This document shows positions 1 to 64,000 of a stretch of 64,000 nucleotides of DNA, in pieces. Below the pieces are notes generated by a model, which ran no database searches, had not been told where the DNA came from, and worked only from the letters and a program-made list of their open reading frames with translations. The number at the start of each line of letters is the position of its first letter. Position 1 is the first letter of the stretch. A program made the translations under genes and the position numbers. Source of the stretch: Pelagibacterium sp. 26DY04 (GTDB lineage: Bacteria > Pseudomonadota > Alphaproteobacteria > Rhizobiales > Devosiaceae); the NCBI RefSeq assembly GCF_031202305.1, contig NZ_CP101731.1:2542001-2606000 (forward strand). Reading direction: 5' to 3'.

Positions 1-388
1 TCACCGTCTTGGTGACGATTTCAAGCACCTCGTCCTCGGTCTTTTTCATCTGGTGCGCCAGATGGATGGGCGAGGTCGAAACGAACGTATGGATGCGTCC
101 GCGCTTGGCGAACCGCACCGCCTCCCCGGCCCGGTCGATGTCAGCGGGAATGGCGCGGGCCAACCCGGCGATCACCGCATTCTTGGACCGCTTGGCGATG
201 GTTGCGACGGCCTCGAAATCGCCATTGGAGGCGATCGGAAATCCGGCTTCAATGATGTCGACGCCCATGGTGTCGAGGATTTCGGCAACCTGGAGCTTTT
301 CTTCCAGCGTCATGGTCGCGCCGGGGCTCTGCTCGCCATCGCGCAGGGTGGTGTCGAAAATATAGACGCGATCGGTATTGGTGCTCAT
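1..388 (-). CDS. leuA: 2-isopropylmalate synthase, N-terminal part (cut by window edge)
   Basis: The 129 visible residues are the start of 2-isopropylmalate synthase, which condenses 2-oxoisovalerate with acetyl-CoA in the first committed step of leucine synthesis. The DRE-TIM metallolyase signature [12 protein letters not shown] is at residues 12-23 and carries the Arg-Asp pair used for catalysis and metal binding. Further family sequence ([14 protein letters not shown], then FVSTSPIHL) follows in the right order. The ATG is preceded by AGAGGAAG at 8 bases. The C-terminal catalytic remainder and the leucine-binding regulatory domain lie outside the window. I saw no leucine-rich leader peptide in its upstream region. 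Homocitrate synthase is a relative, but the opening matches LeuA best. Confidence 0.93.
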
Positions 389-523
389 CTTGGATCTTCC
401 TCTATCGGCCCCTGCGCGAACGTTTGGTGCAGCAGATCTGGGCCGGACAATCAGTTCTGTTCGGCTGTTGTGGCGCTATCCCCTGACGACCCGTCCGCTT
501 CACGTCGAGCGGACTGCCGGTGA

Positions 524-652
524 TCAGGGGCTGATAAGGAGGAGTAGAAGCGCAAGCGAGACCAGCAGCGCCGATCCAATAAGGATACGATCCTGCAAAG
601 CCTTCTGCTTGCTGGCGGCTATGGCAATGGCGCGGTTGATACGACGGCGCAT
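524..652 (-). CDS. putative 42-residue single-pass membrane protein
   Basis: A 42-codon ATG frame starts with a strongly basic stretch (MRRRINRAIAIAASKQK) and ends with one hydrophobic segment of about 18 residues (SALLVSLALLLLLISP). That is the layout of a small inner-membrane protein with a cytoplasmic N-terminus. It lies 78 bases downstream of the larger membrane protein on the same strand and could be cotranscribed with it. A 7-bp stem at 493-514 follows its stop. Only a weak AGGA lies 3 bases before the ATG, so translation is uncertain. No family was recognised. Confidence 0.35.
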   Translation of the reverse strand: MRRRINRAIAIAASKQKALQDRILIGSALLVSLALLLLLISP

Positions 653-730
653 TAGTCCTGCCTGGTTGCGTTCTATTTTTCTATCATGGGCAAAACTGGC
701 GCGCCTTGCAACCCTGTTGGTCGGCTCGGC

Positions 731-1162
731 CTACCCAAAAGTGAAGGCGGCGGAAACGATCACCCCCAAAGCGCAGAGCGCCGCAATCCCGCCAATGCGC
801 TCGATCCGGCCGCCCGCGCCGGTCTGGTCGGCACGCGCGCGGCGGAAATTGCCGCCGGCGGCGCCCAGCATTCCGCTGAGTGCCACGACAAATGCCAGCT
901 TGAGCCAGAACCACGGGCCCAGCCCCACGAAAGCACCGAACCCGCCATATTTGGTGAAGATCATCACAGGGCCGCTGATCCAGTTGAGCCCCAGCCCGAT
1001 ATCGCCCAGAACGATCACCCGCTCGCCAAGCCGGGTGAGCCCCGGACTTCCTTCACCCCGCGCCAGAACGCCTCCGGCGCGCCATAGCACCAAAGTGGCA
1101 CCCACGATCATTGCCAGCCCGGCCAGATGCGCCGCAAGCAACAGGGAATTGACTATGCCCAT
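731..1162 (-). CDS. four-helix integral membrane protein, unknown function
   Basis: This 143-residue protein is predicted to cross the membrane four times, at roughly residues 4-28, 52-72, 80-105 and 123-143. The second segment contains a GLNWISGPVMIF stretch, resembling small CopD/DUF2269-like membrane proteins, but I cannot assign a family firmly. I chose the ATG that begins MGIVNSLLLAAHLAG because GGGAGG sits 6 bases upstream; a longer frame upstream has no such site. There is no signal peptide cleavage site or catalytic motif visible. It may form a short transcript with the 42-residue protein downstream. Confidence 0.7.
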   Translation of the reverse strand: MGIVNSLLLAAHLAGLAMIVGATLVLWRAGGVLARGEGSPGLTRLGERVIVLGDIGLGLNWISGPVMIFTKYGGFGAFVGLGPWFWLKLAFVVALSGMLGAAGGNFRRARADQTGAGGRIERIGGIAALCALGVIVSAAFTFG

Positions 1163-1238
1163 GATGTCCTCCCGAGACAGCCCTTGATGAGAGGTGGCTC
1201 CTCCATCTGCCGATGTCAACCGCAATGCCTTTAGAGAA

Positions 1239-2132
1239 TCACTCGTCCAGATCGATCACGCCTTCAGCGAAAATGACCGCCGGCCCGCCGATACCCGCAT
1301 GCTTGAGCACGCCGCCCTCGAGATTGAACTGCACGCCGATTTCGCTCGGCCGCCCCATCTCGCGCCCTTGCCGGACCTTGAGCCCGTGGTGCCCGTCGCC
1401 ATAACCGCCATACTCCGCAAGAAGCCCGATCAGGGCCGCAGCCGCGGAGCCCGTGGCGGCGTCCTCCCCGCTCCCATGAGCGATGTGGAACATCCGCGCC
1501 GCATAGTCATTGCCGCGCTCCTTCGGCGTCGGCGCAAACACATAGACCGAATTACGCTCGCCCGAAAACGTATCCGTCCATCCGCGCCGCTCGAGCTTGA
1601 TCCTTTCGAGCGCTTTCGCGTCGGCAAGAGGCACCAGATAGAAGGCGTTGCCGGCCGAATACTGCGCCGGCATCATGCCATCGCAGCCGATATCGCTCTC
1701 GGACAATCCCAGCCGCGCCGCGACTGCCGCGATATCGGTCAATTCCCCGGTCCGCCCGGGAAGCCTGGGCAGCGCGAACTTGGCCTCGCCGGTCCGCTTG
1801 TCGATTTTTTCCATCACGGCAGTGACATTGCCGACGCCCAGCTCCAGCCGCACCGCGCTCAACCGGTTCTGCAACCCCAGCAGCACGGCGGCCCCGACTG
1901 TGGGATGGCCGGCAAAGGGCATCTCATTGACAGGGCTGAAAATGCGCAGCGTCGCCGTGTTGCGCTCGACCTTGGGTGCGAGGACGAACACGGTCTCGGA
2001 AAGATTGAACTCGGCGGCGATCGCCTGCATCCGCGTGCTCGAAAGCTCGTCGGCCTTGAGCACCACGGCCAGCGGATTGCCGCTCAGCCGGTCGCGGGTG
2101 AACACATCGAGCAGGAAATAGGGAAGTTTCAT
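1239..2132 (-). CDS. PhzF-family isomerase/epimerase-like enzyme
   Basis: The 297-residue product matches the PhzF fold, a two-lobed diaminopimelate-epimerase-like enzyme family. Glu46 within NLSETVFVL is in the position of the family's catalytic glutamate. GHPTVGAA marks the end of the first lobe active site, and GEDAATGSAAAAL near the C-terminus is the second-lobe signature EDPATGSAAG with Pro replaced by Ala. Length is typical (about 260-300). The start chosen gives MKLPYFLLDVFT, the usual family opening, with AAGGAC upstream. The physiological substrate of most PhzF homologues outside phenazine clusters is unknown, and no phenazine genes are nearby. Confidence 0.85.
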   Translation of the reverse strand: MKLPYFLLDVFTRDRLSGNPLAVVLKADELSSTRMQAIAAEFNLSETVFVLAPKVERNTATLRIFSPVNEMPFAGHPTVGAAVLLGLQNRLSAVRLELGVGNVTAVMEKIDKRTGEAKFALPRLPGRTGELTDIAAVAARLGLSESDIGCDGMMPAQYSAGNAFYLVPLADAKALERIKLERRGWTDTFSGERNSVYVFAPTPKERGNDYAARMFHIAHGSGEDAATGSAAAALIGLLAEYGGYGDGHHGLKVRQGREMGRPSEIGVQFNLEGGVLKHAGIGGPAVIFAEGVIDLDE

Positions 2133-2280
2133 CGCCAGCGTCCTTGATCGGCCAGCCGCCCTGCCTCCCACGGCGCGGCCTCTGGCTGTGTGTCTAAGCC
2201 GCTTTTGATAAAGCCCCGTTAAATGGATAGACGCAACACCGATCATGCGGGCGCGAGGCCATGCCCCGCGCCCGGTCGTC

Positions 2281-2985
2281 TCACTTGCCGAACCGCTCGA
2301 TCACCTCGGCGAGTTCGACATGCCCCAGGCATGCGCCGCTACCAGTCGCCGCCTCGCCGCTTTCCAGCGCCGTAGCGTATTTGACCGCCGGTTCCGCCTC
2401 GATCCGTCCGCGCAGCGCCGCAAGCTTCGGCCATCGGCTCTTGTCGGCGACCTGATGGAAATCGAGCCATCGCGCCACCCCGATCAGCACGCCATCGGCC
2501 ATGCTGGGGCGATCGCCCACGAGAAACCGGTCATCGCCGACCAGTTCTTCGAGCCTGTCATGCCGCTCGATCACCGCTTGGCTCCCGAATTTTCGGAGCA
2601 CTGCCTGCACCTGCGGATCGGGCGTTTCCATCTCCAGCGCCGCCCACAGCGGGCCGAACGAACCGGTAAAGCCGGTGTTTATGAACGCCATCATCTGATG
2701 CATGCGATCGGCTTGCCCGCTGAGCGGATCGAAGCTCACACGTCTCTCGCTATCGCGCGCTTCGAGCCAGGCGGCAATCGCCATGGTTTCGGTGATGATT
2801 TCGCCCTTGTCGGTGACCAATGCCGGCGTTTCCACCCGCTGGTTGAGCCTCCGATAGGCCGGTTCACGCATTTCGCCCATCATATCGACGCGGCAAAGCC
2901 GGTGCGGCAAACCCATCCATTCGAGGGTAGCCATCAGCCCCATGGAACTTCCTGCAGGGAAGCCATAAATAAGGATCGGTTCCAT
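2281..2985 (-). CDS. glutathione S-transferase family protein
   Basis: The 234-residue protein has an N-terminal thioredoxin-like domain (residues 1-80) with the cis-proline glutathione-binding stretch VETPALVTD and the ITETMAIAAWLE segment that contacts the gamma-glutamyl group. An all-helical C-terminal domain follows, including FLVGDRPSMADGVLIG, the N-capping box and hydrophobic staple region of GSTs. It is divergent from an HxlR regulator with a short shared promoter region, which suggests that regulator controls it (inference). The N-terminus lacks an obvious catalytic Tyr or Cys, so the class and substrate cannot be called. Confidence 0.85.
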   Translation of the reverse strand: MEPILIYGFPAGSSMGLMATLEWMGLPHRLCRVDMMGEMREPAYRRLNQRVETPALVTDKGEIITETMAIAAWLEARDSERRVSFDPLSGQADRMHQMMAFINTGFTGSFGPLWAALEMETPDPQVQAVLRKFGSQAVIERHDRLEELVGDDRFLVGDRPSMADGVLIGVARWLDFHQVADKSRWPKLAALRGRIEAEPAVKYATALESGEAATGSGACLGHVELAEVIERFGK

Positions 2986-3063
2986 GATTGTCTTCTCCGT
3001 GATTTCTTTCGATCACGCTGCGCAGCGAGTGCCGGACCCTAGCCGATCGCGGTCCCAAGTAAA

Positions 3064-3081
3064 TTACGCACCTTTTTGTAA
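3064..3081. promoter_or_regulatory. candidate HxlR operator
   Basis: TTAC-N10-GTAA is a dyad located between the divergent glutathione transferase and HxlR genes, 14 bases before the HxlR start. HxlR/MarR-like winged-helix dimers bind such short separated dyads, so autoregulation is plausible; the half-sites are short and the match could be chance. Confidence 0.35.
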
Positions 3082-3095
3082 CCACGAGGCCGACG

Positions 3096-3428
3096 ATGAA
3101 AGACCTTGTTTCCCGCTGCCCCATCGAAGAGGTGATGCAGGTCCTGAGCGGCCGCTGGCCCACCCTGCTCATCTATTACCTCAAGGACGGCACCAAGCGC
3201 TTCAGTGACCTGCTTCGCGACAATCCCACCATCTCGCACAAGATGCTGACGCTCGAGCTGCGCAAGCTTGAAGACGCCGGCATCGTCCAGCGCACCGAGT
3301 TTTCCGGCTATCCCCTGCGGGTGGAATACGATCTCACGCCCGCCGCCCAAAAGCTCGTGCCGCTGATCGACGCCCTGGGCAACTGGTGGGAAGAAACCTC
3401 GACCCCTGCCCTCGCTCCAGTCGACTGA
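3096..3428 (+). CDS. HxlR-family winged-helix transcriptional regulator
   Basis: This 110-residue protein carries the complete HxlR core: a Cys-Pro near the start (C8), LSGRWPTLLIYYL, then RFSDLLRDNPTISHKMLTLELRKLEDAGIVQR, the helix-turn-helix and linking helix, followed by the beta wing ending EYDLTPAAQKL. In thiol-sensing members such as HypR and YodB the N-terminal cysteine responds to electrophiles or oxidants; this is family knowledge and not shown here. The ATG has GAGG 6 bases upstream. It is divergent from the glutathione transferase gene, a pairing consistent with electrophile-responsive control of that gene. Confidence 0.9.
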   Translation: MKDLVSRCPIEEVMQVLSGRWPTLLIYYLKDGTKRFSDLLRDNPTISHKMLTLELRKLEDAGIVQRTEFSGYPLRVEYDLTPAAQKLVPLIDALGNWWEETSTPALAPVD

Positions 3429-3433
3429 TAAAA

Positions 3434-3451
3434 CTTAGGCATTGACCTAAG
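3434..3451. promoter_or_regulatory. ArsR operator site 1
   Basis: CTTAGG-N6-CCTAAG is a perfect 6-bp inverted repeat 25 bases before the ArsR-type start codon. The same TTAGG-N6-CCTAA pattern recurs 33 bp further on, centre to centre. Confidence 0.6.
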
Positions 3452-3467
3452 CATTGCCACGCGATAG

Positions 3468-3483
3468 TTAGGTGCATGCCTAA
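3468..3483. promoter_or_regulatory. ArsR operator site 2, over the start codon
   Basis: TTAGG-TGCATG-CCTAA repeats the dyad of site 1 and its centre contains the ATG of the ArsR gene. Binding here would block both initiation of transcription elongation and access to the start codon region. Confidence 0.6.
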
Positions 3484-3817
3484 TCATTCGCAGCAACTCG
3501 ATCTCATGTTCCACGCTCTGGCCGACGGCAATCGCCGCGCGATGATCGATCGGCTGAGCAAATCGGATGCAAAGGTCAGCGACTTTGCCGGCCAGCTCGG
3601 CGTTTCGCTGCCCACCGTGCTGCAACATCTTTCCGTCCTCGAGCAAGCGGGCCTCGTCTCCTCGCAAAAGGTCGGGCGGGTGCGCACCTGCACGCTCGAC
3701 ACGCAGGCATTGAGCCGTGCCGAGCAGTGGATCAACGAGCGCCGCAATCTCTGGGGACGGCGCCTGGATGCCTTGGGCGCCCTTCTCGAAACCGACTCTG
3801 GGAAACAAGACACATGA
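3476..3817 (+). CDS. ArsR/SmtB-family transcriptional regulator
   Basis: The 113-residue protein is a winged helix-turn-helix repressor. Residues 8-30 (DLMFHALADGNRRAMIDRL) form the first helices typical of ArsR proteins, and VSDFAGQLGVSLPTVLQHLSVLEQAGLV is the DNA-reading helix-turn-helix. It lacks the metal-binding CVC or ELCVCDL motif, so it is probably one of the non-metal ArsR regulators that precede SRPBCC genes. Its TGA overlaps the ATG of the next gene (ATGA), implying coupled translation. Two matching dyads, one covering its own start codon, point to autoregulation. There is only a weak ribosome site (AGG at 4 bases). Confidence 0.9.
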   Translation: MPNHSQQLDLMFHALADGNRRAMIDRLSKSDAKVSDFAGQLGVSLPTVLQHLSVLEQAGLVSSQKVGRVRTCTLDTQALSRAEQWINERRNLWGRRLDALGALLETDSGKQDT

Positions 3818-4263
3818 CACAACGCAACGTCGTTCACGCTACCTTCACCCTTGAACGCACCTACAAAGCCCCTCGCGCCAAGGTCTTTTCGGCCTTTTCC
3901 AATATCGAAACCAAGAGCAAGTGGTTCGGAAACGACAACGCCACCATGGAGTTCCGCGTGGGCGGCCGGGAACACAGCCACGGCGTCGTCGACGCGCATG
4001 GCCGCGTCCATTCCTTCAGGTTCGACGCCATCTATCTCGATATCATCGAGAACGAACGCATCATCTACGCCTACGACATGGACGCCGACGGCCAGCACAT
4101 CTCGGCCTCGCTGACCACCATCGAACTCACCGAAGCCGAGGACGGCACGCGCCTGAAGCTCACTGAACAAGGCGCTTTTCTCGACGGCTACGACGATCCG
4201 AAAATGCGCGAGATCGGCACCGTCGACCTGCTGGCCGCCCTTGCCAAAGTCGTGGAGGAATAA
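3814..4263 (+). CDS. SRPBCC (AHSA1-like) domain protein
   Basis: This 149-residue protein is an activator-of-Hsp90-like START/Bet v 1 fold. It begins with the usual FTLERTYKAPRAKVFSAFSNIETKSKWFG, has a central RVGGREHSHG, and ends with the C-terminal helix DLLAALAKVVEE. These proteins bind small hydrophobic ligands; specific ligands are unknown for most members. It overlaps the ArsR gene by 4 bases and runs directly into the RibD/DHFR-like gene, a combination seen often in Proteobacteria and Actinobacteria. The chosen ATG fits both the overlap and the family start (MTQRNVVHATF); a longer frame upstream lies entirely within the ArsR gene. Confidence 0.88.
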   Translation: MTQRNVVHATFTLERTYKAPRAKVFSAFSNIETKSKWFGNDNATMEFRVGGREHSHGVVDAHGRVHSFRFDAIYLDIIENERIIYAYDMDADGQHISASLTTIELTEAEDGTRLKLTEQGAFLDGYDDPKMREIGTVDLLAALAKVVEE

Positions 4264-4824
4264 ATGGGTAAGCTCATCGTCTGGAACATCGCAAGCGTCG
4301 ACGGCTATTTCGAAGGCACCGAGCCGTGGGACCTCTCGATGCACGAAACCGTCTGGGGCGACGAATTGGAAGCCCTCTCCATCGCCCAGCAAGAAGATGC
4401 CGAAGGCTTGATCTTCGGACGCAGAACCTATGAGGGCATGGCTGCCCACTGGACCAGGCAAACCGGCACCATCGCCGACGCGATGAACAGCCTTCCCAAA
4501 TACGTCGTCTCCGACACCCTGACCGAAGCGGACTGGAACAATACGAAGATTATCAGCGGCGACATCGTCTCGGCGATCGCCGATCTCAAACGCGCCGCCA
4601 CCCGCAATTTCTACGTCTTCGGCAGCGCCGACCTGCTCTCGACCCTGCTCGCAGCCGGCATCGTCGACGAATACCGCCTTGGCATTGCCCCACTGCTGCT
4701 CGGCCGCGGCAATCTGCTCTTCAAGCCGTCCGACGAACGAATCGACCTCAAGCTCCTCAAGAGCCAGCCACTCATGAACGGCGGTATCGTTCTCTACTAC
4801 GGTGTGGAAAACGCATCCGCCTAA
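4264..4824 (+). CDS. dihydrofolate reductase-like (RibD C-terminal domain) protein
   Basis: The 186-residue product has the RibD_C/DHFR-like fold: it opens MGKLIVWNIASVDGYFEG, contains the nucleotide-contact stretch LIFGRRTYEGMAAHW, and ends with a VYFGSADLLSTLL-like region (seen as FYVFGSADLLSTLLAAG) and PLLLGRGN. Members use NADPH; the substrate of these stand-alone proteins is not established. Its ATG follows the previous stop codon directly, and the ribosome site GGAGG lies in the last codons of the SRPBCC gene, so the three genes are one operon. It should not be confused with folA at 36.8 kb, which is the true dihydrofolate reductase. Confidence 0.87.
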   Translation: MGKLIVWNIASVDGYFEGTEPWDLSMHETVWGDELEALSIAQQEDAEGLIFGRRTYEGMAAHWTRQTGTIADAMNSLPKYVVSDTLTEADWNNTKIISGDIVSAIADLKRAATRNFYVFGSADLLSTLLAAGIVDEYRLGIAPLLLGRGNLLFKPSDERIDLKLLKSQPLMNGGIVLYYGVENASA

Positions 4825-4827
4825 TCA

Positions 4828-4855
4828 AAAAAGGCCCGGCAAAAGCCGGCCTTTG
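4828..4855. terminator. intrinsic terminator-like hairpin
   Basis: AAAGGCCCGGC-AAAA-GCCGGCCTTT forms a strong stem with one bulged C right after the RibD/DHFR-like stop codon. A-rich and T-rich flanks on either side mean it could also serve the minus strand after ilvC. Confidence 0.7.
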
Positions 4856-4884
4856 ACGATGCTCTACCCTCTCGACCTCGTCGT

Positions 4885-4903
4885 CCTCGGGCTTGACCCG
4901 GGG
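4885..4903. repeat. interspersed palindrome, GGGCTTGACCC family
   Basis: CCTCGGGCTTGACCCGGGG is one of three related copies in the window (others at 22381 and 28811), each in an intergenic gap after a gene end. Confidence 0.6.
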
Positions 4904-4941
4904 ACAACGAAGGGAGGAGACGACAATTGGCTTAGCGGCCC

Positions 4942-6722
<1,781 letters not shown>

Positions 6723-6756
6723 GAACAATACTCTTGGCGATTGGCTCTCAAGACTC

Positions 6757-6797
6757 TAAAAAGAGGCCGAGCCCCGTTTCCGCGGACCTCGGCTCTT
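6757..6797 (-). terminator. hairpin plus T-run between operator and TetR gene
   Basis: On the minus strand AAGAGCCGAG pairs with CTCGG-C-CTCTT (one bulge), and five T follow. It may end the oxidoreductase transcript, but it lies downstream of the TetR promoter, so it would also act as an attenuator in the TetR leader. Confidence 0.55.
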
Positions 6798-6806
6798 CCT
6801 GCTTAG

Positions 6807-6839
6807 CCGTACCGTACGGTACGGTTCGCCCTTTTTCAA
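6807..6839 (-). promoter_or_regulatory. TetR promoter with overlapping palindromic operator
   Basis: CCGTACCGTACGGTACGG (6807-6824) is a perfect 18-bp palindrome of the type bound by TetR proteins. Reading the minus strand, TTGAAA (6834-6839) and TACGGT (6811-6816) are 17 bases apart and fit a -35/-10 pair, so the palindrome covers the -10 box. Confidence 0.65.
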
Positions 6840-6953
6840 GCCCGATCTGCACATCTTTGCTACCACCACCACCGAGAGGTGACGTCGCCGATCGGGCGCC
6901 TCAGCCGGTTCACCGTGCTTTAAAGAATGACAACATGCAGTCACCTCACTGCT

Positions 6954-8975
6954 TCACTCATGACCTATGCCTTCGCTTAGCCACGCGATTTCCTCGGGTG
7001 AAAGTGTGATGTCCATTGCCTTCAGGCTATCATCGAGTTCGGCCAGTGTACGTGGGCCGATCAGCGGAATGACCGGGAAGGACTGGTAGAGGCAATAGGC
7101 CAGTGCCACATGTATGGGCTTCTTGCCCAATCTCTGGGCCATCGCGATGGCCCGGTCGCGGCGGGCGAAATTATCCTCGGTGTACCAGACGCGCACCAAC
7201 TCTTCATTGTCGGTCTTGTCCCGCCCCGCCTTTTCGGTGAAGAACCCCCTCCCCTGGCTCGACCAGGCGAAATTGGTAACCCCCTTTTCGGCGAACCATT
7301 TGCGCCAGTCCTTGTCGGCCGCCGCGATGCAGCCCTCCCAGATCGGCTCGCGCATTTCGGCCAGCGAGAAATTGTTCGACAGCGCAGCCGGCGCCGTCCT
7401 GCCGGTCCGCTGCGCATAGGCGACGGCCTCGTCGAACCGTTCGCGCGTCCAGTTCGAGCCCCCGAACGGGCCGCGGATGCGGCCGCGCCTGACCTCGGCG
7501 TCCATGGCGTCGACGAATTCGCCTACGGGCACGTCGAGGTTGTCCCGGTGCATGAAATAGATGTCGACATAATCTGTCTTGAGCTTTTCAAGGCTGATGT
7601 CGAGCTGCTTGGCGATGGTTTCGGGGTAGGTGAGCGGAGAATGCGCGCCCTTGCCGATGACCACGATATTTTCGCGCACGCCGCGCGAGGCCTGCCAATC
7701 CCCGAACAAACTTTCGGTGATGCCCTTGCCATAGATGAAAGCGGTGTCGAAGGCGTTCCCGCCCGCCTCGTAGAAGGCGTCGAGCAGGATGGCGGCGCTG
7801 GCAAAGCTGCGGAAATCCTCAAAACCCAGCGCGACGCGGGAGATGGGTTTGGGCAGGCCCGGGACGTTGGTGCGGCCGATTTTATCCGCCTTGACGGCCA
7901 GGGCTTCGCCCTTGAGCGTGTGGGTGCGCAGGGAAGGTTTTTCGATCTCGTATTCGAGGCCCGCCGTCCGGCGCCATTTGTCCAGCACACCCAAATTGCC
8001 CAGCGTGTCGTCCCAGCTCATGCCCGGCCAGGCGAACTGGGTTTGGCCCGCGAGGATGGCCCGGCTCGCGGCTTCGGCCTCGAACGCATAGAGCCAGCCG
8101 GCCTCGGAGACTTCCACCGGCTCGTGCGTGCCGTCGGGCCGGACGATGTCGATGATCGCCGTGCCGCCCTTGTGGCCGGTCGCGAACCAGAAATCGGCGA
8201 CCTCGATGCGACCCTTGGTGCCCAGGATGCGCAGTACATTGTCCTGGGCGAGCGAGACCGAGCAGGAGACTTCGGCGAGAATACCGCCGGGGAATTTGAG
8301 CACCGCGGCCGCCCATTCATCGACCCCGGTCTCGCCCAGATGGGCGATGCCGGAAACGGTTTCCGGTTCGAGGAACGGCTTTCCGGCAGCGGCGCCGGCA
8401 ATCAGCCGGGCCATGGAGACCGGGTAGCAACCGACATCGAGGATGCCGCCGCCGGCCAGATCGTTGGCATACATCCTGTGCTCGGGATCGAAGCGCGGCA
8501 TGGCGAAGCCGAAGCTCGACTTGATGGCCCGCACTTCGCCGATTTCGCCCGATCGCACCAGATCGACGATTTTTTCCGTCATCGGGTGCAGGCGATACAT
8601 GAACGCTTCGCCCATGAACGTTCCGGCCTTGCGCGCCGCGTGGAACATGGCGTCGGCTTCGAACGCGGTGAGTCCCATCGGCTTTTCGCACAGCACATGC
8701 TTGCCCGCTTCGGTGGCCTTGATGGCCCATTGCGCGTGCTGGGGATGGGGCGTTGCGATATAGACGGCGTCGATTTCGGGATCGGCCAGCAGCGCGTCAT
8801 AGCCATTGTGGACGCGGGCGCCGGGAAAATGCTCGGCATAGTCGGGCTTGGCCGGGTTGCGGGCGCCCAGGGCGACGAGTTCGCCCGATTGGCTATGGGC
8901 CAGCCCGCCGGCAAAGGCCCGCGCGATGGTGCCCGGACCCAAAATGCCCCAACGGACTTTGTGCTGCTGCGTCAT
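6954..8975 (-). CDS. fused Gfo/Idh/MocA oxidoreductase and aldo/keto reductase
   Basis: One 673-residue chain holds two enzymes. Residues 1 to about 345 are a Gfo/Idh/MocA NAD(P)-dependent sugar dehydrogenase: GILGPGTIARAFA is the nucleotide loop, VLCEKPMG the EKP motif and GGGILDVGCYP the second signature. From about residue 370 a second domain resembles an aldo/keto reductase, with FDTAFIYG (Asp and Tyr), VVIGKGAH (Lys) and IYFMHRDN (His) supplying the catalytic tetrad. I chose the ATG giving MTQQHKVRWGILG; the upstream frame has only a TTG. It lies 28 bases behind a sugar ABC ATPase gene on the same strand, so it probably oxidises or reduces an imported carbohydrate. The chain reads through without a stop, so the fusion is not obviously an error. 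Confidence 0.88.
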   Translation of the reverse strand: MTQQHKVRWGILGPGTIARAFAGGLAHSQSGELVALGARNPAKPDYAEHFPGARVHNGYDALLADPEIDAVYIATPHPQHAQWAIKATEAGKHVLCEKPMGLTAFEADAMFHAARKAGTFMGEAFMYRLHPMTEKIVDLVRSGEIGEVRAIKSSFGFAMPRFDPEHRMYANDLAGGGILDVGCYPVSMARLIAGAAAGKPFLEPETVSGIAHLGETGVDEWAAAVLKFPGGILAEVSCSVSLAQDNVLRILGTKGRIEVADFWFATGHKGGTAIIDIVRPDGTHEPVEVSEAGWLYAFEAEAASRAILAGQTQFAWPGMSWDDTLGNLGVLDKWRRTAGLEYEIEKPSLRTHTLKGEALAVKADKIGRTNVPGLPKPISRVALGFEDFRSFASAAILLDAFYEAGGNAFDTAFIYGKGITESLFGDWQASRGVRENIVVIGKGAHSPLTYPETIAKQLDISLEKLKTDYVDIYFMHRDNLDVPVGEFVDAMDAEVRRGRIRGPFGGSNWTRERFDEAVAYAQRTGRTAPAALSNNFSLAEMREPIWEGCIAAADKDWRKWFAEKGVTNFAWSSQGRGFFTEKAGRDKTDNEELVRVWYTEDNFARRDRAIAMAQRLGKKPIHVALAYCLYQSFPVIPLIGPRTLAELDDSLKAMDITLSPEEIAWLSEGIGHE

Positions 8976-9003
8976 GAAGAAATCGCTTTCGAGATGTTCG
9001 AGG

Positions 9004-10089
9004 TTATCGGATGCGCCGCCCGCTGCCGTCAAAGAGATAGGCGCGGGGTGCGGGAATGGTGACGGTGAGTTCGGTATTGTCTTTTTCGGACCGCGATTGC
9101 GCGCGTTCGATGATCAATTGCTCGCCGCTCGCCATATTGGCGTAGATATAGCTCGTCGCACCCAGATGCTCGGCGACGTCCACCTTGGCAGTGAGCTGGC
9201 AGCCCGGCTCGTCCGCATCGCCGAAGTGCTCGGGACGGATGCCCAGAGTGACAGTTTCGCCTTGGGGAACGGCCTCGGCCAGTGGCAGGGTGATCTCGAC
9301 ATCGCCATGATTGATTAGCGCGAGTCTTGCGCTGCCGGACTGGGAGTCGAGCACGCGGGCGGCGAGAAAATTCATGCGCGGCGAGCCAACGAAACCGGCG
9401 ACGAACTGGTTGGCCGGGTCGTCATAGAGATCGAGCGGCGCACCGATCTGTTCCACGCGGCCCTCGCGCAACACCACGATCTTGTCGGCCAGCGTCATGG
9501 CTTCGGTCTGATCGTGCGTCACATAGATCATCGTCGTGCCGAGTTCGGAATGCAGCCGCGCGATCTCCACCCGCATCTGCACGCGCAATTCGGCGTCGAG
9601 ATTGGAAAGCGGTTCGTCGAACAGGAACACTTCAGGTTCGCGGACGATGGCCCGGCCGATGGCGACGCGCTGGCGCTGCCCGCCGGAAAGCTGACGCGGG
9701 CGGCGGTCCAGCAGCGGCTCGATCTGCAGGATCGAAGCAGCCTTTTCGACGCGGCGGGCGATGTCTTCCTTTGGCCGTCCGTTCATGCGCAGCCCGAAGG
9801 AGAGATTCTGTTCGACGCTCATATGCGGATAGAGCGCATAGGACTGGAACACCATGGCGATGCCGCGATCGGCGGGCTCGATATCGTTGACGGTTCTCCC
9901 CCCGATGGCGATCTCGCCGTCCGATATGTCCTCCAATCCGGCGATCATGCGCAACAGCGTCGATTTCCCGCAGCCCGACGGGCCGACGAAGACCACGAAC
10001 TCGCCATCGGCGACTTCGATATCGACGCCGTGGATCACCTCGAACGCGCCGAAGCGCTTTTTCACATTGCTCAGTGTGACGCCGGCCAT
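9004..10089 (-). CDS. carbohydrate ABC transporter ATPase (MalK/UgpC type)
   Basis: The 361-residue ATPase powers sugar import. It has Walker A GPSGCGKST, Q-loop VFQSYALYPHM, signature LSGGQRQRVA, Walker B VFLFDEP with the D-loop SNLDAELR, and the H-loop YVTHDQTEA. The last 120 residues are the MalK-type TOBE/OB regulatory domain. Its own ATG is preceded by GAGGAGG at 4 bases, so it can be translated independently although the preceding permease is frameshifted into the same reading frame. It follows two permease genes and a binding-protein gene, and precedes the fused oxidoreductase. Confidence 0.95.
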   Translation of the reverse strand: MAGVTLSNVKKRFGAFEVIHGVDIEVADGEFVVFVGPSGCGKSTLLRMIAGLEDISDGEIAIGGRTVNDIEPADRGIAMVFQSYALYPHMSVEQNLSFGLRMNGRPKEDIARRVEKAASILQIEPLLDRRPRQLSGGQRQRVAIGRAIVREPEVFLFDEPLSNLDAELRVQMRVEIARLHSELGTTMIYVTHDQTEAMTLADKIVVLREGRVEQIGAPLDLYDDPANQFVAGFVGSPRMNFLAARVLDSQSGSARLALINHGDVEITLPLAEAVPQGETVTLGIRPEHFGDADEPGCQLTAKVDVAEHLGATSYIYANMASGEQLIIERAQSRSEKDNTELTVTIPAPRAYLFDGSGRRIR

Positions 10090-10099
10090 TGGGCCTCCT

Positions 10100-10935
10100 C
10101 TATTTGATCGCGCCGGCGGCGATGCCGGCCACGAAATGGCGCTGGAGCAGCACGAAGACGATGAGCATGGCACGGTCAGCACCACGGCCCCGGTCATGAT
10201 CCCGCCCCACGAGACCCGGGTGAGCCCGATCAGCGAACCGAGCGCCACAGGCGCCGTCATCATGTCGGGCCGGTTGTTGATGAGCAGCGGCCAGAGATAA
10301 TTGTTCCAGCTCGCAAGAAACAGGATGATGGCGAGCGCTGCTATCGTCGGCCGCGCCATGGGCAGGGCGACGCGCAGGAAAATCTGCCACTCCTTCACCC
10401 CCTCCACCCGCGCCGCATCGAACAACTCGCCCGGCATCATGGAAAACGATTGCCGCATGAACAGCACCCCGAGCGAATTGAAGAGCGGGGGCACGATCAG
10501 CGCGAACCAGGTGTTCCCAAGCCCGAGATCGCGCGCCACCATGATGAATTGGGGGATAACGACGACGAAATAGGGCAAGGTGAGGGTGCCGAGGATTATG
10601 GCGACCACCGCGCCCTTGCCGAAGAAGCGATAGCGGGCCAGGGCCCAGCCGGCCATCGATGTCAAAAGCACCGACGCGATCGTATAGACCAGCGCCACGA
10701 CCACCGAGACGAACACAGTGCGCAAAAAGCCGGTATCGGCTTGAAGCTGGTTGAAATTGACCCAGAACTGGTCCGACGGCAGCAGGTTGAGCTGGCCCGA
10801 AAAGATCGAATTCTCTGGCTGGGTGGAAAAGACCACCATCATCCAGATCGGGAACAGCCACACGATCGCCAGCGGCACCAGCACCGCGTGCAGCGCGAGT
10901 GTCCGGGTGAGCGTGGTCGCCGATTTCGATCTCAT
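10100..10935 (-). pseudogene. carbohydrate ABC permease, MalG type, frameshifted near the 3' end
   Basis: This is the second inner-membrane permease of the operon, with about six helices and the EAA loop ELFDAARVEGVKEWQIFLRVALP that docks on the ATPase. Around 10165-10172 one base is missing: the frame changes from AVVLTVP into a serine-cysteine-rich tail, while the next frame restores the expected family ending MLIVFVLLQRHFVAGIAAGAIK and a TAG at 10100. As it stands the protein loses only its last 20 or so residues, but the frame has no stop and continues through the ATPase gene, giving a 643-codon permease-ATPase fusion. Whether this is a real mutation or a sequencing error cannot be told. 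The ATG overlaps the stop of the upstream permease. Confidence 0.85.
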
Positions 10936-11792
10936 CTCTCCTCCCTCCCCAGCCAGAGATTGAGGAGCGAGATGACCACCGCCAGGGCTGCGATCGTATA
11001 GGCGACCGCCGAGGCATAGCCGAAATTGAGGACGGTAAAGCCCTGCCGGTAGAGGAACAGCCCCAGCGTCTCGGTCGCCCCACCCGGCCCGCCGCGATTG
11101 GTGATCAGGAACGGCTCGGCGAAAAGTTGCATGGTGCCGATCACCGAGAGCACCACGCAGACGAGGATGATCGGACGCAGCAGCGGTAGGGTGATAAAGA
11201 AGAACTGTCTGGTCTTCGATACCCTGTCGAGCGTTGCCGCCTCATAGACGTCCTCGGGGATCGATTGCAGGCCCGAGAGGATGATGATGGCGTTATACCC
11301 CACCCAGCGCCAGGTGACCGCCATGATGATCAGCGCCATTGCAGCCGTGGGGTTGGAGAACCAGGCGACGGGCTCGAGGCCCACCCCGGCGATGAGCTTG
11401 TTGATCACCCCGAAATCGGCGTTGAACATCAGCCGGAACACCGCGGCATAGGCGACCTCGCCCACCACCACCGGCGCGAAAAACGCAAAGCGCATGATGC
11501 CGCGCGCCCTGAGCAGGTGCGAATTGAGTAGCACGGCCAGGAGCGTTGCCAGCGCAATCATCACCGGCACCTGGATGACGAGGATGATCAGCGTGTTCTT
11601 GAGCGCGTTGGCGAAGGCCGGATCGATGATCAGCCGGCCCCAGTTGAATGTAGGGTTGAACGTCCAGGGCTGGACGCGAGTGGCCATGAAGGAGAGGTAG
11701 AACGAATAGATGATCGGCCACACCCAAAAGAGCGCGAAGATCGCGAGATAGGGCGCGAGAAAACCATATGCGGTTCGCGTGCTGGCGCGCAT
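10932..11792 (-). CDS. carbohydrate ABC permease, MalF type
   Basis: The 286-residue protein has six predicted membrane helices starting at FLAPYLAIFALFWVWPIIY and the cytoplasmic EAA motif EDVYEAATLDRVSKTRQFFFITLP near residue 190. It is the first of two permeases of a CUT1-family sugar importer. Its TGA overlaps the ATG of the second permease by ATGA, indicating translational coupling. The binding-protein gene is 65 bases upstream. The transported sugar cannot be read from the sequence. Confidence 0.94.
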   Translation of the reverse strand: MRASTRTAYGFLAPYLAIFALFWVWPIIYSFYLSFMATRVQPWTFNPTFNWGRLIIDPAFANALKNTLIILVIQVPVMIALATLLAVLLNSHLLRARGIMRFAFFAPVVVGEVAYAAVFRLMFNADFGVINKLIAGVGLEPVAWFSNPTAAMALIIMAVTWRWVGYNAIIILSGLQSIPEDVYEAATLDRVSKTRQFFFITLPLLRPIILVCVVLSVIGTMQLFAEPFLITNRGGPGGATETLGLFLYRQGFTVLNFGYASAVAYTIAALAVVISLLNLWLGREER

Positions 11793-11857
11793 CGATCGTC
11801 TCCAGAAAACAGGGAGGGGCGGGCCTGCCCACCGGACCGGCTCGCCCCCTGGGAGGA

Positions 11858-13132
11858 TTACTGCGCGATCGGCATGCCGGTGGCCAGCGCGATCTGGTTG
11901 GCAGCGTCGTCGAGCGCCGCCTGCGCGCTGTCGTAGCCGCCGTTGAGATATTGGGTCTGCACCGTCTGCACCACGGCGTCCGCGTCCCCGAAGAACGGCG
12001 TACCGCGCGAAGGGACGACGCGGTCGAGCGTTCCCAGGATATCGACCCAGATGGCCTGGTCACTCCAATAGGGCTGCGGCTCTTCCACATAGGGGTCTTC
12101 GAGCGCCGAGAGCAGCGAGGGCACCAGCCCGTATTCGCGCAGCATGGTGACCTGGCCCTCATTGGTGCCCAGCGTGTAGTTCACATAGGCCCAGGCCGCT
12201 TCCTGATTGTCGGAGGTCGAGGTGATGGCCAGCGAGGAGCCGCCCAGATTGGCGGCGCGCGGCCCATCGGAGGTGACCGAAGGCATCGGATAAACGCCCC
12301 ACAGGCCTTCCTGCTCGGGGGCGTTGGAACGGATGGTCCCCTCATACCAGGCGCCGAACAGTTGGCTGGCGACGGTTTCGGCCTGAATGGCCTGGATGCG
12401 CTCGTCCCAATTGCCCGCAACCAGGACGCCCGCGTCATACATCGCCTTGACCGCATCGAGCGCGGCGACGCACCCGGCCTGGTTGACGGCGATTTCCGTG
12501 CCTTCGGCATCGAAATAGCCGCAGCCCTGCTCGTTGGCGAGCATGCGGAACCATTCGGTATCGCCGTTGAAATCGGCCTGTGCCATCACGACGCCCGCAT
12601 TGGCCTCGGCAACCGCAATCCCGGCTTCGATGAAATCGTCCCAGGTGGCGATCGACGCCGGATCGACGCCGGCATTCTCATAGAAGTCGCGCCGGTAGAA
12701 CATCACGACCGGGCCGGAATCCCAGGGCATGGCATAGGCCACATCGCCCACTTCGAGTTCGACCCGCTTGAAGTCGGGAAAGCCCGAGGCGATCTCGTCG
12801 GTGTAGCCGAGGTCCCTGAGATTGGCGAAGCAATCGGGGAACTGCGCCCAGAAGATTTCCGCTTCGGAGTTTTCGATGGAAATGATGTCGGGCAGGCCCG
12901 AGCCGCCGGCGGCGCAGCCGGCCAGCGTGCGGTCGAAGACCTGCTGGTTGCCCAGGTCCTCGACGGTGACGGTCACGTCGGGATATTGGGCATTGAAGCC
13001 CTCGACAGTCGCTTCCAGCGAGGACGCCGCAACGTCCCAGCTCCAGATGGTGATCTCGCCCGACTGGGCATAGGCGCTGCCAGCGGTTCCGAGCGCAAGC
13101 GCCGCTGTGGCGCACCTTATGGTTAGACGCAT
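11858..13132 (-). CDS. carbohydrate ABC transporter substrate-binding protein
   Basis: This 424-residue periplasmic protein begins with a Sec signal peptide (MRLTIRCATAALALGTAGSAYA, cleavage before QSGEITIWSW). The mature part is a family 1 extracellular solute-binding protein, with GEITIWSWD as the first strand and DSGPVVMFYRRDFYENAGVD, a hallmark of sugar-binding members. It captures sugar for the two permeases downstream. GGGAGGAA lies about 6 bases before the ATG. Inverted repeats lie in its upstream region, and a divergent AraC regulator is the likely controller. The ligand is unknown. Confidence 0.94.
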   Translation of the reverse strand: MRLTIRCATAALALGTAGSAYAQSGEITIWSWDVAASSLEATVEGFNAQYPDVTVTVEDLGNQQVFDRTLAGCAAGGSGLPDIISIENSEAEIFWAQFPDCFANLRDLGYTDEIASGFPDFKRVELEVGDVAYAMPWDSGPVVMFYRRDFYENAGVDPASIATWDDFIEAGIAVAEANAGVVMAQADFNGDTEWFRMLANEQGCGYFDAEGTEIAVNQAGCVAALDAVKAMYDAGVLVAGNWDERIQAIQAETVASQLFGAWYEGTIRSNAPEQEGLWGVYPMPSVTSDGPRAANLGGSSLAITSTSDNQEAAWAYVNYTLGTNEGQVTMLREYGLVPSLLSALEDPYVEEPQPYWSDQAIWVDILGTLDRVVPSRGTPFFGDADAVVQTVQTQYLNGGYDSAQAALDDAANQIALATGMPIAQ

Positions 13133-13172
13133 TGAAGTTCCTCCCATTTGTGTTGCCCGGATTTCGGGCCGC

Positions 13173-13192
13173 CTCAGAACCAGGGTTCTGAG
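13173..13192. promoter_or_regulatory. inverted repeat before the sugar ABC operon
   Basis: CTCAGAAC-N4-GTTCTGAG is a perfect 8-bp dyad 41 bases before the binding-protein start codon; it could be an operator or an mRNA leader hairpin. A second small dyad, GCCCG-N5-CGGGC, lies just beside it. Confidence 0.45.
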
Positions 13193-13203
13193 TATTTGTT
13201 GGT

Positions 13204-13250
13204 CGCGTGTCCGACCGAAAAAGTGGTTTCCACTTTTTCTGGACACGCGC
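13204..13250. repeat. interspersed palindrome, AAAAGTGG family
   Basis: CGCGTGTCC and GGACACGCG enclose AAAAAGTGG-TTT-CCACTTTTT, giving a nearly fully paired 47-base element between the divergent AraC and ABC genes. Related to the elements at 5993 and 55642. Confidence 0.7.
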
Positions 13251-13302
13251 TTACACTAGCTTAGTCAAAAGCGGCGTCTCGCTGAATGGGAAGGGGAAGT
13301 CG

Positions 13303-14205
13303 TTGGAAAGTAAGATAGGTGAGAAGCGCTACTGGAACCCGCTCAAGAGCACAGTCGAGAGCGTGCCCAACAAGCTGGTGATCAGCCACGAGCAACCGGG
13401 CATCATGGCGACGGCCCATTGGCACGCCCAGGTCGAGATCAACTACGTCTTTTCAGGTTCGGTCGACTACCAGATGCAGGGGCGTTCCGTGCATCTGGCC
13501 GAGGGCGATATGTGTCTGTTCTGGGGCGGGCTGCCCCATCGGGTCGTCGACACCAGCGAGAACCCGCTGTTCATCGCCATCCATCTTCCGCTCGTCCATT
13601 TCTTCCGCCTGCGGCTCCCCTCCGACATCCAGCAGCGCCTGATGCGCGGCGCGACGCTCCTGCCGGCCGAACCCGATCCGGGCGATCACAAATCCTTTGC
13701 GCGGTGGTCGGACTATCTGCGCTCCGCCGATCCGGCGCGGGTCGGCAACGCGATCGACGAGCTGCTTTTGCGCATCGAGCGCGTTCAGTTCGAGAACTAC
13801 CGCCTGCTCGACGCCACGACCACCGATGCCGCGCCCGCCGAGGCGCCCGACCGGCAGAGCTTCCACAACATCGGTAAGATCTGCTCCTATATCGCCGCCA
13901 ATTTCCGGCACGATATCGACTCCAGCGCCATCGCATCCTCGGTCGATATCCACCCCAAATACGCCATGAGCGTTTTCAAGAAATCCACTGGCATGACGCT
14001 CAACGAATATGTGAGCCTGCTGCGGCTTTCCTACGCCCAATCGTTATTGCTGCGTGATGAGACCAATGTGCTCGGAATAGCCATGGAGAGCGGCTTTGGC
14101 TCGCTGTCGGCCTTCAACGCCACTTTTCGTAGGCTGGCAGGAATGAGCCCAACCGACTATCGCCGCGCCGCACGCGACAACCAAGCTTTGGTGGTCGACC
14201 ACTAA
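13303..14205 (+). CDS. AraC-family transcriptional regulator
   Basis: The 300-residue protein has an N-terminal cupin sensor domain (HWHAQVEINYVFSGSVDYQMQG, then GGLPHRVVD) and a C-terminal double helix-turn-helix, with AIASSVDIHPKYAMSVFKKSTG and MESGFGSLSAFNATFRRLAGMSPTDYRR as the two DNA-reading units. I place the start at the TTG at 13303, behind GGGGAAG; earlier in-frame codons fall inside the repeat element. It is divergent from the sugar ABC operon and probably activates it in response to its substrate (inference from position and family). Confidence 0.9.
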   Translation: MESKIGEKRYWNPLKSTVESVPNKLVISHEQPGIMATAHWHAQVEINYVFSGSVDYQMQGRSVHLAEGDMCLFWGGLPHRVVDTSENPLFIAIHLPLVHFFRLRLPSDIQQRLMRGATLLPAEPDPGDHKSFARWSDYLRSADPARVGNAIDELLLRIERVQFENYRLLDATTTDAAPAEAPDRQSFHNIGKICSYIAANFRHDIDSSAIASSVDIHPKYAMSVFKKSTGMTLNEYVSLLRLSYAQSLLLRDETNVLGIAMESGFGSLSAFNATFRRLAGMSPTDYRRAARDNQALVVDH

Positions 14206-14460
14206 GAATATCAAAAAGGCGCCCACCCCCCAAAATACCTTTTTGCATCCTGAGCAGAAGGTACCGTTCTATATCCTCACTGCCAAACTCATGAACATCA
14301 GCGGCATCACCGACCGGATCATTCGCGCTACATTCTTGCTGATCGGTCGCGTGCCGGGCGCACCGCCAATACCAATATTGCCGCGTCGGTGCTTTTTGCC
14401 GGGGTTCCTGGCCTCGGCGCGATTACCACTACCCTGCGACGTCCACCGCAGCGCCTCCCT
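14206..14460. other. 255-base gap with no confident gene
   Basis: Two overlapping forward frames here give short protein-like stretches (LMNISGITDRIIRAT at about 14290, then NIAASVLFAGVPGLGAI in another frame at about 14370). This could be a decayed transporter-like remnant, but no family was recognised. Confidence 0.25.
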
Positions 14461-15375
14461 TCACGCCCGTTGAATCTTTCGCGTATCGCTCTGCCGCAGC
14501 GCGTTGGCGACCACCGCAAAGGCCGGCGAGTTCTGCCGCCGGCTGGGATAATAGAGGTAATACCCGGCAAACATCGGCGACCAGTCGTCGAGCACCTGAA
14601 CCAGACGGCCTGACGAAATCCCTTCGGCAACCGTGTTTTCGGGCACATAGCCGATGCCCAGCCCGCTCTCGATTGCCCCGATCATGGCGACCGAGCTGTT
14701 GAAGGTGAGCTGCCCTTCCACGCGCACGCGCAATTCCTGACCGTCCTTGCCGAACTCCCAGGCATAAAGCCCGCCAGATCGGGACTGGCGGTGATTGATG
14801 CAATTGTGCCCCACCAGTTCCTGCGGCGTAAGGGGCGCCGGATGCCGCGCCAGATAGTCCGGCGATGCCACCGCCACGAGTCGCCAATCCGGCCCTATGC
14901 GGACCGCGATCATGTCCTTGTCGACGCTCTCCCCTAACCGCACTCCGGCATCGAACCTTTCCTCGACGATATTGCGGAAGCCGTTGTCGATGCTGAACTC
15001 GACATGGATTTCCGGATAGTCGCGCAGCACCGGCCCGAGCTTGGGCCAGACGATCCAGTCGAGGGCATGATCGGACAAGGTGATGCGCACGCTGCCGGAG
15101 GGCTTGTCGCGAAACGCCATCAAGGCATCGACATCGCTCTCGATGTCCTGAATGCGCGGCGCGAGCGCCCGCAATAGCCGTTCCCCTGCTTCCGTGGGCG
15201 AAACGCTACGTGTGGTGCGCGTCAAAAGCCGCAACCCCAGCCGTGCCTCCAACCTCTTGATCGTATGGCTGAGCGTCGATTGCGACGTTCCCAGCCTTGC
15301 AGCCGCCCTGGTAAAGCTGCGCTCCTCGGCTACCGCCAGAAACCACAGCATGTCGTTGAGGTCGCGCCGGTTCAT
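14461..15375 (-). CDS. LysR-family transcriptional regulator
   Basis: This 304-residue regulator has the LysR helix-turn-helix at residues 5-62 (MLWFLAVAEERSFTRAAARLGTSQSTLSHTIKRLEARLG) and a periplasmic-binding-protein-like effector domain from about residue 90 (SGSVRITLSDHALDWIVWP). It is divergent from the cupin-alcohol dehydrogenase pair, the normal layout for a LysR protein and its target. A TTAT-N11-ATAA box sits just upstream of its own start. Confidence 0.93.
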   Translation of the reverse strand: MNRRDLNDMLWFLAVAEERSFTRAAARLGTSQSTLSHTIKRLEARLGLRLLTRTTRSVSPTEAGERLLRALAPRIQDIESDVDALMAFRDKPSGSVRITLSDHALDWIVWPKLGPVLRDYPEIHVEFSIDNGFRNIVEERFDAGVRLGESVDKDMIAVRIGPDWRLVAVASPDYLARHPAPLTPQELVGHNCINHRQSRSGGLYAWEFGKDGQELRVRVEGQLTFNSSVAMIGAIESGLGIGYVPENTVAEGISSGRLVQVLDDWSPMFAGYYLYYPSRRQNSPAFAVVANALRQSDTRKIQRA

Positions 15376-15391
15376 CGCTCGTCTCCTTGAT

Positions 15392-15410
15392 TTATATCGA
15401 GGATGAATAA
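15392..15410. promoter_or_regulatory. LysR-type binding box
   Basis: TTAT-N11-ATAA is a perfect dyad of the T-N11-A form recognised by LysR regulators, 17 bases upstream of the LysR start. A TATAAT lies at 15456-15461 towards the cupin gene. Confidence 0.5.
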
Positions 15411-15575
15411 GTCCATACCAATTGCAACGACTAATCGGGAAGCGGTGCCTCGGCCTATAATCGCTCTATATCGAACACTTGGCGCTATGTTGGCTTACCA
15501 CCAACGCTCCGACACCAAACCGTTGCGCGCGCTCGGCACATTCACCCGCAACGAACCACCAACAGGAGAGTGAAG

Positions 15576-15971
15576 ATGGAAATCATACGCGCAGGCTCCC
15601 GCCCTTCGGGCACGGGCCCTGCGGACTGGTTCACCGGTAGTGTCCGCATCGATCCGCTGTTCAACCCCTTCGACGCCGATCGCGTCCAAGGCGCTCAGGT
15701 CACCTTCGAGCCGGGAGCGCGCACCGCCTGGCACACCCACCCCCTGGGCCAGACGCTGTTCATCGTTTCCGGCCACGGACGCGTTCAGCGCCTTGGCGGC
15801 TCCATAGAGGACGTCCGCCCCGGCGACGTTGTGTGGTTCGCCCCCGGCGAAAAACACTGGCACGGGGCCGCCCCCGAAACCGCGATGACCCACATCGCCC
15901 TCCAGGAAGTCCAGGACGGAAAGGCAGTGGATTGGATGGAGCACGTCACCGACGCCCAATACGGCGCCTGA
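15576..15971 (+). CDS. small cupin-domain protein
   Basis: The 131-residue single-domain cupin has both conserved motifs: [15 protein letters not shown] with two histidines and the Gln in place of Glu, and [10 protein letters not shown] with the third histidine. This resembles the metal-dependent cupins grouped with bacterial mandelonitrile lyase-like proteins, but activity cannot be assigned. The ATG at 15576 has AGGAG 7 bases upstream; a GTG two codons earlier is less likely. It is followed 31 bases later by a zinc alcohol dehydrogenase on the same strand, and the pair is probably controlled by the divergent LysR protein. Confidence 0.88.
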
Positions 15972-16002
15972 TCATCGATCCGAAAAACCAACGGAGATTA
16001 CT

Positions 16003-17019
16003 ATGCTCGCAACCGTTCTTCACGGCCCCGGCGACGTCCGCTTCGAGGAAGTGGCCGATCCCACCATCCTCAAGCCCACCGACGCCATCATCAAGCTCTC
16101 GGCCACCTGCATCTGCGGCTCGGACCTCTGGCCCTATCGCGGCGCCAATGACATCACCGAGCCCCAGCATATGGGCCACGAATATTGCGGCGTGGTCGTT
16201 GAGGTGGGCAGCGACGTCAAGACCGTCAAACCCGGCCAGTTCGTGGTCGGCTCCTTCGTCCTTTCCGATAACACCTGCCCCCATTGCGCTCACGGCTTCC
16301 AATCCTCGTGCGAGCAGCGCGAGTTCATGACCGGCGCCCAGGCAAGCTATGCCCGCGTTCCCCTGGCCGACGGCACGCTGGTCGCCACCGATGAAATGCC
16401 CGACGAGGATCTGATCCCGAGCCTTCTTGCCGTTTCCGACGTTCTGGGCACCGGCTGGTATGCCGCCGATGCGGCACGGGTACAGCCCGGCTCCACCGTG
16501 GTGGTCGTCGGCGATGGCGCGGTTGGCCTCATGGGCGTCCTCGCCGCCAAGGAGATGGGCGCGGACCGCATCATCGCCATGAGCCGCCACAAGAGCCGCC
16601 AGGATCTGGCCCTCGAATATGGCGCCACCGACATCGTCGCCGAACGCGGCGAGGAAGGCATCGCCAGGATCAAGGAGATGACCAACCGCATCGGCGCCGA
16701 TTCGGTGCTCGAATGCGTGGGCACGCAGCAATCGATGAACCAGGCCCTCCAGGTGGCCCGCCCCGGCTCGATGATCGGCTATGTCGGCGTTCCCCACGGC
16801 GTCCAGTTCGACGGCCAGAACCTGTTCTTCAATCAGGTTGGCATGCTTGGCGGCCCGGCTCCCGTCCGCCGTTTCCTGCCCCATCTGATGGATCTCGTGC
16901 TCACCCGCAAGATCAATCCCGGCAAGGTCTTCGACCTTACCCTGCCGCTCGCCGACGTGGCCGAAGGTTACAAGGCCATGGACGAGCGCCGCGCCATCAA
17001 GACGCTTCTGCGCGTCTGA
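16003..17019 (+). CDS. zinc-dependent alcohol dehydrogenase family protein
   Basis: The 338-residue medium-chain dehydrogenase has catalytic zinc ligands in CICGSDLW (about residue 38) and MGHEYCG (about 61), a structural-lobe region CPHCAHGFQSSCEQ in which the usual four-cysteine loop is only partly kept, and the NAD(P) loop VVVGDGAVGLMG near residue 170. It most likely oxidises an alcohol or reduces an aldehyde; many LysR-linked homologues act in aldehyde stress, but the substrate here is unknown. It is cotranscribed with the cupin gene. Confidence 0.92.
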   Translation: MLATVLHGPGDVRFEEVADPTILKPTDAIIKLSATCICGSDLWPYRGANDITEPQHMGHEYCGVVVEVGSDVKTVKPGQFVVGSFVLSDNTCPHCAHGFQSSCEQREFMTGAQASYARVPLADGTLVATDEMPDEDLIPSLLAVSDVLGTGWYAADAARVQPGSTVVVVGDGAVGLMGVLAAKEMGADRIIAMSRHKSRQDLALEYGATDIVAERGEEGIARIKEMTNRIGADSVLECVGTQQSMNQALQVARPGSMIGYVGVPHGVQFDGQNLFFNQVGMLGGPAPVRRFLPHLMDLVLTRKINPGKVFDLTLPLADVAEGYKAMDERRAIKTLLRV

Positions 17020-17029
17020 TCCACATCCG

Positions 17030-17060
17030 AAAGGGACCGGCGCCGTCCGGCCCCTTTCCT
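17030..17060 (+). terminator. hairpin after the alcohol dehydrogenase gene
   Basis: AAAGGG-A-CCGG-N6-CCGG-C-CCCTTT forms a stem 10 bases after the stop codon, followed by a C/T-rich tail without a clean T-run. Confidence 0.55.
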
Positions 17061-17119
17061 CTCCACCAAAGTTTGGGCACACTCACCCGCGAACCTGCGG
17101 CAACCAATGTGAGACTCCC

Positions 17120-17533
17120 ATGCACCGCCACCTCCTTCCCATCCTTGCTGTCGCCGCCACCCTGGCCAGCCTCCCCGCAACGGCCCAGGAGATCGACGAA
17201 ATGACCTCGGCGCCCATAATCGGCGCCTCGCTCACCGACAGGTTCTGGGTGCAATCGGAACAAGACGCGGGCCTGCCCGGTTCGATGGTGGTCTTCCTCT
17301 CCGAAGGCACCATGCTCCAGGATTCGTGCTGGGAAACCTATCGCCTCTCGAACTGGCAAATGACCGGCGAGGAATCGCTGAGCTGGCAGGAAGACACCGC
17401 GACCATCGAAGCCGACATCATCGAACTCAACGAGGCCGAACTCGTCCTGGCCCTGCATCTGGGCGACGAGATCGTCGAGAAGCGTTACGCCGCCGCAGCC
17501 GTCCCCTTCGTCTGCCCGGACATGCCGCGTTAG
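17120..17533 (+). CDS. small exported protein, unknown function
   Basis: This 137-residue protein starts with a clear Sec signal peptide (MHRHLLPILAVAATLASLPATAQ, cleavage after ATA). The mature domain is acidic, mostly beta-strand in character, and has two cysteines (one in QDSCWETY, one in PFVCPDM near the C-terminus) that could form a disulfide in the periplasm. I do not recognise a family. It stands between two terminators and is likely transcribed alone. Confidence 0.7.
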   Translation: MHRHLLPILAVAATLASLPATAQEIDEMTSAPIIGASLTDRFWVQSEQDAGLPGSMVVFLSEGTMLQDSCWETYRLSNWQMTGEESLSWQEDTATIEADIIELNEAELVLALHLGDEIVEKRYAAAAVPFVCPDMPR

Positions 17534-17552
17534 AATATTCAGCCAAGGCGAC

Positions 17553-17582
17553 AAAAAAGGGCCACCCAGCGGGTGACCCTTC
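17553..17582 (-). terminator. intrinsic terminator of the FMN reductase gene
   Basis: On the minus strand AAGGGTCACCC-GCT-GGGTGGCCCTT is followed by six T, 33 bases after the stop codon. Confidence 0.85.
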
Positions 17583-17614
17583 CAAACGGACGGGAGGAGG
17601 AGGAGGATCGTCCG

Positions 17615-18220
17615 TTATTCGGCGGCCTGAGCCAGGTCGTTCTGGCGGGCGGCCTTGGCGGCATTACCCCACCAGGTGAGCTGGTCGAGCATGTCCTTGG
17701 CGCTGTTGGCGATGGCGCCTTCGATCGCCGAGATATCGGCGTTTTCGCCCAGCGGGGAAACCTTCATGAACTCGCCGCCGCCGATGTGAACGGCCGAACG
17801 GGTCGGAACCATCTGCAGTTCGATCATGATGGTGCGAAGGTTCTCGGCCGCGCGGGCACCGCCCAGCGAACCATAGGCGACGATGCCGCCGACCTTCTTG
17901 TTCCATTCGACATAGGCCTGGTCGATCGCGTTCTTGAGCGCGCCGGTGATGGCGCGGTTGTATTCGGCGACGACGAAGATGAACCCGTCGAATTCGGCGA
18001 GCTTTTCCTGCCAGGCAACGGCCTTAGGGTCCTGTGTCGGCACCCAGGCGTTGGAAGCGACCTCGTTGAAGAACGGCAGGTCGAAATCGCGAAGGTCGAG
18101 CACTTCGACGTCGAGCTCGGGGCGCTCCTTGGCCTTTTCAACGATCCACTGGGCGGGCTTGTCGGCAAAGCGGGTGTCGCGCGTCGACGAGATGATGACA
18201 CCGATCTTGAGTTTGGACAT
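17615..18220 (-). CDS. NADPH-dependent FMN reductase-like flavoprotein
   Basis: The 201-residue protein is a flavodoxin-like reductase. KIGVIISSTRDTRFADKPAQWI holds the FMN phosphate loop, VVAEYNRAITGALKNAIDQ is the conserved PEYN-like flavin contact, and VAYGSLGGARAAENLR follows as in the family. Such enzymes reduce quinones, azo dyes or chromate using NAD(P)H; the native substrate is unknown. The start chosen gives MSKLKIGVIISS with GGGAAG upstream. It is monocistronic and ends at a strong terminator. Confidence 0.9.
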   Translation of the reverse strand: MSKLKIGVIISSTRDTRFADKPAQWIVEKAKERPELDVEVLDLRDFDLPFFNEVASNAWVPTQDPKAVAWQEKLAEFDGFIFVVAEYNRAITGALKNAIDQAYVEWNKKVGGIVAYGSLGGARAAENLRTIMIELQMVPTRSAVHIGGGEFMKVSPLGENADISAIEGAIANSAKDMLDQLTWWGNAAKAARQNDLAQAAE

Positions 18221-18429
18221 TTCGATCTTCCCTACGGAACTGGTTACAAACAGTAAGTAGGGCTCAATATGTTTCTTCTCCCCAGACGCGCAAGTAGGCA
18301 CACTTTTGTAATCGAGACACCCAGAACGCCACGCTTCGTCAAATGCGAAACCGCTAACCTATTGAATATCAATCAAGAGTTCGCATGAAACAAGCCACTG
18401 TTCGCCATCACTAAACAAACCAGCCAGCC

Positions 18430-18471
18430 CTCGGAAACGGCAGCGCCCCTGCCTTATCGCCCGTTTCCGAG
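18430..18471 (-). terminator. inverted repeat over the 3' end of pdxJ
   Basis: CTCGGAAACGG and CCGTTTCCGAG are perfect 11-bp arms with a 20-base loop that includes the pdxJ stop codon. There is no T-run, so it may protect the mRNA end or terminate weakly. Confidence 0.5.
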
Positions 18472-19203
18472 CACGCCGAGATATTTCCGCGTGGCCTCGG
18501 CAAAGCCGAAAATCAGCGCATCGGCCGTGATGCCGTGCCCGATGGAGACCTCGTCGACAAAAGGAACGGCGTTGCTGAACGCCGGCAGATTGGCCAGCGT
18601 CAGGTCGTGGCCGGCATTGATGCCCAGTCCCACCGCATGGGCCGCATGGGCTGTTTCGGCCAGGTCGGCCAACGCCGCCACCGCCGCTTCGGCATTGTCG
18701 AAGCACGCCCCGTAGGGCCCGGTGTAGAGTTCGACCCGATCCGCACCGGTCGCCTTGGCCGCTTCGAGCGCCTCCCGGTCGGCGTCGGGATCGCAGAACA
18801 GCGATACCCTCCGGCCCGGCGTCTTGAGCTGGGCCACCACATCGGTCAGAAGCGCCTTGTGCGCAAGGAAGTCCCAGCCATGGTCGGACGTCGCCTGCTC
18901 GGGCGCATCGGGCACCAGCGTCACCTGATTGGGATTGGCCGCTGCAACCAGGTCGAGAAACGCTTCGGTCGGATAGCCCTCGATATTAAGTTCGGCATGC
19001 GGATATTCGGTTCGCAGCAGGTTGACCAGATCGAACACGTCCGTGCGCCGGATGTGGCGCTCGTCGGGACGCGGATGCACGGTGACGCCAACCGCCCCCG
19101 CTTCGAGCACGATCCGCGCCATGCCGACCACGCTCGGCCAGGGAAGGTTCCGCCGATTGCGCAATTGCGCCACGGCATTGAGATTGACGGAGAGTTCGGT
19201 CAT
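18454..19203 (-). CDS. pdxJ: pyridoxine 5'-phosphate synthase
   Basis: This 249-residue TIM-barrel enzyme joins 3-amino-1-hydroxyacetone phosphate with deoxyxylulose 5-phosphate to make pyridoxine 5'-phosphate, the last ring-forming step of DXP-dependent vitamin B6 synthesis. Key family stretches are [68 protein letters not shown] and EVSIGHGI, covering the His, Glu and phosphate-binding residues. Length matches the family. It lies downstream of ilvN but is separated from it by a strong terminator. Confidence 0.97.
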
Positions 19204-19216
19204 GGCATCGGGATCG

Positions 19217-19250
19217 AAAAACTGAGGGCCGTACGAAATGTACGGCCCTC
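19217..19250 (-). terminator. intrinsic terminator of ilvN
   Basis: On the minus strand a perfect 11-bp stem GAGGGCCGTAC-N5-GTACGGCCCTC is followed by AGTTTTT. It lies 53 bases after the ilvN stop and just before pdxJ. Confidence 0.8.
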
Positions 19251-19302
19251 GTCTATCGAATTTTGCGATTTTCGCAAACCACTACTTGTGGGCGAGGACA
19301 AC

Positions 19303-19863
19303 CTACATCCCCTGCGGGCCGCGCGTGATCGCGGCAAGTCCGGTGCGCACCACCTCGACCAGCCCCAGCGGCACCATCAGCGCCACGAACTGTTCAACCT
19401 TGCTCGACTTGCCCGTGATCTCGAAAACGAAGCTTTCTGTCGTCGCATCGATCACCTGCGCGCGGAACGCATCGGCCAGCCGCAGCGCTTCCACGCGATT
19501 GTCGCCGGCCCCGGCGACCTTCACCAGAGCCAGCTCGCGCTCGATGGCGTTACCTTCCTGGGTCAGATCGTGAACCTTATGCACCGGCACCAGCCGCTCG
19601 AGCTGCAGCTTGATCTGCGCCAGCACCTTGGGCGTCGCCACCGTCACCACGGTGATCCGCGACCGGTGTTTGTCGTGCTCGGTCTCGGAAACCGTGAGCG
19701 AGTCAATATTGAACCCGCGCGCCGAAAACAGTCCCACCACCCTGGCTAGAACCCCCGGCTCGTTATCGACAAGCACCGTCAACGTATGACGTTCTTCGGC
19801 TTCCGTCTGCGACGGCATGAAATAGACCGACCCGGTCGGCAGCAAATTGGCGTTCATGTTCAT
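19303..19863 (-). CDS. ilvN: acetolactate synthase small (regulatory) subunit
   Basis: The 186-residue subunit activates the IlvB catalytic subunit and gives feedback inhibition by valine. The N-terminal ACT domain reads HTLTVLVDNEPGVLARVVGLFSARGFNIDSLTV, with the Gly and Asn residues that contact the effector; the C-terminal IlvN_C domain follows with VAGAGDNRVEALRLADAFRAQVIDATTESFVFEITG. The start MNMNANLLPTGS is preceded by GAGGAC; the second Met is equally possible. It lies 440 bases downstream of ilvB on the same strand, with repeats between. Confidence 0.96.
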   Translation of the reverse strand: MNMNANLLPTGSVYFMPSQTEAEERHTLTVLVDNEPGVLARVVGLFSARGFNIDSLTVSETEHDKHRSRITVVTVATPKVLAQIKLQLERLVPVHKVHDLTQEGNAIERELALVKVAGAGDNRVEALRLADAFRAQVIDATTESFVFEITGKSSKVEQFVALMVPLGLVEVVRTGLAAITRGPQGM

Positions 19864-19917
19864 TGTCCTCAAATCCTCTTCCCGGCATCGACGCCGGCTC
19901 ATCTTGCACGCTCTGCC

Positions 19918-19974
19918 CCCCCTCATCCGACCTCCGTTTCACTCCGGCCACCTTCTCCCACCAGGGGAGAAGGG
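19918..19974. repeat. REP-like intergenic palindrome between ilvB and ilvN
   Basis: The stretch runs from CCCTCATCCGACCTCCG to the hairpin CTTCTCCCACCAGGGGAGAAG. This is a form of the CCTCATCC...GGGGAGAAGG element frequent in Rhizobiales. Confidence 0.6.
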
Positions 19975-20092
19975 CAGCGGGTTGCAACGCTCCGGTTGGG
20001 AGGCACCCCTGCCCCAAGAGCCCATCCGTTAAGTTCCCCACTAGGGAAAGGGGGATCCGAGCTCATGTAAGCTTTGGCGTTCCCCAAGAGCC

Positions 20093-20153
20093 CCCCTCTC
20101 CCCTCGTGGGAGAGGGGCCGGGGGTGAGGGGGCCGCATCGGCTTTGCCGATGC
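20093..20153. repeat. REP-like palindromes between ilvB and ilvN
   Basis: CCCCTCTCCC-CTCGT-GGGAGAGGGG with a GGGGGTGAGGG tail is the proteobacterial CTCTCCC element; beside it lies GCATCGGC-TTT-GCCGATGC at 20135-20153. Together with the element at 19918 they fill most of the 440-base ilvB-ilvN gap, which holds no gene. Confidence 0.6.
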
Positions 20154-20302
20154 GTCGGCCGCCAGGCCGAACCCGCCACCACGCTATTTCAAGTCGGGTG
20201 AAGCAAAATCGTGAGCCGCGAGAACCGGAACGAAACGTACTTGGAATACGTGGGCACCGGAAGCGCGGCGGCTTGCCATTGCAGCCCCGCCCTCACTTGA
20301 AA

Positions 20303-22072
20303 TCAAACCAGCACCTTCCCCTTCTCATCGATAATATTCCCAATATCTGCCGTATCGGGCAGGATCATCTCGTTATGCGGCTTGCCCGATGGGATCATGG
20401 GGAAGCAGTTCTCTTCCTTGCTCACCAGGCAGTCGAAGATCACCGGCTTTCTGATGTTGATCATCTCGTCGATTGCATCGTCGAGCTTGGCAGGGTCGGA
20501 ACACCTGATCCCGTGCCCGCCATAAGCCTCGGCAAGCTTCACGAAATCGGGCAAGGCATCGGAATAGGAGTGCGAATAGCGCCCGCCATGCAGCAATTCC
20601 TGCCACTGGCGCACCATGCCCATATATTCGTTGTTCAGAATGAAGATCTTGACCGGCAGCTCGTACTGTAGCGCCGTACTCATCTCCTGCATGGTCATCT
20701 GCACTGAGGCTTCCCCGGCGATATCGATCACCAGCGCATCGGGATGGGCCACCTGCACCCCGATCGAAGCCGGCAGTCCATATCCCATCGTGCCCAGCCC
20801 GCCCGAGGTCATCCACCTATTGGGCTGATCGAAATGGAAATGCTGCGCCGCCCACATCTGGTGCTGGCCCACCTCGGTCGTGATGTAGACGTCACGATCC
20901 TTGGTGGCCTGGTAAAGCCTTTGGATCGCGTGCTGGGGCTTGATGATCGTATCGGAGTTGGTGAACCCGAGCGAATTGACGCTCTGCCACTTCTCGATCG
21001 CCTTCCACCACGGCGCTATCGCCTCGGTGCGCGGCTGGTTGGTCTTGGCCCGCCAGATACGGATCATCTCTTCCATCACGTGGTTGACGTCACCGATGAT
21101 CGGGATGTCGACGATGATGTTCTTGTTGATCGAAGAGGGGTCGATATCGACATGGATCTTGCGGCTGTTGGGTGAAAACGCGTCGATCCGGCCGGTGATC
21201 CGGTCGTCGAACCGCGCGCCCAGACAGATCATCAGGTCGCAATCGTGCATGGCCATGTTGGCTTCATAGGTGCCGTGCATGCCCAGCATGCCCAGCCATT
21301 GCTTGCCACTGGCCGGATAGGCGCCCAGCCCCATCAACGTCGAGGTCACCGGAAAGCCGGTCAATTCCGCCAGCTCGCGCAGATTGCGGCTCGCTTCCGG
21401 CCCTGAATTGATGATCCCGCCTCCGGTATAGAACACCGGCCGTTCGGCGCGCAGCATCAGGTCCACGGCAACCCGGATGGCCTCCATGTCGCCCTCGATC
21501 TGCGGCTTGTAGGTGGGGTGGCTGGGCTCGCTCTGGGGCTTGAAATATTTGCCCACCGCGAACTGGATGTCCTTGGGAATATCGATCACCACCGGCCCCG
21601 GCCGCCCCGAGGTCGCGATATAGAACGCTTCGTGCAGGATGCGCGGCAGATCCTCGATCGATTTGACCAGGTAGTTGTGCTTGGTGCAGTTGCGGGTAAT
21701 CCCGACCGTATCGCACTCCTGGAAGGCGTCCGAACCGATCAGCGGGGTCGCGACCTGCCCGGAAATGCAGACCAGCGGGATCGAGTCGAGCAGCGCATCG
21801 GCCAGCCCGGTCACCGCATTGGTCGCGCCCGGCCCCGAGGTCACCAGCACCACGCCGCACTTGCCGGTCGAGCGGGCATAGCCCTCGGCCATATGCGTCG
21901 CGCCCTGCTCGTGGCGGACGAGGATGTGCTGGACCTTGTCCTGCTGGAAGATCGCATCATAGATCGGCAGCACCGCGCCACCGGGGTATCCGAAGATGTG
22001 TTCGACCCCCTGATCCATCAGCGCTCTCACAACCATTTCGGCGCCGGTCATCTGTTCGGCCATTTCAGCCAC
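20303..22072 (-). CDS. ilvB: acetolactate synthase large (catalytic) subunit
   Basis: This 589-residue thiamine-diphosphate enzyme makes acetolactate and acetohydroxybutyrate from pyruvate, the first common step to valine, leucine and isoleucine. Glu55 in LVRHEQGATHMAEGYAR is the catalytic glutamate that activates the cofactor. The middle FAD-contact domain includes MLGMHGTYEANMAMHDCDLMICLGARFDDR, and the C-terminal diphosphate motif is GEASVQMTMQEMSTA...FILNN. Expression is probably set by the attenuator and leader peptide immediately upstream. The short gap to ilvN contains repeats but no T-run terminator that I can see, so cotranscription is possible. Confidence 0.97.
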   Translation of the reverse strand: MAEMAEQMTGAEMVVRALMDQGVEHIFGYPGGAVLPIYDAIFQQDKVQHILVRHEQGATHMAEGYARSTGKCGVVLVTSGPGATNAVTGLADALLDSIPLVCISGQVATPLIGSDAFQECDTVGITRNCTKHNYLVKSIEDLPRILHEAFYIATSGRPGPVVIDIPKDIQFAVGKYFKPQSEPSHPTYKPQIEGDMEAIRVAVDLMLRAERPVFYTGGGIINSGPEASRNLRELAELTGFPVTSTLMGLGAYPASGKQWLGMLGMHGTYEANMAMHDCDLMICLGARFDDRITGRIDAFSPNSRKIHVDIDPSSINKNIIVDIPIIGDVNHVMEEMIRIWRAKTNQPRTEAIAPWWKAIEKWQSVNSLGFTNSDTIIKPQHAIQRLYQATKDRDVYITTEVGQHQMWAAQHFHFDQPNRWMTSGGLGTMGYGLPASIGVQVAHPDALVIDIAGEASVQMTMQEMSTALQYELPVKIFILNNEYMGMVRQWQELLHGGRYSHSYSDALPDFVKLAEAYGGHGIRCSDPAKLDDAIDEMINIRKPVIFDCLVSKEENCFPMIPSGKPHNEMILPDTADIGNIIDEKGKVLV

Positions 22073-22118
22073 TCCCCTACTGTCCTACTTTTCTCCGCCA
22101 CCGGCGGAATTTGGATAA

Positions 22119-22142
22119 TAAAAAAGGCCCCGTTAGGGACCT
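22119..22142 (-). terminator. attenuator terminator before ilvB
   Basis: On the minus strand AGGTCCC-TAAC-GGGGCCT (7 bp with one G-U pair) is followed by six T and ends 47 bases before the ilvB start. It lies between the leader peptide and the structural gene, where premature termination would occur. Confidence 0.85.
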
Positions 22143-22148
22143 GTCTTC

Positions 22149-22198
22149 GGCGCACCGCAATTCGCACGAGGGTTATTCCCTCATGTTGCGATGCGCCT
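22149..22198 (-). promoter_or_regulatory. alternative RNA stem of the ilvB attenuator
   Basis: GGCGCATCGCAA, inside the leader coding sequence just after the Val-Val codons, pairs with TTGCGGTGCGCC over 12 positions with one G-U pair. Between them is GAGGG-N5-CCCTC. The AGGGA of that small hairpin could alternatively pair with TCCCT of the terminator arm, giving a candidate antiterminator. Confidence 0.6.
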
Positions 22199-22228
22199 GC
22201 CTACTACAAGAATAAGTGCCGTCTTCAC
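22181..22228 (-). CDS. ilvB leader peptide MKTALILVVGRRIAT
   Basis: A 15-codon GTG frame encodes MKTALILVVGRRIAT, with five consecutive codons for Leu-Ile-Leu-Val-Val, exactly the amino acids whose synthesis ilvB starts. GGAG lies 7 bases before the GTG, a good promoter is placed about 20 bases further up, and an RNA stem plus T-run terminator lie between it and ilvB. This is the layout of classical amino-acid attenuation: ribosomes stalled at scarce Leu, Ile or Val tRNAs would change folding and let RNA polymerase continue. The peptide itself is not expected to have another function. Confidence 0.88.
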   Translation of the reverse strand: MKTALILVVGRRIAT

Positions 22229-22253
22229 GGAGCTTCTCCAAAATTTCGCACCA

Positions 22254-22282
22254 TTGGTACCGCCGGGTACGCCCTCGGTCAA
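22254..22282 (-). promoter_or_regulatory. promoter of the ilvB leader
   Basis: TTGACC (22277-22282) and TACCAA (22254-22259), read on the minus strand, are 17 bases apart and would start transcription about 20 bases before the leader peptide GTG. Confidence 0.6.
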
Positions 22283-22380
22283 GCGCTAAATGACCACGCC
22301 TCCTCTTCGAGCCCGCCCCAGACACCCGCAAAGCCTCCACACAATTGAGGTGTCCACCACCCTCTCCACCACACCACCGT

Positions 22381-22403
22381 GTCACCCCGGGCTTGACCCG
22401 GGG
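22381..22403. repeat. interspersed palindrome, GGGCTTGACCC family
   Basis: CCCCGGGCTTGACCCGGGG at the centre matches the element at 4885. It lies upstream of the ilvB promoter in the 260-base gap to the lipoprotein terminator, where I see no gene. Confidence 0.6.
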
Positions 22404-22542
22404 CAAGGTATGCGCGCCGCTCTCGGCTCTTGCCGTCCCCTCTCCCGCATCGCCGTCAGCGCTAGAGGCGGGCGGCAGCACACCCACACAGCGGTTTTAA
22501 CCCCGGCGCTCTCCCGTTCTCCGCCTCCACGCTCCCCCAAAC

Positions 22543-22578
22543 GAAAAAGGCCCGTGCCAGGAAAGCACGAGCCCTTTT
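22543..22578 (-). terminator. intrinsic terminator of the lipoprotein gene
   Basis: On the minus strand GGC-T-CGTGC pairs with GCACG-G-GCC, followed by five T, 23 bases after the stop codon. Confidence 0.75.
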
Positions 22579-22600
22579 ATCAAAGCCTAAAGGGCAGCGA

Positions 22601-22870
22601 TTAGCTGGCCGGGCAGGCATCCTTGTAGAGGGTGCCATCCGAAGCGCGGTAGTAGCACTGATTGGGCTCGCCAGCCACCTGGCCGACCAGAGCGCCGGCA
22701 ACACCGCCGACCACGCCGCCAACAACCGCACCCTGAACCGAACCCGTGGTCACGCCACCGATCACAGCGCCGGCGCCAGCGCCGATAGCAGCGGTTTCCT
22801 GGGTACGGGTGCAGGCCGAAACGGCCGTCAGAGAAGTAAGGGCAACACCGATAATCAAAAGTTTTTTCAT
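22601..22870 (-). CDS. glycine-zipper outer-membrane-type lipoprotein
   Basis: The 89-residue protein has a lipoprotein signal peptide with lipobox LTAVSAC and the modified cysteine at position 20. The mature part is a run of GxxxG repeats (AAIGAGAGAVIGGV, then VVGGVVGGVAGALVG), the glycine-zipper pattern of small SlyB/YMGG-like lipoproteins that insert helices in membranes. Two cysteines occur in the C-terminal tail QCYYRASDGTLYKDAC. AGGAGG lies 8 bases before the ATG. It is divergent from the MATE exporter gene and has its own terminator. Confidence 0.88.
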   Translation of the reverse strand: MKKLLIIGVALTSLTAVSACTRTQETAAIGAGAGAVIGGVTTGSVQGAVVGGVVGGVAGALVGQVAGEPNQCYYRASDGTLYKDACPAS

Positions 22871-23174
22871 TTCCAAAGCCTCCTGCGACTTACTCTAGAG
22901 TTCCCTCGCCCATAAATGCGGCATGTCGGTTTTGGTTCCGCCGGCGGGGCCTAAAGGCATACAGTTTCCAACCTGAAGCGAAACTGAACGCCCTAGAGAA
23001 TGCGTTAACTTTCTCCATTTCGTGAACTTTTTCAAGAGGTTTGCCACACGCCTCCCGCCAGCGCTCCGCTCGCATTTTCGTTCCATCGGCTGACAAACGC
23101 GTGATTCGCGTGTATCGGATCGGGTCCGGTCGGCGGCCATCACGCCGCAGTCCGTGGCTTGGGAAGGCCTTGAA
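22871..23174. other. 304-base divergent promoter region
   Basis: This gap separates the lipoprotein gene from the MATE gene and contains no frame that looks coding. It holds the ribosome site of the lipoprotein at one end and a probable MATE promoter at 23090-23118. No strong operator-like dyad was found apart from ACGCG-N4-CGCGT inside that promoter. Confidence 0.5.
23090..23118 (+). promoter_or_regulatory. candidate promoter of the MATE gene
   Basis: CTGACA and TATCGG are 17 bases apart, about 57 bases before the chosen start codon. The spacer contains ACGCGTGATTCGCGT, a small dyad. Confidence 0.4.
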
Positions 23175-24578
23175 ATGAGTACGATCGATACCACGCGCGG
23201 CGGCTCGGCCTGGATCGCCGAGTTGCGCGCGACCTTTATGCTGGCCTGGCCCCTCGTCGTGGCCCAGGTCGCCCAGAACGCGCTGTTTACCACCGACGTC
23301 ATCATGATGGGCTGGCTCGGTCCGCAATATCTTGCGGCCAGCACGCTCGCCACCTCCTTCTTCACGCCCTTCCTGCTGCTGGGCGGCGGCATCGTGTCCG
23401 CCGTGGCGCCTCTCGCCGCTCAGGCCATCGGCGGGCGCAAGATCAAGAATGTCCGCCGCACCGTGCGCCAGGGCTTCTGGGCGGCCATCGTCATCGCACT
23501 GGTCCTCTTGCCGCTCATCTGGCAGATCGAGCCCATCCTGCTCGCCACCGGCCAGGAGCCCGATCTGGCCCGCATGGCCGCCGAATACATGCACATCGCC
23601 GTTTTCGTGCTGTTCCCGGGGCTGGGCCTGTTCGCCATCCGCTCGTTTCTCTCGGCGCTGTCGGTCACCCGCGTCATCCTCTACGTCACCGTGGCCGGCG
23701 TCGCGCTGAACGCGCTGATCAACTACGCCCTGATTTTCGGCAATTTCGGCTTCCCGCGTCTCGAACTCCGCGGCGCTGCCGTCGCGACGGTGATCACCAA
23801 CCTCGCCATGTTCGCCATGCTGCTCGCCTATGCGATCACCCATCGCCGCTACCGCCGCTTCAACATCCTGGTCCGCTTCTGGAAGCCCGATTGGCCGCGC
23901 TTTGCCGAAATTTTCAGGATCGGCACGCCCATCGGCCTGACGCTGATGGCCGAGGTCGGCATGTTCGCCGTCGCCGCCATTCTGATGGGCTGGCACGGCA
24001 CCGATGCGCTCGCCGCCCACGCGGTGGCTCTCCAATGCGCTTCCTTTGCCTTCATGGTGCCGCTGGGCCTGGCTCAGGCCTCCACGGTCCGCGTCGGCCT
24101 CGCCTTCGGCGCCGGCAGCGATCGCGGCATCGCGCTGGCGGGCTGGACTTCGCTCGCCATCGGCGTGGGCTTCATGGCCGTCACCTGCATCCTGTTCCTC
24201 ACGGTGCCGCAGGTGTTCACCCGCCTCTTCCTCAACCCCGCCGATCCCGCCAACGCCGCCGCGCTCGCCATGGCCACCACCTTCTTGGGGATTGCCGGCC
24301 TGTTCCAGATCGTCGATGGCGCACAGGTCGTCGCCGTCAACGTCCTGCGCGGGCTGAGCGACACCAAGGTGCCCATGTTCATCGCGCTGTTCGGCTATTG
24401 GGGCATCGGCATGCCCACCGCCTGGTTCCTGGGCGCGCCCGAGCGTCTGGCCGGCATCGGCATCTGGATCGGCCTCGCGGTAGGCTTGGCCTTCTGCGCC
24501 GTGGTCCTCACCGCCCGCTTCGCCATGCGCGACCGCCTCGGCCTCCTCGACCGCCGCCGCATCATCGGCACGGCCTAA
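23175..24578 (+). CDS. MATE-family multidrug/toxin exporter
   Basis: The 467-residue protein has about twelve membrane helices in two similar halves, typical of NorM-type MATE transporters that export cations or drugs in exchange for Na+ or H+. Family sequences include [27 protein letters not shown] at the start and [32 protein letters not shown] in the second half, where Q and D residues line the substrate path. The ATG at 23175 has GGGAAGG 8 bases upstream; a GTG seven codons earlier is less likely. Its stop overlaps that of the convergent pncB by four bases. Confidence 0.93.
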
Positions 24579-25885
24579 ACCACCACCGCCTGCTCCACCA
24601 TCTCCTGGGCTCCGAACACCCGCAGATAGCGTTCGATCTCCCTGGGGTCGCCCACCGCCTTGGCCGGATTGTCCGAGAGCTTGACCGCCGGCCGGCCGTT
24701 AGCGCTCGAAACCTTGATCACCAGCGAGATCGGCGTGAGCTGATCGTTGCGCACCGGCGCCACGCCGGAAAAATCATTGGTGAGGTTGGTCCCCCAGCCA
24801 AAGCTCATCCGCACGCGCCCTTCGAAATGCTTGTAAGCCTTCTCGATGGTTTCCGCGTCCAGCCCGTCCGAAAAGATCAAAAGCTTCTCGCGCGGATCGC
24901 GCCCGCGCTCGCGCCAGAATTGAATGATCTTTTCCCCGCCTTCGATGGCGGGCGCCGAATCGGGTCTGAACCCGGTCCAGTCCGCCACCCAATCCGGCGC
25001 ATTTTCCAGAAACGACGCCGTCCCGAACGCATCGGGCAGAACGATCAGCAGGTTGCCGCCGTAATAGCTCTGCCAATCCTCGAGCACCGCATAGGGCGAC
25101 ATCCTGAGCGCCTCGTCCCCCTCGGCCAGCGCGGCGGCCACCATGGGAAGCTCATGCGCATTGGTTCCCAGCGCCTCGAGGTCCGTATCCATGGCCAAAA
25201 GCACGTTGGACGTGCCGGTCAGCGCATCCCCCAGCCCTTCCTTGAGCGCTTCCACGCACCAGCGCTGCCACAAAAAACTGTGCCGCCGTCGCGTCCCGAA
25301 ATCGGAGATTTTCAGGTTGGGCAATTGCTTTAACCGCTCCACCTTCTCCCATGTCCGCGCCTTGGCCCGCGCATAGAGCACGTCGAGCGCGAACCGCCCC
25401 ATGCCCTTCATCGCCGCCCGCGACCGCAATTCGTTGATGATCGCCAGCGCCGGGATTTCCCACATCGTGGTCTCGACCCATTTGCCGGGAAAATGCAGCT
25501 CGAACTGCCCGTCGCGCTTGGTGAGTTCATATTCGGGAAGCTGGAAGTTCTCCAGCCAGGCCAGGAACTGCGGCGAAAAGATCTGCTTGGTGCCGTAGAA
25601 GGTGTTACCGGCCAGCCAGATCATCTCCTTCTTGGTGAACCGCACCGTCCGCGCATGGTCGAGCTGCTCGCGCAACTCGTCGATATCGATCTCTTCGGCC
25701 AGCTTGACCGATTTCGAGCGGTTGGTCAGCGAAAACGTCGCGTCCACGTCCCGGTACAGCCCCCAGATCATTTGCAGCATCAGGAGCTTGTAGAAGTCCG
25801 TATCGAGCAGCGACCGGACGATCGGGTCGAGCTTGAACGTATGGTTGAAAACGCGCCGGGCGATATCTGTCTTGGACGTGCTCAA
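24575..25885 (-). CDS. pncB: nicotinate phosphoribosyltransferase
   Basis: The 436-residue enzyme makes nicotinate mononucleotide from nicotinate and PRPP in NAD salvage. It opens [35 protein letters not shown], and has [10 protein letters not shown] with the conserved active-site histidine that is autophosphorylated in the family, TGTSNVLLA, and LIFSDGLD with the PRPP-binding acidic pair. I place the start at a TTG whose last two bases overlap the TGA of pncA, giving the family length and opening. pncA directly upstream provides its substrate, so the pair is a salvage operon. Confidence 0.95.
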
Positions 25886-26481
25886 GCCAGCACCACTCCG
25901 GCGTCTTCCATTTTCCCGGTCATCGCCGCCATCGATCCGGCCAGATCGATCCCCCTGCATGCATCCATGATTACCCGCGCCTCAAAACCCTGCCGCCGCG
26001 CATCGAGCGCCGAATAGGCGACGCAGAAATCGGTCGCCAGTCCCACAAAGGTCAGATCGTCCAGCCCGCGCTCCCGCAGATAGCCCGTCAGCCCCGTCGG
26101 CGTCTGGTGATCATTCTCGAAAAACGCCGAATAGGAATCGATCGCCTTCCTGAACCCCTTGCGGATCACCAGCTCGGCCCGCGTCCAGTAAAGCTCGGGA
26201 TGGAAATCGGCCCCCGGGCTGCCCTGCACGCAATGGTCGGGCCACAGCCGCTGCGGCCCATAGGGCATTTCGATGTCCTCGAACGGCGCCTTGCCGGCGT
26301 GCTGAGAGGCAAAGCTCGAATGATCGGCCGGGTGCCAATCCTGGGTGAGGATCACATGATCGAATTCCCCCATCAGCCGGTTGATCACCGGCACCACTTC
26401 GTCACCCCCGTCCACGGCCAACGCCCCGCCGGGACAGAAGTCGTTCTGCACGTCGATGACAATGAGCGCTTTTCCAGCCAT
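25882..26481 (-). CDS. pncA: nicotinamidase
   Basis: The 199-residue hydrolase converts nicotinamide to nicotinate. [12 protein letters not shown] gives the catalytic Asp10 region, [11 protein letters not shown] supplies the metal-binding Asp and two His, RKGF contains the catalytic Lys, and [16 protein letters not shown] contains the nucleophilic Cys after a cis-peptide. All three catalytic residues are therefore in place. It overlaps pncB downstream (TTGA) and the two steps run consecutively in NAD salvage. Homologues also hydrolyse pyrazinamide. Confidence 0.96.
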
Positions 26482-26532
26482 GGCGGCCTCCTGATCTCAG
26501 AGGGCCGCATAGTGCAAGCCAGACCGCTCCCG

Positions 26533-27105
26533 TCAACTCCCCGCGCGCATTCCATGCTCTTTCGCCAGCATGTCCATGATGCTGCCCGCGGCTTGGGACT
26601 CCACCCCCGCCGCCATCAGCACTTCCATGGCAAAGCTGGCCGGAGCCGGCGCCGGCGCGGTGATGATCGGTCCGTCACGCAGCGCCTGGGGCTGATCCAC
26701 ATAAAGCGCCGCGCCGCCATAGCCGGATGCCGCATCGAGATAGTCCGCTCCGTTCGAGGTGTGCCGCGCCCGGTCGAGAAGGCCCGCCCGTGCCAAGGCC
26801 AGCGTTCCTCCGCAAATCCCCGCGACCACGCAGCCATTCTCATGCGCCTGGCGCAGCCGGGCTGAAAGGTCCGGCGGAGTGCCGCCCTCGAATGTCGGGC
26901 CGCCACAGACCACCACGACGCCCTGCTCTGGCGCCTCGAAGCGTTCCAGGGCCTCTGTCACGATCCCGCCCACCGATGTCACGGTGCCGCCCTCGGCGCT
27001 GGCAAAACCGATATCGGCATTGAAAAACGCCCTGCCCACCCCCGCCAGCACGGCGATTTCCCAATCCGAATAGCCTTGCGTGAGAATGATGGTTATCGGG
27101 TTCAT
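26533..27105 (-). CDS. DJ-1/PfpI family protein
   Basis: The 190-residue protein has the class I glutamine amidotransferase-like fold. VVAGICGGTLALARAG holds the nucleophile-elbow cysteine, and VVVVCGGPTFEGG precedes it as in DJ-1 superfamily proteins. Members include glyoxalase III, protease-like chaperones and isonitrile hydratase-like enzymes; the sequence does not separate these. The start MNPITIILTQGYSDWE has an upstream AAGGACGT. It is 51 bases upstream of pncA on the same strand and may share a transcript with it. Confidence 0.87.
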   Translation of the reverse strand: MNPITIILTQGYSDWEIAVLAGVGRAFFNADIGFASAEGGTVTSVGGIVTEALERFEAPEQGVVVVCGGPTFEGGTPPDLSARLRQAHENGCVVAGICGGTLALARAGLLDRARHTSNGADYLDAASGYGGAALYVDQPQALRDGPIITAPAPAPASFAMEVLMAAGVESQAAGSIMDMLAKEHGMRAGS

Positions 27106-27222
27106 TTGGGGACGTCCTTTCTGCAATCGTTCGATTGGGCCACCCTATAGAGCCGCACTGACACTCCATGTCAGCATCGCACCCGCTTGACGCTTGCGCG
27201 GCTATGGAGTTCCTTGCCGCTC

Positions 27223-27699
27223 ATGACCGAACTGCGCCAATCCGAACTTCGCGTCGCCGCCGAACTCGCCCGCCATGGGCTACCCGGCCGCGTTACAGTG
27301 CTCGATCAGCTTGCCACCACCGCCCAGATGGCCGCCGAGGCCCTTGGCGTCGAGGTGGGCCGGATCGTCAAATCCCTGCTCTTTGTCGGCGAGGAAACGG
27401 GCGAGCCCATCATGGTTCTGGTTTCGGGCGCCAACCGCGTGCACGAAAAGCGCACTGGCCGCCACATCGGGCAAAAGCTCGGCCGCGCCGATGCCGATCT
27501 GGTGCGCGAAGCCACCGGCTTCGCCATTGGCGGGGTCTCGCCTTTCGGCCATCTGCGTCCGATACCGCTCTACATGGATGAAGATCTCTTCGCCTTCGAA
27601 ACGGTGTGGGCCGCTGCCGGGAACGCACGCTCGGTCTTCGAAATTACCCCTTCCGATCTCGCTCGCGCGACGGGCGCCGTCCGCATTTCAGTCACCTGA
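27223..27699 (+). CDS. YbaK/ProX-type aminoacyl-tRNA deacylase domain protein
   Basis: This 158-residue protein is a stand-alone YbaK/EbsC-like domain. It has the conserved lysine in GRIVKSLLFVG, the stretch MVLVSGANRVHEKR, and the glycine-rich IGGVSPFGHL that shapes the substrate pocket. Family members hydrolyse mischarged tRNAs such as Cys-tRNA(Pro) or Ala-tRNA(Pro); which one applies here is unknown. The ATG at 27223 gives the normal length; an upstream in-frame start lacks conservation. The antiporter gene follows 18 bases after its stop. Confidence 0.88.
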   Translation: MTELRQSELRVAAELARHGLPGRVTVLDQLATTAQMAAEALGVEVGRIVKSLLFVGEETGEPIMVLVSGANRVHEKRTGRHIGQKLGRADADLVREATGFAIGGVSPFGHLRPIPLYMDEDLFAFETVWAAAGNARSVFEITPSDLARATGAVRISVT

Positions 27700-27717
27700 T
27701 CCTTTCGGAGCTATTGA

Positions 27718-28662
27718 ATGGTCTATCTCACCCTGATTGCCGGCCTCGCCCTCCTTGTGGCCGGCGGCGAAGGCTTCGTGCGCGGCTCGGTCGCCATCGC
27801 CGAGCGCCTGGGAATGTCCTCCCTGCTGATCGGGCTGACTCTCGTGGGCTTCGGCACCTCGCTTCCCGAACTCGTGACCTCCGTTCAGGCCGCTCTCGAC
27901 GGCGCCCCAGGCATCGCCGTGGGCAATGTGGTGGGCTCCAATATCGCCAACATCCTCCTCATCCTGGGCATCACCGCGCTCATCTACCCTGTCCTGGTGG
28001 ACAAGGGCGTGCTGCGCCGCGATGGCCTCGTGCTGGTCGTCTCGGCCCTGGCTGCCCTGGCCATCGTTCTTATCGGGGCTCTGGGCCGGATCGCCGGCGT
28101 CGTGCTCGTCGCGATGCTCATCGCCTATGTGGTCTATAGCTATTTCGCCGACCAGAAGGCCCAGGCCAGTCCCGGCTTGGAGGCCGAAGTCGAGGCCACC
28201 GGCGGCACCCAGCCCATGCCCGTCTCGATCCTCTTCGTCATCGCCGGCCTTGGCCTCACCATCTTCGGCGCCCGCCTTCTGGTGTCGAGCGCCGTCGAAA
28301 TCGCCACCGCCTTCGGCGTTTCCGAAACCATCATCGGGCTGACTGTCGTCGCCGTCGGCACCTCGCTCCCCGAACTGGTAACCTCGGTCATCGCCGCCGT
28401 CCGCCGCCACACCGATCTGGCGCTTGGCAACATCCTGGGCTCGAACATCTTCAACATCTTCTTCATTCTCGGCACGACCGCGCTGATCCAGCCCATCCCC
28501 GTGCCGCCCGAGATCGTCCGCCTCGACATCTGGGTCATGCTCGGAGCCACCGCCCTGCTCCTCGTCTTCGCCTATAGCGGCCGCCAGATCGTCCGCTGGG
28601 AAGGCGCCGCCTTCCTCGTGGCGTACCTCGCCTATGTCGGCTGGCTGGCCGTAGGCGCATAA
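27718..28662 (+). CDS. CaCA-family Na+/Ca2+ antiporter (YrbG-like)
   Basis: The 314-residue inner-membrane protein has about ten helices and an internal duplication. The ion-binding alpha repeat occurs twice: GFGTSLPELVTSV with NVVGSNIANILLILG near residue 42, and VGTSLPELVTSV with NILGSNIFNIFFILG near residue 220. These are the signatures of K+-independent Na+/Ca2+ exchangers. It probably exports calcium using a cation gradient. It lies directly behind the YbaK-type gene on the same strand; a functional link is not evident. Confidence 0.94.
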   Translation: MVYLTLIAGLALLVAGGEGFVRGSVAIAERLGMSSLLIGLTLVGFGTSLPELVTSVQAALDGAPGIAVGNVVGSNIANILLILGITALIYPVLVDKGVLRRDGLVLVVSALAALAIVLIGALGRIAGVVLVAMLIAYVVYSYFADQKAQASPGLEAEVEATGGTQPMPVSILFVIAGLGLTIFGARLLVSSAVEIATAFGVSETIIGLTVVAVGTSLPELVTSVIAAVRRHTDLALGNILGSNIFNIFFILGTTALIQPIPVPPEIVRLDIWVMLGATALLLVFAYSGRQIVRWEGAAFLVAYLAYVGWLAVGA

Positions 28663-28705
28663 CCGTCTACGCCGCGCATCCGGGTCGCCACTCCGCCCCC
28701 CACCT

Positions 28706-28740
28706 TGTCATCCCGGCCTCGAGCCGGGATCCAGTACACT
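28706..28740. repeat. intergenic palindrome, CCCGG-CTCGAG-CCGGG type
   Basis: ATCCCGGCCTCGAGCCGGGAT followed by CCAGTACACT is a common Rhizobiales intergenic element form. Confidence 0.6.
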
Positions 28741-28810
28741 CAGCGTTCCAGGCTCGACCCGACGGCCCAAGCACCACCGCCTCTCTGAAAGCCCACCCTC
28801 TCCCTTCGTC

Positions 28811-28835
28811 GTCTTCGGGCTTGACCCGGAGAGTG
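28811..28835. repeat. interspersed palindrome, GGGCTTGACCC family
   Basis: TTCGGGCTTGACCCGGA is a slightly decayed third copy of the element at 4885 and 22381. Confidence 0.5.
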
Positions 28836-28853
28836 AGCACCGTCCCTCTTGGG

Positions 28854-28878
28854 CAAATCGCTCCAGAGGAGCGATTTG
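28854..28878. repeat. perfect short hairpin
   Basis: CAAATCGCTCC-AGA-GGAGCGATTTG has 11-bp perfect arms and a 3-base loop; no T-run follows on either strand. Confidence 0.5.
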
Positions 28879-28980
28879 AGGTGCGAACGCCCGAAGCGTA
28901 AGCGAAGGGCCGCAGCCACACGCACACCGGCTGCGTTGGCAGACTTCCTCAGTAAGGGCGTGTCTCCCACCACTCAAAGA

Positions 28981-29877
28981 TCACCCCGCAAACGGATCGA
29001 CGAACCGCCAGTCCCCGAACCGGTTCCGGAACCACGTCGATTGCCGCTTGGCGTATTGCCGCGTCGCCGTCACCGCCTTCTCGACCGCCTCTTCCCGCGT
29101 CATCTCCCCCGCCAGCATGGCCGAAATCTCGCCGACCCCGATCGCCTTCATCGCCGGCAATGACGGATCGAGTCCCAGCGCCAGCAGCGCCTCGACTTCA
29201 TCGACCGCCCCGGCCTCCATCATCGCCTCGAACCGCTCCCCGATCCGCCGCCGCAGCACTCCCCGCTCCGGCATCAAGACGATCTTTTCGAGCGCATACC
29301 CCTCGAGCAGCCCCGGCCCGTTCGTTTCCTGAAACGCACTCAACGGCTTCCCCGTCGCCATCTCCACCGAGAGCGCCCGCACCACCCGCTGCGGATCGGC
29401 CACCCTGAGCCGCCGCGCCGTCTCGGGATCCTTTTCGGTCAGCAGCGCCATACGTCCGGCTTCGTCCAGCCCTTGAATCAGTTTCTCAGCTTCGGCGACA
29501 AATTCGGGAGCAACAGCGGGAACGTCGGCGAATCCCTTTATGAGCGCATCGAAGTAAAGCCCTGTGCCGCCAACGAAAATCAGCTCCTGATTCTCTTTCT
29601 CAGCCGCTTGAATCTGTTGTTGAGCATCGCCCAGCCACGCCCCGGTGGAATAGCGCACCGATGGGGCGATATGCCCGAACATCTCGTGCCGCGCCGCCGC
29701 CAATTCTTCGGCATTGGGCCGCGCCGTCAGCCGGTCGAGCACACCATAGACCTGCATGGAATCGGTATTGACGATCCGCGCGCCGCTCGCCCTTGCCTTC
29801 TCGATGGCCAGCGCCGTCTTGCCGCTCGCGGTCGGACCCGCTATCAACACCGCGCGTTTTCCGTCAGTCCCAGCCAT
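28981..29877 (-). CDS. miaA: tRNA dimethylallyltransferase
   Basis: The 298-residue enzyme adds dimethylallyl to A37 of tRNAs that read UNN codons. The P-loop GPTASGKT is at residues 14-21, followed by IVNTDSMQVYGVLDRLTARP (the catalytic Asp and Thr region), FVGGTGLYFDALIKG, and DPQRVVRALSVEMATGKPLS. The C-terminal TRQYAKRQSTWFRN is the tRNA-binding signature. It is head to head with serB with only 11 bases between the start codons. Confidence 0.96.
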   Translation of the reverse strand: MAGTDGKRAVLIAGPTASGKTALAIEKARASGARIVNTDSMQVYGVLDRLTARPNAEELAAARHEMFGHIAPSVRYSTGAWLGDAQQQIQAAEKENQELIFVGGTGLYFDALIKGFADVPAVAPEFVAEAEKLIQGLDEAGRMALLTEKDPETARRLRVADPQRVVRALSVEMATGKPLSAFQETNGPGLLEGYALEKIVLMPERGVLRRRIGERFEAMMEAGAVDEVEALLALGLDPSLPAMKAIGVGEISAMLAGEMTREEAVEKAVTATRQYAKRQSTWFRNRFGDWRFVDPFAG

Positions 29878-29888
29878 GGCTTAGCCCG

Positions 29889-30764
29889 ATGTCCGTCCTC
29901 GTTCTGATCGCCAACCCCGCCGCGCCCGTCTTGTCCAATGCGCTGGTCGAGGCCGTGCAGCGTCAAACCCATGGCGAAATCAACTGGCTCGCGCAAGGCA
30001 TAGCCTGCGAGATCGTCGCCCCCCGCGCCGGCAATCCGGTCGAGATGGCCCGCGAAATCCTCGAATCCCAACCCGTCGACGCCGCCCTCGTCCCCGCCGC
30101 CAACCGCAAAAAGCAGTTGCTGGTCGCCGACATGGATTCCACCATGATCGAGCAGGAATGCATCGACGAGCTTGCCGATGCACTCAACCTCAAGCCCCAG
30201 GTCGCAGAGATCACCGAGCGCGCCATGCGCGGCGAGCTCGATTTCGAGGCCGCCCTCGACACCCGCGTCGCGCTTTTGAAGGGCCTTGAGCGCAAGCTGG
30301 TCGAAGAGATCCGCCGCGAGCGGATCACCCTCGCCCCTGGCGGCCGCGCCCTGGTCCAGACCATGAAGGCCTATGGCGCCTATACCTCGCTGGTGTCCGG
30401 CGGCTTCACCCTCTTCGCCGAGCATTTCGCCAAGCGCATCGGTTTCGATGAATCGGTCGCCAACGTCCTCGTCTTCGACGGGAACGACACCCTCACCGGC
30501 ACCGTCGAAAAGCCCATCGTCGACAAGACGGTGAAGCGCAACCGCCTCATGGCCCTGACTGCCGAAAAGCACCTTTCCACCGCCCAGACCATGGCCGTGG
30601 GCGATGGCGCCAACGATCTCGACATGCTGCAAGCCGCCGGCCTGGGCGTCGCCATCCACGCCAAGCCCATCGTCGCCGAACAGGCCGCCGTCCGCATCGA
30701 TCACGGCGATCTCACCGCCCTCCTCTACCTCCAGGGCTATTCGGACGACGAAATCGTGCGATGA
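29889..30764 (+). CDS. serB: phosphoserine phosphatase
   Basis: The 291-residue HAD enzyme performs the last step of serine synthesis. VADMDSTMIEQECIDELAD has the nucleophile Asp81 and acid/base Asp83; LVSGGFTLFAEHFAKRIG supplies the Ser of motif II, VKRNRL the motif III lysine region, and VGDGANDLDMLQAAGLGVA the Mg2+-binding motif IV. The first 75 residues are an ACT-like extension. The ATG is only 11 bases from the divergent miaA start and has no clear ribosome site, so a leaderless or overlapping promoter arrangement is likely. Its TGA overlaps the next ATG. Confidence 0.95.
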   Translation: MSVLVLIANPAAPVLSNALVEAVQRQTHGEINWLAQGIACEIVAPRAGNPVEMAREILESQPVDAALVPAANRKKQLLVADMDSTMIEQECIDELADALNLKPQVAEITERAMRGELDFEAALDTRVALLKGLERKLVEEIRRERITLAPGGRALVQTMKAYGAYTSLVSGGFTLFAEHFAKRIGFDESVANVLVFDGNDTLTGTVEKPIVDKTVKRNRLMALTAEKHLSTAQTMAVGDGANDLDMLQAAGLGVAIHAKPIVAEQAAVRIDHGDLTALLYLQGYSDDEIVR

Positions 30765-31300
30765 GGTTGGAAACCGACCGCCTCATCCTGCGCCAATGGG
30801 AAGAGCGCGATCGCGCTCCCTTCGCTGCCATCGTTGGCGATCCGCATGTCATGCGCTTTTACACCCGCACGCGCGACCGCGCCGCCGCCGATGCCTGGAT
30901 CGACAAGATGATCGCTGGCCTGGAAGATGGCGGTTCGGCCTTTCTGGCCGCCGAACGCAAGTCCGATGGCGCTCTTATCGGCCTGATCGGTACCGGACGT
31001 GTCGATATCCCGTTGCGCGGTGATCCGCCCGAAGAGATCGGCTGGGTTCTCGGCAGCCCCTATTGGGGCCACGGCTATGCCCCCGAAGGCGCGCGCGCCC
31101 ATATCGCCCGTGCCTGGGAACGCGGCCTCCCCGAACTGGTCGCCTTCACCGCCGCCATCAACGCACCCTCCCGGCGCGTCATGGAAAAGATCGGCATGTC
31201 CCGCGATCCGCAAGGCGATTTCCTGCATCCGCGCATTGAGGAGCACCACAGGCTCCGCCCGCACGTCCTCTATCGCATCGCCAATCCCGGTCGCTCCTGA
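30761..31300 (+). CDS. GNAT acetyltransferase, RimJ/RimL type
   Basis: The 179-residue protein begins LETDRLILRQWEERDRAPFA, the RimJ/L-type opening, and has the acetyl-CoA region EEIGWVLGSPYWGHGYAPEGARAHIARAWE and NAPSRRVMEKIGM, where Asn and the beta-bulge contact the cofactor. Such enzymes acetylate protein N-termini or small molecules. The ATG overlaps the serB stop codon (ATGA), implying coupled translation. No specific substrate can be inferred. Confidence 0.92.
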   Translation: MRLETDRLILRQWEERDRAPFAAIVGDPHVMRFYTRTRDRAAADAWIDKMIAGLEDGGSAFLAAERKSDGALIGLIGTGRVDIPLRGDPPEEIGWVLGSPYWGHGYAPEGARAHIARAWERGLPELVAFTAAINAPSRRVMEKIGMSRDPQGDFLHPRIEEHHRLRPHVLYRIANPGRS

Positions 31301-31356
31301 CACGCGCTGTCACATCCCAAGGCTAGTCTCGTTCATCGAAACACGGAGACCCGGCC

Positions 31357-31755
31357 ATGACCATCAAGGGAAGCTGCCACTGCGGCGCCACTAAATTCGA
31401 AATCGACTTCACCCCGCAAACCGCCACCCGCTGCAATTGCACCTTCTGCACCAAGCGCGGCGCGCTGTGGGCCTATTGCGAGCCCGATCAGTTCCGCCTG
31501 CTCACGCCCATGCGCAACGGGCAGCAATATTCACCGACCACCCCGGAAAACAGGCACTATTTTTGCCCCACCTGCGGCTGCACCACCTTCTCGGACAATC
31601 CCGATTATTCCGACTTCGCCTCCGGCGATTGGGAAGCCGCCGAGGCCAATTTCGACCCCACCCGCCGCCGTATCTCGATCAATCTCTGGATACTCGACGA
31701 TTTCGACGTTGAAGCCCTTCCCATCGAACATCTCGATGGCCGCAATCAGTGGTAA
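31357..31755 (+). CDS. GFA-family (CENP-V/GFA domain) zinc protein
   Basis: This 132-residue protein has the zinc-binding cysteines of the GFA fold: SCHCGATKFEID, then CNCTFCTKRGALWAY, and FCPTCGCTTFSDNP. The family is named from glutathione-dependent formaldehyde-activating enzyme, but most members have no proven activity and some bind glutathione adducts or act unknown roles. It follows the acetyltransferase by 56 bases on the same strand. It is convergent with the DUF2065 gene, whose stop is 2 bases away. Confidence 0.9.
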   Translation: MTIKGSCHCGATKFEIDFTPQTATRCNCTFCTKRGALWAYCEPDQFRLLTPMRNGQQYSPTTPENRHYFCPTCGCTTFSDNPDYSDFASGDWEAAEANFDPTRRRISINLWILDDFDVEALPIEHLDGRNQW

Positions 31756-31756
31756 T

Positions 31757-31942
31757 CTACATCCGCACCAGAGCCAGCAGCACCAGCCCCACCCCGGCCA
31801 TCACCAGCGCGCCCATGCGCAACTGGTTGGTGGGCATGGTCAGAACCTGCGCGATCATGCGCTTCATCTGTTCGGGAAACGCCGCGTAAAGCAGCCCTTC
31901 GAGAACGATCGCCAGCGCCAGCGCCGCAAAAAGGTCGGTCAC
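31757..31942 (-). CDS. DUF2065 small membrane protein
   Basis: The 61-residue protein has two hydrophobic segments around a short basic loop: LFAALALAIVLEGLLYAAFPEQMKRM and LRMGALVMAGVGLVLLALV. This is the DUF2065 (YjeT-like) family, whose genes commonly follow hflC. The GTG start has GGAGG 7 bases upstream. A terminator-like hairpin stands between it and hflC, so it may depend on read-through or its own promoter. Function is unknown. Confidence 0.88.
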   Translation of the reverse strand: MTDLFAALALAIVLEGLLYAAFPEQMKRMIAQVLTMPTNQLRMGALVMAGVGLVLLALVRM

Positions 31943-31956
31943 TGAAAATCCTCCAA

Positions 31957-31988
31957 ACAAAAAAGGCGCGCCCCGCAAGGCGCGCCTT
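31957..31988 (-). terminator. hairpin between hflC and the DUF2065 gene
   Basis: On the minus strand AAGGCGCGCC-N6-GGCGCGCCTT is followed by six or more T, 19 bases after the hflC stop and just before the DUF2065 ribosome site. Confidence 0.8.
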
Positions 31989-32006
31989 CGTTTCTGCTTT
32001 GGCCTG

Positions 32007-33212
32007 TTACTGAGCCGGTGCCGGCGTCTCTGCCGCAGGTGCCTCTTCGGCCGGCACTTGCTCGAGCGAAGGCTCGTCGAGCACGTCGACCTCTTCGGCC
32101 GCCGGATCGGTCTCGGTCGCCGGCGCTTGGCCTTCGGGCAGCACTTCGGTTCCGAGGTTTTCCGTCTCGATCAGCGTTTCGAGGTTCTGCACCTCGGTTT
32201 CGAGATCGGACGCCTCGTCTTCGCCCGAAACCAGCGCGTCGGTCGCCAGCAGGTCGTCGATGTCGCCGGCGTCCACCGGCTCCTCGGCCGGCCCCTGCAC
32301 CCCGATATCGATCGGCGTGGCCGTGGGCGCGGGGAATTCCGGCAACTCGCCCCCCGAACCGAAGAAGCGGAAGAAGGCCGAATCCGGCGAAAGCACCATG
32401 GTGGTGTTTCCGTCGCCCAGTGCGCCGCGATAGGCTTCCATCGAGCGGTAGAACTGGAAGAACGCCTCGTCCTGCGAGAAGGCCTCGGCGAACAGCCTGT
32501 TCTGCTCGGCGTCACCCTCGCCTCGGATGATTTCCGAGTCGCGGTTGGCCGCCGAAACGATTTCCACCGCCTGGCGGTCGGCGATCGCGCGCAGGATCTG
32601 CGCCTGCTCCTGGCCTCGGGCCCGGATCAGCGCAGCTTCCGCGTTACGTTCCGCCTGCATGCGCTCATAGGTCTGCTGGCTGACTTCGGGCGTGAGGTCG
32701 GTGACCAGGATGCGCACATCGGCCACCTCGATCCCCAGTTCCACCATGTCGGTGGCCACCAGGTCCCGCGCCTCGCGCATCATTTCGCTGCGCTGCTCGG
32801 AGAGTGCCGCATCGAATTCGCGCAGGCCATAGACCGCACGCAGCGCCGATTCCAGACGCGTGGCGATACGCTGCTCGGCAAGCTGGAGGCTGCCCAGCAC
32901 CGATTGCCGGAACCGGATCGGATCGGCGATGCGGTAGGTGATGAAGGCGTCCACGATATAGAACTGGCCACCCGAGACCTGGAGCCGGATGCGCTCCAGA
33001 TCGTAGCGCAGCAGGCGCTTGTCGATATACTGCACGGTCTCGACGAAATCGGTCGGGATCTTGAAGTAAAGCCCCGGCTCCTGGATTTCGCGCGTGATCT
33101 CGCCGAAGCGCATGACGATCGCCTGTTCGCGTTCGTTGACCACGAAAATCGAGGAGAGCAGCACATAGCCGGCGATAACCAGCGCGACGATTGCGATAAC
33201 GAGCCTGTTCAT
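32007..33212 (-). CDS. hflC: HflC, membrane protease modulator with long acidic tail
   Basis: HflC and HflK form the periplasm-facing SPFH complex that encloses and modulates the FtsH protease. Residues 3-25 are the membrane anchor, and the SPFH/band 7 domain follows (VVNEREQAIVMRFGEITREI...), then a coiled-coil segment ERMQAERNAEAALIRARGQEQAQILRAIADRQAVEI. After about residue 290 there is an unusual tail of roughly 110 residues rich in Glu, Asp, Pro and Ala, ending AAETPAPAQ; many HflC proteins end near residue 290-330. Its ATG overlaps the hflK stop as TGATG. Confidence 0.95.
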   Translation of the reverse strand: MNRLVIAIVALVIAGYVLLSSIFVVNEREQAIVMRFGEITREIQEPGLYFKIPTDFVETVQYIDKRLLRYDLERIRLQVSGGQFYIVDAFITYRIADPIRFRQSVLGSLQLAEQRIATRLESALRAVYGLREFDAALSEQRSEMMREARDLVATDMVELGIEVADVRILVTDLTPEVSQQTYERMQAERNAEAALIRARGQEQAQILRAIADRQAVEIVSAANRDSEIIRGEGDAEQNRLFAEAFSQDEAFFQFYRSMEAYRGALGDGNTTMVLSPDSAFFRFFGSGGELPEFPAPTATPIDIGVQGPAEEPVDAGDIDDLLATDALVSGEDEASDLETEVQNLETLIETENLGTEVLPEGQAPATETDPAAEEVDVLDEPSLEQVPAEEAPAAETPAPAQ

Positions 33213-34333
33213 CACTGGTTACCTCCCGTGGTCTGGTTGGCCGACGGGTTGGCTCGCAACTCCGGCAATGGCAGGTAGGGGATCACCCCCGAGCCCTGCT
33301 CGCCCCCTTCGAGAAGCACCTTGTTGGTCCCAGCGAGCACGTCCTGCATGGTTTCGAGGAAGATGCGCTGACGGGTGACTTCGGGCGCATTGCGGTATTC
33401 GTTGTAGATGGCGACGAAACGCGCCGCCTGACCCTGGGCTTCGTTGACCACGCGATCACGATAGGCCGCGGCCTCTTCGCGGATCGCGGCGGCCTGGCCG
33501 CGGGCGCTACCCAGCAGCGTATTGGCATATTGCCGCGCTTCTTCCTGGAAGCGGTCCTCGTCCTGCAGCGCGCGCTGCACTTCGTCGAACGCATCGGCCA
33601 CTTCGGCCGGCGGCGCCACGTTTTCGATCGAGATGTTGGAGATCGTCACGCCCACGCCATAGCTGTCGAGAATGCTCTGGGTGATCTGCTGCACTTCAAG
33701 CGCGATGCCCGTACGGTCGTCACGGAACACATCCTGCGCCGTCCGGCGTCCCACCACTTCGCGCATGGCGCTTTCGGCGGCCTGGCGCACCATTTCGTCG
33801 GGATCGCGCACTTCGAACAGATAGAGGCGCGGATCGGAAATCCGCCACAGGATGGAAAAGCTCATATTGACGATGTTCTGGTCGCCCGAAAGCATGAGCC
33901 CGTCGTCGCGGCCACCACTGGTGCCACCGCCCGTGCTGATGCCCACCCGCGTCTGGTTTTCCGTCGTCGAGGCGCGTTCGACGCGCTCGAGCGGCCACCA
34001 GTGGAAGTGCAGGCCGGGATTGGAGAACTCGTCCTTGGGCTCGCCGAACAGCAATTCGACGCCCACTTCGTTGGGCGCGACCGTATAAATCGCCTGGCTC
34101 GCCCAGAAGATCAGTCCCGCCGCGATGACGCCGATCGCGATCCACCGCCCGCCGCCGGGAATGTTCGCCCCGCCGCCGAATTGCTGGCGTCCGCGGGCGA
34201 GAATATCTTCGAGATTGGGGGTGTTGCCACCGCTGGGCCGGCGTGGCCCGCCGCCACCTCCTCCGCCCGGCGCCTGGCCCCACGGGCCACCGCTGCGGCT
34301 CCGGCGGCCGCCCCTATTGTCTTCCCACGGCAT
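33212..34333 (-). CDS. hflK: HflK, membrane protease modulator
   Basis: The 373-residue partner of HflC starts with a glycine-rich cytoplasmic region (PWGQAPGGGGGGGPRRPS), then a membrane helix near residues 63-85 (WIAIGVIAAGLIFWASQAIYTV), the SPFH domain beginning TVAPNEVGVELLFG, and a long helical segment with QEEARQYANTLLGSARGQAAAIREEAAAYRDRVV. It acts with HflC to control FtsH. The two genes overlap by one base. The usual order continues with DUF2065; upstream here is an Hsp70-like gene instead of folA. Confidence 0.95.
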   Translation of the reverse strand: MPWEDNRGGRRSRSGGPWGQAPGGGGGGGPRRPSGGNTPNLEDILARGRQQFGGGANIPGGGRWIAIGVIAAGLIFWASQAIYTVAPNEVGVELLFGEPKDEFSNPGLHFHWWPLERVERASTTENQTRVGISTGGGTSGGRDDGLMLSGDQNIVNMSFSILWRISDPRLYLFEVRDPDEMVRQAAESAMREVVGRRTAQDVFRDDRTGIALEVQQITQSILDSYGVGVTISNISIENVAPPAEVADAFDEVQRALQDEDRFQEEARQYANTLLGSARGQAAAIREEAAAYRDRVVNEAQGQAARFVAIYNEYRNAPEVTRQRIFLETMQDVLAGTNKVLLEGGEQGSGVIPYLPLPELRANPSANQTTGGNQ

Positions 34334-34482
34334 TTGATCCCTTTCGGTTGTCGTGAAAATGTTTTGTTCTATGCCGGTTTATATAGGGAAGCGCAGCGGG
34401 CGGATCAATCGAAACCGGGCGCGGCATAGGCACACTGACACTATGGTGAATGCGGGCGCTCTCGCACTCTCGCTAAGTCCCC

Positions 34483-35739
34483 CTAGCCGAACCGAACCTG
34501 CGCATCCGCCGCCAGCCCCAGCCCCACGGCACCGAACTGGTCGGCATCGGCAACCGCTGCCGCCCCGAAGCGGGCAATTGCTGCGCGGCGCACATGCGGC
34601 ACGAGTGCACCGCCGCCCGTCAGGATGACCATTTCGATGGCCTCGGCCTTAGCGCCGGCGGCAAGCAGTGCATCCTCGATCGCCACTTCGATTTTCTGCG
34701 TGAGCTCCAGCGTGGCCAACTCGAATTCGCCGCGTGTAACCGCCACCGAAAGGGAAATTCCGTCCTCATCGAGCTTGATCGCCGCCGCCTCGGCCTCGCT
34801 CAGCTCGATCTTTGCCGCTTCCACCGATCCGGCCAGCCTGTGCCCCGAACGGCTTTCGAGCAGACGGCGAAAACGAACCAGCTTTTGCGGCTCGGCCGCT
34901 TCGCGCTCGAGTTCCCGCACATCCCTAATGATTTGCGGCGTATAGAGCTGATTGATCCGGTGCCAGGTCGCCATCTCGTGAAAATACCAAAGCGGCATCT
35001 GCCGCTTTCCGTCTCTTGTGGCGCTGCCCATGCCCATCTGCGGCATCACCTTGGCGATGCTGAGCAGCTTGTCGAAATCGGTCCCGCCCACATGCACGCC
35101 GGACGTGGAAAGGATATCCTCGCGCCGATCCACCCGCTTGCGCGCCTTGGGCGATAGCCTGAGCACCGAAAAGTCCGAAGTGCCACCGCCGATATCGACC
35201 ACCAGCGCCAGAACCTCCCGTTCCAGTCGACGCTCGAAATGCAGCGCCGCCGCCACAGGCTCGAATTGGAACTCCACATGGGCGAAACCTTGTGCTCTAG
35301 CGACCTCTTCGAGTTGGCTCTGGGCCTTGCGGTCTGCTGCCTCGTCGTCGTCGACGAAAAACACCGGACGTCCCAGAACCACCTTTTCGGGCGTCTCGCC
35401 CGCCTTGGCCAGTCGGGCGCGCAAATGCCCAATGAACGTTCCAATCAATTGCTGGAAGGAAACTCTCTCGCGGCCGATCTGTGTTCTCTCATCCATCAGC
35501 GTGCTGCCCAAGATCGATTTGAGCGCTCGCATGAAGCGGCCCTCGGCACCGTCGAGATACTCGGCCACCGCCGCGCGCCCGAAATGGGTACGATGATCCT
35601 CAAAGGAGAAAAACAACGCCGAAGGGATCGTGACCTGTTCTCCCTCGACCGCCAACAGCCGTGGCTCCTGCCCCACCGGAGCCAGCCCGATGGTCGAATT
35701 GGTCGTGCCGAAATCGATCCCACAATAGCTATGGGCCAT
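34483..35739 (-). CDS. Hsp70 family protein, YegD-like
   Basis: The 418-residue protein has only the actin-like ATPase half of Hsp70 and no substrate-binding domain. GIDFGTTNSTIG is the phosphate 1 loop, VVDIGGGTSDFSVLRL phosphate 2, and ILTGGGALVPHVRRAA the adenosine motif. Insertions such as MPQMGMGSATRDGKRQMPLWYFHEMATWHRINQL match YegD-type proteins, whose function is not known. It has its own gap on both sides and stands between the methyltransferase and hflK genes, all on the minus strand. Confidence 0.92.
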   Translation of the reverse strand: MAHSYCGIDFGTTNSTIGLAPVGQEPRLLAVEGEQVTIPSALFFSFEDHRTHFGRAAVAEYLDGAEGRFMRALKSILGSTLMDERTQIGRERVSFQQLIGTFIGHLRARLAKAGETPEKVVLGRPVFFVDDDEAADRKAQSQLEEVARAQGFAHVEFQFEPVAAALHFERRLEREVLALVVDIGGGTSDFSVLRLSPKARKRVDRREDILSTSGVHVGGTDFDKLLSIAKVMPQMGMGSATRDGKRQMPLWYFHEMATWHRINQLYTPQIIRDVRELEREAAEPQKLVRFRRLLESRSGHRLAGSVEAAKIELSEAEAAAIKLDEDGISLSVAVTRGEFELATLELTQKIEVAIEDALLAAGAKAEAIEMVILTGGGALVPHVRRAAIARFGAAAVADADQFGAVGLGLAADAQVRFG

Positions 35740-35771
35740 GGCTCGCCTCCGTTGCTGAAAGGAGGCGCCCT

Positions 35772-36602
35772 CTAACCCATACCGCTGCTCGGCACAATGG
35801 CCAGCCCGGCTTCAACGCCAGGCTTCCGCGCCCGTACATGCAGAAAGATCGGCGCGACCCGCGTGTCGGCCACGATCGGTTCGGCGCGCGCCACCTCTTC
35901 CGATGCCCTCGGTTCCCCGAGCGCCTCGATAACCAGCCCCGCATTGACGATCATCGAAACCCAGCTCGTGAGCGTGCGGTGAAAGCGCGGCACCGAGAAC
36001 GGCTCGAGCTTTTCGCGCTCCTCGCGCGGGATCGAGGAAAACATCCAGCGCTCGATCGTCCCGTCGGTTTCCTCGAAATAGTCCGCCACCTCCACCGCCA
36101 CGGGTTCGCCCTCGTGGTTGCGGATATTCCTGCGCGTCGGCGGCACGAAGCACGGATGCAGGATCGAGAACTGCAAGAAGCCGCCAGGCTTGAGAACCTG
36201 GGCCACGCCGCAAAGAACCTTCTGCTGGTCGGCCATGTCCATCAGGGACATGAACGCGGTCACGAAATCGAAACTCTGCGCGGCAAACGGCAGGCTCTCC
36301 CCATCGCCCAGCACATAGTCGATCCCCAGCGGGTCCTCCCTCTCAGCTTCACGCGCATAGGCGATAAAGGTGGGCGCGATATCGAGCCCCGTCATTCGCG
36401 CCCCCAGCCGAGCCACCGCGCGCGTGTTGGTGCCCTCCCCACATCCCAGATCGAGCCCGTCGAGCCCCGCCACCGGCGGCAGCATCGCCAGAAAGGCCGG
36501 GGTGTTGAGAGCGTCGCGATATCGATCATGCCCCGCGCGCGAATAGACCGTCCACGCCTCCGCATTGCTCTCCCAATGGCGCGCAACGTCTTTCGTATCC
36601 AT
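35772..36602 (-). CDS. class I SAM-dependent methyltransferase
   Basis: The 276-residue protein carries a Rossmann methyltransferase: LDGLDLGCGEGTNTRAVARLGARMTGLDIAP is motif I with the SAM-binding glycines and the acidic ribose contact, GDGESLPFAAQSFDFVTAFMSLMDM is motif II, and LKPGGFLQFSILHPCF motif III. A C-terminal part of about 100 residues may bind substrate. The chosen ATG is preceded by a G-rich site. Substrate is unknown; it is probably one of the methyltransferase type 11 proteins. Confidence 0.88.
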   Translation of the reverse strand: MDTKDVARHWESNAEAWTVYSRAGHDRYRDALNTPAFLAMLPPVAGLDGLDLGCGEGTNTRAVARLGARMTGLDIAPTFIAYAREAEREDPLGIDYVLGDGESLPFAAQSFDFVTAFMSLMDMADQQKVLCGVAQVLKPGGFLQFSILHPCFVPPTRRNIRNHEGEPVAVEVADYFEETDGTIERWMFSSIPREEREKLEPFSVPRFHRTLTSWVSMIVNAGLVIEALGEPRASEEVARAEPIVADTRVAPIFLHVRARKPGVEAGLAIVPSSGMG

Positions 36603-36753
36603 CCTGTCCCCCGTGTCCGGAACGCAGCCCAGGCCGCACTGAATCCCAGTGGGCCACCTCATCGTGCTACCCACTCCCTGTCACCCGAAACGTGTTCCCG
36701 GGATGCAGCAACCGCGCCACCACGATCGACACTGCTGGCGACGTCGCTGCTTC

Positions 36754-37260
36754 TCACCGTCTCTCGTAGATCCTCGCAACGAACTTGGCGCTGTCCTTTT
36801 CCCCCGGCACCACCTCGGGCACGTCCCGCCCCTCCCATACGGTCGGATCGATTTCGGGAAAGAACGTATCCCCCTCCGGCTCCGCATCAACATGGGTGAT
36901 ATAAAGCCGGTCCGCCCGGTCCATGGCCGCGCGGTAGATTTGCGCGCCACCGTTGATGAACACCTCATCCACGCCGTCGCGCTCGGCAATCTCCTGCCCC
37001 CGCGCGATGGCGGCATCGAGATCGGCGAACACCTCCGCCCCTTCGGGTGCATAATCCTTCTGCCGCGTCACGATGATATTGCTCCGTCCGGGCAACGGCT
37101 TGCCGATGGATTCGAACGTCTTGCGCCCCACGATCAGCGGTTTGCCCATCGTCGTACGCTTGTAATAGGCAAAGTCCGAAGGCAGCCGCCAGGGCAGCTT
37201 GCCGTCGCTCCCGATGGCTCCGTTGCGCCCCACCGCCGCGATCATCGCGATCCTGACCAT
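36754..37260 (-). CDS. folA: dihydrofolate reductase
   Basis: The 168-residue enzyme reduces dihydrofolate to tetrahydrofolate with NADPH. It opens IAMIAAVGRNGAIGSDGKLPWRLPSDFAYYK, with the loop (M20-like) and the catalytic acidic residue on the helix, then LIVGRKTFESIGKPLPGRSNIIVTR and FINGGAQIYRAA for NADPH binding, and LYITHVDAEPEGDTFFP at the end. Its start overlaps the stop of the upstream acetyltransferase gene (TGATG). thyA, which makes its substrate, lies about 1 kb upstream on the same strand. Confidence 0.96.
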   Translation of the reverse strand: MVRIAMIAAVGRNGAIGSDGKLPWRLPSDFAYYKRTTMGKPLIVGRKTFESIGKPLPGRSNIIVTRQKDYAPEGAEVFADLDAAIARGQEIAERDGVDEVFINGGAQIYRAAMDRADRLYITHVDAEPEGDTFFPEIDPTVWEGRDVPEVVPGEKDSAKFVARIYERR

Positions 37261-37742
37261 CACTTCTCCTCCGCCAGCGCTTCGAGTTCGGGCCCGCTCA
37301 CCCGGCACACCGTCCATTCGTCGTGCATCACCGCGCCCTGGGCTTTGTAGAATTTGATAGCCGGCTCGTTCCAGTTGAGCACCCACCAGCTCAGCCGCCC
37401 CAGCCCCTCGTCCCGGCACCGCCGCGCCAGATGCCGCAGCAGCGCCTTGCCGATGCCGTTCCCGCGCACTCCCGGCTCCACATAGAGGTCTTCGAGCCAG
37501 ATGCCGTGCCGCCCCTGAAAGGTCGAGAACGTATAGAACCACAGCGCAAACCCGACCGGCTTGCCCTCATGCTCGGCGATTTCGCAAAACACTTTCGGCT
37601 CGGGCCCGAACAGGTGCTTTTCGATATCGGCCTCGGTGGCGCTCACCTCGTCGTTGAGCTTTTCATATTCGGCCAGCTTGATGATGAATTCGAGCACCAG
37701 CCCGGCATCCCCCGGCTCGGCTCTGCGGATAATAAGTGACAT
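37260..37742 (-). CDS. GNAT acetyltransferase (diamine acetyltransferase-like)
   Basis: The 160-residue GNAT protein has the acetyl-CoA loop VEPGVRGNGIGKALLRHLARRC and WWVLNWNEPAIKFYKAQGA, with Asn and Tyr in the positions used for catalysis. The opening SLIIRRAEPGDAGLVLEFIIKLAEYEKL and FSTFQGRHGIWLEDLYVEP are close to spermidine/spermine acetyltransferase-like members, but the substrate is unproven. A GTG seven codons upstream is an alternative start. It overlaps folA and may be cotranscribed with it. Confidence 0.9.
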   Translation of the reverse strand: MSLIIRRAEPGDAGLVLEFIIKLAEYEKLNDEVSATEADIEKHLFGPEPKVFCEIAEHEGKPVGFALWFYTFSTFQGRHGIWLEDLYVEPGVRGNGIGKALLRHLARRCRDEGLGRLSWWVLNWNEPAIKFYKAQGAVMHDEWTVCRVSGPELEALAEEK

Positions 37743-37816
37743 GGGACCGCTTGCGTTGTTCACATGTCGCCAAACCTGCTACGATTCCGCGGTCCAACAC
37801 AAACGAACCCGCTTCG

Positions 37817-38134
37817 ATGAACGCCGCCGAAACCAAGGAACGTCTGCGCGCCGACCTCCGCAAAGCGCTCAAGGAAAAGCGCGGCGAGGCCGCCGTTCTG
37901 CGCACCCTGATCGCCGCCCTGGACAATGCCGAGGCTCCGCCGCTCGAAAACCGGACCGGAAGCGATAGCGAAATCCTGCGCCTCGAGCTTTCCCCCGATC
38001 AGGTCCAGGCCATCCTGCTGGCCGAGTTTCAGGAACGCCAGCGTTCCGCCGCCCAATACCGGGAGCTCGGTCTTGCGGCCCGCGCCGATGCCGCCGGAGC
38101 CGAAGCGGAAATCGTCCGCCGCTATCTGGGATAG
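37817..38134 (+). CDS. short GatB/YqeY-like helical protein
   Basis: This 105-residue protein resembles the N-terminal helical half of YqeY, a protein related to the tRNA-binding tail of GatB: KERLRADLRKALKEKRGEAAVLRTLIAALDNAEAPP followed by LLAEFQERQRSAAQYRELGLAARADAAGAEAEIVRRYL. Full YqeY has about 150 residues, so the C-terminal tail domain is missing. The ribosome site is weak. It sits between the minus-strand thyA and acetyltransferase genes, breaking the run of minus-strand genes. Confidence 0.8.
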   Translation: MNAAETKERLRADLRKALKEKRGEAAVLRTLIAALDNAEAPPLENRTGSDSEILRLELSPDQVQAILLAEFQERQRSAAQYRELGLAARADAAGAEAEIVRRYLG

Positions 38135-38238
38135 CCCGGCCGATCCGTCGCTTCCCGCTGCTCAGCTTGGTGCGGCACAAGCCGGATTTGACGAACCCTT
38201 GCGCGTCACACCGCGCCAAGCAACGAGTCCGCCGGGCG

Positions 38239-39033
38239 TTACACCGCCACCGCCGCCTTGATATGCGGGTCCGGATCGTAGCCCACGATCTCGAAATCCT
38301 CGAACTCGAAATCGAAGATCGAATCGCGTTTGGTCCTGATCTCGAGCCGCGGCAGCGGCTTGGGCATCCGCGCCAATTGCGTCTGCGCCTGCTCGAAATG
38401 GTTGTGGTAGATGTGCGCGTCCCCGAAGGAGTGGACGAAATCGCCCACCTCCAGCCCCGTCACCTCCGCCATCATATGCGTGAGGAGCGCATATGAGGCG
38501 ATGTTGAACGGCACGCCCAGAAAGATATCGGCCGAACGCTGGTAGAGCTGGCAGGAAAGCTTGCCCTCGGCCACATAGAACTGGAACAGGCAATGGCAGG
38601 GCGGCAGCGCCATATTGTCCACTTCCGCCGGGTTCCAGGCCGAAACGATATGCCGCCGCGAATCCGGCTTGTTCCTGATCTGCTCGACCAGGTTGGCGAC
38701 CTGGTCGATATGCCGTCCATCCGGCGCCGGCCAGCTTCGCCACTGGCTGCCATAGACCGGCCCCAGGTCGCCGTTCTCGTCGGCCCACTCGTCCCAGATC
38801 TTGACCCCATGCTCCTGCAGCCAGCGCACATTGGTGTCCCCGCGCAGGAACCAGAGCAGTTCATAGACGATCGATCGGATGTGCAGCTTCTTGGTCGTCA
38901 CCAGCGGGAAGCCATCGGAGAGGTCGAACCGCATCTGGTAGCCGAAAACGGACCGCGTGCCGGTGCCGGTCCGGTCGGCCCGGTCGACTCCGTTTTCCAT
39001 GACGTGACGCATCAGATCGAGATATTGCTTCAT
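38239..39033 (-). CDS. thyA: thymidylate synthase
   Basis: The 264-residue enzyme converts dUMP to dTMP using methylenetetrahydrofolate. The catalytic cysteine lies in [14 protein letters not shown] near residue 146, with [19 protein letters not shown] and [16 protein letters not shown] completing the dUMP site. [18 protein letters not shown] near the N-terminus binds the phosphate. Length equals the Escherichia coli enzyme. The folate cycle partner folA lies downstream on the same strand after two intervening genes. Confidence 0.97.
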
Positions 39034-39139
39034 GACTCATTCAATACCGTGATTCTGCCCGTTCAATACGCGCAACATCGCATCAACTCACCGCTATTTG
39101 GACAATGTGTTGGAGCCCCTTTTCATCGGGGCGCGGGGT

Positions 39140-39470
39140 CCCTATATTGGGCGTGCCGGCAACGGCTATGGCGATAAACTGTCATCGTAATAAACCCATC
39201 GGACCCGGGGGCAGTACCCGGCGCCTCCACCAAATTCCTCCCTGATTTCAGGGACTTGCGGGGGCGAAACAGGATCGACGAGGGCGTAAAAGGTGTGCTT
39301 TCGCTCGGCATTGTACCACCGTTATCGGGCTACAATTATAGTTGCCAACGACAACTATGCTGAGGCACGTCTCGCTGCGTAATGCAGCGCGATACCTCGA
39401 ATTAAAGCCCTGATTCTGTAGCAGGAATCAGGCGGGGTCCGCAGGCACCTGGCAACAGAAGCCTGCATTT
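39140..39470 (+). ncRNA. ssrA: tmRNA, permuted two-piece form
   Basis: tmRNA rescues stalled ribosomes and tags the nascent protein. Here the acceptor part comes first: T-arm CCGGG-GGCAGTA-CCCGG then CGCCTCCACCA, ending at 39232. After a 27-base spacer the coding part begins at 39260 with GGGGGCG, which pairs with CGCCTCC to rebuild the tRNA acceptor stem, and continues GAAACAGGATCGACG. The tag frame GCC...TAA at 39344-39382 encodes ANDNYAEARLAA. Hairpins CCTGATTC-N8-GAATCAGG and GCAGGC...GCCTGC follow. The outer ends are approximate. This permutation is characteristic of alphaproteobacteria. Confidence 0.94.
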
Positions 39471-39544
39471 CCTTTCGCTTGAAATCTCTTGCAAATTCGG
39501 GCTGTTATGGCCCTTCGAGATTCTGCACCAAGGAGCTGCCCTTA

Positions 39545-40039
39545 ATGGCACAGGACCACATCCGCTACGACATTCTGGCCCAGGAAGCCCTGCGCGGCGT
39601 CGTCCGGAAAGTCCTCTCCGAAGTCGCCCGCACCGGCCTGCCGGGCGATCATCACTTCTTTATTTCCTTTGTAACTCAAGCCCCTGGCGTGCGTTTGAGC
39701 CAAAAGCTCATCTCCCAGTACGACAAGGAAATGACCATCGTTCTCCAGAACCAGTTCTGGGATCTCAAGGTCACCGAAACCGGTTTCGAGGTTGGCCTGA
39801 GCTTTGACGGCATCAACGAAACCCTGTTCATCCCCTTCTCGGCCATCAAGGGTTTCTTCGATCCTTCAGTGCAGTTCGGCCTCCAGTTCGAGGTTGCCGA
39901 ATCCCAGCCCGGCTCCCAACCCGCAGCCGTCGCGCAAGACGCCGAGGAGATCGATGAAACACCCGACGACGACGGCGAGCCCACGCCCGAGGGTGGCGGG
40001 GAAAAGGTCGTCAGCCTCGACTCCTTCCGCAAGAAATAA
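39545..40039 (+). CDS. sspB: SspB-type ClpXP adaptor
   Basis: The 164-residue protein is an alphaproteobacterial SspB: it delivers ssrA-tagged proteins to ClpXP. The folded domain (residues 1 to about 115) includes HHFFISFVTQAPGVRLSQKLISQYDKEMTIVLQNQFWDLKV and FIPFSAIKGFFDPSVQFGLQF. An acidic, Pro/Glu-rich linker follows and ends with VVSLDSFRKK, the short tail that docks on ClpX. The ATG has AGGAG 9 bases upstream. It lies about 75 bases downstream of ssrA, the gene that encodes the tag it recognises. Confidence 0.94.
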   Translation: MAQDHIRYDILAQEALRGVVRKVLSEVARTGLPGDHHFFISFVTQAPGVRLSQKLISQYDKEMTIVLQNQFWDLKVTETGFEVGLSFDGINETLFIPFSAIKGFFDPSVQFGLQFEVAESQPGSQPAAVAQDAEEIDETPDDDGEPTPEGGGEKVVSLDSFRKK

Positions 40040-40050
40040 GAGCGTTTTCA

Positions 40051-40263
40051 GTGCGTAAGCGCTCGCTCACCATTGCGGGCCACCGCACCTCGATAGCGCT
40101 TGAGCCCCAGTTCTGGGACGCGCTCGAAACCATCGCCGCCGAACGTGACATCTCTCTTCCCACCCTGATCGCGGAAATCGACGAGCAGCGCGAGGACACG
40201 AACTTATCCTCGTCCATCAGAGTTGCTGTATTGATCTGGTATCAGCAGCGCTCACGGCTCTGA
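40051..40263 (+). CDS. ribbon-helix-helix domain protein
   Basis: The 70-residue protein has the RHH_4 fold: strand RSLTIAGHRTSIALE, helix WDALETIAAERDIS, and helix LPTLIAEIDEQRED, then SSSIRVAVLIWYQ. These small dimers bind DNA, although targets in this subfamily are unknown. It starts with GTG 11 bases after the sspB stop and is probably cotranscribed with it. Its 3' end overlaps the convergent AsmA gene by 12 bases. Confidence 0.85.
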   Translation: MRKRSLTIAGHRTSIALEPQFWDALETIAAERDISLPTLIAEIDEQREDTNLSSSIRVAVLIWYQQRSRL

Positions 40264-43200
40264 CATGTCGAAGGTGAAGGGAGGCTCGGGAAGAGTGAAC
40301 GTTGGTGGAGGCGAGGAAACAGGTGGCGATGCGTCCTGATCCTCATTGACTTCGCCCTCGCCGTTGGCGGGACCGTTCAATTGCTGCTCGATCGCATCGA
40401 GTTCCTGCTGCTGCGCTTCCTGTTCAAGGCGCTCGGCCTCTTCCTGCTCCCGCTGCAGCAATATTTCGGCCTGCCGCCGCGCTTCTTCCTCCATCAGCCG
40501 CGCCTGCTCTTCGGCCGCTTCCTGCTGACGCGCTTCCTGCTCGGCCCGTAACGCCTCGAGTTCATCGAGTTCGGTTTCCAGTGCCCGCACCTGGATCGCA
40601 TCGACCATCGGCCCCAGATCGAGCGCCCGTTCCGGCGCCAGCAATGTTCCGTCCACCTCGAGCCCGATCCGCCCGGTGGTTTCGGTGATCAGCCCATTGC
40701 CCGCCAGAGCCCGCGTCAGCGCTAGCCTCCAACTCGCGTCGAGTTCCGCGGTGTCGAGCGCAAGGCTTCCACCGCCCACCAGCCGGGCGCCGTCGCCTTC
40801 GATGGCGATGTTGGAGATCTGCGCCGAGCCACCGATAAGGCTCACCAATCCGCCGGCTTCATCAGCAATGAACGGGCCTGAATCCAGTGCCGTCGCCACC
40901 AGGGTTTCCAAAGCTTCCGGGGCGATTTCGACCAGATTGTCCACATCGGCCGCCGCATCGAAAGCGGATGGCGACAACCGCTCGATCCGCACGTCGTTCA
41001 CCGAAAAGCTGCCCTCGCCGTTGAGCGAGCCCGCAAACGCGCGATAGCTGTCCCCGCTCCCCTGGAATTGCGTTCCCAGCGTCAGCGTCCCGCCCAGCGC
41101 ATCGGACGGGCTTTGCGGCAGGATGGCGTCGAGCGCCACGCCGTTGAGCGTCAGCCGTCCGGCCAGGCTCTTGTCGGCTATGGCCGAGGCGCAGCAAGCC
41201 GTGGCATCCAGTTGCACCGTGCCTCCACCGAACTCCCCGAACAGCCCCCGCAGCCCCACATCCTCCTCGCCCCAGGCATAATCGAAGGCCAGCGCTTCCA
41301 CGAGACGTTGATCGCCAACCATCAGAACCGGCGCCGTCACCGCGATCCGCCCCCGCGTGGATCGCGGCGTACCGCCCAGATCGATCGGTCCGTCCGGCCA
41401 GAGGCCGGGAGAAAGGTTGAGCATGCCCGCCGGCCCGGTCAGCATCGTGGCCAGCGTTTCCACATCGAGCGCATCGAAAGCGAGCGAGCCGCTGACCAGA
41501 GCGGAATCCCGCTGCGCCGAGAACGTCACCTCCCCGCCAACCGAGCGTTCACCGGAAAATGCCGAGATGTCGGAAAGCCTTACGCTTTCCGGCCCGACGA
41601 AACCGATATCGGCTTGCCCCTCCAGTCCCGGAAGCCACACACCCGCCGCGCCGGCCAGTTCGGCGAGCGCCACCCCATCGGCGAAAAGGAAAGAGGTCTG
41701 CCCCTCCCCTCGGATCGAGGCCAGATCCGATAGCACCAGCGTCCCGGAAAAATCGATCCGCTCGCCGCCGCCTTCGAGCGAAAGCTCGGCGTCCATATTG
41801 CCGCGCGGATTGCCTTCGAACCGCGCACTGGCGATCGCGCCATCAGTCCCCGCGATCAATGGCGCCAGCCCGATTTGGGCCAGCATGGCAGCCCCGCTGT
41901 CGGCAGCCGCATCGATCGTTATCCCGAGATTCTCGCGCCCCAGCCCGGTGATCCCGCCGGTCATGTCCAAGCCAATGGAAATTTCCGCTGCGCCCGCCGT
42001 GCCATCCAGCGTCATCGATTGCAGCCCATCCGATCCCGGCGGCTGTAAATCCAAATCCAGCCGCGCCGGCAGGCTGCCCAGAACCGCTTGCCGCAACGGA
42101 TTTCCGGCCTCGGTCCCCAACACCCTGTCGAGCACCCGAGCGCCTGCGGCGATCTCGAGCTCGCCATTGGCCACGATCACCGGTGCGGCCAGAGAACCCG
42201 AGAGGGAACCGGCGCCAGCAAAACCCACGCCCCCAAAGGATTCTACATCCAAGCTTTCGATCGTCACGCCCTGATCCGACCAGGCCGAGCGCAGCGAAAG
42301 CCGCTGCACCGCCTGCCCTGCGAGCTGTGCCGCTTCCAGCTCGACATCGAGCCGCCCATCGGGAAAGCTCAGCCCGAACGTGCCTGTCGGTTCGATCGGC
42401 GGCAGCAACGCCAAAAGCGCCGCACTCTGCCGGGCGTTCAATGTCGTGAGATCGGCGGTGACAGCCAGCGAGGGCGTTTCGCCGAACCGCATGCTGGTTG
42501 AAACCGTATGCGCGGTATCTTCGATCACCAGAATTCCGTTTTCGAGCCGCAGCCGGTCATTGACCAATTGCACCTGCCCATTGAGCGAACCTGAAACACC
42601 GAACAGCGGATTGCCATCTCTCGGCCGCACCCACAGCAGCGACAGCGCGTCGAGCCGGGAGGAGGCCATCGCCAAGGTCCCCTCGAAGGCCGGCCAGCCA
42701 GCCGCCCGCCCCAACGAGCCGGTGAGCTTGAGCGTCGTATCACCCGCTAGCCGCCCGGAAAACTCCTCCACCGCCCAGAGTTCGCCATCGCTCTCGGCAT
42801 CCAGTCTCACATCGCGCACCGACACGCCCCGCACCACCAGTTCATTGATGGACATGGCGATTCTGCCCGGCAGCGGCGGAATGACGGGCTCGGGCATGCC
42901 GCGCAGGAGCTGCACGATTTCGAAGGGTTGCGCCCCCTCTTCGGTCACCGCGTTGGTCTGAAGCGTGACGACACCGCCGGAAACCGTCGCATCGAAACTC
43001 GACTCGGCGCCCAGCGTTACCGTCGCCTCACCTGTGAGCCGCGTCGCCGTCTGGTTTTCATCGGGCAGAAGCGTGAACTCGTCGAGCCGGACCGCATTGC
43101 TGTCCGCGGTAATCGGGCTCTGCAACACCAGCGCGCCCACCACCGCGTCGCCCTCGGCCTGCGCCGCCTGCCGATAGGTCAAGGCGCCGGTCAACTCCGG

Positions 43201-43890
43201 CATGCCGCCGGTTGCCAGCAATCCCTCGAGGGAAACCGAAAACCGCCCGTCGAGCGGACGCACGAAAGCGTTGAGCTGCAATTCGCCGGCCGCGTTGATA
43301 GCCGAGGTCCCCATCCGCAAGGCGTAAGGGGTTCCTTCGTGGGTCGCCTGCCCTTGCAGGGTAAAAGGGCCACGGATTGCCGTCATTTGCATGTCGCCGG
43401 CAAACCCCTGCGCCTGCCAGGATTGGCCGCTCCGCATGTCGGTGAGGCGCAGGGTGCCCTCGTCGAACCGCGCATGGGCAATCGAAACGTTGGAAACGCT
43501 CGGGTTCTCGGCGAGAACGATCGGCGTTTGAAGTTCGCCGTTTTCGTCGATCACCAGGTTGAGTTCAGGCTCGGTCAGCCGCAATTGCGTGACGGTGAAC
43601 CGGTCGCGCAGGAAATCCATCAGCGAGAAATCGGCCTCGACCGATCTGGCCGCCCCCACCGGCGCGTCGGCGGGCCCCATCCGCGCATTCTCGAAGCGCA
43701 GGCGCGGCTGGGGCAGCAGCGTGAACTCCATATCCCCAGCAATCTCCACCTCCACCCCCAGCGCCTCGGCCGCCATCTGCTCCATGCGCGGCTTGTAGGC
43801 GTTCCAGTCAATGAACAACGGCACGATGAATGCCGCGCCCAGAATGAGGATCGCGATCAATCCGATGGCGATGTAGATACGGTTGGCCAA
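40252..43890 (-). CDS. AsmA-family envelope protein, 1212 residues
   Basis: This very large protein has one N-terminal membrane anchor (IYIAIGLIAILILGAAFIVPLFI) followed by an AsmA domain beginning DWNAYKPRMEQMAAEALGVEVEIAGDMEFTLLPQPRLRFEN. The remainder is repetitive beta-strand sequence, with a second conserved AsmA_2-like block near residues 850-1080. AsmA-like proteins form long hydrophobic grooves that move phospholipids between envelope membranes (family knowledge). Residues about 1115-1185 are a Glu/Gln/Arg-rich coiled coil, and the end is proline-rich. It is convergent with the ribbon-helix-helix gene. Confidence 0.9.
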   Translation of the reverse strand: MANRIYIAIGLIAILILGAAFIVPLFIDWNAYKPRMEQMAAEALGVEVEIAGDMEFTLLPQPRLRFENARMGPADAPVGAARSVEADFSLMDFLRDRFTVTQLRLTEPELNLVIDENGELQTPIVLAENPSVSNVSIAHARFDEGTLRLTDMRSGQSWQAQGFAGDMQMTAIRGPFTLQGQATHEGTPYALRMGTSAINAAGELQLNAFVRPLDGRFSVSLEGLLATGGMPELTGALTYRQAAQAEGDAVVGALVLQSPITADSNAVRLDEFTLLPDENQTATRLTGEATVTLGAESSFDATVSGGVVTLQTNAVTEEGAQPFEIVQLLRGMPEPVIPPLPGRIAMSINELVVRGVSVRDVRLDAESDGELWAVEEFSGRLAGDTTLKLTGSLGRAAGWPAFEGTLAMASSRLDALSLLWVRPRDGNPLFGVSGSLNGQVQLVNDRLRLENGILVIEDTAHTVSTSMRFGETPSLAVTADLTTLNARQSAALLALLPPIEPTGTFGLSFPDGRLDVELEAAQLAGQAVQRLSLRSAWSDQGVTIESLDVESFGGVGFAGAGSLSGSLAAPVIVANGELEIAAGARVLDRVLGTEAGNPLRQAVLGSLPARLDLDLQPPGSDGLQSMTLDGTAGAAEISIGLDMTGGITGLGRENLGITIDAAADSGAAMLAQIGLAPLIAGTDGAIASARFEGNPRGNMDAELSLEGGGERIDFSGTLVLSDLASIRGEGQTSFLFADGVALAELAGAAGVWLPGLEGQADIGFVGPESVRLSDISAFSGERSVGGEVTFSAQRDSALVSGSLAFDALDVETLATMLTGPAGMLNLSPGLWPDGPIDLGGTPRSTRGRIAVTAPVLMVGDQRLVEALAFDYAWGEEDVGLRGLFGEFGGGTVQLDATACCASAIADKSLAGRLTLNGVALDAILPQSPSDALGGTLTLGTQFQGSGDSYRAFAGSLNGEGSFSVNDVRIERLSPSAFDAAADVDNLVEIAPEALETLVATALDSGPFIADEAGGLVSLIGGSAQISNIAIEGDGARLVGGGSLALDTAELDASWRLALTRALAGNGLITETTGRIGLEVDGTLLAPERALDLGPMVDAIQVRALETELDELEALRAEQEARQQEAAEEQARLMEEEARRQAEILLQREQEEAERLEQEAQQQELDAIEQQLNGPANGEGEVNEDQDASPPVSSPPPTFTLPEPPFTFDMSEP

Positions 43891-43997
43891 AGCCGGGGAA
43901 ACCTCAAAGCTAAATCACGCGAACCTTAGGCATAACAATGGGTTTCGTCACCCGGCTTTAGCCCTTGTGAAGACGAGATTTTTGCATATTGGCCAAG

Positions 43998-44026
43998 AAA
44001 AAGGGCCGGGCGTTGGCCCGACCCTT
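43998..44026 (-). terminator. intrinsic terminator of the phytase-like gene
   Basis: On the minus strand AAGGGTCGGGC-N4-GCCCGGCCCTT is followed by a run of T, 26 bases after the stop codon. Confidence 0.85.
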
Positions 44027-44051
44027 CAACCGTTTTCGTATCGGTGCCGTG

Positions 44052-46244
44052 TTATTCAACGGTGCCGATCAACCAGAAATTAGTCTCGCCCGAGGAGTCA
44101 TCCACACCGTCATTGTCGGTGACGACCCAACCTTCGCCGGCCGCGTCGATGGCAAAGCCTTCGACCTTGTCGAGCACATAGCCGTTCAGCGCCTGGAGGT
44201 CAGGGATGAAGTCGCGGACCTCTTCCTTGGTGACCACCGGTAGTTCCGACCCGATCTCGGCGCCTACCATTTCGGCGAGCGGCACGCGATAAAGCTTCTT
44301 GAGCTGGGCGTTGGCCGCGATCTGGTTGTCACGCTCGACGATATAGGCGTAGTCGCCGGCAATGGTGATTTCCGACAGACCGACCCAGGCACCTTCAGCA
44401 GGAGTTTCGAGCGGATAGTGCACAGCGCCCCATTCGCCGGTCGAAGGCTGGTAGGAAACCAGCTTCACCATGCCTTCGGGATCGTCGCCCCATTCGCGCT
44501 GGATGGCGATCCAGAGCACCATGTCGTCGCCTTCGCCCACCGCGGAAATGCCTTCGGCTGCCGAACGGGTTTCGTTGGCCAGCAGGACTTCGGGGAACAT
44601 CACTTCCTCGATGATCGCACCTTCGGCATCCACACGGTAGAGGGCGTGCTGGATACCGTCTTCGGTGTCGCCTTCCGAAGCCACCCAGAAGCCGCCTTCA
44701 CCGTCCAGCGTGATGCCTTCGAGGTCGAGGCCTTCGGCAGCAGCGCCATCACGGGTGACCAGCCGGGCTTCAGTGATCATCGCAGGGCTCTGCGTCGCAT
44801 CGATCGTGTAGATCGTGGGCATCATCGAAAGGTAGGAGTCGTTGACGGCATAGAGCTTGCCGGCTTCTTGGGCATCAGCAACCAGACCCGACAGAGCCAC
44901 CCAGCCGATCGGCGTGCCATCCTCGTTCATCGCCGACATGATCTGCGGATAGTCAGGCGTTTCAACATCCTGACGCTCGAAAATCATGACGTGAGCCGGA
45001 GCGCCGCCATCGGCCGAAACGTCGGTCTCGTTGGCCGTGACGTAAAGATTGCGCTCGGGAATCGCCAGCGCCCCTTCCGGACCGATGCCCGAGGGGATCG
45101 ACTGGATGTATTCGGGCTCGGCGCCGGTGTCGCGATAGATGGCGACCAGCGAGGCGCGTTCCTGGTTGACGAAGATCAGCGTCTCGTCGCCGAACACGCC
45201 AACTTCCATGCCTTCGGGTTCGATCCCCTTGTTGTCGGAGCGACCTTCCGGATAGTGGCCGAGCTGGGCGCTGATATATTCCATCGACGGTCCGCTCTCA
45301 TAAAGCTCGGTGCCGTCCTTGGAAAAGATGGTGAAGCCGCGCGAGCCGCCTTCATAGTCGCCTTCATTGGCGATCACGAAGCGGTCGTCGTCCAGCCACT
45401 GGATGGCATCGGGCTCGCGCAATGCGCCCTCGATGCTTTCGCTGAACGAAAGCCGGCCGTCATCTTCGATGTCGATATTGGCAAGGTCGGTCGAACCGGC
45501 GGAGAAATGATTGATCACTTCCCCGCTTTCGCCGTCGATGATGACGATATGGTTGTTTTCCTGCAGCGTCACGGCAAGTTCGTTGGCGCTGTTGAAGTCG
45601 GTGTATTCAGGCTCGGCGTCCTCACCGGCCACCTCGGCAAGGCCGGCCAATTCGGTCACCCGCAGGCTGTCGCAATCAGGGGTGCCTTCGGCAACATCGA
45701 GGAACGTCACATTGCCGCTCGGAAGCTGCGGGATCACGCCGTCGTTGAGGTCTTCATCGCGCTGGTTTTCCATCGAGATGGCGATCAGTGAACCGTCGGC
45801 GTTCTTGGCGATGGCGTCGGGCTGGCCGTCCAAATCACATTCGGATTCGACCTCGAGCGTTTCGATGTCTACGACGGCCAGATAGCCGGTCGGAGCGGTG
45901 AAATCTTCGGTGGTATCGACACTCACCAGCGCCTTGTTGCCGATCACGGAAACTGAGGTCGGGCCGCCTTCGAGTTCGACGAAACCGCCCGGCTGCGGAT
46001 TTGCCGGATCGGTGATGTCGATAAAGCCGACACCGCCGAGCAGCGCGTTGGAATAAACCAGCGTCATACCGTCTTCCGTCGCGGTGATGATCTCCGCCGA
46101 ATTTTCCTCAGCTTCGATATCGGGCGTGTTGAGCGCAACCGGGAAGCTGGCGATGCGGTTGAAATAGCTCTGGGCGCTTGCAGGAACGGCAGCGCTCGCC
46201 AGAAGTCCGGCCGCAATGGCGGTAAGCAGAACAGATTTGTTCAT
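44052..46244 (-). CDS. secreted phytase-like esterase family protein
   Basis: The 730-residue protein has a Sec signal peptide (MNKSVLLTAIAAGLLASAAVPASAQ) and is otherwise an acidic, beta-propeller-like exported protein. The N-terminal half has repeated blades with VAVVDIETL-type strands, and the second half carries the family of esterase-like phytases: EGLDLEGITLDGEGGFWVASEGD and KVEGFAIDAAGEGWVVTDNDG. Its low pI and aspartate-rich composition suit a periplasmic or extracellular calcium-dependent enzyme; substrate is unproven. It is divergent from uvrD and ends at a strong terminator. Confidence 0.85.
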   Translation of the reverse strand: MNKSVLLTAIAAGLLASAAVPASAQSYFNRIASFPVALNTPDIEAEENSAEIITATEDGMTLVYSNALLGGVGFIDITDPANPQPGGFVELEGGPTSVSVIGNKALVSVDTTEDFTAPTGYLAVVDIETLEVESECDLDGQPDAIAKNADGSLIAISMENQRDEDLNDGVIPQLPSGNVTFLDVAEGTPDCDSLRVTELAGLAEVAGEDAEPEYTDFNSANELAVTLQENNHIVIIDGESGEVINHFSAGSTDLANIDIEDDGRLSFSESIEGALREPDAIQWLDDDRFVIANEGDYEGGSRGFTIFSKDGTELYESGPSMEYISAQLGHYPEGRSDNKGIEPEGMEVGVFGDETLIFVNQERASLVAIYRDTGAEPEYIQSIPSGIGPEGALAIPERNLYVTANETDVSADGGAPAHVMIFERQDVETPDYPQIMSAMNEDGTPIGWVALSGLVADAQEAGKLYAVNDSYLSMMPTIYTIDATQSPAMITEARLVTRDGAAAEGLDLEGITLDGEGGFWVASEGDTEDGIQHALYRVDAEGAIIEEVMFPEVLLANETRSAAEGISAVGEGDDMVLWIAIQREWGDDPEGMVKLVSYQPSTGEWGAVHYPLETPAEGAWVGLSEITIAGDYAYIVERDNQIAANAQLKKLYRVPLAEMVGAEIGSELPVVTKEEVRDFIPDLQALNGYVLDKVEGFAIDAAGEGWVVTDNDGVDDSSGETNFWLIGTVE

Positions 46245-46297
46245 GGGGTCCCCCGTAAGGCGTGAGAATTCACGACAGGGCCCTATAGGACCGCTCG

Positions 46298-46315
46298 ACA
46301 ACACTTCTGTGACAG
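46298..46315 (-). promoter_or_regulatory. weak Pho-box-like site
   Basis: CTGTCAC-AGAA-GTGTTGT, read on the minus strand, has one heptamer matching the PhoB half-site CTGTCAT at six of seven bases and a second matching at four. Another CTGTCGT lies nearby. A CTATAGG follows as a possible -10 box. Confidence 0.25.
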
Positions 46316-46400
46316 GGCGATTTGCGCCTGTGCATATACTTTTGCCCCTATCGCGCCTATATACTCGCCAGGAGAACAAAAAGAGATTCGTCAATAGCTG

Positions 46401-48722
46401 ATGTCAGCCGTCCCGCCCCATCGTCCGCAAGGCCCGATCACGTCCCAGTTCGCCCCGCGCGAGCCGGCTTATTTCGTGGGGCTGAACGCCGAGCAGCGCG
46501 AGGCGGTGGAAACGACCGAGGGCCCGCTGCTGGTTCTTGCCGGCGCCGGCACGGGCAAGACGCGCGTATTGACCACCCGCATTGCCCATATCCTCGCCTC
46601 CCGCAAGGCACGCGGCGGGCAGATCCTGGCCGTCACCTTCACCAACAAGGCCGCCCGCGAGATGAAGGAGCGCATCGGCAAGCTCGTCGGTGCCTCGGTC
46701 GAGGGCATGCCCTGGCTGGGCACATTTCACTCGATCGGCGCGCGCATCATCCGCCGCCATGCGGAACTGGTCGGGCTCAGGCCTGATTTCACCATTCTCG
46801 ACACGGACGATCAGATCCGCCTCATCAAGCAGCTTCTCTCGGCTGAAAACATTGACGAGAAGCGCTGGCCCGCGCGCCAGTTCGCTTCCATGCTCGACAC
46901 CTGGAAGAACCGCGGCCTGCTGCCAAAGGACATCTCCTCGGCGGAGGGGTATTTCGCCAACGGCAAGGGACAGAAGATCTATGCCGACTACCAGGCGCGG
47001 CTGAAAACCCTCAACGCCGCCGATTTCGGCGATCTGCTGCTCGAAGGCATCCGCCTGTTCAAGGAAAATCCCGAAGTCCTTGCCGAATATCACGATCGCT
47101 TTCGCTATATGCTGGTCGATGAATATCAGGACTCCAACACCGCCCAATACCTCTGGCTGCGCCTTCTGGCGCAAAGCCGGGACGGGAAGAATTCGGCCAA
47201 TATCTGCGTGGTGGGCGACGACGATCAGTCGATCTATGGCTGGCGCGGCGCCGAGGTCGACAACATCCTGCGCTTCGAAAAGGATTTTCCCGGCGCCAAG
47301 ATCATCAAGCTCGAACGCAATTACCGCTCGACCTCCAACATCCTTTCGGCTGCCAGCCACCTGATCGCCAACAATGAATCCCGTCTGGGCAAGACGCTGC
47401 AGACCGATGTGGGCGAGGAAGGCGAAAAGATCGCCGTCACCTCGGTCTGGGATTCTGAAGAAGAAGCCCGCCAGATCGGCGAGGAGATCGAGCAGTACCA
47501 GCGTCAGGGCGACCATCTGGACGATATGGCCATCCTCGTGCGCGCCTCCTTCCAGATGCGCGAATTCGAAGAGCGCTTCATTACATTGGGTCTCAACTAT
47601 CGCGTCATCGGCGGCCCGCGCTTTTATGAGCGCAAGGAAATCCGCGATGCTCTGGCCTATCTGCGCATCGTCGCCCAGCCGGCCGACGATCTAGCTTTCG
47701 AGCGCATCATCAACGTGCCCAAGCGCGGGCTGGGCGATGCCACGCTGCAGATCGTCCACGATACCGCCCGCGCCGCCAATATTCCGCTTTTGGCCGCCAT
47801 CCGTGACCTGATCGAAACCGAGGAACTCAAGCCAAAGCAGCGCTCCACCCTGCGCGAGCTGGTGCGCCAGATCGACGATTGGGCCGATCGCCTGCGCTCG
47901 ATCCCGCATCACGAGCTTGCCGAGCAGATCCTCGATGAATCCGGCTATACGGCGATGTGGCAGAATGACAAATCCGCCGACGCGCCGGGACGGCTGGAAA
48001 ACTTGAAGGAACTCATCCGCTCCATGGAAGAGTTCGAAAACCTCAACGGCTTTCTCGAGCACATCGCCCTGGTGATGGATCGCGATTCCGGCGAAGGCGG
48101 CGATGCGGTCTCGATCATGACCTTGCACTCGGCCAAGGGGCTGGAATTTAACACCGTTTTCCTCCCCGGCTGGGAGGAAGGACTGTTTCCGCATCAGCGT
48201 TCGCTCGATGAATCCGGCCTCGCCGGGCTCGAGGAGGAACGCCGCCTCGCCTATGTCGGCATCACGCGCGCGCGAAAGCGCTGCCGCATATCGCTTGCCC
48301 AGAACCGCCGCATCCACGGCCTCTGGCAATCGGCCATCCCGTCGCGCTTTCTCGACGAGTTGCCGGCCCATGCCGTCGAGGTCACCGACACCGGCTCGTC
48401 CTATGGCGGCTATACCTATGGCGGCCGCGCCGCCACGCGCTTCGACCAGCGCGATCCCTTTGAAAGCGTCTACGAAACCCCCGGCTGGCAGCGCGCCCAG
48501 CGCCAGCAATCCCAGCGCAAGGGCCCTGGTCCCTTGACCATCGAAGGCGACCTCGTCGCCCGCTCCTCAGGCCCTTCGGCCGCCTACTCGGTGGGCGAAC
48601 GCGTCTTCCATCTCAAATTCGGCTACGGCACGGTGACGGCGACCGAGGGCAACAAGCTCTCCATCGATTTTGAGAAAGCCGGACCAAAGAAGGTTTTGGA
48701 CAGTTTCGTGAAGCGGGGGTGA
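46401..48722 (+). CDS. uvrD: UvrD/PcrA-type DNA helicase
   Basis: The 773-residue superfamily 1A helicase unwinds DNA 3' to 5' in nucleotide excision repair and clears replication blocks. Motifs in order: Walker A GAGTGKT at 48-54, AVTFTNKAAREMKERI (Ia), LVDEYQDSN (Walker B), VVGDDDQSIYGWRGAE (III), LERNYRST (IV), VSIMTLHSAKGLEFNTVFLPGWEEGLFPHQRS (V) and LAYVGITRARKR (VI). The C-terminal tail with VGERVFHLKFGYGTVTATEGNKLSIDF is the Tudor-like domain that contacts RNA polymerase in PcrA. It is divergent from the esterase gene. Confidence 0.95.
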   Translation: MSAVPPHRPQGPITSQFAPREPAYFVGLNAEQREAVETTEGPLLVLAGAGTGKTRVLTTRIAHILASRKARGGQILAVTFTNKAAREMKERIGKLVGASVEGMPWLGTFHSIGARIIRRHAELVGLRPDFTILDTDDQIRLIKQLLSAENIDEKRWPARQFASMLDTWKNRGLLPKDISSAEGYFANGKGQKIYADYQARLKTLNAADFGDLLLEGIRLFKENPEVLAEYHDRFRYMLVDEYQDSNTAQYLWLRLLAQSRDGKNSANICVVGDDDQSIYGWRGAEVDNILRFEKDFPGAKIIKLERNYRSTSNILSAASHLIANNESRLGKTLQTDVGEEGEKIAVTSVWDSEEEARQIGEEIEQYQRQGDHLDDMAILVRASFQMREFEERFITLGLNYRVIGGPRFYERKEIRDALAYLRIVAQPADDLAFERIINVPKRGLGDATLQIVHDTARAANIPLLAAIRDLIETEELKPKQRSTLRELVRQIDDWADRLRSIPHHELAEQILDESGYTAMWQNDKSADAPGRLENLKELIRSMEEFENLNGFLEHIALVMDRDSGEGGDAVSIMTLHSAKGLEFNTVFLPGWEEGLFPHQRSLDESGLAGLEEERRLAYVGITRARKRCRISLAQNRRIHGLWQSAIPSRFLDELPAHAVEVTDTGSSYGGYTYGGRAATRFDQRDPFESVYETPGWQRAQRQQSQRKGPGPLTIEGDLVARSSGPSAAYSVGERVFHLKFGYGTVTATEGNKLSIDFEKAGPKKVLDSFVKRG

Positions 48723-49208
48723 TTACCCACCCCTCCGCAAAAACGCTCCGTATGTGGAATCAGTCTCGCCCGTTTCTTGCATGAGCTTCATGTCTCGTCT
48801 AACGACTTCAAGGGCCGTCGGTGTCACTCGTCTTTTTGGCTGAACGTCGACGATGTCGAGAGCAAAAAACTCGTCTGGTTTCAACGTCTGCAGATCTAGC
48901 TTGGCCACTGTAACTACGCCCTGTTCCCGAACCTTTACAACAAGGGTTCGGCGTAGAACCTTTCGGTCGGCGTCAGCCACAAGGGCCTGCAGCATGTCTG
49001 GTTGTCCATCGTCGATTAGTCGACGACTCGAAACCTGACCCGCCAGTTCCATCAGGCCATAATCTATAATATCGTCAGCCTCAAAGCTGGGGACGTTACC
49101 ATGCCGCTTCTTGAATTCGGCCACCACCTCGCGCGAACTCGAAGTGGGCAAATGGTCCCATATCTCGATGAGCTCACTTCTAGTCTTAGTCGCTCTTCGT
49201 CGTGTCAT
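48723..49208 (-). CDS. hypothetical protein, base composition unlike neighbours
   Basis: This 161-residue protein is not recognised. It starts MTRRRATKTRSELIEIWDHLPTSSSREVVAEFKKRHGNVPSFEADDIIDYG, is rich in charged residues and has no signal peptide, membrane helix or known motif. GGAGAG lies 6 bases before the ATG, which supports translation. Its codon use and lower GC stand out from adjacent genes, suggesting recent acquisition (inference). Its stop codon abuts that of uvrD. Confidence 0.65.
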   Translation of the reverse strand: MTRRRATKTRSELIEIWDHLPTSSSREVVAEFKKRHGNVPSFEADDIIDYGLMELAGQVSSRRLIDDGQPDMLQALVADADRKVLRRTLVVKVREQGVVTVAKLDLQTLKPDEFFALDIVDVQPKRRVTPTALEVVRRDMKLMQETGETDSTYGAFLRRGG

Positions 49209-49426
49209 GCAGCTCTCCGAGTTAGCAGAAACACAATTAAGCTTAAAGGCTGACAGAAACATACCATGAACGCAGTGACACGGTCCATTTAATCATTCGC
49301 GATTACATAACATCCACAAATAAATTCATCTGCTTTGACGCCGGCTCTGCGCGACACTTATCGCGTCCGCAGAGGGCAATATGTCCGTCACGGTATATCC
49401 GCTGCCCATCAAACGAGGAGAACTCC

Positions 49427-49747
49427 ATGATCATCACCACCACCGCTGTCGTCGAAGGCCGTCCCGTCCGTGAATATCTCGGACTGGTGGTCGGCGAGGT
49501 CATCATCGGCGCCAACATCTTCCGCGATCTGTTTGCTGGCATTCGCGACATCGTCGGCGGCCGCGCCGGGGCATATGAGAACGCCATGCGCGATGCCCGC
49601 AAGGAAGCTCTCGCCGAAATCGAGGAGGAAGCGCGCCGTCTTGGTGCCGATGCCGTGGTTGGTGTCGATCTCGATTATGAGGTCATCGGCGAACAGGGAT
49701 CGATGCTGATGGTCTCGGTGTCGGGCACGGCGGTGAAGCTGGGTTAG
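49427..49747 (+). CDS. YbjQ-family (UPF0145) protein
   Basis: The 106-residue protein matches Ybj[45 protein letters not shown] and the helix [32 protein letters not shown] are the hallmark segments. The family forms decamers and has no known function (sometimes called heavy-metal-binding domain protein, a label without firm proof). GGAGAAC lies just before the ATG. The gene stands alone between two intergenic gaps. Confidence 0.93.
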
Positions 49748-49845
49748 CTTCGGGCGGCCGCGTCAAAATCGGGCCGTGGAATCCGGGTCGGGCCGCCCCG
49801 GTTGGGTTTGAGACCACAACTCCATTCACAACGAATGGAGTTCCC

Positions 49846-50616
49846 ATGTCTCGTCTCAACAACAAGACCGCCATCGTCACCGGCGCCACCTCTGGCATCG
49901 GCGAAGCGGCCGCGCTGCTCTTCGCCCGCGAAGGGGCATGCCTGGTCATCTCGGGTCGCCGGCAGGACAAGCTCGACGATCTCGTCAGGCGGATCGACAA
50001 TCTCGGCGCCGGCGTCATTGCGATCGCCGGCGACGTCCGCGACGAAAGCCACGCGCGCGAGTGCGTCAGGGCTGCCGTCAACCGGTTTGGCGGCCTCGAT
50101 ATCGCCTTCAACAATGCCGGCGCGGCGACCGTCATGGCCCCGGCAGCCGAGATCGCTCCCGCCGATTGGCAGGCGACCCTCGATACCTGCCTCACCAGCG
50201 CCTATTTCGGCGCGCGCCACCAAATCCCCGCCCTGCTTGAACGCGGCGGCGGATCGCTGATCTTCACCTCGAGCTTTGTCGGCAACACCGTCGGCTTTCC
50301 CGGAATGGCTGCCTATGCCGCCGCCAAGGCCGGGCTCATCGGTCTCGTCCAGACGTTGGCGGTCGAATACGGCGCCAAAGGCATTCGCGCCAACGCGCTG
50401 CTCCCAGGCGGCATCGATACGCCGTCCAATGCCGCCAATCTCCCCGGCGCAGCGCCGGAAACTCGCGGCTTCATCGAGGGCATTCATGCTCTGAAGCGTC
50501 TGGGAACGGCGGAGGAGTTGGCCGAGGCCGCGCTTTTTCTCGCTTCCGACGCCTCGCGCTTCATGACCGGCAGCGCCATGCGGGTCGACGGCGGCGTCTC
50601 CATCAGCCGCACCTGA
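49846..50616 (+). CDS. short-chain dehydrogenase/reductase
   Basis: The 256-residue classical SDR has the NAD(P) motif VTGATSGIGEAAA near the start, FNNAG at about residue 89, and the catalytic set in IFTSSFVGNTVGFPGMAAYAAAKAGLIG (Ser, Tyr, Lys). The C-terminal ASDASRFMTGSAMRVDGGVS is typical. The lack of a basic residue after the first glycine and an acidic one later would favour NADH over NADPH only weakly. Substrate is unknown. Confidence 0.93.
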   Translation: MSRLNNKTAIVTGATSGIGEAAALLFAREGACLVISGRRQDKLDDLVRRIDNLGAGVIAIAGDVRDESHARECVRAAVNRFGGLDIAFNNAGAATVMAPAAEIAPADWQATLDTCLTSAYFGARHQIPALLERGGGSLIFTSSFVGNTVGFPGMAAYAAAKAGLIGLVQTLAVEYGAKGIRANALLPGGIDTPSNAANLPGAAPETRGFIEGIHALKRLGTAEELAEAALFLASDASRFMTGSAMRVDGGVSISRT

Positions 50617-50622
50617 AGCTCC

Positions 50623-50648
50623 CCGTAGCCGGTGATCGCCGGCTACGG
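50623..50648 (+). terminator. hairpin after the SDR gene
   Basis: CCGTAGCCGG-N6-CCGGCTACGG is a perfect 10-bp stem starting 7 bases after the stop codon; no T-run follows. Confidence 0.5.
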
Positions 50649-50701
50649 AACCCTCCCGCCCACCGGAACATTATGCGAACAACCCATAGTGGAGTTCCAG
50701 C

Positions 50702-50926
50702 ATGTCCGACAGCAATCCTAAAGTTCCCAATGACGACCCCAATTCCAATCTGGAGAAGGATCCTTCCGATTGGGTGTCGGGCGACGAGCCCATGACCGGC
50801 GCCCAGGCCTCCTATCTCAAGACGCTTTCCGAAGAAGCCCATGAACCCGAAGCCTATGCCGAAAACCTCACCAAGGCCGAAGCCTCGCGGCGCATCGACG
50901 CGCTCAAACGCAAGCTCGATTTGTGA
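50702..50926 (+). CDS. DUF3072 domain protein, copy 1
   Basis: The 74-residue soluble protein ends with the DUF3072 core: PSDWVSGDEPMTGAQASYLKTLSEEAHEPEAYAENLTKAEASRRIDALKRKLDL. It has a hydrophilic, disordered N-terminus rich in Asn, Pro and Asp. The gene is immediately followed by a paralogue, and both are short and separately spaced. Function is unknown; the MTGxQA...EA..RI..L pattern occurs in many Alphaproteobacteria and Actinobacteria, often in stress-linked settings. Confidence 0.85.
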   Translation: MSDSNPKVPNDDPNSNLEKDPSDWVSGDEPMTGAQASYLKTLSEEAHEPEAYAENLTKAEASRRIDALKRKLDL

Positions 50927-51096
50927 CAGCACTAGTGCCTGATCTGCCACGCTTTTTGCTCACTTCGCACTTAACATGTGATCGCACCGCAACCGTCTTT
51001 ACAAGGATAATTCCCGCCCCAAGCTTCATCTTCTTCCGGGCGGGAACCGGTGGGCCGGCCATCCCGTTCTGAGAACACAAGACTAGGAGTCCACTC

Positions 51097-51321
51097 ATGT
51101 CCGACATTCATCCCGGCATCGCCACCGCAAACCCCGACGCCTTCCGTGTCAACGACCGAGAAGATTATCTCTCGGGCGATGGTCCGATGACGGCCTCCCA
51201 GGCCGCCGAACTGCTGTGCCTTGCCCAGCGTGCCGAGGAATTCGATGCCTACGACGACCATCTTACCAGCATCGAGGCGGCCAACCGCATCAAGCTCTTG
51301 AAGCGCAAGCTCGACGGCTAA
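51097..51321 (+). CDS. DUF3072 domain protein, copy 2
   Basis: This 74-residue paralogue of the gene at 50702 shares the core DYLSGDGPMTASQAAELLCLAQRAEEFDAYDDHLTSIEAANRIKLLKRKLDG. The two proteins are the same length, so they probably arose by tandem duplication and then diverged in the N-terminal half. A ribosome site TAGGAG lies upstream of the ATG. A hairpin with a T-rich tail follows. Function unknown. Confidence 0.85.
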   Translation: MSDIHPGIATANPDAFRVNDREDYLSGDGPMTASQAAELLCLAQRAEEFDAYDDHLTSIEAANRIKLLKRKLDG

Positions 51322-51348
51322 GCCACGGACAGGATCGGACGGATCGAC

Positions 51349-51384
51349 GGCCCGTCGGGATCGCCCGGCGGGCCGATTTCTTTG
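51349..51384 (+). terminator. terminator after the second DUF3072 gene
   Basis: GGCCCGTCGGG-N4-CCCGGCGGGCC pairs almost perfectly and is followed by GATTTCTTT. Confidence 0.6.
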
Positions 51385-51426
51385 CCAGGGCTACCGTCCT
51401 CGCTCCTGTCGTGGCAAATACACGCC

Positions 51427-52128
51427 ATGACACGCCTCACCACCATAGGCTTTGATGCCGACGACACACTCTGGCAGAACGAGCAATTCTTCCGCCTGAC
51501 CGAGAGGCAATTTGCCGACCTGCTTGCCGATTTCGCCGAGCCCGAACACCTCTCCGCGCGCCTGCTTGAGGCCGAAAAGCGAAATCTCGCCCATTACGGA
51601 TTCGGCATCAAAGGCTTCACCCTCTCGATGATCGAAACCGCGCTCGAAGTGACGGACGGCAAGGTGCCTGGCGAGATCATCGGACGTATCGTTTCAGCGG
51701 GCCGCGAAATGCTGAGCCATCCCATCGAAACCCTGCCCCATGTCCACGACACGCTCGAGGCCCTCACCGGCACCCACCGCTTGGTGCTGATCACCAAGGG
51801 CGACCTTTTCGATCAGGAGCGCAAGCTGGCCCAATCGGGTCTCGGCGACTTCTTCGATGCCGTCGAGATCGTCTCGGACAAATCGGCCGCCACCTACCAG
51901 CGCGCCTTCTCGCGCCATGGCGATGGACCGGCCCACGCCATGATGGTCGGCAATTCGCTGCGCTCGGACGTGCTCCCCGCCATCGAGGCGGGAAGTTGGG
52001 GCACATACGTCCCCCATGAACTCACCTGGAACTATGAGCACGCCGAAGAACCCGCCAACGCACCGCGCTTTGCAAAGATCGCTTCCCTCGCCGAACTCGG
52101 CCCTCTCATCGAAACCCTCAAACGCTAG
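51427..52128 (+). CDS. HAD-family hydrolase
   Basis: The 233-residue protein has HAD motif I DADDTLW (with the nucleophile and acid/base Asp) at residues about 9-15, a cap domain of helical character, motif II VLITKGD, and motif IV-like VGNSLRSDVLPAIEAG. The class and substrate cannot be set; many members are phosphatases with haloacid dehalogenase-like folds. The chosen ATG follows a weak site; an in-frame upstream start is not conserved in character. Confidence 0.9.
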   Translation: MTRLTTIGFDADDTLWQNEQFFRLTERQFADLLADFAEPEHLSARLLEAEKRNLAHYGFGIKGFTLSMIETALEVTDGKVPGEIIGRIVSAGREMLSHPIETLPHVHDTLEALTGTHRLVLITKGDLFDQERKLAQSGLGDFFDAVEIVSDKSAATYQRAFSRHGDGPAHAMMVGNSLRSDVLPAIEAGSWGTYVPHELTWNYEHAEEPANAPRFAKIASLAELGPLIETLKR

Positions 52129-52143
52129 CGACTCCGCCGGCGA

Positions 52144-52437
52144 TCAAAGCCCGATCCCGGCCATCGGCTCGGTTTCAAATCGATTGTCGAACCCTGCGAT
52201 CAGCGGCCTTGCCGCAGTGATTGCGTCGCGCACCGCCTGCAGGTCGAACGAAGCCTTGTGACTTTCCGGACTATCCCAGACCTCGGTTACCCAGATTCCC
52301 TCCGGGTGCTGATTGCAACGCGCCACGATATAGCTGTGGCATCCAGGCATGTAGTCGCCCGCGCTTTGCTTGAGGATGGCGAGCAACTCCTCCCGCCGAC
52401 CTTCCACGGCGATCATCCGTCCGATCAAGCCATACAT
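52144..52437 (-). CDS. ABM-family monooxygenase-like protein
   Basis: The 97-residue protein is an antibiotic biosynthesis monooxygenase-domain protein with ferredoxin-like fold: MIAVEGRREELLAILKQSAGDYMPGCHSYIVARC and IWVTEVWDSPESHKASFDLQAVRDAI. Such proteins are cofactor-free oxygenases or heme/quinone-related helpers; function here is unknown. GGGGAGAG lies just before the ATG. It is convergent with the HAD gene. Confidence 0.85.
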   Translation of the reverse strand: MYGLIGRMIAVEGRREELLAILKQSAGDYMPGCHSYIVARCNQHPEGIWVTEVWDSPESHKASFDLQAVRDAITAARPLIAGFDNRFETEPMAGIGL

Positions 52438-52553
52438 CTCAACTCTCCCCTTTGCGAACAAATAAAGAACGATTTTGCCGCGCGAGTCCACCCCAAATCC
52501 GAGATTTGTTGACTTCCCAGCGTGCCGGGGCCACAACCCCGGCGACTTCAAGA

Positions 52554-53435
52554 ATGAGCGCCCCCATGCCCCAGGATCAGATTTCGACCCCCCTCACCAA
52601 GGATCAGGCCTATGCCCTCGTCGATGCCGTGATGGAGCGCGACGACCTGGCGCTCACCGCCTCGGCCCATGAGAATGAGGAGACCGGGGAATGGATATTC
52701 GAAGCCACCTGCGACAGCCCCCCGGATATGGCGGCATTTCAGGCCCTGGCCAAATCTGTTCTGGGCGGCGATGTGGACTTCTCGGTCAACGCGATCGATG
52801 CCGACGCCGATTGGGTTTCCCGCTCGCTCGAAGGGCTGAAGCCGGTCACCGCGGGGGGCTTTTACGTCTATGGCAGCCATGACGCCGACACCCAACCGCG
52901 CGGCCTGATCCCCATCCATATCGATGCGGCGCAGGCCTTCGGCACCGGCCATCACGAGACGACCACCGGGTGCCTGGAGGCCATCCAGCGCGTTCTAAAG
53001 CGCAAGCAGCCGGTGCGGCCGATCGATGTGGGCACAGGAACCGGCATTCTCGCCATCGCCGTCGCCAAGCGGCGCAAGGTGCCGGTCATCGCATCCGATA
53101 TCGACCCCGTCGCCGTCCGCATCACGCGCGACAACGCCAAGGCCAACGGGGTCGGCCACCTCATCGTCGAGGTCGATGCCGCCGGTCTCGATCACCCCAC
53201 CATCCAGGGCAATGCGCCTTACGATTTGGTCGTCGCCAATATCCTGGCCGGGCCGCTCGTGACCCTCTCGCCCGACATCGGCCGCATCGCCGAACGGGGC
53301 GCCGCGATCATCCTGTCGGGCCTGCTCAACACTCAGGCCCAACGCGTCATCGCCGCCTACAACCGGCAGGGCATGGTGCTCAAGGACAGGATCGTGCGCA
53401 AGGACTGGACGACGCTGATCCTGGAAAAATCATAA
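52554..53435 (+). CDS. prmA: ribosomal protein L11 methyltransferase
   Basis: PrmA methylates lysines and the N-terminus of ribosomal protein L11. The 293-residue product has an N-terminal substrate-recognition domain and a C-terminal SAM domain with FGTGHHETTTGCLEAI, IDVGTGTGILAIAVAK (motif I), and VVANILAGPLVTLSPDI, the NIL(A) signature near the active site. Two ATGs, at 52554 and 52566, are possible; I used the first. A terminator-like hairpin follows the stop. Confidence 0.94.
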   Translation: MSAPMPQDQISTPLTKDQAYALVDAVMERDDLALTASAHENEETGEWIFEATCDSPPDMAAFQALAKSVLGGDVDFSVNAIDADADWVSRSLEGLKPVTAGGFYVYGSHDADTQPRGLIPIHIDAAQAFGTGHHETTTGCLEAIQRVLKRKQPVRPIDVGTGTGILAIAVAKRRKVPVIASDIDPVAVRITRDNAKANGVGHLIVEVDAAGLDHPTIQGNAPYDLVVANILAGPLVTLSPDIGRIAERGAAIILSGLLNTQAQRVIAAYNRQGMVLKDRIVRKDWTTLILEKS

Positions 53436-53471
53436 CAAAAAGCCCCTGCGGCCAGTGAGGCCGTGGGGGCT
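53436..53471 (-). terminator. terminator of the 46-residue protein gene
   Basis: On the minus strand AGCCCCCACGGCC-N5-GGCCGCAGGGGCT pairs with one 2-base mismatch and is followed by five T. It also stands just after prmA on the plus strand. Confidence 0.7.
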
Positions 53472-53511
53472 CATCGTCACGGTGCAGGGGCCTCAGCCCC
53501 AGGCGATTCGG

Positions 53512-53652
53512 TTAGTTGGCGCCCTTCTTGGACGTCCCGAAGTCACACCCGTAAATCCGCGAATAACGATCGACCTGGCGGGCCGCTTCACGGCTGCGCG
53601 CTTCGATCATGGCGTCTAGGGCCTTGCGGAAGAAGCTCTTGTCTTCAACCAT
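53512..53652 (-). CDS. 46-residue conserved-type small protein
   Basis: The protein MVEDKSFFRKALDAMIEARS... is 46 residues, highly charged and helical, with one cysteine in YGCDF near the end. AAGGAG lies 8 bases before the ATG, and a terminator with a T-run follows, so it looks like a real short gene. The pattern resembles small Rhizobiales proteins of the DUF1127 type in its FF..ALD..I.AR..EA.R.V..Y stretch, but I cannot be sure of that family. Confidence 0.6.
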   Translation of the reverse strand: MVEDKSFFRKALDAMIEARSREAARQVDRYSRIYGCDFGTSKKGAN

Positions 53653-53795
53653 GTCATCTCTCCTTGGTCCGACGGCAAATTTGGGTAACCTCGCCGTCGA
53701 GCCAATAGATAGTCCCAATCGCTTCTGGTAGTTAGACCTCAAGAGGAAACCCAGCCATGCCGGAAGCGCATGGACGGTTAACGAGAAAGTCCCCC

Positions 53796-55625
53796 ATGTC
53801 CACCTATGCCGCCATTCCCGACGCCAAGTTCCAGTCTTTCGAGGAAAGATCCGATCCGACGCAGGTGGCGCCGCGCCTTGCCGCGCTTCGCGCCCGATTG
53901 GACGAGATGGAAATCGACGGGTTTCTCGTGCCCCGCACCGACGTTCACCAGGGCGAATATGTCCCCGATTGTGATGCACGGCTTGCATACGTGACCGGCT
54001 TTACCGGCTCGGCTGGCCTGGCCCTGGTGACGACCGATATCGCCGCACTTTTTGTCGACAGCCGCTATACGCTTCAGGCGCCCGCGCAGACCGATACCTC
54101 GCTGGTTTCGATCCACGACACCACCACCGTCAATCCTGGCGAATGGATCGCCGAAAACCTCCCCGCCGGCAGCCGTATCGGCTTTGACCCCTGGCTGCAC
54201 ACTCCGGGTCGCCTCGCCTCCATCCGCGAGCCGCTCGAAAAGGCCGATATCGCACTTGTCCCGGTCTCCAACCCCGTCGACGCCATCTGGACCGACCGCC
54301 CGGCAGCACCCAACGGCCCGCTCGAAGTGCTCGGCAACAACCGTACGGGCAAATCGGCAAGCGACAAGCTGGCGGACCTGCGGGCGACCCTGGCCAGGGA
54401 AAGCGCCGATGCGGTCGTGCTCACCCTGCCGGAATCGCTGTGCTGGCTGTTCAACGTGCGCGGCCGCGATATCCCCCACAATCCCTTCGTTCTCGGCTTT
54501 GCCGTCATTCCCGCGCAGGGAAATCCGACCCTGTTCCTGGCTGACAACAAGCTGACGGAAGAAAACCGAACGGCCCTGGCCGGCACCGCCGAGCTCGCTG
54601 ACAAATCGGACTTCGAGGCCGCCTTGGCCGCTCTCGCCGGCGAGCGCAAGGCTATCTGGTTCGATCCCGAAACCGCCCCTGTCCAGGTCAAGACGATCCT
54701 TTCCCAGGGAGGCGCACGCCTCATCGAAAAGCGCGACCCCGTTCTGCTGCCCAAGGCGAAAAAGAACGAGGCGGAGCTGGCGGGGATGCGCGAAGCCCAA
54801 AAGCTCGACGGCATTGCGCTGGCCAAGTTTCTCGCCTGGTTCGATGAAGCCGCCCCCCGCGGCGGGCTGACCGAAATCGATATCGTCAAAATGCTCGAGG
54901 CCTTCCGCCGCGAGGAGCCGACCGCGGTCGATGTCAGCTTCGAAACCATCTCAGGCTCCGGCCCCAATGGCGCCATCGTCCACTACCGCGTGTCGGAAAA
55001 ATCCAACCGCAGCCTGGCGCCGGGAGAGCTGATGCTCGTCGATTCCGGCGCTCAATATCTCACCGGCACGACCGACATCACACGCACCATGGCCACCGGG
55101 CCGGTGAACGAGCAGCAGAAGGACCACTTCACCCGCGTCCTCAAGGGAATGATCGCCATCTCCCGCGCCCGCTTCCCCAAGGGCACGACCGGCGCTCAGC
55201 TCGATATCCTCGCGCGTCAATTCCTCTGGCAGGTCGGCCTCACCTACAATCACGGCACTGGCCACGGCGTTGGCGCCTTCCTCTCCGTCCACGAGGGGCC
55301 GGCCGGCATTTCGCCGCGTTATACTGTGCCGTTCGAGCCCGGCATGGTGCTCTCGAACGAGCCGGGCTTCTACCTCGAAGGCCAGTACGGCATACGCATC
55401 GAAAACCTAATCGTGGTGCGCGAAAGCGAGATCGCCCCCGGCTATCTCGAATTCGAAACGCTGACCCTCACCCCTATCGATCGCCGGCTCATCGCCGTCG
55501 ACATGCTCGAACCCGCAGAGCGCGACTGGCTCGACGCTTACCACGCCCGTGTCGCCCGGGAGATCGGGCCGCATCTCGATGCGCCGACGCGCGCATGGCT
55601 GGAACAAGCAACGGCGCCGCTCTGA
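53796..55625 (+). CDS. pepP: Xaa-Pro aminopeptidase (M24B family)
   Basis: The 609-residue metallopeptidase cleaves the N-terminal residue before proline. The C-terminal pita-bread domain supplies metal ligands in MLVDSGAQYLTGTTDITRT (two Asp), HGTGHGVGAF (His), LSNEPGFYLEG (Glu) and YGIRIENLIVV (Glu). The two preceding domains are creatinase-like (FVDSRYTLQ in the first). This length is that of the cytosolic APP1-type rather than the 440-residue PepP type, so the symbol is tentative. It is convergent with the exported-protein gene downstream. Confidence 0.92.
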   Translation: MSTYAAIPDAKFQSFEERSDPTQVAPRLAALRARLDEMEIDGFLVPRTDVHQGEYVPDCDARLAYVTGFTGSAGLALVTTDIAALFVDSRYTLQAPAQTDTSLVSIHDTTTVNPGEWIAENLPAGSRIGFDPWLHTPGRLASIREPLEKADIALVPVSNPVDAIWTDRPAAPNGPLEVLGNNRTGKSASDKLADLRATLARESADAVVLTLPESLCWLFNVRGRDIPHNPFVLGFAVIPAQGNPTLFLADNKLTEENRTALAGTAELADKSDFEAALAALAGERKAIWFDPETAPVQVKTILSQGGARLIEKRDPVLLPKAKKNEAELAGMREAQKLDGIALAKFLAWFDEAAPRGGLTEIDIVKMLEAFRREEPTAVDVSFETISGSGPNGAIVHYRVSEKSNRSLAPGELMLVDSGAQYLTGTTDITRTMATGPVNEQQKDHFTRVLKGMIAISRARFPKGTTGAQLDILARQFLWQVGLTYNHGTGHGVGAFLSVHEGPAGISPRYTVPFEPGMVLSNEPGFYLEGQYGIRIENLIVVRESEIAPGYLEFETLTLTPIDRRLIAVDMLEPAERDWLDAYHARVAREIGPHLDAPTRAWLEQATAPL

Positions 55626-55641
55626 GGTGTCACGTTCCGAA

Positions 55642-55674
55642 CGGCAAACCGTTTCCACTTTTGCCGGACACGCC
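55642..55674. repeat. interspersed palindrome, partial AAAAGTGG family copy
   Basis: CGGCAA-ACC-GTTTCCAC-TTTTGCCG and the GGACACGCC tail match the right half of the element at 13204. The palindrome sits between the aminopeptidase and the exported protein gene. Confidence 0.5.
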
Positions 55675-60835
<5,161 letters not shown>

Positions 60836-60944
60836 CGCCCCAGCAGCTCCCATGATGGTTGCGGCGTCCGTTTTACTCCGCCCGCGCCTCACCGTGCAAA
60901 CCGCTTGCGTCCGTTCAGCGCTGCGATCCACAGTTTAACCACTA

Positions 60945-60959
60945 GAACATTACAGGAAC
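60945..60959 (-). promoter_or_regulatory. LexA box (SOS operator) of recN
   Basis: Read on the minus strand, GTTCCTGTAATGTTC is GTTC-N7-GTTC, the alphaproteobacterial LexA consensus. It lies 110 bases before the recN start and after the bamD terminator, where the recN-ligA promoter must be. Confidence 0.8.
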
Positions 60960-60983
60960 ATTTCAGCACCGGCAAGCCGATAC

Positions 60984-61014
60984 GAAAACGCCCCGGCGCA
61001 ATGCCGGGGCGTTT
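60984..61014 (-). terminator. intrinsic terminator of bamD
   Basis: AAACGCCCCGGC-N5-GCCGGGGCGTTT has perfect 12-bp arms; on the minus strand four T follow, 22 bases after the bamD stop. Confidence 0.8.
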
Positions 61015-61035
61015 CATGATTTGGGGTGCAGCCGG

Positions 61036-61866
61036 TCAGTCCGACATCCAGTTCCCGGTCATCATCTGCGGCGACAGCCCTTGGTCCTGCAGCAGGGCAA
61101 AGCCGCGCTGATACCATTCCGAACTCGGATAATTGGTGCCGAGCACTGCGGCGGCGGTCTGCGCTTCTCCGACCAGCCCGATGGCGAGATAGGCTTCGAT
61201 AAGGCGGTAGAGCGCCTCTTCGACATGCGTACTGGTCTCGTGCTCCTCGACCACCACCCGGAAACGATTGATCGCGGCCGTATGGCGGCCATTGCCGAGA
61301 TAATAGCGGCCGACGCTCATCTCTTTGCCGGCCACCTGGTCGCGCGAAACCAGCAGCATCTGGCGCGATTCCTCGGCATATCGGGAATCGGGATAGGCGG
61401 ACTGGAGTTGGGTGAACGTCTCGATGGCGTTCGCCGCAAGTTCCTGGTCGCGCGTGATGTCGGTGATCTGCTGATAATACGCACTGCCCTTGAGGAACAG
61501 CACATAGGGCACTTCCGAGGATCTGGGATAAAGCGCCAGGAACCGGTCCGCCGCCAACACCGCTTCTTCAAACCGTCCGGACCGGAAGTTCGCAAAGGTC
61601 AGCATGACCCTGGCCCGCTCGTTGACGTCCGAGAACGGATTCTGGCGCTCCAGCGTCTCGAGATCTTCGATTGCCGCATTGTAGCGGTCGTTTTCCATGT
61701 TCTCGAGCGCGCTCGCATAGAGCTGATCGGGCGGAACCAGCGGCTCTTCGTCCTGGCGCGAGAACATGCTCATGGGCGAACAGGCGGCGAGAACGCCCAC
61801 CATGGCAATGGCAGCCGTCATCCGCAAAAGCACGGGCGTCTTGCTCTGTCTGGCTATGATATTCAC
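61036..61866 (-). CDS. bamD: outer membrane protein assembly factor BamD
   Basis: The 276-residue lipoprotein is the essential BamA partner that inserts beta-barrel proteins. Its lipobox is VGVLAAC with Cys29 lipidated. Five TPR-type repeats follow, including YASALENMENDRYNAAIEDLETLERQNPFSDVNERARVMLTFANFRSGRFEEAVLAADRFLALYP, and the final VEEALYRLIEAYLAIGL. Translation starts at a GTG with GGAG 7 bases upstream. It is between lpxC and recN, the conserved alphaproteobacterial order. Confidence 0.95.
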   Translation of the reverse strand: MNIIARQSKTPVLLRMTAAIAMVGVLAACSPMSMFSRQDEEPLVPPDQLYASALENMENDRYNAAIEDLETLERQNPFSDVNERARVMLTFANFRSGRFEEAVLAADRFLALYPRSSEVPYVLFLKGSAYYQQITDITRDQELAANAIETFTQLQSAYPDSRYAEESRQMLLVSRDQVAGKEMSVGRYYLGNGRHTAAINRFRVVVEEHETSTHVEEALYRLIEAYLAIGLVGEAQTAAAVLGTNYPSSEWYQRGFALLQDQGLSPQMMTGNWMSD

Positions 61867-61971
61867 GAAATACTCCGTTCTCTCATGGCCCGGCGAAAGC
61901 CGTGACCCGCACGTCCATGCTCCCCGCTAGCGAGGAATATGTCCAAAACTGTGACGGGGTTTATGGCCTAT

Positions 61972-62928
61972 TCAGCCGATAGAGCGCAAGTAGGGCTCCA
62001 CGGACAGCCTGTCGGGCAAATCGCCAAGCGCTTCCATTTCGAGCGGCAGCGCATCGGCTTCCATGATCTCGAAATTGGCTTCGCTGGCAAACAGCGACTT
62101 GAGCACCAGCGCGTTGAGGCCGTGCCCGCCCTTATAGGACCGGAACCGGCCGTAGATAGGCAACCCGGCCAGTGCCAGATCGCCGACCGCGTCGAGCAGC
62201 TTGTGGCGCACGAACTCGTCCTCGAATCGCAACCCATCGGGATTGACGATTTTTTCTTCCTCGATGGCGATCGAGTTCTCGAGGCTTGAGCCCAACGCAT
62301 ATCCTGCCTGACGCAACACCTTGGCCTGCGCGACGAAACCGAAGGTGCGGGCCGGCGCCACCTGGATGGCGAATTTGCGCGGCGACCAGTCGAAGATCAT
62401 CCGCTGGCGACCGATCACCTTGGAGTTGAAGTCGATCTCCACGTCGAACGCCCGCCCGTTGTAGGGCTCCAGCATGGCGAACGCATCGTTGTCGCGCACC
62501 GTCACCGAGCGCAGGATGCGGATGAATTTCTTGCGCTGGGGCTGGATCGAAATCCCCGCATCGAGCACTGCATCGACGAACGGTTCGGCGCTCCCGTCGA
62601 TGATCGGGCACTCCTCGCCGGTCACCACGATCTCGGCATTGTCGATGCCCAGCCCATTGAGCGCGGAAAGCACGTGCTCGACCGTGGCGACGCTGATCGA
62701 TTGACCGAGATCGATCACGGTGCACAGCGACGTACGGCTGACCCGTGCATGATCGATTCTGGCGCTGCCCAGAACTGTTCCATCTTCCGCGATTCGCGTC
62801 AGCGTATACCCGCTGTCGGCGGAAGCTGGCTTGATCGTAAGGCGTGAAGGCTGGCCGTTGTGAACGCCGATTCCGGCGAACTCAGCCGGACGGGTCAGCG
62901 TGCACTGGCGCACGGTCGGGTTTTTCAT
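61972..62928 (-). CDS. lpxC: UDP-3-O-acyl-N-acetylglucosamine deacetylase
   Basis: The 318-residue enzyme makes the committed step of lipid A synthesis. The zinc ligands are in SVATVEHVLSAL (His85) and RHKLLDAVGDLAL (His and Asp); the catalytic histidine is in YKGGHGLNAL near residue 265. RTFGFVAQ near 195 is the hydrophobic channel. The length and order are standard. Together with bamD and ftsZ it links outer-membrane and cell-division genes, as in other alphaproteobacteria. Confidence 0.97.
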   Translation of the reverse strand: MKNPTVRQCTLTRPAEFAGIGVHNGQPSRLTIKPASADSGYTLTRIAEDGTVLGSARIDHARVSRTSLCTVIDLGQSISVATVEHVLSALNGLGIDNAEIVVTGEECPIIDGSAEPFVDAVLDAGISIQPQRKKFIRILRSVTVRDNDAFAMLEPYNGRAFDVEIDFNSKVIGRQRMIFDWSPRKFAIQVAPARTFGFVAQAKVLRQAGYALGSSLENSIAIEEEKIVNPDGLRFEDEFVRHKLLDAVGDLALAGLPIYGRFRSYKGGHGLNALVLKSLFASEANFEIMEADALPLEMEALGDLPDRLSVEPYLRSIG

Positions 62929-62982
62929 CGGTACTCCGGGCCCTTCTGGTTTGTCGGCGGCCCAATCGCCTTACTAACGAAG

Positions 62983-63015
62983 ATCGGCCTGACGTAAAAG
63001 CAACGTCAGGCCGAT
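62983..63015 (-). terminator. hairpin terminator of ftsZ
   Basis: ATCGGCCTGACGT-N7-ACGTCAGGCCGAT has perfect 13-bp arms and starts 26 bases after the ftsZ stop; the following minus-strand bases are TCTTCGTT, so termination may be partial. Confidence 0.65.
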
Positions 63016-63040
63016 TCAAGCTTTAACACCAGATTTTGGA

Positions 63041-64000
63041 TCAACCGTGGCGTTTGAGAAACGCCGGAATTTCAAGCTGCTCCTTTTGCGGAGCCCGCGC
63101 CGGGGCCCGGCCATGTGCGTCGAGATGTCCCGCGGCACCCTCGGCCTGGGGACGCGGAGCGGCCGGACGGGGGCTCGCCGCCTCGATGGCGCTGCGCGCC
63201 GCGGCATCGTCAAACTGGGGCTGCACGCGTTCCGGTTCGGCCTGAGGCTCGGCTTCACCGCCGAGATTCAGCCCCACATTGGATGCAAGCCGGCGGAACA
63301 GGGCCCGGGCATTGCGCGGCTCCTCGCTGCGCGGCTGCTCCATCTGCGCGCGGACGACCGGCGGCAGATCGTCCGGACGGACAACACGGCGCTGGAGCTG
63401 AGGCCGCTCGGCACCCGAAGGCACATAGGGCCGGGGCATCGCGGCTTCCGGAGCACGCTGGGTCTCTTCCACCGGCTGACGCACGGGCGCTGCCGGCGTA
63501 TAGGGCTCGATCGTGACGCCGCTGTCTTCGACCGGCTGCTGAGCGGCAGGAGCCGGATTGCCGGTCTTGATCGCCTGAGCCACGGCGGCTTCGAACTGAT
63601 CGTCACTCATGTCCGCAGCGACCGGAGCAGGCTGCTCGGCGCGGGGCGCCTGGGCCGGAGCGGCAGCTTGGGGCTGAGGCTGCCCTTCGGCAGGACGGCG
63701 GGCCTGAAGCGGCTGACGCGCCGCATTGGGCTTAACCGGATCGAGTGCCTGCACCATCAGTGCGTCGGTGCCCGTAGCGACCACCGAAACGCGAACCTTG
63801 CCCTGGAGCGACTCGTCGAACGTTGCGCCCAGGATGATGTTGGCGTCGGAGTCGACCTCCTCGCGGATGCGCGAAGCGGCTTCGTCGACTTCGTAAAGCG
63901 TCATATCCTTGCCGCCGGTGATCGAGATCAACAGGCCGCGCGCGCCCTGCATCGAGACATCGTCGAGCAGCGGATTAGCGATCGCCGCCTCGGCGGCGTG
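63041..64000 (-). CDS. ftsZ: cell division GTPase FtsZ, C-terminal part (cut by window edge)
   Basis: Only the last 319 residues are visible. The first part is the end of the FtsZ GTPase/C-terminal subdomain ([47 protein letters not shown], ending SVVATGTDA). Then comes a long linker of about 220 residues rich in Pro, Ala, Gln and Glu, and finally the conserved C-terminal peptide [10 protein letters not shown] that binds FtsA and other partners. Long linkers are usual in Rhizobiales. The GTP-binding N-terminal domain lies beyond the window. Confidence 0.97.

Follow-up and report, generated by a model that had tools for sequence, protein, structure and literature searches.

A probable leader-peptide attenuator of ilvB in Pelagibacterium sp. 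26DY04 and its relatives in the RF02502 (Atu_C8) family

Does the DNA preceding ilvB in Pelagibacterium sp. 26DY04 encode a complete transcription attenuator, and if so, which amino acids would it sense and which other genes does it accompany? A first-pass annotation of the stretch of 64,000 nucleotides analysed here (the window) had proposed such an attenuator, and when the letters were rechecked, the −35/−10 pair, GGAG site, 15-codon GTG leader, 12-bp outer stem and 7-bp terminator with six T were all recovered on the minus strand where it had placed them (Table 1). A revision is required for its ‘small second hairpin’, which had been described as a separate unit: the respective helix extends the outer stem to yield a single 20-bp hairpin with a 4-nt bulge. 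The complete leader reads GTG AAG ACG GCA CTT ATT CTT GTA GTA GGC AGG CGC ATC GCA ACA TGA; its last control codon ends 4 nt upstream of the hairpin, and its stop codon sits in the inner 5' arm of the hairpin. Translation of ilvB was called from a GTG at 22072, and the ATG at 22063, located 56 nt past the T-run, is the likelier start.

Table 1. Features of the ilvB leader region in the window, and loci of transporter-linked copies in other genomes
Feature	Position	Strand	Details
Promoter	22254..22282	(-)	-35 TTGACC 22282-22277; 17-nt spacer; -10 TACCAA 22259-22254
Ribosome site GGAG	22236..22239	(-)	7 nt upstream of leader GTG
Leader ORF MKTALILVVGRRIAT	22181..22228	(-)	15 codons; GTG start; TGA stop
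Control codons CTT ATT CTT GTA GTA	22216-22202	(-)	within leader ORF MKTALILVVGRRIAT
20-bp hairpin	22149..22197	(-)	loop AATAA; 4-nt bulge; from fold, outer stem covariation in relatives
Hairpin outer stem	22197-22186 with 22160-22149	(-)	12 bp
Hairpin inner stem	22185-22178 with 22172-22165	(-)	
Intrinsic terminator	22120..22142	(-)	AGGTCCC-TAAC-GGGGCCT 22142-22125; then six T, 22125-22120
RF02502 (Atu_C8) match	22110..22229	(-)	79.4 bits; gathering score 50
ilvB, acetolactate synthase large subunit	20303..22072	(-)	NCBIfam PRK09107, 1146 bits; TIGR00118; Pfam TPP domains
ilvN/ilvH, acetolactate synthase small subunit	19303..19926	(-)	NCBIfam PRK11895; downstream of ilvB
Transporter-linked copies			L008, L019-L022, L025, L031, L033, L035, L036, L051-L058, L060, L063, L065-L067, L071, L085

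Folding of the region 22245-22110 yielded a z-score of −6.25, with none of 200 shuffled sequences folding equally well. A terminator scan of the window element found one terminator vs. 0.7 (sd 0.8) in shuffled sequences, which is weak when taken alone, and a scan of the element region for a strict consensus promoter found none. Since neither the terminator nor the promoter exceeds chance in such simple scans, the case for both rests on comparison. The pattern TTGACC-17 nt-TAC(C/G)(A/T)AT is present in all 13 ilvB copies from the same genus and in all five divergent copies from another genus of the family, and a ribosome site is likewise found upstream of many leaders in the family of elements.

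The window element matches RF02502 over the full length of the model (positions 1-122 of 122; E 3.7e-15 in the window search), and the gathering score is thereby exceeded over the whole model. A single match was found in the Pelagibacterium sp. 26DY04 genome; searching the same genome for other copies with our own model returned nine weaker matches (E 0.013 and up), the best three of which seem to be ordinary gene-end terminators. Elsewhere in the window, positions 39116-39469 constitute an alphaproteobacterial tmRNA gene (RF01849, 292.8 bits). RF02502 matches were obtained in 217 of 397 genomes from the order (72 above the Rfam cut-off), in 121 of 136 genomes of one family, which we take to be Devosiaceae (90 above the cut-off; the named records closest to its transporter-linked copies are Devosia), and in none of 14 control genomes. 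An IlvB protein search located ilvB in 126 of the 136 genomes of this family, 118 of which have an RF02502 match somewhere; the eight others are five in one genus, G451, whose ilvB match starts at a contig end, and G403 and G509, the latter two being left out. Upstream of ilvB in the five genomes of one genus stands a divergent element (31.9-36.1 bits with our own model R1) sharing the layout of promoter boxes and spacing, ORF (such as MHQALVLVIIGTGGANI), hairpin and terminator. Having been found via the IlvB protein, these five elements are free of the sequence bias of the RF02502 model. In a class-wide sample of 289 genomes, model R1 matched four: Pelagibacterium sp. 26DY04, a further two from its order, and G617 from outside the order, where the element precedes a transporter. 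Since this search scored 14 candidates per genome, whereas a genome may yield up to several thousand, a lack of matches beyond the order says little. No match to the leader region of the window turned up in the plasmid collection; in a Sinorhizobium meliloti plasmid record, an acetolactate synthase is annotated downstream of an element that itself bears no annotation.

The gene context of 153 copies supports the proposed assignment to ilvB: 126 precede ilvB, 25 precede a Bcr/CflA-like MFS transporter, and two remain without a call (a contig end and a weak hit), while codons and stems are conserved. The 153 copies comprise 53 loci fetched automatically and 100 hits picked from the listed matches in favour of high scores and second copies, so that 126:25 is not a natural frequency; the duplicate loci L037, L039 and L079 were excluded. 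A tandem arrangement element-ilvB-ilvN-element-ilvB, with the element and ilvB copies ∼2.7 kb apart, occurs at L049 and L050 (G260 and G306), and two RF02502 matches at similar spacing are present in G320. One of the 126 (L032 in G023) precedes a divergent ilvB paralogue which is 59.7% identical to that of the window and has the leader MKIAMVLAVVIGRMGRMV.

Leaders were analysed in 68 copies sharing less than 80% identity, which were left after dereplication of the 151 of 153 copies that have a recognised terminator where one is expected; the leader start was picked by a rule blind to amino acids. A leader ORF with its stop inside the hairpin is present in 67 of the 68 (start codons: 58 ATG and 9 GTG); the exception, L120, obtains a leader under a looser rule. 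Of the 532 in-frame codons upstream of the stem, 310 (58%) encode Leu, Ile or Val vs. 92 (17%) and 28 (5%) of 532 in the other frames, and 65 of 67 leaders contain a run of at least three, a conservation that is inflated to some extent because all relatives but the five found via protein were found with a model including leader letters. The first-pass annotation had named Leu/Ile/Val codons and compensatory stem changes in relatives as the features to look for, and the former are indeed kept across the order with synonymous changes: third codon positions vary and the amino acid is kept. Codon choice is likewise distinctive. Of 141 leader Val codons, 62% are GTA, whereas the downstream genes use it for 2.4% of their 2519 Val codons and 24 long ORFs of the window for 3.2%; ATT (63% vs. 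18%) and CTT (51% vs. 10%) are likewise raised in the leaders. The geometry is also narrowly confined, with the last control codon starting 6-8 nt upstream of the stem in 47 of 67 leaders, and with the stop codon in, or at most 3 nt from, the hairpin loop in 60 of 67. The element thus possesses one feature of amino-acid attenuators, a short leader ORF in which control codons for the amino acids of the pathway are clustered. One might argue that the leader is constitutive and that its terminator merely lowers ilvB expression with no sensing; such a scenario leaves unexplained the conserved Leu/Ile/Val run, the use of GTA and the narrow spacing between control codons and stem.

Compensatory changes were found in both the outer stem and the terminator. 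In 68 aligned sequences, 92.4% of the cells of these stems are paired vs. 80.2% after shuffling, and changes on both sides of a pair number 114 vs. 30.7 (none of 500 shuffles as high), affecting 11 of 14 pairs vs. 8.0 (5 of 500 shuffles as high). The covariation score is 0.452 vs. at most 0.141 when the structure is slid along the alignment, a comparison which favours the unslid structure as it was derived from the alignment on which it was scored. Within the outer stem, the first four pairs are nearly fixed (same in 62-68 of 68), and the remaining pairs covary. Another feature of amino-acid attenuators is the intrinsic terminator that separates the leader from the structural gene, recognised as stated above; a third is a hairpin past the control codons, which a stalled ribosome would be expected to disturb. 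Promoter boxes, leader, control codons, hairpin, terminator and the place before ilvB are hence all evident from sequence and comparison.

Taken together, the window element very probably controls ilvB(N) by ribosome-mediated transcription attenuation. RNA polymerase would start at the conserved promoter and a ribosome would translate the 15-codon leader. When charged Leu-, Ile- and Val-tRNA are plentiful, the ribosome would proceed to the stop codon within the hairpin, and most transcripts would end at the terminator, near 22120; when tRNAs are uncharged, Val above all, it would stall on LILVV and cover the base of the outer stem, and altered folding would allow the polymerase to read on into ilvB. 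Stall, read-through and, above all, an alternative fold blocking the terminator are steps which we infer. For an assumed footprint of 16 nt, a ribosome halted at the Val codons would cover the stem base, and one halted at the stop codon would cover the inner 5' arm. The earlier statement that the leader senses all three branched-chain amino acids is a fair one, as Leu, Ile and Val all occur in the run of 117 of the 126 ilvB copies (all ilvB copies counted, with a rule choosing the longest run). The three might be unequal in weight: the same assumed footprint suggests that a ribosome stalled at either Val codon would reach the hairpin, and one stalled earlier would not.

How would the terminator be blocked? 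Swapped partners, shuffles and ribosome-footprint folding in 67-68 members revealed no conserved antiterminator, and minimum-energy folds at several ribosome edges in 16 members contained no conserved candidate among the folds listed. Pairing of the hairpin halves with the terminator 5' arm of their own element is no better than with the arms of other members (fraction of permutations at least as strong as the own pairing: 0.63 for the 5' half and 1.0 for the 3' half), with the terminator 3' arm serving as the positive control (0 of 5000 permutations as strong); since the terminator 5' arm varies little, the antiterminator tests are of low power. The outer arms of the hairpin pair with the terminator 5' arm worse than shuffled sequences, and the last 14 nt of the inner 5' arm do so no better than shuffled ones (mean Z −0.09). 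Footprint folding of 67 members yielded 0.49 for the stalled ribosome vs. 0.48 for the ribosome at the stop codon, with stalled exceeding stop in 28 of 67; the corresponding values for the window sequence are 0.09 with no ribosome, 0.55 at the last Val codon and 0.20 at the stop codon. The likeliest partner of the terminator 5' arm is probably the inner 5' arm, because it is G-rich (G exceeds C in 54 of 68 members and falls below C in 4 of 68) and because, when the stretch from hairpin to terminator is divided into tenths, the best helix formed with the terminator 5' arm falls within tenths three to five in 42 of 67. These negative antiterminator tests speak for the constitutive leader, which in view of the codon and spacing data we nevertheless regard as highly improbable; they also are the reason why our confidence in attenuation, high as it is, stops short of certainty. 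The locus thus raises a question of mechanism, that is, how a terminator gets blocked without a visible conserved antiterminator.

A second rival reading starts from Rfam, where RF02502 is named ‘Rhizobiales sRNA’ and typed ‘Gene; sRNA’: the terminated leader of ∼120 nt might be the functional product, acting in trans as a stand-alone small RNA, with the peptide being incidental. Apart from the Rfam typing, precedent comes from the Sinorhizobium trp attenuator, which according to PMC10117765 yields both a functional small RNA and a peptide (rnTrpL and peTrpL). A role in cis is indicated, though, by 151 of 153 copies standing before ilvB or one transporter family, by codon conservation in frame and by the use of rare codons, so that the stand-alone small RNA appears very unlikely; a role in trans may exist on top of the one in cis. 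Neither the Rfam name nor the type includes a leader ORF, attenuation or a link to ilvB, and in this they differ from attenuation as proposed here.

The transporter-linked copies are second copies, 20 of them in Devosiaceae and five in a family taken to be Rhizobiaceae; none is present in the 26DY04 genome. Among the 20, the run is Val-only in 16, and judged by eye the −10 box is so near the ATG that the leaders look leaderless. Between the element and the transporter start, which was assigned by rule, there are 22-59 nt, and of three transporters scanned, one scores above the NCBI cut-off for TIGR00710 while the other two do not reach it. A transporter at ≥69% identity is encoded in 23 of the 136 Devosiaceae genomes, with an R1 element before it that is strong in 20 (53-72 bits) and weak in G422 (28 bits); none was found in G421, and the locus fetched for G406 is short, probably due to a contig end. 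Around more distant transporters (seven loci, 61-44% identity), R1 detected nothing above 21.3 bits. The best 80 named transporter relatives include eight with the element (two Devosia, three Rhizobium, one Mesorhizobium and two ‘Rhizobiales’). A plasmid search with a transporter-linked query, which favours that kind, yielded 17 matches, 12 of which are by coordinates just upstream of such a transporter; the remaining five include Sinorhizobium meliloti (before acetolactate synthase) and Shinella (unannotated there).

Outside the order, a genome (L235 in G617) carries an element scoring 98.8 bits to RF02502 and 76.7 bits to R1 before an MFS transporter 64% identical to one from Devosiaceae (L020), and judging from these sequences, element and gene are likely a transferred unit. 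For hand-picked sets, the Devosiaceae transporter-linked elements exhibit mean identities of 0.67 and 0.63 to the transporter- and ilvB-linked copies of Rhizobiaceae, and of 0.55 to the ilvB copies of Devosiaceae; being closer to Rhizobiaceae than to the ilvB copies of their own family hints at transfer of the unit of element and transporter. On balance, we lean slightly towards RF02502 being primarily a family of branched-chain amino-acid attenuators with two targets: an ilvB copy sensing all three amino acids, and a second copy, Val-only in most Devosiaceae members and inherited or transferred with its gene, which would control a Bcr/CflA-like MFS transporter not only in Rhizobiaceae and Devosiaceae but also in at least one genome outside the order. 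If true, a transporter annotated as ‘drug efflux’ would be part of the handling of valine or branched-chain amino acids (or an analogue) and would be switched on at valine shortage. For an uncharacterised MFS group, the transporter-linked copies are a regulatory clue as to what is transported.

The literature searched, which did not extend to the original Atu_C8 paper, yielded no identification of Atu_C8 as an ilvB attenuator, and the literature matches listed, with most subscription papers outside their scope, no link of the element to an MFS transporter. Likewise, the Rhizobiales and Agrobacterium sRNA papers searched contain no passage of this kind in connection with ilv, acetolactate or a leader peptide. 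The sole mention of RF02502 found there is as one of 40 sRNA benchmark families, in PMC5913331, and its label as an sRNA in that benchmark would be questionable if the family is an attenuator. Our analysis offers a function for a library entry labelled merely ‘sRNA’, as well as a leader ORF for a type of ilvB locus for which the one annotated record examined shows none.

Among known systems, a different phylum provides the ilvBNC attenuator of Corynebacterium with its uORF, which by description shares pathway and logic with the window element. Another is the trp attenuator (trpL) of Sinorhizobium meliloti, from the same order: it combines a leader ORF with an attenuator as the window element does, and its leaderless start resembles the MFS-linked copies, whereas its Trp codons, its target trpE and its functional small RNA and peptide, as reported in PMC10117765, set it apart. 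A further group are the ilvB attenuators of alphaproteobacteria, which can be compared via citing passages. An ilvB leader peptide in this class was described before (PMC1273637, citing Vitreschak 2004), and the Caulobacter ilvBN leader is portrayed as having tandem Ile and Val codons, ribosome pausing and a rho-independent terminator (PMC4117421, citing Tarleton 1994). As in the window, a leader peptide precedes ilvB in these systems. According to these passages, ilvB attenuators are already known in alphaproteobacteria, and it is this group that the element of Pelagibacterium sp. 26DY04 joins.
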